DNA of 37,200 nt, taken from Solirubrobacterales bacterium. Its GTDB lineage: Bacteria > Actinomycetota > Thermoleophilia > Solirubrobacterales > Solirubrobacteraceae. Below are positions 1 to 37,200 of this stretch, piece after piece. The notes under the pieces are model-generated. The model worked only from the letters and a program-made list of their open reading frames with translations, made no database searches and had not been told where the DNA came from. The stretch lies in contig JAFAWR010000297.1 in the NCBI GenBank assembly GCA_019241635.1, positions 1 to 37,200 on the forward strand, given 5' to 3'. Within the stretch, counting starts at the first letter, position 1, and each line of letters starts with the position of its first letter. Made by a program: the position numbers and the translations under genes.

Positions 1-741
1 CTCGACGCCCTGCACGATCTCGATCTCGGCGCCGTAGTCGATCCGCCCGTGCCGGGCCAAGTGAACCGCAAGTGGCCCGGCCGCCGACCCGGTGGCCGGA
101 TCCTCGGCCACTCCCAGCGCCGGCCCGAACATCCGCGTCTTCCACCGCTCGCCCGAGCCCGCGAAGCAGTTGATCCCATACGTGCCCAGGCGCTCCAGCG
201 CGCCGATGTCGGGCCTGAGCGCCGCCACCGCGTCCTCGTCGGGCATCTCCACGTAAACATGCAAGGGGCCGTTCCGGTAGCCCTCGATCGGCAGGAGCCC
301 GTCACGATCCGCGGAGATCCCCAGCGCGCTCAGCAGCTCTCCGGCCGCCTCGAACGCCTCGAGGGACGGGATCGGCTGCTCCATCTCGCCATACACGGGA
401 TCGCCGCCGCCGTCGGGCCGAGTCAAAGTCACCGGAACCACGCCGAGGCCGGTCTCCAAGCGGACGACCGGCGAGCCCATGGCCCGGCCGACCACGAACG
501 CCGTCCCGAGGATCGGGTGGCCGGCGAAGGGCAGCTCGATCGCGGGCGTGAAGATCCGCACCCGCAGATGGGCATGCTCGGAGCGCAGGACGAACACGGT
601 CTCGGACAGGTTCAGCTCTCGCGCGGTGCGCTGCATGACCTCGGTCGAGAGGCCGGTGGCGTCCGTGAACACCGCGACCTGGTTTCCCTGAAGCGGCGTG
701 TCGGTGAACACGTCGGCGATCACGTAGCGGTACATCGTCAT
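1..741 (-). CDS. PhzF-family isomerase/epimerase-like protein (partial, cut at window edge)
   Basis: Reading the minus strand from an ATG at 741 gives an uninterrupted frame to position 1, so the C-terminus lies outside the window. Family landmarks are clear: NLSETVFV near residue 45 contains the conserved Glu of PhzF-type enzymes, ELPFAGHPILGTA follows, and near the end DPATGSAAGPLAVHL matches the second conserved Gly/Ser/Ala loop. The family (diaminopimelate-epimerase fold) includes PhzF of phenazine synthesis, but most members have no known substrate and no phenazine genes are near, so the substrate is unknown. The start codon overlaps the stop of the upstream DUF1697 gene by ATGA, so the two are probably co-transcribed and translationally coupled. 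It is unrelated to motility and marks the left border of the flagellar cluster. Confidence 0.9.
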   Translation of the reverse strand, partial: MTMYRYVIADVFTDTPLQGNQVAVFTDATGLSTEVMQRTARELNLSETVFVLRSEHAHLRVRIFTPAIELPFAGHPILGTAFVVGRAMGSPVVRLETGLGVVPVTLTRPDGGGDPVYGEMEQPIPSLEAFEAAGELLSALGISADRDGLLPIEGYRNGPLHVYVEMPDEDAVAALRPDIGALERLGTYGINCFAGSGERWKTRMFGPALGVAEDPATGSAAGPLAVHLARHGRIDYGAEIEIVQGVE

Positions 742-1280
742 GACGCCATTTCCAGCAGCGTGGTAACGGTGGTCCAGTTGCGCGCGGTCGCCCGGACGCC
801 GAGCCCGGCGCCGGCGAGCTTGTTCCACATCTTGGAACGGCCGATGCCGTCGGGGTGCCAGGCGTAGAGCTCGCGTCCGATCGCCACCAGCCGCTCGGGC
901 TCGGCCTTCAAAGCCGCGATCTTCTCCAGCGCGGCGGGGTCCGGCTCGGCGTCCAGGAAGCTGACCTGGTAGCGCTTGGGATCGACCGCCACATCGGCCA
1001 GCGGGTTTCGGGCCACGACGTCGGCCAGCTCATCGGCCGTGCGCACGATCACGTCGACGTCGAACCCGAAGCGCTCGGCGATCACCCGCTCGGCCTCGGC
1101 TCCGACCTTGGCCGGCGAGGCACGGCTCGCGAGCACCACGTTGCCGCTCTGCACGTAGGTCCGCACGTCCGCGAACCCGGCCTCGGTCAGCGCCGCGCGC
1201 AGCTCGGGCATGGCCACACGCTTGTGCGGGCCGAGGTTGATGCCACGGAGCAGGAGGATTTTGGAGGTATTGCGCGCCAC
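738..1280 (-). CDS. DUF1697 domain protein
   Basis: The protein has the typical DUF1697 opening (ILLLRGINLGPHKRVAMPEL), then VRTYVQSGNVVLAS, and a C-terminal part with SKMWNKLAGAGLGVRATARNW. The family is about 170-180 residues and has no established function. I chose the GTG at 1280 (180 residues) because it lies nine residues before the conserved LLRGIN motif, as in relatives; an in-frame ATG at 1337 would add 19 residues unlike the family and would overlap a candidate promoter for fliA. No good ribosome binding site supports either start. The stop overlaps the PhzF start (ATGA). The gene diverges from fliA. Confidence 0.85.
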   Translation of the reverse strand: MARNTSKILLLRGINLGPHKRVAMPELRAALTEAGFADVRTYVQSGNVVLASRASPAKVGAEAERVIAERFGFDVDVIVRTADELADVVARNPLADVAVDPKRYQVSFLDAEPDPAALEKIAALKAEPERLVAIGRELYAWHPDGIGRSKMWNKLAGAGLGVRATARNWTTVTTLLEMAS

Positions 1281-1320
1281 GTTGCGGGTTACTACTGACT
1301 CCGTTGCGGACCATCGCGGA

Positions 1321-1347
1321 TGTAGCTCTGACCCCATCCGCCGATGT
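1321..1347 (+). promoter_or_regulatory. candidate sigma-28 promoter of fliA (weak)
   Basis: The -35-like TGTAGCTC (1321-1328), an 11-base spacer and the -10-like GCCGATGT (1340-1347) have the same geometry as the other sites in this window. The -10 box is good, the -35 box poor. The predicted start of transcription is near 1355, giving a leader of about 57 bases before the ATG at 1412. If real, FliA would be autoregulated. Confidence 0.4.
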
Positions 1348-1411
1348 CATTCTCGCAAGCCGGAACTTGAGCCCGGCGGCAAATTTCCCTCGAGAATACG
1401 GAGTCCCGTAA

Positions 1412-2224
1412 ATGCCGAAAGTCAAGGACAAGCCCGGACGGATGTCGGCCCAGGAGACGCTTGATCTGTGGACGCAGTACAAGCAGACCGGCGATCAGCG
1501 CATCCGTGACCGTCTGGTCCTCACCTTCGCCCCGATGGTGAAGTACATCGTCTACAAGAAGGCGCGGGAGATCCCCGCCCGCTGCGAGGTGGAGGACTTC
1601 ATCTCGTGCGGCCTGGAGGCCCTGATCCGGTCGATCGACCGCTATGACCCCAACAAGGGCGCCACGCTCGAGCAGTTCGCCTGGACCCGGATCCACGGCG
1701 CCGTGCTCGACGAGCTTCGCCGCAACGACTGGGCTCCCCGCTCGCTGCGCCGCTGGGATCGGGACATCAGCAAGGCCAACGAGCAATTCGTCGGCCTGTA
1801 CGGCCGCAAGCCCAGCCGCGAGGAGCTGAGCGAGTCGCTCGGCATCTCCAAGAACGACCTGATCACCCGCCAGGACGAGATCGCGCGCTCCCACGTGGGC
1901 TCGCTGAACACAGTGGTGCTGGCCGAGGACGACACCACGATCGAGCGCATCGACACGCTGCACTCCGATGATCGTGACTACGACCCCGAGCACGCCGCGA
2001 TGCGCTCGGACGCCAAGGCACGCTTCCGCCAGGCCTTCGAGCGCCTCCCCGAGCGCGAGAGAAAGGTCGCCGTCCTGCTCTACGTCTACAACCTCACGCT
2101 GCGCGAGATCGGCGAGATCCTCGGCGTCACCGAGAGCCGCGTCTGCCAGATCCACGGCGCGATCACCAAGAAGCTGCGCGCCGAGCTGGAAGTCGACGAG
2201 CAGCTGTTCAGCGAGGTGGCCTGA
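1412..2224 (+). CDS. fliA: flagellar sigma factor FliA (sigma-28/WhiG family)
   Basis: This is a 270-residue sigma-70-family factor of the FliA/WhiG type that directs RNA polymerase to flagellar promoters. Region 2 is seen at about residues 18-100 (LWTQYKQTGDQRIRDRLVL, then VEDFISCGLEALIRSIDRYDP, then FAWTRIHGAVLDELRRNDWAPRS, the sigma-28 hallmark). Region 3 follows at about 105-165 (KPSREELSESLGISKNDL) and region 4 at about 205-262 (LPERERKVAVLLYVYNLTLREIGEILGVTESRVCQIH, helix-turn-helix). The ATG at 1412 follows a cGGAG site (1399-1403). The stop TGA abuts the csrA stop on the other strand with no base between. Eleven candidate sigma-28 promoters in this window are its likely targets. No FlgM anti-sigma factor gene is visible here. 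Confidence 0.97.
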   Translation: MPKVKDKPGRMSAQETLDLWTQYKQTGDQRIRDRLVLTFAPMVKYIVYKKAREIPARCEVEDFISCGLEALIRSIDRYDPNKGATLEQFAWTRIHGAVLDELRRNDWAPRSLRRWDRDISKANEQFVGLYGRKPSREELSESLGISKNDLITRQDEIARSHVGSLNTVVLAEDDTTIERIDTLHSDDRDYDPEHAAMRSDAKARFRQAFERLPERERKVAVLLYVYNLTLREIGEILGVTESRVCQIHGAITKKLRAELEVDEQLFSEVA

Positions 2225-2473
2225 TCAGGACGAGCCGGCGGCGCCTGACGGCGGCGCCGTGGGGAACTCCGGCAGGTCCCCGGCTGCCGCTGCTTCGGCG
2301 GCAGCCTGGTTTTCCTTCTTGACCTCGAGCCAGATCTCCTCGCGGTAGACCGGAACCGAGCGCGGGGCGTCGATCCCGATCCGCACGGTCTGCCCACGGA
2401 CCTCGAGGATCTCGATCACCGTGTTGTCGCCGAGCATGATGCGCTCGCCGGCTCGGCGGCTGATCCTCAGCAT
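2225..2473 (-). CDS. csrA: carbon storage regulator CsrA
   Basis: An 82-residue RNA-binding regulator that dimerises and binds GGA motifs in mRNA leaders. It starts MLRISRRAGERIMLGDNTVI and has the RNA-contact strand VYREEIWLEV with the conserved Arg of the REEI motif. The last ~25 residues (Ala/Pro/Ser rich) extend beyond the usual core of about 60. A longer reading with 31 extra N-terminal residues is rejected because CsrA begins at MLxL/I. Its start overlaps the fliW stop (TGATG), so the pair is translationally coupled, as expected for CsrA and its protein antagonist FliW. It is the last gene of the minus-strand operon. Candidate targets are the flgB leader (19074-19091) and the flaG leader (11241-11300). 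Confidence 0.96.
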   Translation of the reverse strand: MLRISRRAGERIMLGDNTVIEILEVRGQTVRIGIDAPRSVPVYREEIWLEVKKENQAAAEAAAAGDLPEFPTAPPSGAAGSS

Positions 2474-2931
2474 CAGTCGCCGTTGGCCGCCGCGCTGTCG
2501 GCCGCGCGCCCCGGAAACAACGGGACGCGGAGCTCGCAGCCAGGCGCCTGGTTGATCACTTGCCAAGCCTGCCCGGCGCGCACCAGGATGGGCGCCTTGA
2601 GGTTGGCCGTGAAGTCCTCCAGCGCCGGCGCGGCACGTACGGTCACGTAGACGTCCATCGCGCTCGAGGTCGCGAGCTCGAGGCGCTCGGCGTCCTCGTC
2701 CACCACCTCCACCGCGAAGTCGGCGAAGAACCGGTGCGGGTTGGTCACCGGTAGCGCGAGCGACGGGTCATCGAGCGACTGCAGCCACATGAACGGCGCT
2801 TCGGGGTCCTGAGCGATCATCGCGTAGCGCGACCCGGCCAGGCCGATGAGGCCCTCGGGGAACTCGAGCACCGACCCCGAGTCGACCTTGAGTTGCCCGA
2901 AGCGCGAGCTTTCGATCGTGAGCGACGACAC
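2473..2931 (-). CDS. fliW: flagellar assembly factor FliW
   Basis: A 152-residue cytoplasmic protein of the FliW family, which binds CsrA and, in Bacillus, is titrated by flagellin so that CsrA is freed when flagellin accumulates. Seen here: TIESSRFGQL, then VLEFPEGLIGL (the family signature FPxGLxGF/L), PFMWLQSLDDPSLALPVTNP and a C-terminal NLKAPILV segment. The start is GTG at 2931, 14 bases after the flgL stop and without an obvious Shine-Dalgarno site, so translation is probably coupled to flgL. The stop overlaps the csrA start by one base. Confidence 0.96.
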   Translation of the reverse strand: MSSLTIESSRFGQLKVDSGSVLEFPEGLIGLAGSRYAMIAQDPEAPFMWLQSLDDPSLALPVTNPHRFFADFAVEVVDEDAERLELATSSAMDVYVTVRAAPALEDFTANLKAPILVRAGQAWQVINQAPGCELRVPLFPGRAADSAAANGD

Positions 2932-2945
2932 TGAGGCGGCGAACT

Positions 2946-3869
2946 CTAGCCGCTGAGGAAATTCATCAGCGACTGCTGCACGATGTGGGCGCCGGCTTGC
3001 AGCGCCGCGGTCAGCGCGGCCTGCTCGGTCGAGTAATTGACCTCGGTCTGGGCCATGTCGGCGTCCTGAGTGTCGCTCAGGCTCTGCGTGTCGCTGGCCT
3101 GGAGCGTCTGGATCCGGGAGGCGGCCATCTGCAGCCGGTCGGTGGTGGCGCCCAGGTTGGCCGTGAGCCCGTTGAGCGAGCCCATGTTCGCGTCGAGCTG
3201 CTTGAGGTCGGTCGCGCTGAGCGCGTTCGAGTTCCCCGATTGCATGTCGTCGGCGATGTTGCGCAGGGTGTTCAGCAGCTGCCCGTCGCCCGCCGGCTGC
3301 CCCGCGACGGTCTGCCCGGTGCCGAGCACCGAGGAGAGATTGGCGTTCACGGCCAGTGAGGTGTTCGGGCCGATCGTCCGGGTTACTTGGCCGGTGTTGC
3401 CGGCGTAGGCGTCGTTCGAGCCCGACTGGTAGGGCGCGGTGGTGGTGGCCGAGCCCGAGAAGATGTACTGGCCGTTGTACTGCGTGTTGGCGTCCTGCTT
3501 GATCTGGTCGATCAGCTGATTGACCTCGTCGGCGTCCGCCGACATGTCCGACTGCGTCTGGGTGCCGTTCGCGGCCTGGACGGTGAGCTCGCGAATTCGC
3601 TGCACCGAGTTGGTGATGTCGGTCAGCGCGGCGTTGCCCGCGGTGGTCCAGCCGGTTCCGTCGGTGACGTTGTTGGAATAGCTGGTCAGGTTGGCGAGCT
3701 GATTGTTCAGCTGCAGGGCCAGGCCGGTCCCGTAGGGGTTGTCGGACGGCTGGTTGATCTTCTTGCCCGTCGACAGCTCCTCCTGGGTGTTGTCGAGTTG
3801 GGTGAGCGACTGGTTGATGTTCGCCAGCAGCGTCTGTGTGGTCATCTGCTGAGTGATGCGGCCGATCAT
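2946..3869 (-). CDS. flgL: flagellar hook-filament junction protein FlgL (HAP3)
   Basis: A 307-residue flagellin-like protein that joins the hook to the filament after export. The N-terminal helix region (MIGRITQQM, LTQLDNTQEELSTGKKINQPSDNP) and the C-terminal helix (NYSTEQAALTAALQAGAHIVQQSLMNFL) are the two conserved ends shared with flagellin, with a variable Thr/Ser/Gly-rich middle. The ATG overlaps the flgK stop (TGATG). Gene order flgK-flgL-fliW-csrA matches Bacillus-type loci and separates FlgL from flagellin proper. Confidence 0.96.
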   Translation of the reverse strand: MIGRITQQMTTQTLLANINQSLTQLDNTQEELSTGKKINQPSDNPYGTGLALQLNNQLANLTSYSNNVTDGTGWTTAGNAALTDITNSVQRIRELTVQAANGTQTQSDMSADADEVNQLIDQIKQDANTQYNGQYIFSGSATTTAPYQSGSNDAYAGNTGQVTRTIGPNTSLAVNANLSSVLGTGQTVAGQPAGDGQLLNTLRNIADDMQSGNSNALSATDLKQLDANMGSLNGLTANLGATTDRLQMAASRIQTLQASDTQSLSDTQDADMAQTEVNYSTEQAALTAALQAGAHIVQQSLMNFLSG

Positions 3870-5248
3870 CAGATGCCTGCCCCGACCTGGTTGATCAGCG
3901 TGTTCAGGGTCTGGTTGATCGCGTCCATCACCCGCGCCGAGGCCTGGTAGGCCTGCTGGTAGTTGATCAGGTTGGTCATCTCCTCATCGAGCGAGACACC
4001 CGAGACGCTCTGGCGCTGGTTCGAGATCGCCGAGAGCAGCGACTGCGAGGTCTGCTGCGCGCTCTGGGCGGACTGGACATTGGATCCGATCTGGGTGACG
4101 AACGCGTTATAGGCCTGGTCGGCGGCACCGCCGGTCAGCTTCGCCGCCGCGCCGGCCTCGGCCGCCGTGTACGGCGGGTTGGTGCTGGTCACGCTCGAGT
4201 TGACCGCGATCGTGGCGGCGGTGGTGCCGGCCGGATTGAAGAACGGCGGCGCCGTGGCGCCGCTCGCGTCGGCAGTCGAGATCGCGCTGTTGACCGTGGT
4301 CACCAGCTGCTTGGCCACGCCGTCGAGCGTGGTCGAGTAGCCGGCGATCTGGCCCTTGCCGGTGGTCGCGTCGTAGAGGTTCAGCAGCGAGCCCAGGGTC
4401 CCGCCCGAGCCGCTCAGGTTGGCGTCGGTCAGGTTGTCGGTCAGGTCGACCGAGCCGCCGTTGACCAGCGGCGTGGCGTCGGTGGTGCCCTTGGCCGCGG
4501 CGATCGCGGCGTTGCCGAAGCTCACGTTGATCATCCCGTTGGACTGCTGGGTGACGTTCACGCCTGAGTACTGCGAGAGGTCGTCGACCAGCTGATCGCG
4601 CTGGTCGAGCAGCGTGTTGGCGTTGAGGCCGGTGGTCTGGGCCTGCGAGATCTGCACGTTGAGCGCGGCGATCTGCTTGGCGTCGGTGGCCACCGGGCCG
4701 CTCGTGGCGTCGGTCAGGGTGTTGTACTGGCTGCTCACCTGCGACTCGAGCGTCGAGAGCTCGCCCGACAGCGTGTTGAGGTTCTGGGCCACGGTCTGAC
4801 CCGCCCCGAGCACCGAGCTCATCGCGCCCTGGTTGGTGGGATCGTTCTGGAGCCCGCTCCACGCGGTCCAGAACTGGTTCAGCGCGGTCGAGAGCCCGCT
4901 GCCGCTCGGCTCGGCCAGCGCGGCCTGGACCTGACCGAGCAGCGTCGAGGCCGTGTTGTCGCCGCTGGTCTGGGAGTTCTGGTCGCGGTACTGACTGTCC
5001 AGGAACTGGTCACGCTCCCGGGTGATCGAGGTGATGTCCACGCCGAGCCCGAGCTGCGACCCCTGTCCGGTGACGCTGGACAGGGCCTGGATGTTGAGCG
5101 GGTTGCGCTCGGTCTCGACCACCTCCTGGCGGGAGTATCCGGGCGTGTTCGCATTGGCGATGTTCTGGCCCGTGGTGTCGATCGCCGCCTGCGCGGCTTC
5201 GAGACCGCTGAGCGCGGTCTGCAGGCCGGAGTAGCTGGGGATCGTCAT
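3869..5248 (-). CDS. flgK: flagellar hook-associated protein FlgK (HAP1)
   Basis: A 459-residue axial protein that sits on the hook tip next to FlgL. The N-terminus holds the rod/hook family motif LSGLEAAQAAIDTTGQNIANANTPGYSRQEV. The C-terminus (VSLDEEMTNLINYQQAYQASARVMDAINQTLNTLI) is the matching helix. The middle is Ser/Thr/Gly rich, as usual, and shorter than in enteric FlgK (about 550). It begins five bases downstream of the flgN stop and overlaps flgL, so it belongs to the same operon. Confidence 0.96.
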   Translation of the reverse strand: MTIPSYSGLQTALSGLEAAQAAIDTTGQNIANANTPGYSRQEVVETERNPLNIQALSSVTGQGSQLGLGVDITSITRERDQFLDSQYRDQNSQTSGDNTASTLLGQVQAALAEPSGSGLSTALNQFWTAWSGLQNDPTNQGAMSSVLGAGQTVAQNLNTLSGELSTLESQVSSQYNTLTDATSGPVATDAKQIAALNVQISQAQTTGLNANTLLDQRDQLVDDLSQYSGVNVTQQSNGMINVSFGNAAIAAAKGTTDATPLVNGGSVDLTDNLTDANLSGSGGTLGSLLNLYDATTGKGQIAGYSTTLDGVAKQLVTTVNSAISTADASGATAPPFFNPAGTTAATIAVNSSVTSTNPPYTAAEAGAAAKLTGGAADQAYNAFVTQIGSNVQSAQSAQQTSQSLLSAISNQRQSVSGVSLDEEMTNLINYQQAYQASARVMDAINQTLNTLINQVGAGI

Positions 5249-5253
5249 CGTGC

Positions 5254-5790
5254 TTAAACCTCTAGGTCGAACACCCGGTGACCGGTGTGCTGGGCCGCGT
5301 TGGTGGCCAGCCGGTCGCCGCCAGCGTTGTAGCTCTCATCGCCGCCCATGCCCGCCAACTTGAGCAAGTGGTCCAAAAAGGCCAGTTCCTGGCCCATCAG
5401 CGCGCGGTTGACGTGGTGCTCGCGCTGCACGGTCTCGAGCAGCCCGCGCAGCTCGGCGCTGCGGGCCCCGGCCTGCAGGGCGGACTGGGGATCCATCAGC
5501 GTCTCGAGCAGCGCCAGGGTGACCGCGCCGCCGGGGACGCCCAGCCGGGACCCGGCGCGCTGCAGCAGCATCAGGCGCTGGTTCTCGAGCAACTGGCGGC
5601 GCTGGAGCTCGGCCTGGAGGACGCCGGTCAGCTGCACCACACCGCGCACGTCGCGGTTGCGGATCGCCACGCCCTGCTCGAGGACCACCTGGAGCAGGCG
5701 CCGTGCGGCGACGAGCTGCGCCTCGAGATGGCCGAGCACCTCGACCGTCAGCGCGGCGTCTGACTCGGCGTGGAGTGCGACCTCGATCAT
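5254..5790 (-). CDS. flgN: FlgN-type export chaperone
   Basis: A 178-residue, mostly helical protein directly upstream of flgK and flgL, its expected clients. A helix-rich core with heptad-like leucines covers about residues 15-150 (VLGHLEAQLVAARRLLQVVLEQGVAIRNRDV; QLLENQRLMLL). The family is poorly conserved, so the call rests on size, helix pattern and position. The start overlaps the flgJ stop (ATGA). The last ~20 residues (RLATNAAQHTGHRVFDLEV) look like a short tail. Confidence 0.8.
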   Translation of the reverse strand: MIEVALHAESDAALTVEVLGHLEAQLVAARRLLQVVLEQGVAIRNRDVRGVVQLTGVLQAELQRRQLLENQRLMLLQRAGSRLGVPGGAVTLALLETLMDPQSALQAGARSAELRGLLETVQREHHVNRALMGQELAFLDHLLKLAGMGGDESYNAGGDRLATNAAQHTGHRVFDLEV

Positions 5791-6182
5791 TTCTTCTCAC
5801 CGATCTGCGGGTCGATCGCGCGGGCGAGCTGATCGGCGACGCCGACGCCACCGCCGGACATGATGCCCTGGGTCAGCGCGGTCGGGATCATGCTGGCGAA
5901 GCCGCTGGTGCTGGGATCGGAGCCCAGGATGCCCCCGGAGGACGAGTCGCTCGAGTCGCTCGAATCGCTGGAGTCGCTCGAGCTGGTCACCGTGGCGGCC
6001 AGCTGCTGGGTGAGCTGCTGCATCAGCATGTCCTCGAAGCCGAGCGCCTCCTGGTAGGCCGACTTGGCCTGCGCGTTTCCGTTGCGAATGTCGGCCGGCT
6101 CGTTGGCCTGGTTGATCGCCAGATTGGCCGAGTTGAGCGACGGGTCGTACGAGGTGAGGTTCGAGGCCGAAATCGCGCTCAT
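5787..6182 (-). CDS. flgJ: rod-binding protein, FlgJ N-terminal type (no muramidase domain)
   Basis: A 131-residue protein with the rod-binding signature of FlgJ: SAYQEALGFEDMLMQQLTQQL at about residues 40-61 and a C-terminal amphipathic helix (VADQLARAIDP). The peptidoglycan hydrolase domain of proteobacterial FlgJ (about 310 residues) is absent, as in many Gram-positive relatives, so wall passage of the rod must use another enzyme. Between the two conserved parts lies a Ser/Asp stretch made of four DSS units encoded by a 9-bp tandem repeat. It overlaps flgN and flgG by four bases each. Confidence 0.85.
   Translation of the reverse strand: MSAISASNLTSYDPSLNSANLAINQANEPADIRNGNAQAKSAYQEALGFEDMLMQQLTQQLAATVTSSSDSSDSSDSSDSSSGGILGSDPSTSGFASMIPTALTQGIMSGGGVGVADQLARAIDPQIGEKK
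5944..5979. repeat. 9-bp tandem repeat in flgJ coding for Asp-Ser-Ser units
   Basis: Four copies of GAGTCGCTC (the third with two changes) run head to tail and translate on the minus strand as repeated Asp-Ser-Ser. They form a probable flexible linker and could vary in copy number by slippage without a frameshift. Confidence 0.85.
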
Positions 6183-6907
6183 GGCTTGATCTGGTTGGCG
6201 ATCGACAGCATCTGGCCCTGGTACTGGATGGCCTGGCTGCCCATGGCGTACTCCTGCTGGGCCGTCTCCATCTTGGCCATCTCGTCTCCCAGGTTCACGT
6301 TCGAGCCCTCGAGCGCGCCCTGCTGGAGCGTGGTGCCCTTGGCGGCCCGGATCGCACCGCTGGCCGTGGTGGCGCTGAACACGCCGTCGCCGTCGGCGAC
6401 CAGCCCGTCGGGCGCCGGCACGTCGACCAGCGAGATCTTGCCGACCTTCTTGCCGGCCGCCGCGACCGTGCCGTCGGCGGCGATCGTCACCTGGTTGGTG
6501 GGAACGCCGGCCGGGATCGTGATCGGCGGCTGGACCAGCATGCCGACCTGGTTGGTCAGCTGGCGCTTGGCGTTCAGCTCCAGGTGGCCGTTACGGGTGA
6601 GGCCGATCGAGCCGTCGAAGCGACGGACCTCGAAGAAGCCCTGGCCCTGGACGGCCACGTCGAGCGGCTGGTTGGTCTGCTGGATCGCGCCCTGGGTCTG
6701 GTCGTGGCCGACGACCTGGGCGGCGGTGCCGGCTCCGGTGGCGACATTCGAGCCGTAGTTGCCGTTCGAGTAGAGCAGGTCGTGGAAGCCGACGATCGTC
6801 GACTGATAGCCCGGCGTGTCGAGGTTCGCCATGTCGCCCGAGATGGCGTCGAACTGCTGCTGCTGGGCCTCCATGCCGGATGCGGCCGAGTACAGACCTT
6901 CGAGCAT
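6179..6907 (-). CDS. flgG: flagellar basal-body rod protein, FlgG/FlgF type
   Basis: A 242-residue rod protein. It starts MLEGLYSAASGMEAQQQQFD, then ISGDMANLDTPGY, the rod family motif. The middle has NQPLDVAVQGQGFFEVRRFDGSIGLTRNG, typical of FlgE/F/G. It ends EMAKMETAQQEYAMGSQAIQYQGQMLSIANQI, the conserved C-terminal helix. Which of the two tandem rod genes is FlgF and which FlgG cannot be settled by sequence reading; by analogy with Gram-positive flhO-flhP pairs they form the proximal and distal rod. Three bases separate it from the upstream paralogue, and its stop overlaps flgJ. Confidence 0.88.
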   Translation of the reverse strand: MLEGLYSAASGMEAQQQQFDAISGDMANLDTPGYQSTIVGFHDLLYSNGNYGSNVATGAGTAAQVVGHDQTQGAIQQTNQPLDVAVQGQGFFEVRRFDGSIGLTRNGHLELNAKRQLTNQVGMLVQPPITIPAGVPTNQVTIAADGTVAAAGKKVGKISLVDVPAPDGLVADGDGVFSATTASGAIRAAKGTTLQQGALEGSNVNLGDEMAKMETAQQEYAMGSQAIQYQGQMLSIANQIKP

Positions 6908-6910
6908 TGC

Positions 6911-7600
6911 TTACCCTCCGAGTGAAGCCACCGACCCGGCGCTTTCCTGCATCGTCGAGTCGATCGTCTGGATCGCGTTCTCACCGGCCTGGTAGGTCTG
7001 GAGCGCGCTCATCATGTGGACCATCGTGTTGACCGGGTCGACCGAGGAGTCCTCGAGCTCGCCCTGCTTGACCGTGCCGGTGGCCTTGCCGCCGGGCGTG
7101 CCGGTGAAGTAGTTGTCGCCCTGCTTGGCGGGGTTGGAGATGTTGAACGTCCCGATCGATGTCCCCGGTACGGTGCCCTGGGCGCTGACAGCGATCGGCG
7201 CGCCGTTCTGGGAGAGGACCTGGTTGCCCTGCCCGTCGACCAGCTGGCCCTGCGCGTTGGCCTGGAACTGGCCGTCGCGCGTGTAGCGGATCCCCTGCGG
7301 GGTGCGTACGGCGAAGAAGCCCTGGCCGGCGACACCGAAGTCGAGCGGCTGCCCGGTCGAATGAAGGGTCGACGGGGTCACGTTGGTCACGGGGGCGCCG
7401 AGCTGGACGCCGGTGTTGAGCGCGCCGATCGTCTGGCCGGTGGAGGTGTTGGCCAGCAGCATCGCGCCGAAGTCCGACTGGACCGAGGAATCCGTCTTGT
7501 AGCCGGGCGTCGAGGCGTTCGAAAGATCGTTGGCCAGCTGATCCTCACGGACCTGCTGGGCGAGCATCCCGGACGCTGCGATGTAGAGACCGGTATCCAT
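6911..7600 (-). CDS. flgF: flagellar basal-body rod protein, FlgF/FlgG type
   Basis: A 229-residue paralogue of the next gene. It starts MDTGLYIAASGMLAQQVRED, then QLANDLSNASTPGYKTD. The middle has GQPLDFGVAGQGFFAVRTPQGIRYTRDGQF and the end is PVNTMVHMMSALQTYQAGENAIQTIDSTMQ. I start it at the ATG at 7600, the family start; the frame stays open upstream but only over antisense of the FliK-like gene. An AAGGA stands four bases before the ATG. It is the first gene of the minus-strand operon flgF-flgG-flgJ-flgN-flgK-flgL-fliW-csrA, all spaced 14 bases or less or overlapping. Confidence 0.9.
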   Translation of the reverse strand: MDTGLYIAASGMLAQQVREDQLANDLSNASTPGYKTDSSVQSDFGAMLLANTSTGQTIGALNTGVQLGAPVTNVTPSTLHSTGQPLDFGVAGQGFFAVRTPQGIRYTRDGQFQANAQGQLVDGQGNQVLSQNGAPIAVSAQGTVPGTSIGTFNISNPAKQGDNYFTGTPGGKATGTVKQGELEDSSVDPVNTMVHMMSALQTYQAGENAIQTIDSTMQESAGSVASLGG

Positions 7601-7610
7601 CGTTCCTTGG

Positions 7611-7637
7611 TAGTCGCCCGTGGGGCATGATCCTTGA
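7611..7637 (-). promoter_or_regulatory. candidate sigma-28 promoter of the flgF-csrA operon
   Basis: On the minus strand TCAAGGAT (7637-7630), 11 bases, then GGCGACTA (7618-7611). The spacing is exactly that of the other sites, but the -10 box is a weak match. Predicted transcription start is near 7603, which would leave a leader of only about three bases before the ATG at 7600 and exclude the AAGGA site, so either the mRNA is nearly leaderless or another promoter is used. Confidence 0.4.
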
Positions 7638-7640
7638 GGC

Positions 7641-8246
7641 ATGGATCCCATCGCCGTGGACATTCGTCTGATCAAGGCCGTCCTGGGCACCGAGCTGCGG
7701 GTGGCGCCCGGCCGCGCCTTGATGGCGCGCGTGGTCAGCGCCGACGGGTTCGGCCGCGGGACGCTCAGCATCGCCGGCGCGCTGATCGACGCGAAGCTGC
7801 CCGCGTCAGTCGAGGCCGGCGAGGACCTGCGCCTCGTCGTGCGCCACGTCAGCCCGGAGCAGGTCGTGCTGGGGCTCTCTCCCGAGGCGGGCGCGGCCGC
7901 CGTGCCGGCGCAGGCCGCGGTCGAGCTCCCCGGGGGCGGCCGGGTGCGGGTGACCGAGCGCGAGGGTGAGGGCGAGGACGATGCTGACCGCGCCGGCGGA
8001 TCGGCCACCGGCCGCCACGTGCTGGCGCTCGCCTATGACGCCCCGACACTCGGCACGGTCGACCTGCGCTTCGAGCTCGATCCCCAGTCCTTGCGCGTGA
8101 ACGCAACCCTGGCCGCCGGCGGGGCGGCGGCAAGCGCCACCGAGGCCGCCGATGCACTGCGCGACGCGCTCACCGAGGCGCTGGGCGGGCGGTCGGTCAC
8201 CGTCCAGATCACCCCTCGCCGCGAGCCATTGGACGTATATGCCTGA
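7641..8246 (+). CDS. FliK-like hook-length/export control protein (YlqG-like)
   Basis: A 201-residue protein I do not recognise at the N-terminus. The C-terminal part (about residues 130-195: VDLRFELDPQSLRVNATLAAGG, then DALRDALTEALGGRSVTVQI) has the pattern of the FliK C-terminal domain, a beta strand with LxxELxPxxL followed by a helix of a hook-length control fold. It stands 14 bases before a FlhB-C-terminal-like gene, the arrangement of Bacillus ylqG-ylqH, which supports an export-related role. The ATG at 7641 is assumed; a GTG at 7656 is possible, and no good ribosome site is visible. Gene orientation is opposite to flgF, with a shared 40-base intergenic region. Confidence 0.6.
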   Translation: MDPIAVDIRLIKAVLGTELRVAPGRALMARVVSADGFGRGTLSIAGALIDAKLPASVEAGEDLRLVVRHVSPEQVVLGLSPEAGAAAVPAQAAVELPGGGRVRVTEREGEGEDDADRAGGSATGRHVLALAYDAPTLGTVDLRFELDPQSLRVNATLAAGGAAASATEAADALRDALTEALGGRSVTVQITPRREPLDVYA

Positions 8247-8260
8247 CCCGGGACCGCGTC

Positions 8261-8560
8261 ATGCCTGAGGACCGCCCGCCCGAGCGCCGGCGCGCCACCG
8301 CGCTCAGTTACGAGCAGGGCCAGCACGCCCCGCGCGTAACCGCCACCGGCGTCGGCCTGGTCGCCGACCGGATCCTCGCCGCCGCGCGCGAGGCGGGCAT
8401 CCCCGTGCGCCACGATCCCGCCTTGGCCGAGGCGCTCGGCAAGCTCCAGCTCGGCTCGGACGTGCCCGAGGAGCTCTGGACCGCCGTGGCCGAGACGCTC
8501 GCCTGGGCCTACCGGCTCGACGCCCAGGCCCCGGGCGCCCGCCGTCAGAGCCGCCGCTAA
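8261..8560 (+). CDS. FlhB C-terminal-domain-like protein (YlqH-like)
   Basis: A 99-residue cytoplasmic protein resembling only the C-terminal half of the export-switch protein FlhB: ATALSYEQGQHAPRVTATG, then VADRILAAAREAGIPVRHDP, LAEALGKLQLGSDVPEELW and AVAETLAWAYRLD. Full FlhB has four membrane helices and an NPTH self-cleavage site; both are missing, as in YlqH/FhlB-type proteins. Family knowledge suggests it can act with or replace the cleaved FlhB tail in substrate switching; the exact role is unproven. It follows the FliK-like gene by 14 bases. Confidence 0.82.
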   Translation: MPEDRPPERRRATALSYEQGQHAPRVTATGVGLVADRILAAAREAGIPVRHDPALAEALGKLQLGSDVPEELWTAVAETLAWAYRLDAQAPGARRQSRR

Positions 8561-8570
8561 AGCCTCCGCC

Positions 8571-8597
8571 TAAAGCCCGCCGCCACCATGCCGATGA
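8571..8597 (+). promoter_or_regulatory. sigma-28 promoter of the glycosyltransferase gene
   Basis: TAAAGCCC (8571-8578), an 11-base spacer and GCCGATGA (8590-8597), close to the sigma-28 consensus at both boxes. Predicted transcription start near 8605, 29 bases before the ATG at 8634. Confidence 0.7.
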
Positions 8598-8633
8598 ACA
8601 GGGAGCCCTCCCCTCGGAAGGTGGTTCCCTCGA

Positions 8634-11177
8634 ATGGCCCTTCGCCTTACCGGTATATCCACGCCCGATGACTCCGCCGGCAGCACCGGCGACGCTCCGG
8701 CACGCCCGAGCGGCCTGAAGATCGGGGCCGCCCCGCAGACCAAGCCCACCGTCCAGTCCGGCCGCGCGTTCGGCCTCCAGCTGCGTGACGAGGCCCGCCT
8801 GCAGCTGGCCATCAACCATCTGAAGCGCTACCGCGCGCTGTTCGATCGCGCGGCCGAGCACGAGGACAGCCACGCCCGCTACCAGGCTCGCGTGCTGATG
8901 ATCGAGGAGGGCCTGTCCGCCGCCGCCAAGACCGCCTCCCAGGCCCAGGCCACCCAGCTTTTCGTCGCGGTCGCCGACAGCGCCCTGTCGGCGCTTACGG
9001 AGGAGCCCCGCGAGCCCGTCCTCCTGAACTACGCGGCCGTTGCCCTGTACGAGCTCTGGAGCCTCGACGCCGCCCACGCGATGTTCAAGGCGGCCCATCG
9101 CCTCGACCCGGCCCTTCCCCACCTCCAACGAAACCTCAAAGAGCTCGGCCGGCGGCGCAAGGGCCATCGTCCGAGCCGGCCATTGCACGCCGCGGTCCCC
9201 GCTCTGGCCGCCCGGGCCCGCCGGCTCGCCCCGAAGGCGCAGCCGGCCCAGAACCTGACGCTGGGGCTCTGCATGATCGTCAAGGACGAGGAGGAGATGC
9301 TCCCCAAGTCCCTGGCCGCCATCGCCCCCGCCGTGGACGAGATCGTGATCGTCGACACCGGGTCGACCGACCGCACGATCGAGATCGCCAAGAGCTTCGG
9401 GGCCAAGGTGATCGAGCGGCCGTGGACGGGCTCGTTCGCGGATGCCCGTAACGCCTCGTTCGAGGCGGCCAGCACCGACTGGATCATGTATCTCGACGCC
9501 GACGAGGTCCTCGTCGGCGACGACGTGGGGCGCCTGCGCACCCTCACCGGCCGGACCTGGCGCGAGGCTTTCTACCTCGCCCTGACCAGCTTCACGGGCG
9601 AGGCGGGTGACGACGGCGCGGTCACCAACAGTGTCCTGCGCGTGTTCCGCAACCGCCCGACCTACCGCTTCGAGGGCCGGCTGCATGAGCAGATCGCCCA
9701 TAACCTGCCGTCCTACGCGGCCGGCCGGCTCGAGCAGAGCTCGGTGCGCGTCGACCACTACGGCTATCTGGGCGCGGTGCGCGACGCCAAGGAGAAGTCG
9801 CGCCGCAACCTCGAGCTGCTGAAGGCCCAGGCGGCCGAGAGCGCTCCGTCCGCGTTCCTGCACTTCAACCTCGGCACCGAGTACGCGGCGATCGGCGACT
9901 ACGCCTCTGCCCTGACCGAGTTCCAGCGCTCCTTGACCCTGGTGCAGGCCGGCGGTGAGGAGAACAACGACTACGTCCCCACGCTCGTGCAGCGGCTGGT
10001 CACCGCGCTGCGCGCCTGCGGACGCCCCGAGGATGCGCTGACCCAGGCCGAGGAAGGCTTGGGGCGCTTTCCCGGCTTCACCGACCTGGTCTACGCCCAG
10101 GCGCAGGCCGCTCTCGCCCTCGGCCGCGAGGATGACGCGATCGCCTACTGGACGCGGTGCATCGAGATGGGCGACGCCCCGGCCCGCTACGGCGCGGCCG
10201 TCGGCGCCGGCACCCACCGTCCCCGGATCGCCCTGGCCGACCTGTACATGCGCCGCGGCAACCTGAAGACGGCCCGCGAGCTGCTCGACTGGTGCGTGGC
10301 CAAGCACCCGGACTTCATCGGCGTCATCGATCCCTACGCCACGGTCCTGCTCCGGAGCGGACTCGCCCCCGACCAGGTCACCGCGCAGGTCGAGGCCGAG
10401 CTGCCGACGCTTACCCCGGCTGCCCGGTTCGTGCTGGCCAGCTCGCTGTATCGCCACGGCGCGATGCCGGCGGCCGAGATCCAGTTCCGCGCCGTGCTCG
10501 AGGCGCGCCCGTCGAGCACCCAGGTCCGCGTCCAGCTCGCCGAGGCGCTGCTCAACCAGGGCCGCTACGCCGAGGCCGCCGTCGAAAGCACACGGATCGA
10601 CGACGGCGACCCCTACGCCGCCCTGGCCGCCCGCATCGAGCTGTGGAGCCGGATCGCCGGTGGCGATCTTAAGGCCGCCGCGTCGGCCAGCCTGCGCGCC
10701 GCCACGCTAGGCGTCTCGGCGTCCGAGCGCGCGGTGTTCGCCGCCTGGCTTTCGCTCGCCGGCGACCCCACGGCCCAGCCGCATAGCCTGCCCGTCGCAG
10801 CCACGCCGCTGCTCGGCGTCATCCTCGAGACGCTACTTCGGGGCCATGACTTCGAGACGTTCGAGCGGCTGATCCCCCTTCTCAAAGTCTCGGCCCTGCC
10901 CGAACGCGAGCAACGCGAGCTCCTGGCCTCGATGTACCTCGCCCAAGGCTTCCTGCCCATGGCCGCCCAGGAATGGATGGCGGTCTGCGAGTACCGCCCG
11001 GACGCCCGGGCCCTGCTCGGGCTGGCCCGGGTGGCCGAGCGCCACGGCCAGCTCGACGACGCCGCGGTGTTCGCCGCCGAGGCGCTCGAGCATGACCCCG
11101 ACAGCGCGGCGGCCCGCGACCTGATCGGGCGCTGCGCGGCCGCGGCGACACCCCAGGTGGTGCTCACGGCGTCCTAA
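8634..11177 (+). CDS. family-2 glycosyltransferase fused to TPR repeats, probable flagellin glycosyltransferase
   Basis: An 847-residue cytoplasmic protein without signal peptide or membrane segments. Residues ~50-195 are helical. A GT-A family 2 domain follows at about 205-390: LTLGLCMIVKDEEEMLPKSL, VDEIVIVDTGSTDRTIEIAKSF, FADARNASFEAA and the metal/sugar-nucleotide motif DADE near residue 288, then RFEGRLHEQI. From about 395 to the end are TPR-like helical pairs (FLHFNLGTEYAAIGDYASALTEFQRSL). The layout resembles GT2-TPR proteins that glycosylate peptides or flagellins. The close sigma-28 promoter and position before flaG-fliD suggest an axial protein as acceptor; donor sugar and acceptor are unknown. 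Confidence 0.85.
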   Translation: MALRLTGISTPDDSAGSTGDAPARPSGLKIGAAPQTKPTVQSGRAFGLQLRDEARLQLAINHLKRYRALFDRAAEHEDSHARYQARVLMIEEGLSAAAKTASQAQATQLFVAVADSALSALTEEPREPVLLNYAAVALYELWSLDAAHAMFKAAHRLDPALPHLQRNLKELGRRRKGHRPSRPLHAAVPALAARARRLAPKAQPAQNLTLGLCMIVKDEEEMLPKSLAAIAPAVDEIVIVDTGSTDRTIEIAKSFGAKVIERPWTGSFADARNASFEAASTDWIMYLDADEVLVGDDVGRLRTLTGRTWREAFYLALTSFTGEAGDDGAVTNSVLRVFRNRPTYRFEGRLHEQIAHNLPSYAAGRLEQSSVRVDHYGYLGAVRDAKEKSRRNLELLKAQAAESAPSAFLHFNLGTEYAAIGDYASALTEFQRSLTLVQAGGEENNDYVPTLVQRLVTALRACGRPEDALTQAEEGLGRFPGFTDLVYAQAQAALALGREDDAIAYWTRCIEMGDAPARYGAAVGAGTHRPRIALADLYMRRGNLKTARELLDWCVAKHPDFIGVIDPYATVLLRSGLAPDQVTAQVEAELPTLTPAARFVLASSLYRHGAMPAAEIQFRAVLEARPSSTQVRVQLAEALLNQGRYAEAAVESTRIDDGDPYAALAARIELWSRIAGGDLKAAASASLRAATLGVSASERAVFAAWLSLAGDPTAQPHSLPVAATPLLGVILETLLRGHDFETFERLIPLLKVSALPEREQRELLASMYLAQGFLPMAAQEWMAVCEYRPDARALLGLARVAERHGQLDDAAVFAAEALEHDPDSAAARDLIGRCAAAATPQVVLTAS

Positions 11178-11206
11178 ACGCCCCCTGGACAAATGTAAGG
11201 AACCGC

Positions 11207-11233
11207 TCAAGTTCTCCGCGCGGCGCTCGATTA
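11207..11233 (+). promoter_or_regulatory. sigma-28 promoter of flaG-fliD
   Basis: TCAAGTTC (11207-11214), an 11-base spacer and CTCGATTA (11226-11233). The -35 box matches TAAAGTTT at six of eight positions and the -10 keeps the CGAT core. Predicted start near 11241 gives a leader of about 60 bases. Confidence 0.6.
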
Positions 11234-11240
11234 CCCCACC

Positions 11241-11300
11241 TAGGAAGGGAAGGAATCCCGCTGAAATAGGTAGGAACCGCCGCATCCAAGGAGGAATGCA
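11241..11300 (+). promoter_or_regulatory. GGA-rich flaG leader with two candidate CsrA hairpins and the SD site
   Basis: The predicted 60-base leader holds six GGA triplets. GGGA-AGGAA-TCCC (11247-11259) and GGT-AGGA-ACC (11269-11278) can fold into small hairpins with GGA in the loop, the element CsrA binds. A third cluster overlaps the Shine-Dalgarno sequence AAGGAGG (11288-11294), six bases before the ATG. Such multi-site leaders with one site on the SD are typical of CsrA-repressed mRNAs; CsrA is encoded at 2225-2473. Binding itself is inferred. Confidence 0.6.
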
Positions 11301-11651
11301 ATGAGCTATGACATTGGCTCGGTGGGCAGGACGCCCGCCCCCGTGCCGTCCCAGACGGCCCGGTCCTCGGCCCCTGCGCCGGCTCAGGCCGCGCATGCCG
11401 CTGACACGGTGACCATCGACACGATTCCGGCCAGCCCGCCGCCCGAGGTACAGGACGCCATGGGCGTCGCCAACCAGGCCTACCACAACCTGCAGGCCGA
11501 AGGCACCGAGCTGCGCTTCAAGATCAATGAATCGACCGGCAAGCTGAGCGTCGAGGTCCACGACGTCCACGGGAACCTGATGTTCACCGTGCCGGCCAGC
11601 ACCGCGCTGGACGTCGCGTCCGGCCAGCCGCTCTCCAGCCCAAGCAAGTAG
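11301..11651 (+). CDS. flaG: FlaG family protein
   Basis: A 116-residue protein with a Pro/Ala/Ser-rich N-terminal half (to about residue 45) and the FlaG core after it: LRFKINESTGKLSVEVHDVHGNLMFTVPAS, equivalent to the usual LxFxxdexTGxxxVxVxDxxTxEVIRxIP pattern. FlaG proteins affect filament length in several bacteria by an unclear mechanism. Strong SD AAGGAGG precedes the ATG. It is followed 22 bases later by fliD, the usual partner. Confidence 0.88.
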   Translation: MSYDIGSVGRTPAPVPSQTARSSAPAPAQAAHAADTVTIDTIPASPPPEVQDAMGVANQAYHNLQAEGTELRFKINESTGKLSVEVHDVHGNLMFTVPASTALDVASGQPLSSPSK

Positions 11652-11673
11652 TTGCCGATTAGACAGGACAGCG

Positions 11674-13179
11674 ATGTCAACTCAGGGGATCAGCTCGGGC
11701 ACGTCGGCGACGAGCTCAAATCAGTACGCCAGCGGGAGCTCGTTGAGCTCGCTCGGCTCCAATTCGGCCATGCAGATCACCGGCCTGGCCTCAGGCCTGA
11801 ACACCAACGCGGTGGTCCAGGCCCTGATGGCCGCCCAGCAGCAGCAGGTGACCAACCTGCAGAACCAGCAGTCCGGCATCACCGCGCTGAACAAGAACCT
11901 GACCAGCATCCAGACCGCCCTGCAGACGGTGGCCGACGACGCCCAGGCCCTGGGCAACCCGTCGCTGTTCGCCAACACGCAGACCATCACCTCGACCAAC
12001 TCGACCCTGGTCGGCGCGACCGCGGCGAGCGCCAACGGCGCCGTCGTGGGCAGCTATTCGATCGGGGTAACCGCGCTGGCCAGCGCCTCCCAGGAGACAT
12101 TCACGTTCAACAGCCCGAGCTCGGCGGACACGGTCACGATCGGCGGCCAGGCGTACAACCTGGCGGCCGGTGCATCGGCCGACGATCTGGTCAGCGCGAT
12201 CAACTCGGACCCGAACGGCAAGGCCTGGGCGACCGTGACCCAGGAGGGTGTTAACGGCGGTCCGGCCACGGTGGTGCTGTCCGACCGCCAGACCGGCGTC
12301 CCCACGTCCAACGACCTCACGCCGACGACCGGCACCAGCCTGACCGGCGGGACCAATTACATCGCCGGGACGGACGCGCAATACACGATCAACGGGTCAG
12401 GGCCGTACTACTCGTCTTCGAACACGATCAGCGGTGCGTCGCTGGGCGGCACGGGCCAACCGACCGAGGGCCAGGGCGCCGATCAGACGATTCCCGGCGT
12501 CACGGTGAGCCTCAACGGAATCACGGGATCCACGCCGGCCACCGTCACCGTCGCTGCGCCGGCGCCGAGCACCCAGAACATCCAGACCGCGGTCCAGAAG
12601 TTCGTCACCGACTACAACTCGGCGATCTCCCAGATCCAGACCCAGCTCAGCCAGACCCCGACCAGCAGCGACCCCACCCAGGGCACCCTTTACGGCGACA
12701 GCGATCTCCAGCAGCTCCTGTCCAGCATGCGCCAGATGATGACCGCGACGGTCGGCGGGCTCACCGGACCGATGTCCAGCATGCTCGACGCAGGCGTGAG
12801 CACCGGCACCACCACCGGCTCCGGCACCGTCTCCCAGAACGCGCTGGCCGGCGATCTGACGCTGGACACGGCCACTCTGACCACCGCATTGGCCAGCAAC
12901 GCCAGCGGGGTCAAGTCGATGTTCACCAGCTGGTCGATCGGGTTCTCGGGCCTGGTCAACAACGAGGCCGCGGCCGGCGGGACGATCTCGACCCGGATCC
13001 AGTCGGATACCTCGCAGAGCAGCTTCCTCTCCACGCAGATCGCGAACCTCCAGCAGGCCAACACGGTCAAGCAGAACGAGCTGGTTCAGGAGTTCGCGGC
13101 GATGGAAGCCGCCCTTTCGCAGAACCAGTCGACGAGCAGCTGGCTGACCAGCCAGCTGGCCGCGCTGCCCACGGCCTAG
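11674..13179 (+). CDS. fliD: flagellar filament cap protein FliD (HAP2)
   Basis: A 501-residue exported cap protein under which flagellin folds at the filament tip. The N-terminal domain is seen at about residues 30-130 (MQITGLASGLNTNAVVQALMAAQQQQVTNLQNQ). The C-terminal domain spans about 270-495 (VQKFVTDYNSAISQIQTQLSQ; YGDSDLQQLLSSMRQMM; LTLDTATLTTALASNASGVKSMF), ending in a coiled coil (FLSTQIANLQQANTVKQNELVQEFAAMEAALSQ). Size and ends fit the family. It shares the sigma-28 promoter upstream of flaG. Confidence 0.95.
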   Translation: MSTQGISSGTSATSSNQYASGSSLSSLGSNSAMQITGLASGLNTNAVVQALMAAQQQQVTNLQNQQSGITALNKNLTSIQTALQTVADDAQALGNPSLFANTQTITSTNSTLVGATAASANGAVVGSYSIGVTALASASQETFTFNSPSSADTVTIGGQAYNLAAGASADDLVSAINSDPNGKAWATVTQEGVNGGPATVVLSDRQTGVPTSNDLTPTTGTSLTGGTNYIAGTDAQYTINGSGPYYSSSNTISGASLGGTGQPTEGQGADQTIPGVTVSLNGITGSTPATVTVAAPAPSTQNIQTAVQKFVTDYNSAISQIQTQLSQTPTSSDPTQGTLYGDSDLQQLLSSMRQMMTATVGGLTGPMSSMLDAGVSTGTTTGSGTVSQNALAGDLTLDTATLTTALASNASGVKSMFTSWSIGFSGLVNNEAAAGGTISTRIQSDTSQSSFLSTQIANLQQANTVKQNELVQEFAAMEAALSQNQSTSSWLTSQLAALPTA

Positions 13180-13220
13180 CCGGATCACGCCGGCACAGCC
13201 TTCGCGCCGCGGGCAGCGGC
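13179..13220 (+). terminator. possible weak terminator after fliD
   Basis: Two short GC hairpins follow the fliD stop: GCCGG (13179-13183) with CCGGC (13190-13194), and GCCGC (13206-13210) with GCGGC (13216-13220). There is no T tract, so termination is only a possibility. Confidence 0.3.
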
Positions 13221-13235
13221 GGCATCGCTCAGCCC

Positions 13236-13272
13236 CGAAATAGTTGCGTGAGCAACTTCACAAAACTATTCG
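13236..13272. repeat. nested inverted repeat upstream of chemoreceptor 1
   Basis: An outer pair, CGAAATAGTT (13236-13245) and AACTATTCG (13264-13272; one extra A in the left arm), encloses or competes with an inner perfect pair AGTTGC (13242-13247) and GCAACT (13252-13257). The stretch is unusually A/T rich for this window and ends 30 bases before the candidate -35 box. It could be an operator or the 3' end structure of the fliD transcript. Confidence 0.6.
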
Positions 13273-13301
13273 AATTCTGACGGATCGCGCGGACGTCGTA
13301 C

Positions 13302-13328
13302 TTATGACCGGGTGACTTGTGCCGATAG
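13302..13328 (+). promoter_or_regulatory. candidate sigma-28 promoter of chemoreceptor 1 (leaderless)
   Basis: TTATGACC (13302-13309), 11 bases, GCCGATAG (13321-13328). The -10 box matches the consensus at seven of eight positions; the -35 is weak. The ATG at 13337 lies 16 bases from the first base of the -10 box, at the expected transcription start, so the mRNA should be leaderless. Confidence 0.55.
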
Positions 13329-13336
13329 ACGCGAAC

Positions 13337-15202
13337 ATGAACAGCGCAACGTCGGTCTTCAACAAGCTCTCGGCCCTCAGCATCCGCGGCAAGCTGATCG
13401 GTCTCGTGGTCGCACTGGCGACCGTCTCCGCGGTCTGCGTCGGCGTCGCCGTCAGCGGCCTGCTGAACGCCCGCACCAAGTCGCAGCAGTCGGAGTCGAC
13501 GTTCAAGGTCTTCAGCGCCGAACGCAACGCCTACGAGGGCTGGCTCACGGATGACGATCAGTCGAACATGTACGCAGCGGTCGTGGCGCTCAACGACCCG
13601 CACCAGCGCCAGCTCGCCAACGTCACCTGGCAGCAGGCGGTTGCGGGCTATCAGCAGGCCGACTCCGGCCTGACCTGGCTCGCCGCCAACTCTCCCACCC
13701 CCGCGCTCCGCGCGATCGTGGGCACGCTGCGCTCCGACCTGGCCGCGTACAACGGATTCAGCCAGCAGGTCGTCCAGTACGGCCGCCGGGGCAACGCCAA
13801 GGCTGCGGTCAAGGTGATGACGGTCGGCAACGTCAACATCTCCAACCAGACCCAGAACGACTTCAACGCGCTGAGCGCCGCGGTCACCAAGCAGGCGGCA
13901 GCGATCAACGCTTCGGTGAGCCAGAACGTGAGCTCCGCGATCAGCCTGCTGATGGTGATCGGGATCGTCGGGCTGATCATCGCCGTCCTGATCACGATTT
14001 GGCTGATCCGCTCGATCACCCGCCCGCTGGCGGCGATGACCGAGGCGGCCGAGAGGATCGCCGACGGCGACGTGAACGTCGAGCTCGCCGAGGGTGGCAA
14101 CACCGAGATCGGCCGGCTGGCCAGCGCCTTCCGCGCCTCGGTCGACTACCTGGGGCACATGGTCGACGCCGCCGGCCAGATCGCCGCGGGCAACCTCGCC
14201 GTCGAGGTCGAGCCGCGCTCCGAGCGCGACGCGCTGGGCCGGGCCTTCTCCGACATGCGCGCCAAGATCGCCGGCATGGTCTCCGAGATCTCAAGCCAGT
14301 CCGACACCGTCACCACCGCCTCGAGCGAGATGGCCCACAGCGGCCAACAGGCCGGCTTGGCCGTCGGCGAGATCGCCAACGCGGTCGGCTCGGTCGCCCA
14401 GGGCGCCGAGACCCAGGTGCGTGCGCTCGAGCGGGTGCGCGGCCTGACCGCGGAGGTCGCCGGGGCCGCCCAGAGCTCGGCCTCGGACGCCGAGGAGACG
14501 GCCGACGCCGCCCGGCAGGCGCGCGAGCTCGCCGGCGAAGGTGCCGAGGCGGTCACCCGGGCCACCGAGGCGATCCAGGCCGTCCAGGCCTCAACCGCCG
14601 CGATCACCGAGACGATCTCCGAGCTGGGCTCGATGAGCGACCAGATCGGCGGCATCGTCGACACGATCACGGCGATCGCCGAGCAGACCAACCTGCTGGC
14701 GCTCAACGCGGCCATCGAGGCCGCCCGCGCCGGCGAGCAGGGCCGCGGCTTCGCGGTCGTCGCCGAGGAGGTCCGCAAGCTGGCCGAGGAGTCCCAGGAG
14801 GCCGCGGCGTCGATCGGCGCCCTGGTCGGCCAGATCCAGGCCGGCACCGGCAAGGCCGTACAGGTGGTCACCGACGGCTCGCGTCAGACCGACGAGAGCG
14901 TCGAGACGGTGGAGCAGGCGCGAGCCTCGTTCCTGCGCATCGACTCGGGCGTACGGGACATGAGCGAGCGCGTCGACCGCATCGCTGAGGCCTTGCGCGG
15001 GTTCGTGACCGCGGGCACCGAGATGCAGTCGAACATCGAGGAAGTGCTGGCGGTGGCCGAGCAGTCGTCGGCCTCGGCCGAGCAGGTCTCCGCGACCACC
15101 CAGGAGACCAGCGCTTCGACTCAGCAGATCGCCGCCTCGGCTCAAGAGCTGGCCACGACTGCCGAGCATCTACAGAGACTGGTAGCCCAATTCAGCCTCT
15201 GA
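13337..15202 (+). CDS. methyl-accepting chemotaxis protein 1
   Basis: A 621-residue membrane chemoreceptor. One membrane helix lies near residues 20-42 and a second near 200-223 ([21 protein letters not shown]), with an extracytoplasmic four-helix-type sensor between them. HAMP follows ([21 protein letters not shown], about 224-280). The cytoplasmic coiled coil has the signalling tip [20 protein letters not shown], then [18 protein letters not shown]. No C-terminal pentapeptide tether for CheR/CheB is seen. I start at the ATG at 13337 because the -10 box precedes it at the right distance; an in-frame GTG at 13319 (627 residues) overlaps that box. Ligand unknown. fliS follows 13 bases later. 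Confidence 0.92.
14731..14797 (+). repeat. 67-base stretch identical in both chemoreceptor genes (copy 1)
   Basis: The signalling-tip codons from GGCGAGCAG to GAGTCCCAG are identical, base for base, with 18489-18555 in chemoreceptor 2. The protein here is strongly conserved, but identical wobble bases over the whole stretch suggest recent conversion or shared strong codon bias. Confidence 0.85.
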
Positions 15203-15215
15203 GGAATCGCCCGAA

Positions 15216-15584
15216 ATGACCACACTCGCCACGCCCAATGCCTACCGGGAGAGCGCGGTTCTGAGCGCCCCGCCCGAGCTCCTCGTCGTCATGCTCTACG
15301 ACGGGGCGCGGAGGTTCCTCTTCCAGGCGGGCGTGGCGATGCGTGACGGCCAGATCGAGCTCACCAACCGCAAGCTCCGCCGCGCCGAGGACATCCTCCA
15401 GCACCTGCGGGACGTCCTCGACATGGAGCAGGGCGAGATCGCCGCCAACCTCGAGTCGATCTACGTGTTCTGCCTGCGCCAGCTCCGCCAGGCTCGCTTC
15501 GAGAAGAACCCGGCCGCGGTCGAGCACGTCAGCGCGCTGCTCGGCCGGTTGCGCGAGTCGTTCGCGGCGATCGCCGGCCAATGA
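15216..15584 (+). CDS. fliS: flagellin export chaperone FliS
   Basis: A 122-residue helical cytoplasmic chaperone that binds the C-terminus of flagellin. Landmarks: NAYRESAVLSAPPELLVVMLYDGARRFL, the FliS signature, and IELTNRKLRRAEDILQHLRDVLD. A GAGG ribosome site (from 15201) overlaps the stop of the chemoreceptor gene, so the two are coupled. No flagellin gene is in the window although its chaperone, cap and FlaG are. Confidence 0.95.
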   Translation: MTTLATPNAYRESAVLSAPPELLVVMLYDGARRFLFQAGVAMRDGQIELTNRKLRRAEDILQHLRDVLDMEQGEIAANLESIYVFCLRQLRQARFEKNPAAVEHVSALLGRLRESFAAIAGQ

Positions 15585-15910
15585 GCGCCGCCGACCCCGC
15601 GCCCTACGAGGCGCTCGCCCGCAGCATCGAGCGCGAGCTCGAGCTGATCGGTGACGGCGCCCTCGACGAGCTTGACGTGCTCTACGCAGAGCGCTCACGG
15701 CTGCTCGAGAGTCTGCCCGCCATCCCACCCGACGCCGCCCGGCCCGCGCTCCAGCGCGCGGCGCTCATGAACAAGCGGGTCGAGATCGAGATCATGCGCC
15801 GTCGCGAGGCGCTCGTGCTCGAGGCAGCCAACGTGGAGCGGGTCGGCCGCACCGCGCGCGGCTATGCGGCGACGGTGGAAAGCCGCCCGCAGATGCAAGC
15901 CACTGCTTAA
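15581..15910 (+). CDS. FliT-like chaperone (small helical protein after fliS)
   Basis: A 109-residue, highly charged helical protein overlapping the fliS stop by ATGA. Its size, helix content (YEALARSIERELELIGDG, LDELDVLYAERSRLLESL, VEIEIMRRREALVLEA) and place directly after fliS fit FliT, the cap-protein chaperone, but FliT-like proteins share little sequence, so this is a positional call. Confidence 0.6.
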   Translation: MSAADPAPYEALARSIERELELIGDGALDELDVLYAERSRLLESLPAIPPDAARPALQRAALMNKRVEIEIMRRREALVLEAANVERVGRTARGYAATVESRPQMQATA

Positions 15911-15915
15911 CCGAT

Positions 15916-15942
15916 TAAAGGTTAAGGCAAAGCTGCCGATTT
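15916..15942 (+). promoter_or_regulatory. sigma-28 promoter of the HD-GYP gene (leaderless)
   Basis: TAAAGGTT (15916-15923), 11 bases, GCCGATTT (15935-15942): the best sigma-28 match in the window. The ATG at 15950 is exactly 15 bases from the first base of the -10 box, where transcription should begin, so the mRNA is predicted to be leaderless. There is no ribosome binding site in front of that ATG. Confidence 0.75.
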
Positions 15943-15949
15943 GCGGGCC

Positions 15950-17092
15950 ATGCGGCTCGTTTCGACAGCCAATCTTCCAGAAGACGCCCGGCTCGCCCGC
16001 GACATCCTCAGCGGACGCGACGGCGCCCCGCTGCTCCGTGCCGGCGTGACGCTGAGCGCGCGGTTCATCGAGCACCTGCACAAGGCCGAGATCCAGGCCG
16101 TGTGGATCGACGATGAGCTCGGACGCGGGATCGACCCCGTCCCGGTGCTGAGCGCCCAGACCCGCTCCGAGGCGACCCGCGCACTGGCCGCCCTGCACGA
16201 GGAGGCCCGGCGCGCCGTGGCCGCCGGTCGCACGCTCGACCCCGAGGCGACCGACGATCTCCCCGATGTGGTCGACGCCATCCTCCAGGAGATCGAGGAG
16301 CACGACGCCAGGGCGGTCGTCCTCGCCGATCTGTTCGGGCCGAGCGCCTACATCTTTCAACACTCGATCGACATGGCCGCGCTCGGTCTCCTGGTCGGGC
16401 GGAGGCTGATCGTCGAGCACGGCTGGCTCGATTACAAGGGCGAGCGCCAGGACGATCGCCACGAGGAGCGGCTGTTCCGCCTCGGGATGGGCCTGCTGCT
16501 CGCCGACATCGGCAAGCTGGCACTCCCCGAATCGATCTTGAACAAGCCCGGCAAGCTGACCGAGGAGGAGTGGGAGGTCGTCAAGGCCCACCCCAAGAAC
16601 GGGGTCAAGCTGGTGCGCGACACCGGCGCCTGGTGCCCGCTCGTCCAGGGTTGCGTCCTGCGCCACCACGAGCGCTGGAACGGCAGCGGCTACCCCGAGG
16701 GCAAGCTCGACACCGAGATCCACGAGATGGCGCGCATCGCCGCAGTGGCCGACGTGTTCGACGCGGTCACCTCCGAGCGCCCCTACGCCCCGGCCAAGTC
16801 CCCCCACGTTGGCGTGCAGACGATCCTGGCCGGCGCCGGAACCCACTTCGATCCGGTGATCTGCGACGTCTTCTCCCGCCGGGTGGCGCCGTTCCCCCCC
16901 GGAGTCGAGGTCGAGCTGACCGACGGCCGCCGCGCGATCGTGGTCAGCGTGCCCGAGATCGAGCTTGACCGCCCAGTGCTCCGCGTGATCAACGGCGCGG
17001 ACGCCCCGTTCGACGTGGCGCTCGGGCAGGACCCGAGCATCCAGATCGCCGGCTGGAATGCGCTGCCGGCGCCCTTCGCCGCCGCCGCCTAA
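15950..17092 (+). CDS. HD-GYP domain protein with altered HD motif
   Basis: A 380-residue protein with an N-terminal region of about 120 residues, an HD-GYP domain (about 130-300) and a small C-terminal beta-rich segment (VEVELTDGRRAIVVSVPEI). HD-GYP enzymes hydrolyse cyclic di-GMP. Most hallmarks are present: H138 in QHSID, H214 in KAHPKNG, HHERW (239-243), GSGYP, and VADVFDAVTSERPY. The HD pair is replaced: the text reads LLLADIGK with A185 D186 where relatives have HDIGK. A metal-binding His is therefore missing, so activity is uncertain; it may have a changed metal site or be a c-di-GMP sensor. I chose ATG 15950 over TTG 15941 because of the promoter. Its site among motility genes fits control of swimming by c-di-GMP. 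Confidence 0.88.
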   Translation: MRLVSTANLPEDARLARDILSGRDGAPLLRAGVTLSARFIEHLHKAEIQAVWIDDELGRGIDPVPVLSAQTRSEATRALAALHEEARRAVAAGRTLDPEATDDLPDVVDAILQEIEEHDARAVVLADLFGPSAYIFQHSIDMAALGLLVGRRLIVEHGWLDYKGERQDDRHEERLFRLGMGLLLADIGKLALPESILNKPGKLTEEEWEVVKAHPKNGVKLVRDTGAWCPLVQGCVLRHHERWNGSGYPEGKLDTEIHEMARIAAVADVFDAVTSERPYAPAKSPHVGVQTILAGAGTHFDPVICDVFSRRVAPFPPGVEVELTDGRRAIVVSVPEIELDRPVLRVINGADAPFDVALGQDPSIQIAGWNALPAPFAAAA

Positions 17093-17110
17093 GCCCGGCG
17101 TAAGCGTTTC

Positions 17111-17138
17111 TCAAGGTTGTTCGCCCTCTGACCGATTC
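17111..17138 (+). promoter_or_regulatory. candidate sigma-28 promoter of chemoreceptor 2
   Basis: TCAAGGTT (17111-17118), 12 bases, ACCGATTC (17131-17138). The spacer is one base longer than in most sites here. Predicted start near 17146, 36 bases before the GTG at 17182. Confidence 0.5.
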
Positions 17139-17142
17139 ATCT

Positions 17143-17158
17143 GGCGAGCAATCTCGCC
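17143..17158. repeat. perfect inverted repeat at the predicted transcript start of chemoreceptor 2
   Basis: GGCGAG (17143-17148), loop CAAT, CTCGCC (17153-17158): a six-pair stem with a four-base loop. It sits across the predicted start of transcription, so it could be an operator, a 5' stabilising hairpin, or the tail of the upstream HD-GYP transcript. Confidence 0.6.
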
Positions 17159-17181
17159 CCCTTGAAAGGACCGAAACCCCC

Positions 17182-18963
17182 GTGTCATTCCTGATCTCAT
17201 CCGTTCGCCGCCAGTTGATTGGCGCCTTCGTGGCCGTGTGCCTCGTGTTCATCGTCGCCCTCCTCGTCGGCTGGTCCAGCATCGGCTCGGTGGACGCCAA
17301 GGTGAAGGCCGGCGCCAAGGTGCGACCGACGCTCCAGCACGCGAGCGGCAACGCGCGCGACATGGTCGCCTCGGAGCTGGTCGCGGTCCTCGATCCGACC
17401 ACAATCCCGAACCACCTGGCCGACGTACAGACCTTCGAGCAGACCGTGCAGACGCTGGACGCATTTGCCACGAGCCCGGCAGGCCGTGCGGCGATGTCGC
17501 AACTGAACAGCGAGCTCGCCAACTGGCAGAGCATCGACAACCAGGCCCTGGCTGACGCCCGCGCCCACCAGGTCAAGGCGGGCGTCAAGCTCGCCGAGGG
17601 CGAGGCCAATACGGCGGCCGACAATCTGACCACCGCGGTCGAGGCCGTCAGCAAGTCGATCTCGGACGCCAACACCAACTCGGCGAACTCCACGGCGAGC
17701 AGCTCCAAGTCGCTGATGCTGATCATCGCGCTGATCGCGCTGCTGGCCGCCGCCGGGATCAGCTTCGTCCTGGCCCGCGACCTGAGCCGGCGCATCAAGC
17801 AGCTGCTCGACGGCATCCACAGCCTCGACTCGCACTGCCTGGCCGGCCTCGGTGACGGCCTCGGCGCGATCGCCCGCGGCGACCTGACCGTCCCGGTCGT
17901 CCCGCAGACGAAGCCGATCCCGAGCACCCGCGCCGATGAGATCGGCGAGCTCACCCGGACGTTCAACGGCATGGTCGAGAAGACCCAGGCCAGCGTCGAC
18001 GCCTACAACACGACCCGCGAGAACGTGGCCGGGATGCTCCGCGAGATCGGCAGCACGTCCGAGCAGCTCTCGCTGGCCTCCCAGCAGATGGCCAACACCT
18101 CCGAGGAGACCGGCCGGGCCGTCGGTGAGATCGCCCAGGCCGTGAGCTCGGTCGCCGCCGGCGCCGAGGACCAGGTCCGCTCGATCGCTGAGGCCAAGAT
18201 CCTCACCGACGAGGTGGCGATGGCCTCGCAGGCTTCGGCCGACGGTGCCCAGCAGACCGCCGACGCGGCGGCCTCGGCCCGCACCCTGGCCGAGGAGGGC
18301 GCGGACGCGGTGGCCCAGGCCACCGAGGCGATGAATGCGGTGCGCAACTCGAGCTCCGAGGCGAGCACGGCGATCCGCAAGCTCGACGCCAAGTCCGAGC
18401 AGATCGGCGAGATCGTCGACACGATCACCGGCATCGCCGAGCAGACCAACCTGCTGGCGCTGAACGCGGCGATCGAGGCCGCCCGGGTCGGCGAGCAGGG
18501 CCGCGGCTTCGCGGTCGTCGCCGAGGAGGTCCGCAAGCTGGCCGAGGAGTCCCAGTCCGCGGCCTCCTCGATCGCCAACCTGATCGGAGAGATCCAGCAG
18601 GAGACCCGGCACGTCGTCGACGTCGTCGAGGATGGCGCCCGCCAGACCGAGGACGGCGCCGCCACCGTCGAGCAGGCCCGCGAGGCCTTCGCCCGGATCT
18701 CCGCCGCCGTGCAGGATGTCGGTCAGCGCGTGGAGCAGATCGCCGGCTCGGTCCAGGAGATCGCCAGCGCCGGCAACCGGGTGCAGGACAGCATGACCTC
18801 GGTGGCCGCGGTCGCCGAGCAGTCCAGCGCCTCCTCGGAGGAGGTGAGCGCCTCGACTCAGCAGACGAGCGCCTCCACCGAGCAGATCGCCGCTTCGGCC
18901 ACCCAGCTGGCCAACACCGCCGAGGAGCTCGAGCGGCTCGTCGGAAGGTTCACCCTCGCCTAA
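17182..18963 (+). CDS. methyl-accepting chemotaxis protein 2
   Basis: A 593-residue chemoreceptor. Membrane helix 1 is at about residues 12-32 ([20 protein letters not shown]), an extracytoplasmic helical sensor follows, and helix 2 lies at about 176-198. A HAMP-like linker follows, with an insert between its helices ([22 protein letters not shown]). The signalling tip is [20 protein letters not shown] then [20 protein letters not shown]; a Val replaces the usual Ala in EAARAGE. No CheR-tether pentapeptide. GTG start with AAAGGA 11 bases upstream. It shares a 67-base identical stretch with chemoreceptor 1 in the tip. Ligand unknown. Confidence 0.92.
18489..18555 (+). repeat. 67-base stretch identical in both chemoreceptor genes (copy 2)
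   Basis: Second copy of the identical tip-coding stretch (see 14731-14797), in direct orientation about 3.8 kb away. Recombination between the copies would delete fliS, the fliT-like gene and the HD-GYP gene and fuse the receptors. Confidence 0.85.
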
Positions 18964-18988
18964 TCGGCTCTTCCGATCCAGGCAATCC

Positions 18989-19033
18989 GCGCCGGGCGGG
19001 GTCCTCGTGGCCCCGGCCGGCGCGATTCGTTTA
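18989..19033 (+). terminator. terminator after chemoreceptor 2
   Basis: Left arm GCGCCGG then CGGGG and right arm CCCCG then CCGGCGC form a strong stem with one G-G mismatch spanning 18989-19023, followed by GATTCGTTT. It lies between the chemoreceptor stop (18963) and the flgB promoter, as expected for an intrinsic terminator with a short, impure T tract. Confidence 0.7.
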
Positions 19034-19039
19034 AAGCCC

Positions 19040-19066
19040 TAAAGGATCTCCGCGGAAGGCCGATCC
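19040..19066 (+). promoter_or_regulatory. sigma-28 promoter of the flgB-fliI operon
   Basis: TAAAGGAT (19040-19047), 11 bases, GCCGATCC (19059-19066). Both boxes are good. Counting 15 bases from the first base of the -10 box puts the transcription start at 19074, the first base of a perfect dyad. Confidence 0.7.
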
Positions 19067-19073
19067 ATAGGGA

Positions 19074-19091
19074 GACTCGATGGATCGAGTC
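19074..19091 (+). promoter_or_regulatory. +1 dyad in the flgB leader, candidate CsrA hairpin
   Basis: GACTCGATGGATCGAGTC is a perfect inverted repeat. As RNA it folds into a six-pair stem closed by the hexaloop AUGGAU, which matches the ANGGAN loop preferred by CsrA. It would form the extreme 5' end of the flgB mRNA. A second GGA site, AAGGAGG, lies at 19103-19109, but 23 bases before the flgB ATG, too far for a normal Shine-Dalgarno site. As DNA it could instead be an operator. Confidence 0.55.
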
Positions 19092-19132
19092 GTATGTAGC
19101 CCAAGGAGGGCGAGCCACTTCCGGTTTGAACA

Positions 19133-19489
19133 ATGTCCCTCCTTGACACCACTCAGCAAGCCCTCGAGTCCGCGATGAGCGGCTCGATGCTGCGCAACAC
19201 GCTGCTGACCAACAACCTGGCCAACGTCGACACGCCCGGCTACCAGCCCGAGGACGTCAACTTCCAGTCGACGCTCCAGTCGGCCATTCAGTCCGGCTCG
19301 CCAGTCAGCCAGGTCAGCTTCCAGCCCTACACCGAGCAGCAGGCGGTCGGCGCCGATGGCAACGGCGTGAGCCCCGAGCAGACGCAGGCCGACCTCGCGC
19401 AGAACGGCCTGCTCTACGAGACGCTGACCCAGATCGCGACCCAGCGTGAGTCGATCCTGGAAAGCGCGATGGGGATGGGTCAGACCTGA
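19133..19489 (+). CDS. flgB: flagellar basal-body rod protein FlgB
   Basis: A 118-residue proximal rod protein. The N-terminal rod motif is seen in LRNTLLTNNLANVDTPGYQPEDVNFQ and the C-terminal helix in NGLLYETLTQIATQRESILESAMGMG. No correctly spaced ribosome site is seen; the only AAGGAGG is 23 bases upstream. It is the first gene of a tight operon (flgB-flgC-fliE-fliF-fliG-fliH-fliI), overlapping flgC by TGATG. Confidence 0.95.
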   Translation: MSLLDTTQQALESAMSGSMLRNTLLTNNLANVDTPGYQPEDVNFQSTLQSAIQSGSPVSQVSFQPYTEQQAVGADGNGVSPEQTQADLAQNGLLYETLTQIATQRESILESAMGMGQT

Positions 19490-19941
19490 TGAGCTTCTTC
19501 GACGCGATCAGCATCGCCGCCAGCGGGCTCACCGCCGAGCGCATGCGCATGGACGTGACGTCCGAGAACCTGGCCAACGCCGACACCACCCAGGGCGCGA
19601 ACGGTCAGCCTTATCAGCGCCAGGAAGTTGTCCTCTCGCAGAACGGCGGCGGCTTCAACGCTGCGCTCTCGAACGCGATGGGTTCCACGGTGGCGGGCGG
19701 CAGCCCGGTCGCCGGCGGAGTCTCGGTCACCGGGATCGTCAGCGATCCCACTCCTGATCAGTCGGTGTATGACCCGGGCAACCCGGCCGCCAACGCGCAG
19801 GGCTACGTGAAGATGCCCAACGTCAATCCGGTCAACGAGATGGTCGACATGATCGACGAGTCTCGCGCCTACCAGTCCGACGTGACCGCGATGACGACGG
19901 CGAAGCAGATGTACGAGAAGACTCTGGATCTGCTCAAGTGA
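19489..19941 (+). CDS. flgC: flagellar basal-body rod protein FlgC
   Basis: A 150-residue rod protein: FDAISIAASGLTAERMRMDVTSENLANADTT at the start, then GYVKMPNVNPVNEMVDMIDE and SRAYQSDVTAMTTAKQMYEKTLDLL at the end, the typical FlgC C-terminus. Length is near the family value. It overlaps flgB by one base and fliE by four (GTGA). Confidence 0.96.
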   Translation: MSFFDAISIAASGLTAERMRMDVTSENLANADTTQGANGQPYQRQEVVLSQNGGGFNAALSNAMGSTVAGGSPVAGGVSVTGIVSDPTPDQSVYDPGNPAANAQGYVKMPNVNPVNEMVDMIDESRAYQSDVTAMTTAKQMYEKTLDLLK

Positions 19942-20279
19942 TTCCGGCGATCTCAGGAGCCATCGGGCCGCTGGGCTCGAGCGAATGGAGCGTGGGCTCG
20001 GTCGGGTCGCTCGGCTCGGATCCCTCCACCTCGGTGAACGGCGCCGGCGCCGCCGGGAACGGCAGCTTCGGCAGCGCGCTGACCGGCGCGATCAACTCGC
20101 TAGATCAGTCGCAGACGGGCGCGACCGACACCGCGCAGCAGCTCGCCACCGGCCAGCTCACCGATCCCACCCAGGCGATCACGTCGGTCGAGAACGCCTC
20201 GCTGGCCATGGACCTCGCTTCGCAGATCCGCACCAAGCTGGTCGACGCGGTCAACACCGTGTTCCAGACCCAGGTCTAA
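19938..20279 (+). CDS. fliE: flagellar hook-basal body complex protein FliE
   Basis: A 113-residue adaptor between the MS ring and the rod. The N-terminal ~35 residues are Gly/Ser rich; the conserved C-terminus reads FGSALTGAINSLDQSQTGATDTAQQLATGQ, then VENASLAMDLASQIRTKLVDAVNTVFQTQV, the FliE signature. The GTG start overlaps the flgC stop. Confidence 0.94.
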   Translation: MIPAISGAIGPLGSSEWSVGSVGSLGSDPSTSVNGAGAAGNGSFGSALTGAINSLDQSQTGATDTAQQLATGQLTDPTQAITSVENASLAMDLASQIRTKLVDAVNTVFQTQV

Positions 20280-20324
20280 CCCCCCATCCCCCTCCCTCGA
20301 ACCCCCTCCCTCGAACCCCTCTAA
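20280..20324. repeat. C-rich fliE-fliF spacer with 14-bp tandem repeats; G-quadruplex motif on the minus strand
   Basis: CCCCCTCCCTCGAA occurs twice in tandem (20288-20301, 20302-20315) and a third copy begins (CCCCT). The minus strand has six runs of three or more G separated by one to five bases, a standard G-quadruplex pattern on the template strand. It serves as the fliF leader and contains no Shine-Dalgarno sequence. Confidence 0.85.
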
Positions 20325-21839
20325 ATGGACATCCGCCAATTCATCACCAAGCTGACGCCCAAGGGCTGGGCCATGGTCGGGGGTTCGATCGCCGCCGCGA
20401 TCGTGTTCCTGATGCTCGTCATGAACTTCGCCTCGGCCAAGAGCTACACCACGCTCGAGACCGGCATGGACCCGGCGCAGACCGGCAAGATCACCAGTGC
20501 CCTGGACGCCAAGGGGATCGGCTATCAGATCCAGAACGGCGGCACGGCGCTGGCCGTCGACGCGAGCCAGGTGAGCCAGGCGCGGATCGCGCTGGCCACC
20601 GCGGGCCTGCTCGGCATCGGCTCCACGCAGCCCGGCTTCGAGCTGCTCAACAGCTCGCAGCTCGGCGCCTCGAACTTCCAGCAGCAGGTGACCTACCAGC
20701 GCGCGCTCGAGGGCCAGCTCGACCAGACGATCGAGCAGATCCAGGGCATCGACTCCGCCACCGTCAACCTCGTGCTGCCCAACCAGCAGGATCAGCTGTT
20801 CGGTGACAACGGCCCGTCCTCCAGCGCCTCGGTGCTGCTCTCGGACTCCAGCACGCTGGACCCGAGCGCGGTCAAGGGCATCGCCGAGCTGGTCGCCTCG
20901 AGCGTCCAGGGCCTGTCCGACCAGAAGGTGACGATCACCGACTCGAGCGGTCAGCTGCTCTGGCCGACCTCGGGTACCGACGCCTCGGGCGGCGCCACCT
21001 CCAAGCAGGGGGCCGAGAACCAGTACGACGCCCAGATGGCGGCGGCCGCCACCGGCCTGCTCGCCCAGACGCTCGGCCCGGGCAAGGCGCAGGTCGTGGT
21101 CAACGCCGACGTCAACGCCAACCAGGCCACCTCGGACTCGCTGATCTACGGCACGAAGGGCGTGCCGCTGACCCAGCAGACCCAGACCGAGACGCTCAAG
21201 GGCGGCGGCGGCACGGCGAGCGGGACCACCGGGACGATCCCCGCCTACGCGGCGGGCAGCGGCTCGAGCAACTCGAACTACAACAACAAGACCGCCAACA
21301 CCACCTACGGAGTGAACAAGACGGTCACCCACACGACGGTCGCCCCGGGCGCGGTCAACAGCCAGACCGTGTCGGTGCTGGTCGACAAGTCCGTCCCGGC
21401 CTCGGCCATCCCGGCGATCCGCAACGCCGTGGCCGGCGCGGTCGGCCTGAACGCCAAGCGCGGCGACAGCCTGTCGATCTCCCAGATCGCCTTCGCCAAG
21501 CCGACCTCGACCACGGCCGCCGCGGCCGGCACGAGCAAGATGATCGGCTACGCCAAGTACGCGGTGATCGGCGTGGGCGCGCTGCTGTTCCTGTTCTTCA
21601 TGCGGCGCAACCTCAAGCGGCGCGAGCGCGAGGTGTTCGGCGGCCAGCCCACGTGGCTGCGCGAGCTCGAGACCCCGCGGCCGCTGGCCGCGCTCGCCGC
21701 GGGCGGCGACGAGGACCTCACGGAGGTCAAGCGCCTTCGCTCGCCGGTCAACGTCCCCAAGCGCCAGGTCGAGGAGCTGGTCGAGCGCGATCCCGATCGC
21801 GTCGCCCAGCAGGTCCGGGCCTGGATGAGCGAGGACTAG
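20325..21839 (+). CDS. fliF: flagellar MS-ring protein FliF
   Basis: A 504-residue membrane protein that forms the MS ring, the base of the rod, housing for the export gate and mount for the C ring. Membrane helix 1 is at about residues 15-38 (WAMVGGSIAAAIVFLMLVMN), ring-building motifs follow (QQQVTYQRALEGQLDQTIEQI, IDSATVNLVLP, VKGIAELVASSVQGL), and membrane helix 2 is near 405-425. The C-terminal VEELVERDPDRVAQQVRAWM is the FliG-binding tail. The leader lacks a Shine-Dalgarno site and is pyrimidine rich. Confidence 0.97.
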   Translation: MDIRQFITKLTPKGWAMVGGSIAAAIVFLMLVMNFASAKSYTTLETGMDPAQTGKITSALDAKGIGYQIQNGGTALAVDASQVSQARIALATAGLLGIGSTQPGFELLNSSQLGASNFQQQVTYQRALEGQLDQTIEQIQGIDSATVNLVLPNQQDQLFGDNGPSSSASVLLSDSSTLDPSAVKGIAELVASSVQGLSDQKVTITDSSGQLLWPTSGTDASGGATSKQGAENQYDAQMAAAATGLLAQTLGPGKAQVVVNADVNANQATSDSLIYGTKGVPLTQQTQTETLKGGGGTASGTTGTIPAYAAGSGSSNSNYNNKTANTTYGVNKTVTHTTVAPGAVNSQTVSVLVDKSVPASAIPAIRNAVAGAVGLNAKRGDSLSISQIAFAKPTSTTAAAAGTSKMIGYAKYAVIGVGALLFLFFMRRNLKRREREVFGGQPTWLRELETPRPLAALAAGGDEDLTEVKRLRSPVNVPKRQVEELVERDPDRVAQQVRAWMSED

Positions 21840-21851
21840 TCCGGTAACCCG

Positions 21852-22928
21852 ATGGCCGCCGAGCTCGAACAGATTCCCCAGGCCGCGGCGCCCGCGGCGG
21901 CCGGCGCTGCCGGAGTGCCGGCCAAGCGCAAGCTCGAAATCAGGGGCCGGAAGAAGGCGGCCGTGCTGCTCGTCTCGCTCGGCCCCGACCGGGCCGCCGA
22001 GGTGTTCAAGCACCTGCGCGACGACGAGATCGAGACCCTCTCTCTGGAGATGGCCAAGCTCCAGCGGGTCGATCCCCTGACCACCGCCACGGTGCTCGAG
22101 GAGCTGGCCGCCACGGTCCAGGCCTTCGACTCCCTGCTGGCCGGCGGCGTCGACTACGCCCGCGAGGTGCTCGAACGCGCCCTCGGGCCGGAGCGCGCGC
22201 TCGAGATCATCGGACGGCTCTCGACCGTGATCGAGATGCGGCCGTTCGAGTTCCTGCGCAAGACGCCGCCGGAGCAGCTCGTTACCTTCCTGCGCAACGA
22301 GTCGCCCCAGACCGTCGCCTTGGTCGTGGCCAACCTGCACACGTCGCTGGCCTCTCAGGTGCTCTCGCACCTGCCCTCGTCTGAGCAGGCCGACATCGCC
22401 CTGCGGATCGCGCGCATGGGCGAGACCAGCCCGGATGTGGTCAAGCAGGTCGAGGGCGTGATGAAGAAGAAGCTCGACAGCGTGGTCCAGCAGGAGTACT
22501 CCTCCGCCGGCGGGATCAAGTCGCTGGCCGAGATCCTCAACCACGCCGACCGCTCGACCGAACGCAACGTGCTCGACGCCCTGACCGAATCGGACGAGGA
22601 GCTCGCCGCCGAGGTCCGCCGCCTGCTGTTCGTGTTCGAGGACATCGTCAAGCTCGACGACCGCTCGATCCAGCTGGTCCTGCGCGAGGCCGATCAGAAG
22701 GACCTCGCCCTGGCCCTCCGCGGCGTCAACGACGACGTCAAGGAGCGGATCCTCTCGAACATGTCGGAGCGCGGCGCGACCATGCTGGTCGAGGAGATGG
22801 CCTACATGCCGCCGCAGCGCAAGCGCGTCGTCGAGGAGGCCCAGGGCCGGATCGTCGCGATCGTGCGCAAGCTCGAGGAGGCCGGCGCGCTGGTCCTCTC
22901 GCGTGGCGAGGAAGACGCCGTTGTCTGA
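21852..22928 (+). CDS. fliG: flagellar motor switch protein FliG
   Basis: A 358-residue C-ring protein that links FliF to FliM and carries the torque helix. The N-terminal domain starts near residue 30 (RKKAAVLLVSLGPDRAAEVF) after an Ala-rich extension. In the middle domain the EHPQ motif reads ESPQ (FLRNESPQTVALVVANL). The C-terminal domain has LFVFEDIVKLDDRSIQLVLREADQKDLALALRG with the charged residues that meet MotA. It ends with an added EEAGALVLSRGEE tail. Confidence 0.97.
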   Translation: MAAELEQIPQAAAPAAAGAAGVPAKRKLEIRGRKKAAVLLVSLGPDRAAEVFKHLRDDEIETLSLEMAKLQRVDPLTTATVLEELAATVQAFDSLLAGGVDYAREVLERALGPERALEIIGRLSTVIEMRPFEFLRKTPPEQLVTFLRNESPQTVALVVANLHTSLASQVLSHLPSSEQADIALRIARMGETSPDVVKQVEGVMKKKLDSVVQQEYSSAGGIKSLAEILNHADRSTERNVLDALTESDEELAAEVRRLLFVFEDIVKLDDRSIQLVLREADQKDLALALRGVNDDVKERILSNMSERGATMLVEEMAYMPPQRKRVVEEAQGRIVAIVRKLEEAGALVLSRGEEDAVV

Positions 22929-23559
22929 GTCAGCTGCGCCGGTTGCTGGTTACGCGTTCCGCCAGCTCGACGCGGCTGCCGCGGACGCCTCCGGCGGGAT
23001 CGCCGATGTGCTCTCGGCCGTCCGCGCCGAGGCCGAGCAGATCCGCGCCCAGGCGTGGGCCGCGGGCGAGGCCGAGGGCCGGGCGGCCGGCTTGGCCGCG
23101 GCGCGCGAGGACGCGGCGCCGATGGTCTCCGCGCTGGGCGCCTCGGCTCAGGCGATCGACGCGCTGCGCGCGCAGGTCGTGTCAGAGCTCGAGGCCGATG
23201 CGGTCGAGCTTGCCCTGCGCCTGGCCGAGCAGATCCTCGCCGGCGTGGTCGCGGTCGAACCTGAGCGTGTCCTCGACGTGGCGCGCAACGCGCTGCGACA
23301 CCTGACCGATCGTCGCCGGGTGACGCTGGTGGTCAACCCCGACGACCTCGAGCTGGTCGGTGAGTGCGTCAATCAGCTTCAGTCCGAGCTCGGCGGGATC
23401 GAGCATCTCGGCGTGCAGTCCGACCGGCGCGTGGCCCGGGGCGGCGCGATCGCTCACACCGACACCGGCGACATCGACGCCGGTCTCGAGACGCAGCTCG
23501 CGCGGGCCCGAGAGATCGTGACCGCCGCGCTCGAGCGTGAGCCGCGCGATGACGACTGA
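22921..23559 (+). CDS. fliH: flagellar assembly protein FliH
   Basis: A 212-residue regulator of the export ATPase FliI. The helical region with AEAEQIRAQAWAAGEAEGRA contains the small-residue spacing typical of FliH, and the C-terminal domain reads ALRLAEQILAGVVAVEPERVLDVARNAL, then VTLVVNPDDLELV. I prefer the TTG at 22921: it overlaps the fliG stop and has GAGGAAG (22908-22914) six bases upstream. A GTG at 22903 would add six residues. The stop overlaps the start of fliI. Confidence 0.92.
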   Translation: MSESAAPVAGYAFRQLDAAAADASGGIADVLSAVRAEAEQIRAQAWAAGEAEGRAAGLAAAREDAAPMVSALGASAQAIDALRAQVVSELEADAVELALRLAEQILAGVVAVEPERVLDVARNALRHLTDRRRVTLVVNPDDLELVGECVNQLQSELGGIEHLGVQSDRRVARGGAIAHTDTGDIDAGLETQLARAREIVTAALEREPRDDD

Positions 23560-25039
23560 CGCGCCGACTGAGCCTCGCGCGAGCGCTGGCCTGGGACGGG
23601 TCATCGGCGCCGTCCAGGAAGCCGACCTCTCGCGCCGCGTCGGCAAGGTCTCCGACCTGATCGGACTGATCATCGAGGCCACCGGGGTGCAGGTCGAGAT
23701 CGGCGAGGTGTGCATGGTCGGCGACGGGCGCGACCGCGGTGGGCGGGATCCGGTTCCTTGCGAGGTAGTGGGCTTCCGCGGCGGGCGCACGCTGCTCATG
23801 CCGCTCGGTGAGCTTCACGGGATCGGGCCTGGCACCAGCGTTTTCCCCACCGGCAGCCCGTTCCGCGTCGCGGTCGGCGCACCGCTGCTCGGGCGCGTGA
23901 TCGACGGCCTCGGCAACCCACTCGACGGGTTCGGCCCTCCTTCGGGCGTCTCGTGGCGCGATACGACCGCGGCGCCCCCCGATCCGATGACCCGGCCGCG
24001 AATCGTCGACCGGGTCTCGCTCGGCGTGCGCGCGCTGGACACCCTGGTTCCCTGCGGGCGCGGTCAGCGCCTGGGCATCTTCGCCGGATCGGGCGTCGGC
24101 AAGTCCTCGCTGATGGGGATGATCGCGCGGTCCACGTCCGCCGATGTGAACGTGATCGCGCTGGTCGGAGAGCGCGGGCGCGAGGTGCGCGAGTTCATCG
24201 AGCGCGACCTCGGTGACGCGGCGAGTCACTCGGTGGTCGTCGTGGCCACCTCCGATCAGCCCGCTCTGGTCCGCATCCGGGCCGCCTTCACGGCGACCGC
24301 CATCGCCGAGCACTTCCGCGACCAGGGCAAGAACGTGATGCTGATGATGGACTCGGTCACCCGCTTCGCCATGGCCCAGCGCGAGGTCGGACTGGCCATC
24401 GGCGAGCCGCCGGCCACCCGCGGCTACACGCCCTCGGTGTTCGCGCTGCTGCCGCGGCTCCTGGAGCGCGCCGGCACGAGCGACCGCGGGTCGATCACCG
24501 GTCTCTACACCGTGCTGGTCGACGGCGACGACATGAACGAGCCGATCGCCGACGCGGTGCGGTCGATCCTGGACGGGCACGTGGTTCTGACGCGGTCGCT
24601 CGCCCACCTGGGTCATTACCCGGCCATCGACGTGCTGCAGAGCGTGTCGCGCCTGATCGGCGAGATCGTCACCCCCGAGGTCCGCGAGGCGGGCACGCGG
24701 CTGCGGAGCGCTCTGGCCGCCTACCGGGAGAAGGAGGACCTGATCTCGATCGGCGCCTACCAGCCCGGGACCGACCCGGTGCTCGACGCGGCGATCAACC
24801 TGCGACCGCGGATGGACGCGTTCCTGCGCCAGCGGGTCGACGAGCCGAGCGTGGTCGACGACGCCGACGCCGAGCTGATCGCGCTGGCCGACGCTCTGTC
24901 CCAGCGGCCGGGCCTGGCCAGCGAGGTGCTCGACGGGCCGCCGGGCGGACCGCCGGGCGGCGTACCGGGCCGCCCGGGTCAGATGGGCGCGCCGGCCGGC
25001 GCGGGCCTGGCCATCCCGGGCCTCCAGCTCACCGCGTAG
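23549..25039 (+). CDS. fliI: flagellum-specific ATPase FliI
   Basis: A 496-residue ATPase of the type III export apparatus, related to the F1 beta subunit. The Walker A motif IFAGSGVGKSS lies near residue 180, Walker B is in NVMLMMDSVTRFAMAQREVGLAIGEPPATRGY, and SITGLYTVLVDGDDMNEPIAD is the conserved FliI/YscN segment. The last ~40 residues form an unusual Gly/Pro-rich tail (GPPGGPPGGVPGRPGQMG), which makes it longer than the usual ~440. ATG 23549 overlaps the fliH stop; a GTG at 23537 is an alternative. It is the last gene of the operon, and the next gene opposes it with a 9-base gap. Confidence 0.96.
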   Translation: MTTDAPTEPRASAGLGRVIGAVQEADLSRRVGKVSDLIGLIIEATGVQVEIGEVCMVGDGRDRGGRDPVPCEVVGFRGGRTLLMPLGELHGIGPGTSVFPTGSPFRVAVGAPLLGRVIDGLGNPLDGFGPPSGVSWRDTTAAPPDPMTRPRIVDRVSLGVRALDTLVPCGRGQRLGIFAGSGVGKSSLMGMIARSTSADVNVIALVGERGREVREFIERDLGDAASHSVVVVATSDQPALVRIRAAFTATAIAEHFRDQGKNVMLMMDSVTRFAMAQREVGLAIGEPPATRGYTPSVFALLPRLLERAGTSDRGSITGLYTVLVDGDDMNEPIADAVRSILDGHVVLTRSLAHLGHYPAIDVLQSVSRLIGEIVTPEVREAGTRLRSALAAYREKEDLISIGAYQPGTDPVLDAAINLRPRMDAFLRQRVDEPSVVDDADAELIALADALSQRPGLASEVLDGPPGGPPGGVPGRPGQMGAPAGAGLAIPGLQLTA

Positions 25040-25048
25040 CGCGGGCGC

Positions 25049-25519
25049 CTAATGCGCGACGTCGATCACGACCCGTGTCGGGTCGGTCAGCCGGAACACC
25101 CGGAATCCGGTGCTGCGGCGCAGACCGAGCCCGAACGTCACCGTGCCCTCGAAGTCGCCGGCCTTCTTGACCTGGAGCAGGTTCGGGCACTGTGGCGTCA
25201 GGGTGCTCGTGAGCAGGTTCGTGCCGAGGTTGTTGTGCCCGGCCGCCAGGTTGAGCTCGAGCCTGATCCGGGCGGTGCCGGGCAGCGCCACCGGGCGTCC
25301 CGACGGGTCGGCGACGATCCGGCGCACGTAGCGCACGTCGTAGCCGGGGGTGGCGAAGCGCGCGCGGATCACGAAGCGGTCGAACGCTTGGTGGCATCCG
25401 GCCGTGGCGTCATAGAGCTCGGCGGCATCGCCCCGGCCGCCGAACGTCTTGGGCACGGTGGTGAACGCGGGCAGCATCGCGAGCGCGACCAGCACGCCCT
25501 TGGGAAGAAACCCCAACAT
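25049..25519 (-). CDS. secreted AMIN-like domain protein
   Basis: A 156-residue protein with a probable signal peptide (KGVLVALAMLPAFTTV, residues 7-22). The remainder fits the actinobacterial AMIN-like domain: FDRFVIRARFATPGYDVRYV, GDFEGTVTFGLGLRRSTGFR and a terminal VFRLTDPTRVVIDVAH. AMIN-type domains are linked to cell-wall localisation, but this family has no settled function. It lies on the opposite strand between fliI and fliJ, which normally adjoin, and so splits the operon. Its start codon is in the loop of a perfect 13-bp inverted repeat. A role in flagellar passage through the wall is an inference from position only. Confidence 0.82.
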   Translation of the reverse strand: MLGFLPKGVLVALAMLPAFTTVPKTFGGRGDAAELYDATAGCHQAFDRFVIRARFATPGYDVRYVRRIVADPSGRPVALPGTARIRLELNLAAGHNNLGTNLLTSTLTPQCPNLLQVKKAGDFEGTVTFGLGLRRSTGFRVFRLTDPTRVVIDVAH

Positions 25520-25539
25520 AGTCGTAGTTTCTTCCCAAG
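25499..25539 (-). promoter_or_regulatory. 13-bp perfect hairpin enclosing the AMIN-like gene start codon
   Basis: On the plus strand CTTGGGAAGAAAC (25499-25511) and GTTTCTTCCCAAG (25527-25539) are exact reverse complements. In the minus-strand mRNA the first arm contains the only Shine-Dalgarno-like sequence (GGGAAG, 11 bases before ATG), the 15-base loop holds the ATG (25519-25517), and the second arm lies in the coding region. Folding would hide the ribosome site. Confidence 0.75.
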
Positions 25540-25548
25540 CGCATCCTC

Positions 25549-25560
25549 GGACAAGTGTCC
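25549..25560. promoter_or_regulatory. dyad between the AMIN-like gene and fliJ
   Basis: GGACA, AG, TGTCC is a perfect 12-base inverted repeat located between the divergent AMIN-like and fliJ genes, eight bases upstream of the fliJ -35 box. It is a possible operator. Confidence 0.35.
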
Positions 25561-25568
25561 AGGGCCGC

Positions 25569-25595
25569 TTAGGACCGGAATCGCCCGGCCGAGTA
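25569..25595 (+). promoter_or_regulatory. candidate sigma-28 promoter of fliJ (leaderless)
   Basis: TTAGGACC (25569-25576), 11 bases, GCCGAGTA (25588-25595). The -35 resembles that of chemoreceptor 1 (TTATGACC). The fliJ ATG at 25603 is exactly 15 bases from the first base of the -10, so a leaderless mRNA is predicted. A promoter is needed here because the opposing AMIN-like gene separates fliJ from fliI. Confidence 0.5.
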
Positions 25596-25602
25596 CAGGA
25601 CC

Positions 25603-26055
25603 ATGAACGGTTCCTCGTTCCGTTTCCGACTCGAAAGGGTGCGTGCCCTGCGCGAGCGTCGTGAGGACGCCGCCAAGGAGGAGCTCGCCGGCGCCATGCT
25701 GCGCCACCGCCGTTGCGAGGAGGAAGTGCAGGTCGCGGCCGACCGCATCGCGAACGCCCGCGCCGCCCACCTCGACGCCACCAAGGCGACGAGCCGGGCC
25801 ACCGATCTGCTGGCCCACCAGGCCTACCTCGAGCGCGCCGAGCGCGCCCATCAGGCCACGCGCCAGAACCTTCAGCGTCACGAACTCGAGCTGGCCCAGC
25901 GCCGCGATGCGCTGACCCAGGCCGCCCAGGAGCGCCAGGCGCTCGAGCGCCTCAAGGAGAACCGGCGCGTCGAGCACGAGCGCGAGGTCGCTCGTCAGGA
26001 GGGCCTGATGCTCGACGAGATCGCCCTCAACGGCTACCGGAGGAACGCGGCATGA
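25603..26055 (+). CDS. fliJ: flagellar export protein FliJ
   Basis: A 150-residue, almost entirely coiled-coil protein (FRFRLERVRALRERREDAAKEELAGAML to ERQALERLKENRRVEHEREVARQEGLMLDEIALNGYRR), the typical FliJ pattern of an N-terminal RLERVxxLRe and a C-terminal DExAlxgyRR. FliJ is the central stalk of the export ATPase. It overlaps fliK by ATGA and starts the operon fliJ-fliK-flgD-flgE. Confidence 0.94.
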   Translation: MNGSSFRFRLERVRALRERREDAAKEELAGAMLRHRRCEEEVQVAADRIANARAAHLDATKATSRATDLLAHQAYLERAERAHQATRQNLQRHELELAQRRDALTQAAQERQALERLKENRRVEHEREVARQEGLMLDEIALNGYRRNAA

Positions 26056-27710
26056 GCTCGGTTGCAGCTGCCCTGCAGGCAGCGCCGGCCCCGAGCGGCG
26101 ACCCGCTCGCTTCGGCCGCCACCGACGCCCCGGCCGCCACCGGCGGGCCACCGGGCCTCGGGAGCGCGCCGCCCGGCTTTGCCAGCGTGCTCGATGACCA
26201 TGTGGCCCGGACCGCACTTGCGGAAGGCCAGAAGGGAAGCGCCGATGGATCGGCGCCGGCGGGGAAGAACGCCGCGACGTCCGCGTCCGATCCCACCACG
26301 CTGGCCGAGATCGTCGCGGCTGCGCTGAGCGCGAGCGCGCCGACGGCCCAGCCGACCCCAGCCCAGCCGACCCCCGCCGCCGCCACAACGGCCAGCACCG
26401 CCAGCGCGTCCAACACGGGCACGCAGACGCAAAACACACCGGCGTCCGCGCAGAGCAGCACAACTGCCTCCAGCGCGCCCGCGACCCCGGCCGATCAGCT
26501 GATCGCTGCGGTGGCTGCCGCCGCGACGCCGTCCGCCCCGGCTTCCGCCGCGTCCGCCGCGTCCGCGCCCGTGCCCGCCGCGTCATCGCAGCCCGCTCCG
26601 ACTTCCGCCCCCGCCCCCGCGCCGGCCCCCACGGGCTTGGCAAAGGCGGCGACCCTGACCGACACCCCCGCCGTGAACAACACGGCTCCCCTGACCGACA
26701 CCCCCACCCTGACCGACACCCCCACCCCCAGCGAGAGCCCGGCGGCGTCCAACGCCAACGCCAACGCCACGCCGCCGGCGCTCTCCGCTGCGCCCGCCGC
26801 TCAGACCGCGGCACCCGCCGCGCCGTCCGCCCCCGTCACCGCTCAGCCCGCCCGGACGCCGTCGCCCGCCCAACCCCAGCCGACCGTCACCCCCACCGCT
26901 CAGCCGACCCCGTCCGCGCAGCCGACCCCGTCCGCCCAGCCGACCCCGTCCGCCCAGCCCGCACCCCACGCCACCGACGCGGCACAGACCGCGGCGACCC
27001 CGAGCACCCCGACCACCCCGAGCACCGTCCAGACCGCGACCTCGACGCCGGCCGACGGGTCGACCGTTCAGTCCACATCCCAATCACAGTCACAGTCACA
27101 CACACCGTCAGACTCGCAGTCACAATCGCAGCCGCAGCCCCAGCAGGCGCCCAGCGTCCAGCCGCAGTCGCAAACGCCGGCCGTGGCTCCCACCGCCGCT
27201 CCGCAGAGCGCGCCGGCCATCCAGGCGACCCAGGCCGCCGAGGCGGCCGCGCCGACCCGCTACGGCGTCTCGCTGCAGCACACGGTCGACGCGGTGCGCA
27301 CGACGATCGAGCTCGGCGCGCGCCAGGGCTTCACCCAGGCCAAGATCGAGCTCTCGCCGGGTTCGCTCGGGACGATCCGCATTCAGCTGCACCGCACCGA
27401 CGAGGGCGTGACCGCCCACGTGGTGACCGACAGCGCCGCCACCGCCGACACGCTCTCCCAGGGCAGCGATGACCTGCGCCGTTCGCTGCAGTCCGCCGGC
27501 GTGAACCTCCTCCGTCTCGACATCGAGGCCCGGGGCGACGGCAACACCCAGACCCAGAACGGCGCCCAGGACGACTCGTCACGCTCGCAGGGCGGCGCGA
27601 GCTCCGGAACTACCGGGTCGATCGACGCGATCGGCGACTCCGACTCGAGCCAGGCCGAGCCCACGCCCGGGGTGACCCCCGGCGGCACCCTCGTCAACGT
27701 GCTCGCCTGA
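26052..27710 (+). CDS. fliK: flagellar hook-length control protein FliK
   Basis: A 552-residue exported ruler protein. About 400 residues are a low-complexity Ala/Pro/Thr/Ser/Gln linker with short repeats. The C-terminal switch domain lies at about residues 400-500: YGVSLQHTVDAVRTTIELG, FTQAKIELSPGSLGTIRIQL, LRRSLQSAGVNLLRLDIEA, matching the FliK LxPxxLGxixVxL pattern. I start at ATG 26052, which overlaps the fliJ stop (ATGA); the frame is open upstream only as a shadow of fliJ. It is a second FliK-type protein besides the one at 7641. Confidence 0.93.
   Translation: MSSVAAALQAAPAPSGDPLASAATDAPAATGGPPGLGSAPPGFASVLDDHVARTALAEGQKGSADGSAPAGKNAATSASDPTTLAEIVAAALSASAPTAQPTPAQPTPAAATTASTASASNTGTQTQNTPASAQSSTTASSAPATPADQLIAAVAAAATPSAPASAASAASAPVPAASSQPAPTSAPAPAPAPTGLAKAATLTDTPAVNNTAPLTDTPTLTDTPTPSESPAASNANANATPPALSAAPAAQTAAPAAPSAPVTAQPARTPSPAQPQPTVTPTAQPTPSAQPTPSAQPTPSAQPAPHATDAAQTAATPSTPTTPSTVQTATSTPADGSTVQSTSQSQSQSHTPSDSQSQSQPQPQQAPSVQPQSQTPAVAPTAAPQSAPAIQATQAAEAAAPTRYGVSLQHTVDAVRTTIELGARQGFTQAKIELSPGSLGTIRIQLHRTDEGVTAHVVTDSAATADTLSQGSDDLRRSLQSAGVNLLRLDIEARGDGNTQTQNGAQDDSSRSQGGASSGTTGSIDAIGDSDSSQAEPTPGVTPGGTLVNVLA
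26901..26954 (+). repeat. 18-bp tandem repeat in fliK (Gln-Pro-Thr-Pro-Ser-Ala units)
   Basis: Three near-identical copies of CAGCCGACCCCGTCCGCC follow one another; shorter CTGACCGACACCCCC repeats occur at about 26655, 26691 and 26709. All keep the reading frame, so copy changes would alter linker length in a protein that measures length. Confidence 0.9.
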
Positions 27711-27742
27711 CCCCCAACGCCTAAGAGACAAGGACGACCTCG

Positions 27743-28180
27743 ATGAGCTTTATCGCCCACAGCGCCACCGCTTCCACCGCCAACTCCGCCACCACCGCCA
27801 CGACGGCGACCAGCGCCAGCCAGAGCAGCATGCCGATCAACCAGACCCAGTTCCTGCAGATGCTGATGGCCGAGCTCAAGAACCAGAATCCGATGAGCCC
27901 GAACTCGAGTGATCCGATGAGCTTCGTCACCGAGCTCGCGCAGTTCACCTCGGTCGAGCAGGAGACCAACACCGCCGAGTCGACCTCGACGCTGGCCTCC
28001 GGCCAGAGCAACGCCACCGCGATCGCGCTGATCGGCCACACGGTCAACTACACCGACCCGACGACCAAGGCCAGTGCCACCGGCGTCGTGCAGGCGGTCG
28101 ACTTCACCTCTTCCGGCCCCACGCTCACGATCAACGGGACCACGGGGGTCAGCGCCTCGACGGTCAGCGAGGTGTCATGA
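27743..28180 (+). CDS. flgD: flagellar hook assembly (scaffold) protein FlgD
   Basis: A 145-residue hook-cap protein. The conserved N-terminal part reads INQTQFLQMLMAELKNQNPM, then DPMSFVTELAQFTSVEQETN (hallmark of FlgD), followed by a short C-terminal beta region (IALIGHTVNYTDPTTKASATGVVQAVDF). It is shorter than enteric FlgD (about 230) and similar to Gram-positive forms. AAGGA precedes the ATG at a normal distance. Overlaps the next gene by ATGA. Confidence 0.94.
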   Translation: MSFIAHSATASTANSATTATTATSASQSSMPINQTQFLQMLMAELKNQNPMSPNSSDPMSFVTELAQFTSVEQETNTAESTSTLASGQSNATAIALIGHTVNYTDPTTKASATGVVQAVDFTSSGPTLTINGTTGVSASTVSEVS

Positions 28181-28572
28181 GCGCAGTGCTTCCCAACCCC
28201 GCGCTGGTCGCGCCGGGACCGGTCGCCCCGGTCGCGCCGACCGCGCCGACGCAGCGCCAGAACGCCGCGCAGGCAGCGTCCGGCCCCTCGTTCTCCGAGG
28301 TGCTGGCCAGCCACACGACTGCGCCGACGTTCTCCCGGCACGCGCTCGAGCGCCTTCAGCAGCGCGGGATCACGCTTGATCAGTCGACCCTCGGTCGGCT
28401 GACGGATGGAGTCTCCCGCGCCGCCGGCAAAGGCTCGCGCGACTCCGTGGTCTTCGTCGACGGCACCGCCTACGTGGTGTCAGTCGCGAACAACACCGTC
28501 ATCACGGCGGTGGGATCAGAGCACATGCGTCAGCAGGTGTTCACCAACATCGACAGCGCCGTGATCGCATGA
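28177..28572 (+). CDS. flagellar operon protein of the TIGR02530 type
   Basis: A 131-residue protein between flgD and flgE, where Gram-positive and related flagellar operons carry a small conserved gene. The N-terminal 45 residues are Pro/Ala rich; the core reads FSRHALERLQQRGITLDQSTLGRLTDGVSRAAGKGSRDS, then VFVDGTAYVVSVANNTVITAV, which fits that family. Its function is not established; association with hook assembly is inferred from gene order. Confidence 0.85.
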   Translation: MSAVLPNPALVAPGPVAPVAPTAPTQRQNAAQAASGPSFSEVLASHTTAPTFSRHALERLQQRGITLDQSTLGRLTDGVSRAAGKGSRDSVVFVDGTAYVVSVANNTVITAVGSEHMRQQVFTNIDSAVIA

Positions 28573-28639
28573 GCGAGACGGTTATCAACAACAGCGGCCG
28601 GACCTCATCGAGGAAGCCGCGAAAGGAAATGATGTCCCG

Positions 28640-29545
28640 ATGATGTCAGGAATGTACGCCGCGATCAGCGGCCTCGACGCTCACCAGACCATGCTCGACG
28701 TGACCGCCAACAACCTGGCCAACGTCGACACCGTCGGCTACAAGTCCCAGACCACCGTGTTCGCCGATCAGCTCTCGCAGCTCGTCGCCGCGGGCACCGG
28801 CCCGAACGGCTTCAGCGCCGGCACCAACCCGACTCAGGTCGGCCTCGGTGTGAAGGTGGGCTCGATCAACAACAACATGACCGCGGGCGGCGTCGAGTCG
28901 ACCGGCAACGCCACGGATGTGGCGATCCAGGGCGATGGCTTCCTGCAGGTGGCGAACGGCGCCCCGTCGAGCCTGACCGCGACCAGTCCGGTGACTGGTA
29001 CCGCGCCACAGTACACCCGAGCCGGTGACCTCACGTTCAACCCGCAGGGGTTCCTGTGCACCCAGACTGGGCAGTACGTGCTCGGCTACAAGGCGCAGGC
29101 CAATGTCGGCGGCGGCTACTCGCCCGTGACGACCGGCACCAATCCGGCTCAGAACGCGATCTACGTGCCGACTGGCTCGACCGGGATCGCGGTCGGCCAG
29201 GACGGCAGCGTGTCCTACATCGACGGCAACGCCAGCTCGCCGACCTACCAGCAGCGCGTGACCGCCGGTTACATCTCGCTGGCCACGTTCCCGAACGAGG
29301 CCGGCCTGCAGCGCGACGGCGGCTCGCTGTGGAGCGCCACCAGCTCCTCGGGCGCCGTCCAGATCGGGCAGCCCGGCGTCGGCAACATGGGCCAGACGAT
29401 CAGTGGCGAGCTCGAGCAGTCGAACGTCGACATGGGCACCGAGTTCACCAACATGATCGAGGCCGAGCGCGGCTACCAGGCCAACGCTTCCACGATCACC
29501 ACGGCCGATCAGATGATGCAGACGGCCGTGCAGATGAAGCAGTAA
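28640..29545 (+). CDS. flgE: flagellar hook protein FlgE
   Basis: A 301-residue hook subunit. Starts MMSGMYAAISGLDAHQTMLDVTANNLANVDTVGYKSQ in two runs typical of the family, keeps GNATDVAIQGDGFLQVANG and ARAGDLTFNPQGFL-like motifs (here TRAGDLTFNPQGFL), and ends LEQSNVDMGTEFTNMIEAERGYQANASTITTADQMM. The middle domains are small compared with enteric FlgE (402), as in Bacillus. FlgE rather than FlgG is chosen because of the flgD neighbour. GAAAGGA lies 12 bases upstream; two out-of-frame ATGs precede the start. Confidence 0.92.
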   Translation: MMSGMYAAISGLDAHQTMLDVTANNLANVDTVGYKSQTTVFADQLSQLVAAGTGPNGFSAGTNPTQVGLGVKVGSINNNMTAGGVESTGNATDVAIQGDGFLQVANGAPSSLTATSPVTGTAPQYTRAGDLTFNPQGFLCTQTGQYVLGYKAQANVGGGYSPVTTGTNPAQNAIYVPTGSTGIAVGQDGSVSYIDGNASSPTYQQRVTAGYISLATFPNEAGLQRDGGSLWSATSSSGAVQIGQPGVGNMGQTISGELEQSNVDMGTEFTNMIEAERGYQANASTITTADQMMQTAVQMKQ

Positions 29546-29555
29546 TTCACTCCGA

Positions 29556-29612
29556 GGGGCTAGGCCGGAGGAGCGGGAATCGAGGGATTCCGCTTCTCCG
29601 GCCGCCAGCCCC
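29556..29612 (+). terminator. long hairpin after flgE, probable terminator
   Basis: The arms GGGGCT, GGCCGGAG and AGCGG on the left pair with CCGCT, CTCCGGCC and AGCCCC on the right, around a short centre, giving an imperfect stem of over 20 pairs. It begins ten bases after the flgE stop. No T tract follows, so it may also act as an mRNA 3' stabiliser or a partial terminator that lowers flbD expression. Confidence 0.6.
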
Positions 29613-29656
29613 GATGGGCCCCAAATCTCTCTCTGAAAGCACCGAGGACCGCACCC

Positions 29657-29977
29657 ATGATCTCCCTTCACCGTCTCGGGCACAAGCTCGAGCCCTTCCG
29701 CCTCAATCCCGACTTGATCGTCACCGTGGAAGCCTGCCCCGACACGGTGATCACCCTGGCCACCGGCGCCAAGATCGTCGTCGCCGAGACGCCGGACCGC
29801 GTGGCCAAGGAGGTTCGCAGCTACCGCGTCGAAGTGCTCGCCGCGGCGCTGGGCCGTCGCCACGAGCTGCGCCGTGGCGAGACGCCTCACCTCGCTCCGG
29901 TCCGCCTGGCGGCCGAGCTCGGCCACGCCGGCCACACCGAGCACGCCCACATCCACCCCATCCAAGACGCGTCGTAA
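29657..29977 (+). CDS. flbD: FlbD family protein (YlzI-like)
   Basis: A 106-residue protein. The first 60 residues match the small FlbD family found between flgE and motA/fliL in Gram-positive and spirochaete loci: MISLHRLGHKLEPFRLNPDL, IVTVEACPDTVITLATGAKI, VVAETPDRVAKEV. The rest is an extra His/Arg-rich tail (GRRHELRRGETPH; GHAGHTEHAHIH) not typical of the family, possibly metal binding. Function is unknown. This family is unrelated to Caulobacter FlbD. GAGGA precedes the ATG by eight bases. Confidence 0.87.
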   Translation: MISLHRLGHKLEPFRLNPDLIVTVEACPDTVITLATGAKIVVAETPDRVAKEVRSYRVEVLAAALGRRHELRRGETPHLAPVRLAAELGHAGHTEHAHIHPIQDAS

Positions 29978-29998
29978 CGATGCCTAAGCGCCCGCACA

Positions 29999-30044
29999 AC
30001 CGCTTGGTCAGCGGTCAGACCTCCCTGGCTGGACGCTGGTCCAG
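29999..30044 (+). terminator. two hairpins after flbD, possible terminator
   Basis: ACCGCT (29999-30004) pairs with AGCGGT (30010-30015), and CTGGAC (30029-30034) with GTCCAG (30039-30044), both perfect with loops of four or five bases. They fill the gap between the flbD stop and the motA promoter. No T tract. Confidence 0.4.
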
Positions 30045-30052
30045 ACCCCGGG

Positions 30053-30079
30053 TGAAGGTTTCCATAGCGCGGTCGATGA
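30053..30079 (+). promoter_or_regulatory. sigma-28 promoter of motA-motB (leaderless)
   Basis: TGAAGGTT (30053-30060), 11 bases, GTCGATGA (30072-30079). The motA ATG at 30087 is 15 bases from the first base of the -10 box, the same distance as for the HD-GYP gene and fliJ, and has no ribosome site, so a leaderless mRNA is predicted. Confidence 0.65.
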
Positions 30080-30086
30080 CCGGGTC

Positions 30087-30896
30087 ATGAAGGCCGCGAC
30101 CGGCATAGGTATCGCTGTGGCCGCGGTGGGGATCCTCCTCGCTGCGATGATGGACGGAACCAGTCCTGCCGCGTTCATCAACATCTCGGCGCTGATCCTG
30201 ATCATCGCCGGGACGTCCGGGGTGACCCTGGCGAGCGTCGGCATGGCCGGCTTCAAGCAGATCCCGTCTCTCTACAAGATCGTGATCAGCGCCGAGCCGA
30301 TCGACGTCCAGGCCCGGGTCAATCTCCTGGTCTCGCTGGCCGAGCAGGCCCGCCGCGAGGGCCTGCTGGCCCTCGATGCCCAGATCGCCGAGATCGACGA
30401 CGAGTACACCAAGAAGGGCCTGCAGCTGGTCGTCGACGGCACCGACCCCGAGCTTGTGCGAGCGATCCTCGAGGCCGAGATCGACGGTATGGCCGCGCGT
30501 CACCACGCCGGCGTGCTGCCGTTCGAGAAGGCCGGTGGGTTCGCCCCGACGATCGGCATCATCGGCACGGTCATGGGTCTGGTGCACGTGCTCCAGAACC
30601 TGTCCGCGCCGGCCACGCTCGGGCCTTCGATCTCCTCCGCCTTCATCGCCACGCTGTTCGGCGTCGCCTCCGCCAACGTCATCTACCTGCCGGTGGCCAA
30701 CCGCCTGAAGGCGCTGTCCGCGGCCGAGGTCGAGCTGCGGACACTGACCCTCGAGGGCATCCTCTCCGTGCAGGCGGGCGACAACCCGCGTGTGGTGGCC
30801 GACAAGCTCACCTCATTCGTGCCTCCCGCCGAGCGCGGTAGCGGTGACGCCGACAACGTCACCGAGATGCCCCAGCGCGAAGCCGAAGCGGCCTGA
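30087..30896 (+). CDS. motA: flagellar motor stator protein MotA
   Basis: A 269-residue inner-membrane protein that with MotB forms the proton (or ion) channel driving rotation. Four membrane helices are visible: near residues 4-22 (GIGIAVAAVGILLAAMM), 31-50, 150-170 (GGFAPTIGIIGTVMGLVHVL) and 185-205 (AFIATLFGVASANVIYLPVA). The cytoplasmic loop between helices 2 and 3 carries the charged residues facing FliG. The C-terminus is a charged tail. motB follows five bases later. Confidence 0.96.
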   Translation: MKAATGIGIAVAAVGILLAAMMDGTSPAAFINISALILIIAGTSGVTLASVGMAGFKQIPSLYKIVISAEPIDVQARVNLLVSLAEQARREGLLALDAQIAEIDDEYTKKGLQLVVDGTDPELVRAILEAEIDGMAARHHAGVLPFEKAGGFAPTIGIIGTVMGLVHVLQNLSAPATLGPSISSAFIATLFGVASANVIYLPVANRLKALSAAEVELRTLTLEGILSVQAGDNPRVVADKLTSFVPPAERGSGDADNVTEMPQREAEAA

Positions 30897-30901
30897 GCAC
30901 C

Positions 30902-31825
30902 ATGGCCGCACACGGCAAGAAGCGGCGCGGGCCTGCGGTCGAGCACGAGAACGAGGAGCGCTGGCTCCTGACCTACGCGGACATGCTCACGCTGCTGTTC
31001 GCGCTGTTCATGGTCCTGTTCTCGATCTCCTCGGTGAACATCTCCAAGTATCAGGTCCTCCAGCAGTCGCTGAAGGCGGCCTTCTCCGGTTCGATCCTTT
31101 CCGGCGGCCACGCCATCCTGCAATCCGGGTCGGAGGCGACCGCCGAGCACACGCCGGCCACCGCCGCGGTTCCGTCGATCGTGCCGCTCGTGCCCACGCC
31201 GACCTCGCGTTCGAGCTCGAGCACCGGCTCGATCAACTCGAGCGCCTCGTCGACCGCCGCAGCCGCCATGGCCAGGGCGGCCGCCGCCAAGCCCATGACC
31301 ACCGCCCAGCTCCAGGCCGCGCTGGACAGCATGTCAGCCTCGGTCGCCGAGCAGGACGACTTCATCGCGCTCCAGAAGAAGCTGAACGCCTACGCCAAGG
31401 CCCACGGCTTCAGCGCCCAGGTGCAGACCGTGATCGAGCGCCGCGGTCTGGTCGTGCGCGTGCTCACCGACAAGCTGCTGTTCGACTCCGGGCAGGCCAC
31501 CCTCCAATCGCAAGGCGACCCTCTGCTCGAAGAAGTGGCCACCCTGCTCAATGTTGACAAGACTCATCCGATCACCGTGGAAGGAAACACGGACAATCAG
31601 CCGATCGCCACCTCGGAGTTCCCCTCCAACTGGGAGCTGTCGACGGCCCGGGCGACAACTGTGGTCCGCTTCCTGATCGCCCACGGCGTGAGCGCCGAGC
31701 GACTGGCCGCGGCCGGCTATGCCGCCCTGCATCCGGTCGCGTCGAATGCCACCGCCGGCGGGCGCGCGCTCAACCGGCGCGTCGACATCGTCCTGATGCG
31801 CCTGAACCCCGTTCCCCCCTCCTGA
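30902..31825 (+). CDS. motB: flagellar motor stator protein MotB
   Basis: A 307-residue stator subunit with one membrane helix (LTYADMLTLLFALFMVLFSI) containing the ion-carrying Asp27, a Ser/Thr/Ala-rich periplasmic linker (about 90-135) and an OmpA-type peptidoglycan-binding domain (about 180-300: LLFDSGQATLQSQGDPLLEEVA, VEGNTDNQPI, NWELSTARATTVVRFLI, NRRVDIVLMR). The ion, proton or sodium, cannot be told from sequence alone. There is no clear SD, so translation probably follows motA. Confidence 0.96.
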   Translation: MAAHGKKRRGPAVEHENEERWLLTYADMLTLLFALFMVLFSISSVNISKYQVLQQSLKAAFSGSILSGGHAILQSGSEATAEHTPATAAVPSIVPLVPTPTSRSSSSTGSINSSASSTAAAAMARAAAAKPMTTAQLQAALDSMSASVAEQDDFIALQKKLNAYAKAHGFSAQVQTVIERRGLVVRVLTDKLLFDSGQATLQSQGDPLLEEVATLLNVDKTHPITVEGNTDNQPIATSEFPSNWELSTARATTVVRFLIAHGVSAERLAAAGYAALHPVASNATAGGRALNRRVDIVLMRLNPVPPS

Positions 31826-31851
31826 AACCCCTCGATCCCGATACCCCGCCC

Positions 31852-32286
31852 ATGAAAAAGAAGCTCATGATCATCCTGCCCGTGCTGCTGCTCGGCGGCG
31901 GTTACGAGGCCAAGGCCAAGTTCATGGCACCCAAGCCGGTCAAGCCCAAGATCGCGGGCGAGATCTACATCCTGCCCAAGCAGTTCACGCTCAACCTCCA
32001 GGATGGGCACTTCGCCACCCTGACCGTGGCCCTCGAGCTCGCCCCCGGGCAGAGCGACGGCGCCTCGGCGACGGCCGACACCTCGTCGTCCAGCACGGTC
32101 GGCACGCTGCCCGAGGAAGCCGTGATCCGGGCGATCATCACCAACCTGATCACCAACGACACTTCCAGCCAGCTGGTCACCGACCCAGGACGCACCAGCC
32201 TGGAGTCGGAGATCCTCTCCCAGATCAAGACCCAGACCGACGTGAAGGTGGACCAGGTCTTCTTCACCGACGTAGCGGTCCAGTAG
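31852..32286 (+). CDS. fliL: flagellar basal body-associated protein FliL
   Basis: A 144-residue single-pass membrane protein near the stator. Membrane segment at residues 4-17 (KLMIILPVLLLGGG), rather short, then YILPKQFTLNLQDGHFATLTVALEL and the conserved C-terminal LESEILSQIKTQTDVKVDQVFFTDVAVQ. The gap from motB is 26 bases without an SD sequence. fliN follows after eight bases. Confidence 0.92.
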   Translation: MKKKLMIILPVLLLGGGYEAKAKFMAPKPVKPKIAGEIYILPKQFTLNLQDGHFATLTVALELAPGQSDGASATADTSSSSTVGTLPEEAVIRAIITNLITNDTSSQLVTDPGRTSLESEILSQIKTQTDVKVDQVFFTDVAVQ

Positions 32287-32294
32287 GAGGCCTT

Positions 32295-32660
32295 ATGAGC
32301 GAACGACTCGAACTCGAGCAGCTGTCGGCCACCCCCGGCGATCCGGCCCCGATCGGGCCCGGCGCGGTCGGGGACCTGCGGCGCCTCAGCGCCGTCCCCG
32401 TCGATCTGAGCGTCGAGATGGGCCGCACCCGGATGACCGTGGGCGAGACGCTCGAGCTCCGCCAGGGGTCGATCATCACGCTCAACCGGATGGCCGGCGA
32501 GCCGGTCGACCTGCTGGTCAACGGCACCGCCATCGCCCGTGGCGAGGTGGTCGTGATCGACGAGCAGTTCGGCCTGCGCGTCACCGAAGTGCTCGGGCAA
32601 GGTTTGGCTACGGACGGCGCCGGTGGCGTCGCCGACGCCGGTGCCGACGCGCCGCAGTAG
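32295..32660 (+). CDS. fliN: flagellar motor switch protein FliN
   Basis: A 121-residue C-ring protein consisting of one SpoA domain: LRRLSAVPVDLSVEMGRTRMTVGETLELRQGSIITLNRMAGEPVDLLVNG in successive parts, then IARGEVVVIDEQFGLRVTEV. Gly/Ala-rich ends flank it. An AGGAGG (32285-32290) overlapping the fliL stop lies four bases before the ATG. No FliM gene is present in this window, though FliN needs it as partner. Confidence 0.94.
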   Translation: MSERLELEQLSATPGDPAPIGPGAVGDLRRLSAVPVDLSVEMGRTRMTVGETLELRQGSIITLNRMAGEPVDLLVNGTAIARGEVVVIDEQFGLRVTEVLGQGLATDGAGGVADAGADAPQ

Positions 32661-32723
32661 TAATAACCCGCAGAGTTCTGCCACACACCCCGGCCTAGTC
32701 GTCCTGACCACGGCCGTCCGCAC

Positions 32724-32751
32724 TAAAGCTGGGTCGCACAAGTGACGAGTA
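32724..32751 (+). promoter_or_regulatory. candidate sigma-28 promoter of the cheW-cheA operon
   Basis: TAAAGCTG (32724-32731), 12 bases, GACGAGTA (32744-32751). The -10 shares CGAGTA with the fliJ site. Predicted start near 32759 gives a 69-base leader in the 167-base fliN-cheW gap. The leader can fold GATGG (32770-32774) with CCATC (32786-32790). Confidence 0.45.
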
Positions 32752-32827
32752 CCTGTGTACCGACCCACTGATGGGAAGGGCGTTGCCATCCCCCGGCTCG
32801 TCTGAACTGCAAGGAGCAAACAAACCC

Positions 32828-33268
32828 ATGCCTGACACAAACAACCCCCGCCAGCTTGTCGTGTTCACGCTGGGCGCCGAGCACTATGCGCTCGCCATCC
32901 AGCAGGTGCACGAAATCATTCGTTATTCCGAGCCTCGCTCGGTCGCCTCGCGCGCGGACTGGGTCCGCGGCGTGATCAGCCTCCGCGGCCGGATCGTCCC
33001 CGTCTATGACCTCGCGGCCCGGCTCGGCGTTCCCTCCGAGCTGACCGAGCAGACCAAGATCGTGATCGTCGAGGCGGGCAGCGAGACCGCCGGCGTGATC
33101 GTCGACGGCGTCGAGGAAGTGCTGACCGTCGAGGACGATCAGATGCAGGAGGCGCCTGGCGCCGACACCACGCTGATCGACTCGATCGCCAAGATCGGCA
33201 ACCGCCTGGTCATCCTGCTCAAGCCGAGCGCGATCTTCTCGGAGTCCGAGCTCGCACTCGCCGCATAG
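32828..33268 (+). CDS. cheW: chemotaxis coupling protein CheW
   Basis: A 146-residue adaptor between receptors and CheA. The CheW-like fold is evident: QLVVFTLGAEHYALAIQQVHEIIRY, VRGVISLRGRIVPVYDLAARLG, IVIVEAGSETAGVIVDGVEEVL, IGNRLVILLKPSAIF. I start at the ATG at 32828, 11 bases after AAGGAG (32811-32816); an upstream in-frame ATG at 32771 would add 19 residues without family support. First gene of cheW-cheB-cheR-cheA. Confidence 0.96.
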   Translation: MPDTNNPRQLVVFTLGAEHYALAIQQVHEIIRYSEPRSVASRADWVRGVISLRGRIVPVYDLAARLGVPSELTEQTKIVIVEAGSETAGVIVDGVEEVLTVEDDQMQEAPGADTTLIDSIAKIGNRLVILLKPSAIFSESELALAA

Positions 33269-33303
33269 TCAACAACTCGAGACCGAAAGAAACCACCGGG
33301 ACC

Positions 33304-34392
33304 ATGTCCACCACCTCACCCGTGCGGGTCGTCGTCGCTGACGACAGCGCCCTGATGCGCAACATCGTCACGCAATCGCTGACCAAGGCCGGACTCGAGG
33401 TGGTGGGCAGCGCTCGCGATGGCGACGAGGCGCTCGCCCTGTGCGAGCGCGAGCGTCCCGACGCGATGACGCTCGACCTGACCATGCCGGGCCTGGACGG
33501 GCTCGGCGTGCTCCGGATCCTGCGCGAGCGCACCGACACCAGCATCCCGGTGGTGGTCGTGTCGGCCTTCTCGGCCGCGCACGGAGCCCGCGCCGTGGAC
33601 GCCCTCGCCGAGGGCGCCTTCGACCTGGTCTCCAAGCCGACCGCCAACGAGAGCCTCGATTCGTTCATCGACGCTCTCGGGACCAAGGTCAAGCAGGCGG
33701 CGGCCTCGCGGCGCAAGCCGCGCGCGGCCGCGAGCTCGGGCGGTGCCGTGACGGCCCCCCGCCCCGCGCCCTGGGCACCGCGGCCGCCGGCGCCCACGCC
33801 GCGGCGCTCGCCGGCGCGGTCCAAGGTCGCCCGCCTCGTCGTGATCGCCACCTCCACGGGTGGCCCCCGGGCGCTCGCCGCGCTCGTCCCCAAGCTGCCC
33901 GCCCCGCTCGGCGTCGGGACGTTGATCGTCCAGCACATGCCGGCGGGCTTCACCGGTTCGCTGGCGACCCGGCTGAACGGCTCGAGCGCGCTGAACGTGA
34001 TCGAGGCCACCGGCGGCGAGGCGGTCGACCCCCGCATCGCGCTGCTCGCGCCCGGCGGCATGCACCTTCGCCTCGCCGATGACGGACGGACCGCGGTGCT
34101 GAGCGACGAGGCCCCGATCGGCGGCCTGCGCCCGCGCGCCGACCTCCTGATCCAGGATGCCGCCCGGATCTACCGCGACCGTCTGCTGCTGGTCGTGCTC
34201 ACCGGGATGGGCAATGACGGCCTGGCCGGCGCCCGCGAGGTGCGGCGCCACGGCGGCCGCATCCTGGTCGAATCCGAGGAGACGTGCACGGTGTACGGCA
34301 TGCCCCGAGCGATCGTCGACGGCGGCCTGGCCGATGAGGTGCACGACCTGGGCCGCCTGGCCGAGGTCATCGCCAGCGAGGCACGGGCATGA
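33304..34392 (+). CDS. cheB: chemotaxis response regulator / protein-glutamate methylesterase CheB
   Basis: A 362-residue enzyme that demethylates or deamidates receptors. Receiver domain at 7-125 with the acidic pair D13 D14 and phosphorylation site D58 (TLDLTMPGLDG), then a Pro/Arg-rich linker (about 138-178), then the esterase domain with the catalytic triad motifs IATSTGGPRALA (Ser), QHMPAGFTGSLA (His) and LTGMGNDGLAGA (Asp). The linker is longer than usual. Overlaps cheR by ATGA. Confidence 0.97.
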   Translation: MSTTSPVRVVVADDSALMRNIVTQSLTKAGLEVVGSARDGDEALALCERERPDAMTLDLTMPGLDGLGVLRILRERTDTSIPVVVVSAFSAAHGARAVDALAEGAFDLVSKPTANESLDSFIDALGTKVKQAAASRRKPRAAASSGGAVTAPRPAPWAPRPPAPTPRRSPARSKVARLVVIATSTGGPRALAALVPKLPAPLGVGTLIVQHMPAGFTGSLATRLNGSSALNVIEATGGEAVDPRIALLAPGGMHLRLADDGRTAVLSDEAPIGGLRPRADLLIQDAARIYRDRLLLVVLTGMGNDGLAGAREVRRHGGRILVESEETCTVYGMPRAIVDGGLADEVHDLGRLAEVIASEARA

Positions 34393-35261
34393 GCGCCGAG
34401 CGCGAGATCCGCACCTTCCAGCGCCCCGCGCTGTCCCGCCAGCGCGGTCACGACGCGGCCGCCGGCGCGCCGCGCAGCGATTTCGCCGCCACCGATGACT
34501 ACATCGGCTTCTGCGAGGGCCTGCGCCAGATCTGCGGCATCGACCTGACCCAGTACAAGCGCCCGCAGATGGAGCGCCGCCTGCGCTCCTACTGGTCGCG
34601 CCTGGGCGTGGCCAAGCTGACCGACGCGCTGCCGCGGCTACGCTCAGACCCGGCGCAGCTCGACGACCTGCTCGACCGCGTCACGATCAACGTCTCCCAA
34701 CTGTGGCGCCACCCCGATCAGTGGGCCCGGCTCGAGGGCGGACTGCTCCAAGAGCTGGCCGCCGGCGGACGCGTGCGGGCCTGGAGCGCCGGCTGCTCCT
34801 ACGGCGCCGAGGCGTTCACGCTGGCCGCCGTGTGCAGCCAGGCCATCCCCCGGGCCACCGTCAAGATCACCGGCACCGACATCGATCAGCGCATGGTCGC
34901 GCGCGCCCGGCTCGGCGAGTTCTCCGACGCGGATGCCCGCGGAGTGCCCGTCCCCACGATGCAGCGCTCGTTCGATCGCCTCCCGAACGGCTGGCGCGCG
35001 AAGCCGGCTCTGCGCTCGATGACCCACTTCGAAGTTGGCGATTTGCTCAAGGTCCGGCCGCCGGCGTCGAGCTATGAACTGATCATGTGTCGCAACACGG
35101 TCATCTACTTCGCCGATCAGATCCGGGACGAGCTGCATGCCAAGTTCGCCCATGCCCTGCGACCCGGGGGCGTGATGGTCATCGGCGGAACCGAGCGAAT
35201 CACCGATGCAGCGTCGCTCGGGCTGGCACCGATTCACCCCTTCATCTACCGAAAGTCGTAA
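34389..35261 (+). CDS. cheR: chemotaxis protein methyltransferase CheR
   Basis: A 290-residue SAM-dependent enzyme that methylates receptor glutamates. The N-terminal helical domain starts near residue 36 (GFCEGLRQICGIDLTQYKRPQMERRLRSYW). The catalytic domain has RVRAWSAGCSYGAEAFTLAA where most CheR read GCSTGEEPYSLA, then GTDIDQRMVARAR, YELIMCRNTVIYF and LRPGGVMVIGGTE. Key SAM-site residues are thus partly changed (Thr to Tyr, first Glu to Ala, Pro to Ala). Its stop overlaps the cheA start by one base. Confidence 0.95.
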   Translation: MSAEREIRTFQRPALSRQRGHDAAAGAPRSDFAATDDYIGFCEGLRQICGIDLTQYKRPQMERRLRSYWSRLGVAKLTDALPRLRSDPAQLDDLLDRVTINVSQLWRHPDQWARLEGGLLQELAAGGRVRAWSAGCSYGAEAFTLAAVCSQAIPRATVKITGTDIDQRMVARARLGEFSDADARGVPVPTMQRSFDRLPNGWRAKPALRSMTHFEVGDLLKVRPPASSYELIMCRNTVIYFADQIRDELHAKFAHALRPGGVMVIGGTERITDAASLGLAPIHPFIYRKS

Positions 35262-37200
35262 TGGATACCTCCGAGTACATGCCGATGTTCCTCGCGGAGG
35301 CCCGCGAGCATCTCGAACAACTGAATCTCGTCATCGTCCGGCTCGAGGAAGACCCGAAGGACCAGGGGACGGTCGAGGAGATCTTCCGGATCGCCCACTC
35401 GTTCAAGGGCATGAGCGCGACGATGGGCTTCGCCAAGATCGCCGAGCTCACCCACAACATGGAGGACGTCTTCGAGCTGCTGCGCCAGCGCACCAGCGGG
35501 CTCCCGTCCGAAGCGATCGACACCGTGTTCGCCTGCCTCGACGCCCTGTCGGCGGCTACCGACTCGATCGAGACCAACGGGCAGGAGGAGCTCGATCCGG
35601 CTCCGCTCGTGCGGCGCCTGCGCAGCCTGGTCAGGCCGCGCACGCCCGAGCAGGAAGTGGCTCGTGCCGGCGGTATCGACGCGCCCGATCACGCCGCGGT
35701 CCAGGCCGCCCGCGAGGCCGGCGCACGTGTGCTCCGCATCCGGGTCACGCTGGTCGACGAGGTGATGATGCCGGCGGTCCGCGCGCACATGGTTCTGGCC
35801 GCGCTGAGCGATCACGGCGACGTGCTGGGCAGCATGCCCGCCCCCGAGGGACTCGAGCAGTTCGCCGGCCGCGAGATCGATGCCTGGATCGCCTCCGACC
35901 ACGAGGACGTGACGATCAAGCAGAACGTCGGCGCGGTCTCCGAGGTCGGCACGGTCAGCGTCACCGACGTCACCGCGCCTCCCGAGGCTTCCGCCCCGGC
36001 CGCTGCCGCCGAGCCCGTCGCCCCGGCCGCTCCCGCCGAGCCCGTCGCCCCGGCCGCTCCTGCCGAGCCGGCCGCCGCCGAGCCCGAGCCCGCCACCACC
36101 GAGCCCACCGCCGCCGAGCCCGCCCCAGCACCCGTAGCCGAACCCGAGCCGGTCGCCGCATCTCCCGCCGAGGACACTGCCCCGGCGAAGCGCACCGCGG
36201 ACAAGCCGAACGACTCGCAGAAGGCCACGCGCACCGTGCGCGTCGACGCCGAGCGCCTCGACGCCCTGATGCACTCGATGGGCGAGCTGGTCATCCACCG
36301 CACCGCGGTGGAGGCTCTGACCGCCAACCTCGAGGTCGAGGGCCTTCAGCAGGCCGTCCAGGAGCTCACCCGCTCCTCGCAGTCGCTGCAGGCGATGGTC
36401 ATGCAGGTCCGCATGATCCCGGTGGACGTGGTGTTCCTGCGCTTCCCGCGCCTGATTCGCGACCTCTCGACCAAGCTCGGCAAGGAGGTCAAACTCGAGC
36501 TGATCGGATCCGAGACCGAGCTCGACCGCACCGTTGTCGACGCCCTGGGCGATCCGCTCGTGCACCTCGTGCGCAACGCGATCGACCACGGCCTCGAGCG
36601 ACCCGACGACCGCGTGGCCGCCGGCAAGACCCGCCAGGGCACGATCCAGATCGCCGCCCGTCACGCCGGCGGGAGCGTGGTCATCGAGGTCCGCGACGAC
36701 GGCAACGGGATCAACCCCAAGGCCGTGGCCAAGAAGGCCCTGGCCCTCGGGATGATCGACGAGGATGCCGCCGCCAACATCGACATGCGCGGCGCGGTCG
36801 AGCTGCTCTTCACCTCGGGCTTCTCGACGGCCGAGACGACCAGCGACATCTCGGGCCGCGGCGTCGGAATGGACGCCGTGCGCGAGAAGATCCGCCAGCT
36901 CGGCGGCGAGGTCGTGATCGACTCCACGCCGGGCCAGGGCACCAACGCCCAGATCCGCCTGCCGCTCACTCTGGCCATCGTCTCGGCCCTGCAGGTCGAC
37001 GTGTCCGGCGCGCCGTTCGCGATCCCGCTCGACCGGATCGAGCGCACGCTGCGCCTGGCCGAGCAGACCGTTCGCTCGGTCGCCGGCAAGCCGATGCTGG
37101 TGCTCGAGGACGGCGTGCTGCCGCTCCTGGACGGGGCCGAGGTGTTCAAGCGCGACACCGTCGGCGAGCACGAGTTCGTCGTGATCCTCCGCGCCCAGGA
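35261..37200 (+). CDS. cheA: chemotaxis histidine kinase CheA (partial, runs off the right edge)
   Basis: The frame from ATG 35261 stays open to the window end (646 codons seen). Order of domains: HPt (about 1-105) with phosphorylated H46 in IAHSFKGM; P2 CheY/CheB-binding domain (about 155-230); an Ala/Pro/Glu linker (about 235-320) with repeated AEPVAPAAP units; dimerisation helices (325-390, LDALMHSMGELVIHR); ATPase domain with N box LVHLVRNAIDHGLE, G1 EVRDDGNGI and G2 SGRGVGMDAV; then the start of the CheW-like P5 domain (VSALQVDVSGAPFAIPLDRIE). The C-terminus is outside the window. Confidence 0.97.
   Translation, partial: MDTSEYMPMFLAEAREHLEQLNLVIVRLEEDPKDQGTVEEIFRIAHSFKGMSATMGFAKIAELTHNMEDVFELLRQRTSGLPSEAIDTVFACLDALSAATDSIETNGQEELDPAPLVRRLRSLVRPRTPEQEVARAGGIDAPDHAAVQAAREAGARVLRIRVTLVDEVMMPAVRAHMVLAALSDHGDVLGSMPAPEGLEQFAGREIDAWIASDHEDVTIKQNVGAVSEVGTVSVTDVTAPPEASAPAAAAEPVAPAAPAEPVAPAAPAEPAAAEPEPATTEPTAAEPAPAPVAEPEPVAASPAEDTAPAKRTADKPNDSQKATRTVRVDAERLDALMHSMGELVIHRTAVEALTANLEVEGLQQAVQELTRSSQSLQAMVMQVRMIPVDVVFLRFPRLIRDLSTKLGKEVKLELIGSETELDRTVVDALGDPLVHLVRNAIDHGLERPDDRVAAGKTRQGTIQIAARHAGGSVVIEVRDDGNGINPKAVAKKALALGMIDEDAAANIDMRGAVELLFTSGFSTAETTSDISGRGVGMDAVREKIRQLGGEVVIDSTPGQGTNAQIRLPLTLAIVSALQVDVSGAPFAIPLDRIERTLRLAEQTVRSVAGKPMLVLEDGVLPLLDGAEVFKRDTVGEHEFVVILRAQ
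36012..36065 (+). repeat. 27-bp tandem repeat in the cheA linker
   Basis: Two near-perfect copies of a 27-bp unit, from GAGCCCGTCGCC to GCTCCCGCC, encode EPVAPAAPA twice and are followed by degenerate Ala/Pro/Glu units. This is a low-complexity interdomain linker. Confidence 0.7.

What the first reader, a model, noticed from the sequence alone, without database searches (positions are those of the whole stretch)
19074..19109. flgB mRNA predicted to begin with a perfect CsrA-type hairpin and a displaced AAGGAGG
The transcription start predicted from the promoter at 19040-19066 falls on the first base of the perfect dyad 19074-19091. As RNA it has a six-pair stem and the hexaloop AUGGAU, an exact fit to the ANGGAN loop known for CsrA. 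AAGGAGG at 19103-19109 is too far (23 bases) to serve the flgB ATG, but gives a second GGA site. This suggests that CsrA controls the whole flgB-fliI operon, an early step, and not only filament genes. Alternative: a DNA operator at +1.
Basis: partly seen in the sequence, partly recalled or inferred. Interest (0 to 1): 0.75.

Follow-up and report, generated by a model that had tools for sequence, protein, structure and literature searches.

The report
CsrA-type RNA switch before flgB
The mRNA that opens this bacterium's flagellar basal-body operon is predicted to start with two small RNA hairpins shaped like docking sites for the regulator CsrA, and many relatives keep the shape while the sequence changes, which suggests that CsrA controls the start of flagellum building and not only the filament.

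Summary
Observation confirmed, and larger than reported. The perfect dyad 19074-19091 lies at the predicted start of a sigma-28 transcript, and the "displaced" AAGGAGG is the loop and 3' arm of a second hairpin, GCCC-AAGGA-GGGC (19099-19111). Of 88 class leaders, 31 have two or more GGA hairpins against 2.15 expected; exchanging 3' arms between leaders weakens the stems (0 of 2000 permutations reach the observed score). csrA and fliW lie in the same window.

New here: the second GGA site can also pair with a segment that blocks expression. In the focal leader this is a nine-pair helix with codons 2-5 (19102-19110 with 19137-19145). In other actinobacterial families it is the base of a terminator-like hairpin before flgB (14 of 20, against 80 of 1406 background hairpins; 6 of 7 in a later sample). 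CsrA there should exclude the blocking structure, so I predict activation, by antitermination or by freeing the start codon. The sign is inferred; CsrA binding, the 5' end and termination are untested. Nine full-text searches and Rfam showed no report of it.

The parts
19040..19066 (+). sigma-28 (FliA) type promoter TAAA-N15-GCCGATCC
   Evidence: a T[CA]AA ... [CT]CGA pattern was found within 150 nt upstream of flgB in 67 of 89 leaders; CCGA lies in invariant or nearly invariant columns of the 19-leader alignment; a sigma factor with regions 2, 3 and 4 is encoded at 1412-2224
19074..19091 (+). hairpin 1: GACTCG-ATGGAT-CGAGTC, CsrA-type ANGGAN loop (GGA 19082-19084), at the predicted 5' end
   Evidence: covariation
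19099..19111 (+). hairpin 2: GCCC-AAGGA-GGGC (GGA 19105-19107); contains the 'displaced' AAGGAGG
19102..19110 (+). 5' strand of the alternative nine-pair helix (CAAGGAGGG), incompatible with hairpin 2
19137..19145 (+). 3' strand of the alternative helix (CCCTCCTTG) within codons 2-5 of flgB; includes the rare codon CTT for Leu4
19111..19128 (+). small hairpin (CGAGCC/GGTTTG) inside the alternative structure; not seen as a conserved feature in relatives
19133..19489 (+). flgB (118 aa), first gene of a run of co-directional genes: flgC-like, fliE, fliF, fliG, fliH, fliI-like ATPase, fliK, flgD, an FlgE/F/G protein, a MotA/ExbB protein, fliN, cheB, cheR
   Evidence: the extent of the operon was not tested
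2294..2473 (-). csrA (first 60 codons read; MLRISRR...VPVYREE)
2473..2931 (-). fliW, next to csrA
1412..2224 (+). sigma factor, FliA-like (regions 2, 3, 4)

Best explanation
The flgB leader is a CsrA-responsive RNA switch in front of the basal-body operon. The sigma-28 transcript begins with two hairpins that present ANGGA about 23 nt apart, a geometry that one CsrA dimer can bridge. Without CsrA the second GGA site opens and pairs downstream: in the focal leader with codons 2-5 of flgB, enclosing the start codon; in other lineages as the base of an intrinsic terminator before flgB. CsrA on hairpin 2 excludes that helix, so CsrA should switch the operon on. With FliW as the CsrA antagonist, cytosolic flagellin would free CsrA, which would restrain flagellin and at the same time call for more basal bodies. 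Shown by sequence comparison: the two hairpins, their covariation, the GGA loops, the overlap with the alternative helix or terminator-like hairpin, and CsrA and FliW in the genome. Inferred: CsrA binding, the transcript start, activation as the sign, and the FliW logic.
For: Two or more gapless GGA hairpins in 31 of 88 class leaders, 2.15 expected from dinucleotide shuffles; GGA is the loop triplet with the most such leaders (31; next CGG 11, which overlaps ACGGA). At least two ANGGA in 52 of 62 leaders that I selected by hand from 89, 3.8% in mononucleotide shuffles; first-site stem score 13.06 with own 3' arms against 5.44 (sd 0.73) with permuted arms, last site 8.63 against 6.41 (sd 0.49), middle sites 8.50 against 4.74, each 0 of 2000; in the 10 leaders with one site, 10.10 against 8.02, 34 of 2000. 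Pairing of the second GGA downstream in 60 leaders: mean probability 0.54, against 0.35 with the downstream part shuffled; genus means higher in 19 of 24 (p 8e-4); 0.83-1.00 in the 8 focal-genus leaders of the set. Leu4 of flgB is CTT in 7 of 10 congeners; CTT is 1.9% of Leu codons in the window's flagellar ORFs and 6.1% of the other Leu codons of these ten flgB. Terminator-like hairpins in 20 of 132 flgB leaders, 14 with ANGGA at the base of the 5' arm, against 80 of 1406 in all loci held (Fisher 3e-13); in ten leaders fetched afterwards, 7 hairpins, 6 with ANGGA. Of 80 genomes with a FlgB hit, 74 have CsrA and 74 FliW. The flgB leader is the best match of model R1 in 18 of 20 whole genomes.
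Against: No CsrA-binding data exist for this leader. Some lineages have the sigma-28 site 35-56 nt before flgB and no tandem hairpins although they keep csrA (G015, G231, G241, G298, G389), or lack both hairpins and that promoter pattern but have csrA (G037, G040), so the switch is dispensable. Two genomes with GGA hairpins have no CsrA match (G335, G369; both fragmented). The downstream pairing has probability under 0.5 in 25 of 60 leaders, and the simpler duplex test reached P<=0.05 in only 9 of 60. No terminator-like hairpin was found in the focal leader. Holding hairpin 2 hardly opens the start region of the focal leader (0.56 to 0.57 unpaired). On a MAFFT alignment with one fixed register, pair counts do not beat the controls, because loop lengths differ. 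Nine of the ten later leaders, and all six positives, belong to one family (f21) that had already supplied cases when the idea was formed.
Confidence: 0.5

Rival explanations
1. CsrA binds the two hairpins and represses flgB translation, as it does for hag of B. subtilis (recalled) and flaA of C. jejuni: the bound dimer at -59 to -22 hinders the ribosome or hastens mRNA decay.
For: Tandem GGA hairpins at 21 nt are the flaA arrangement (passages of PMC4894983). A flagellin leader in a relative shows the classical form, with an SD-like AAGGAGG in the second hairpin next to the ATG (L219).
Against: In the focal leader no SD at normal spacing is covered: hairpin 2 ends 21 nt before the ATG, and it has a similar place in most relatives. 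In relatives with a terminator-like hairpin the site overlaps a structure that itself should block expression.
Confidence: 0.28
2. CsrA binds at the very 5' end and stabilises the mRNA against RNase E, as described for E. coli flhDC; the downstream pairing is incidental.
For: Hairpin 1 starts at the predicted +1. The flhDC precedent has two sites near the 5' end (review passages PMC7652899).
Against: It does not explain the terminator-like hairpins with ANGGA at their base or the rare CTT codon.
Confidence: 0.12
3. The dyad is a DNA operator at +1 for a transcription factor.
For: Sixteen of its 18 bases are symmetrical.
Against: Arms differ between genera while pairing is kept; what is conserved is the asymmetric ANGGA on the mRNA strand. 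A second hairpin with the same kind of loop follows.
Confidence: 0.03
4. Real RNA hairpins bound by a regulator other than CsrA, or a structured leader that works without a protein.
For: No binding experiment was possible; the leader matches no Rfam family.
Against: ANGGA in the loop, two sites at bridging distance, and csrA-fliW in the same window.
Confidence: 0.07

Closest known systems
C. jejuni flaA leader and the FliW-CsrA flagellin checkpoint (PMC4894983, passages read); B. subtilis hag (recalled; PMC6529632 seen in a search listing only)
   Same: Two GGA hairpins in the leader of a sigma-28 gene, 21 nt apart in flaA and 23 here; FliW present as the likely antagonist
   Different: The target is flgB, head of the rod/export operon, which was not enriched with CsrA in C. 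jejuni (0.7-1.6 fold, although flgI and flgH were); no SD is covered at normal spacing; the second site overlaps an alternative blocking helix
E. coli ymdA and moaA leaders, activated by CsrA (review PMC7652899, passages read)
   Same: A GGA site inside an RBS-blocking structure plus a second site just upstream (ymdA); CsrA would open it
   Different: Different phylum and gene; in relatives the blocking structure looks like an intrinsic terminator
E. coli pgaA: CsrA promotes Rho-dependent termination (PMC7652899, passages read)
   Same: CsrA would control transcript elongation in a leader
   Different: Opposite sign, and intrinsic, not Rho-dependent, termination
Acidithiobacillus caldus flgC and other flagellar genes under CsrA (PMC13029372, passages read)
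   Same: CsrA acts on a rod gene
   Different: I saw no tandem-hairpin leader or switch described in the passages; its result for flgB I did not see
BglG/LicT/SacY antiterminators (recalled)
   Same: A protein-bound hairpin overlaps the 5' arm of a terminator
   Different: Unrelated protein and RNA motif; in the focal leader itself no terminator-like hairpin was found
C. difficile flgB leader with a c-di-GMP riboswitch (recalled; related papers only in listings)
   Same: Attenuation ahead of the flgB operon
   Different: A riboswitch, not a protein site; no Rfam family matches here

Membership tests
CsrA-bound tandem-hairpin mRNA leader | GGA in the apical loop of short hairpins, best ANGGAN | tested here: met
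   hairpin 1 ATGGAT, hairpin 2 pentaloop AAGGA
CsrA-bound tandem-hairpin mRNA leader | two sites 10-63 nt apart, allowing one dimer to bridge | tested here: met
   23 nt between GGA motifs; range from PMC7652899 passages
CsrA-bound tandem-hairpin mRNA leader | structure, not sequence, conserved in orthologues | tested here: met
   arm permutation 0 of 2000 for first and last sites; 31 of 88 against 2.15 expected; pair counts favour it on the model-fitted A3, the fixed-register count on A2 is inconclusive
CsrA-bound tandem-hairpin mRNA leader | a CsrA with the RNA-binding surface in the genome | tested here: met
   two copies; R6 and R44 present in the flagellar copy (role of R6 recalled, R44)
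CsrA-bound tandem-hairpin mRNA leader | binding by CsrA | not testable with these tools
   needs gel shift or footprint
hag/flaA-type CsrA repression | a site that overlaps the SD or start codon | tested here: not met
   hairpin 2 ends at 19111, 21 nt before the ATG; the AAGGAGG in it is 23 nt from the ATG
ymdA-type CsrA activation | a CsrA site inside an RBS-sequestering helix, a second just upstream | tested here: met
   helix 19102-19110 with 19137-19145 encloses the ATG, hairpin 1 upstream; that it blocks the ribosome, and activation itself, untested
BglG/LicT-type antitermination | protein-bound hairpin overlapping a terminator's 5' arm | tested here: not met
   no terminator-like hairpin in the focal leader; the arrangement is seen in relatives (14 of 20; 6 of 7)
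Rfam-described leader or riboswitch | match to a curated family | tested here: not met
   no match in the window at gathering score, in 19030-19200 up to E 1, or in 20 loci at gathering score
DNA operator at +1 | conserved arm sequence | tested here: not met

The most novel reading that the evidence does not exclude
In many lineages of the phylum Actinomycetota the basal-body operon is headed by a CsrA-controlled attenuator in which CsrA works as an antiterminator: the second CsrA hairpin shares its GGA and 3' arm with an intrinsic terminator, or with a start-codon-enclosing helix in Solirubrobacterales. Flagellin, FliW and CsrA would then balance filament subunit against number of basal bodies in opposite directions with one signal.
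Probability: 0.35. Interest if true: 0.82.

Novelty: new variant of a known kind. Interest (0 to 1): 0.66.

Why it matters
The FliW-CsrA system is best known as a checkpoint on flagellin, a late product. A CsrA switch in front of flgB would place the same signal at the head of the rod and export operon, in a phylum for which my searches listed no paper on CsrA targets. If the terminator overlap works as it looks, CsrA would control an intrinsic terminator; the mechanisms in the review passages I read are translation, mRNA stability and Rho-dependent termination. It offers a testable answer to how a cell might match the number of basal bodies to its flagellin supply, and it can be tested in vitro with one protein and one RNA.

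Tried and rejected
DNA operator: rejected by arm variation. AAGGAGG as a normal SD: 23 nt away; in other clades the same place is ACGGAC, AGGGAC or ATGGAT, so its SD likeness is probably incidental. A looped-out SD through the small hairpin 19111-19128: possible in the focal leader, not seen in relatives (by eye). Simple duplex test of the alternative pairing: weak (9 of 60 at P<=0.05); the ensemble test is clearer. In one search I left out 9 of 60 leaders by hand because hairpin 2 looked wrongly assigned; one search repeats it with all 60. The opening of the start region when hairpin 2 is held (genus means positive in 21 of 24) has no null of its own and does not prove the sign. Pair counts: A3, fitted to the model and with some chance matches in it, favours the structure, A2 does not clearly. 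Rfam: nothing. CsrA presence does not separate genomes with and without FlgB: 25 of 35 class genomes without a FlgB hit also have a CsrA match; what goes with flagella may be the extra copy beside fliW, which I did not count. A structure prediction was not made, because the question is about RNA.

Full report
Setting. Its family group (f1) contains G203, whose contig C7 has the same length (267930) as the contig of Patulibacter americanus DSM 16676, and G362, whose contig C186 has the length (5534) of a Conexibacter contig. Patulibacter is placed in Solirubrobacterales, Thermoleophilia, Actinomycetota. So the organism is, by inference, a member of Solirubrobacterales. The window is a flagellar cluster: on the minus strand csrA, fliW, a protein with flagellin N and C domains that follows flgK and is probably FlgL, flgK and flgN; on the plus strand fliD, fliS and two MCPs, then flgB and a long co-directional run.

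Observation. Hairpins of this exact form (six-pair stem, ANGGAN) are rare: two in the window, 0.15 expected. The second GGA belongs to a second hairpin, GCCC-AAGGA-GGGC.

Comparison within the class. FlgB was found in 17 of 61 genomes (own genome included) and in 83 of 399 genomes of the class. I read 89 leaders, and 67 of them have a sigma-28-like promoter by pattern. In the 88 long enough, 31 have two or more gapless GGA hairpins (2.15 expected) and 60 at least one (20.7 expected); among all 64 triplets GGA gives the most leaders with two loops. I then selected 62 of the 89 that have an untranslated leader of sufficient length, leaving out leaders with the promoter less than 60 nt from the start, with coding sequence upstream, or too short. 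Of these, 52 have two or more ANGGA (3.8% in mononucleotide shuffles). Exchanging 3' arms between leaders drops the stem score from 13.06 to 5.44 for the first site, from 8.63 to 6.41 for the last and from 8.50 to 4.74 for middle sites, 0 of 2000 permutations each; for the 10 leaders with one site, 10.10 against 8.02, 34 of 2000. Examples of first hairpins: GACTCG-atggat-CGAGTC (focal), GTGACCGC-atgga-GCGGTCAC (G013), AGGTCGT-cacggaga-ACGACCT (G006), CGCCCC-acggac-GGGGCG (G285). Related sequences are not independent, so these counts are not probabilities; the variety of arm sequences is the stronger argument.

Where it occurs in genomes. A covariance model of promoter plus leader (R1), searched in 20 whole genomes, had the flgB leader as best match in 18; in G379 the best match lies elsewhere (L203; the flgB leader itself scores weakly), and in G231 flgB has no such leader (list read by eye). 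Among the weaker matches I looked at 12 loci: GGA hairpins precede a flagellin gene (L219, with AAGGAGG in the second hairpin), FlaG-like genes (L213, L214) and an FlgF/G-type rod gene (L216); these genes are named by resemblance, not by a family search. Other matches were sigma-28-type promoters without GGA hairpins. So a flagellar CsrA regulon is likely, with flgB as its best-scoring member under this model, which was built from flgB leaders.

Alternative helix. In the focal leader the second GGA site is complementary to codons 2-5 of flgB; this helix is in the predicted minimum-energy state. Over 60 leaders the probability that the second GGA pairs downstream is 0.54, and 0.35 when the downstream part is shuffled; by genus, 19 of 24 are higher (p 8e-4). 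It is 0.83-1.00 in the 8 focal-genus leaders of the set, and under 0.5 in 25 of the 60. The partner is centred at +8 in 6 of those 8 and at about -2 to -10 in many other genera. Seven of ten congeners keep the rare CTT codon that completes the helix; a bias of early codons toward A and T is an untested alternative reason, and the congeners are related.

Terminators in relatives. In a phylum sample (55 of 346 genomes with FlgB, ten of them of the focal class) several flgB leaders carry a GC-rich hairpin followed by T-rich sequence before flgB, for example CTC-ATGGAG-GAG... in G479 and GTTC-ATGGAA-GGAC... in G453. By a mechanical scan of 132 leaders (89 of the class, 43 outside it), 20 have such a hairpin, and 14 of these have ANGGA at the base of the 5' arm; among 1406 such hairpins on both strands of all loci held, other phyla and the flgB leaders included, 80 do (5.7%). 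Some leaders that look alike by eye were missed by the scan (G453, G631, G063, G616). Ten further leaders, fetched after the idea was formed, gave 7 hairpins by the same scan, 6 with ANGGA at the base; by eye on the folds, 8 of 10. Nine of these ten come from one family (f21), already represented in the first sample. Of 43 out-of-class leaders, 20 have two or more ANGGA; in several of the others the sequence upstream of flgB looks like coding sequence, so that flgB has no leader of its own (by eye).

CsrA and FliW. Each was found in 74 of 80 genomes with a FlgB hit. The window has csrA directly after fliW, and a second csrA lies on another contig. The flagellar CsrA keeps R6 and R44 and matches solved CsrA structures by sequence. 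G335 and G369 have GGA hairpins but no CsrA match in their fragmented assemblies. Outside the class, 43 of 45 genomes with FlgB have CsrA; of 35 class genomes without a FlgB hit, 25 do.

Mechanism. CsrA on hairpin 2 and the blocking helix or terminator cannot coexist, so the simplest reading is that CsrA turns the operon on. The precedent for such activation is ymdA, and that for 5'-end stabilisation is flhDC (PMC7652899, passages). Repression remains a real rival because tandem GGA hairpins repress flaA in C. jejuni (PMC4894983, passages), where flgB itself was not enriched with CsrA.

Literature. Nine full-text searches listed no paper that by title or opening of abstract deals with CsrA control of flgB in Actinomycetota or with CsrA antitermination at an intrinsic terminator; listings were capped. 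I read passages of five papers. CsrA action on non-filament flagellar genes is already in print (flgI in C. jejuni; flgC in Acidithiobacillus caldus, whose primer list includes flgB with a result I did not see). Most subscription papers are not held, so this is no proof of absence.

Verdict. That CsrA is the ligand is very likely on structural grounds. The sign and the antitermination reading are predictions.

Noticed in passing
L219 (G046:C84): A flagellin-like gene of a related genome has a sigma-28-type leader with two GGA hairpins, the second carrying AAGGAGG next to the ATG: the classical hag/flaA arrangement.
   Followed up: partly
L213, L214: FlaG-like genes in two relatives have sigma-28-type leaders with GGA hairpins.
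   Followed up: partly
L216 (G348:C184): An FlgF/G-type rod gene has a leader with two ANGGA hairpins (CCGC-AAGGA-GCGG, CCGC-AGGGA-GCGG).
   Followed up: partly
L203 (G379:C1:3578199-3578295): Strong match to the leader model (55 bits), with one ANGGAN hairpin, before a response-regulator-like ORF at another place of the chromosome than flgB.
   Followed up: no
L001 and window 2294-2473: Two csrA copies in the genome, one beside fliW and one on another contig; csrA is also found in many relatives without a FlgB hit.
   Followed up: partly
window 26239, + strand: A second perfect six-pair ANGGAN hairpin, inside the fliK-like coding region.
   Followed up: no
L013, L015, L040 and others: Some lineages lack the leader: the sigma-28 site is 35-56 nt before flgB, or no such site is found.
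   Followed up: partly
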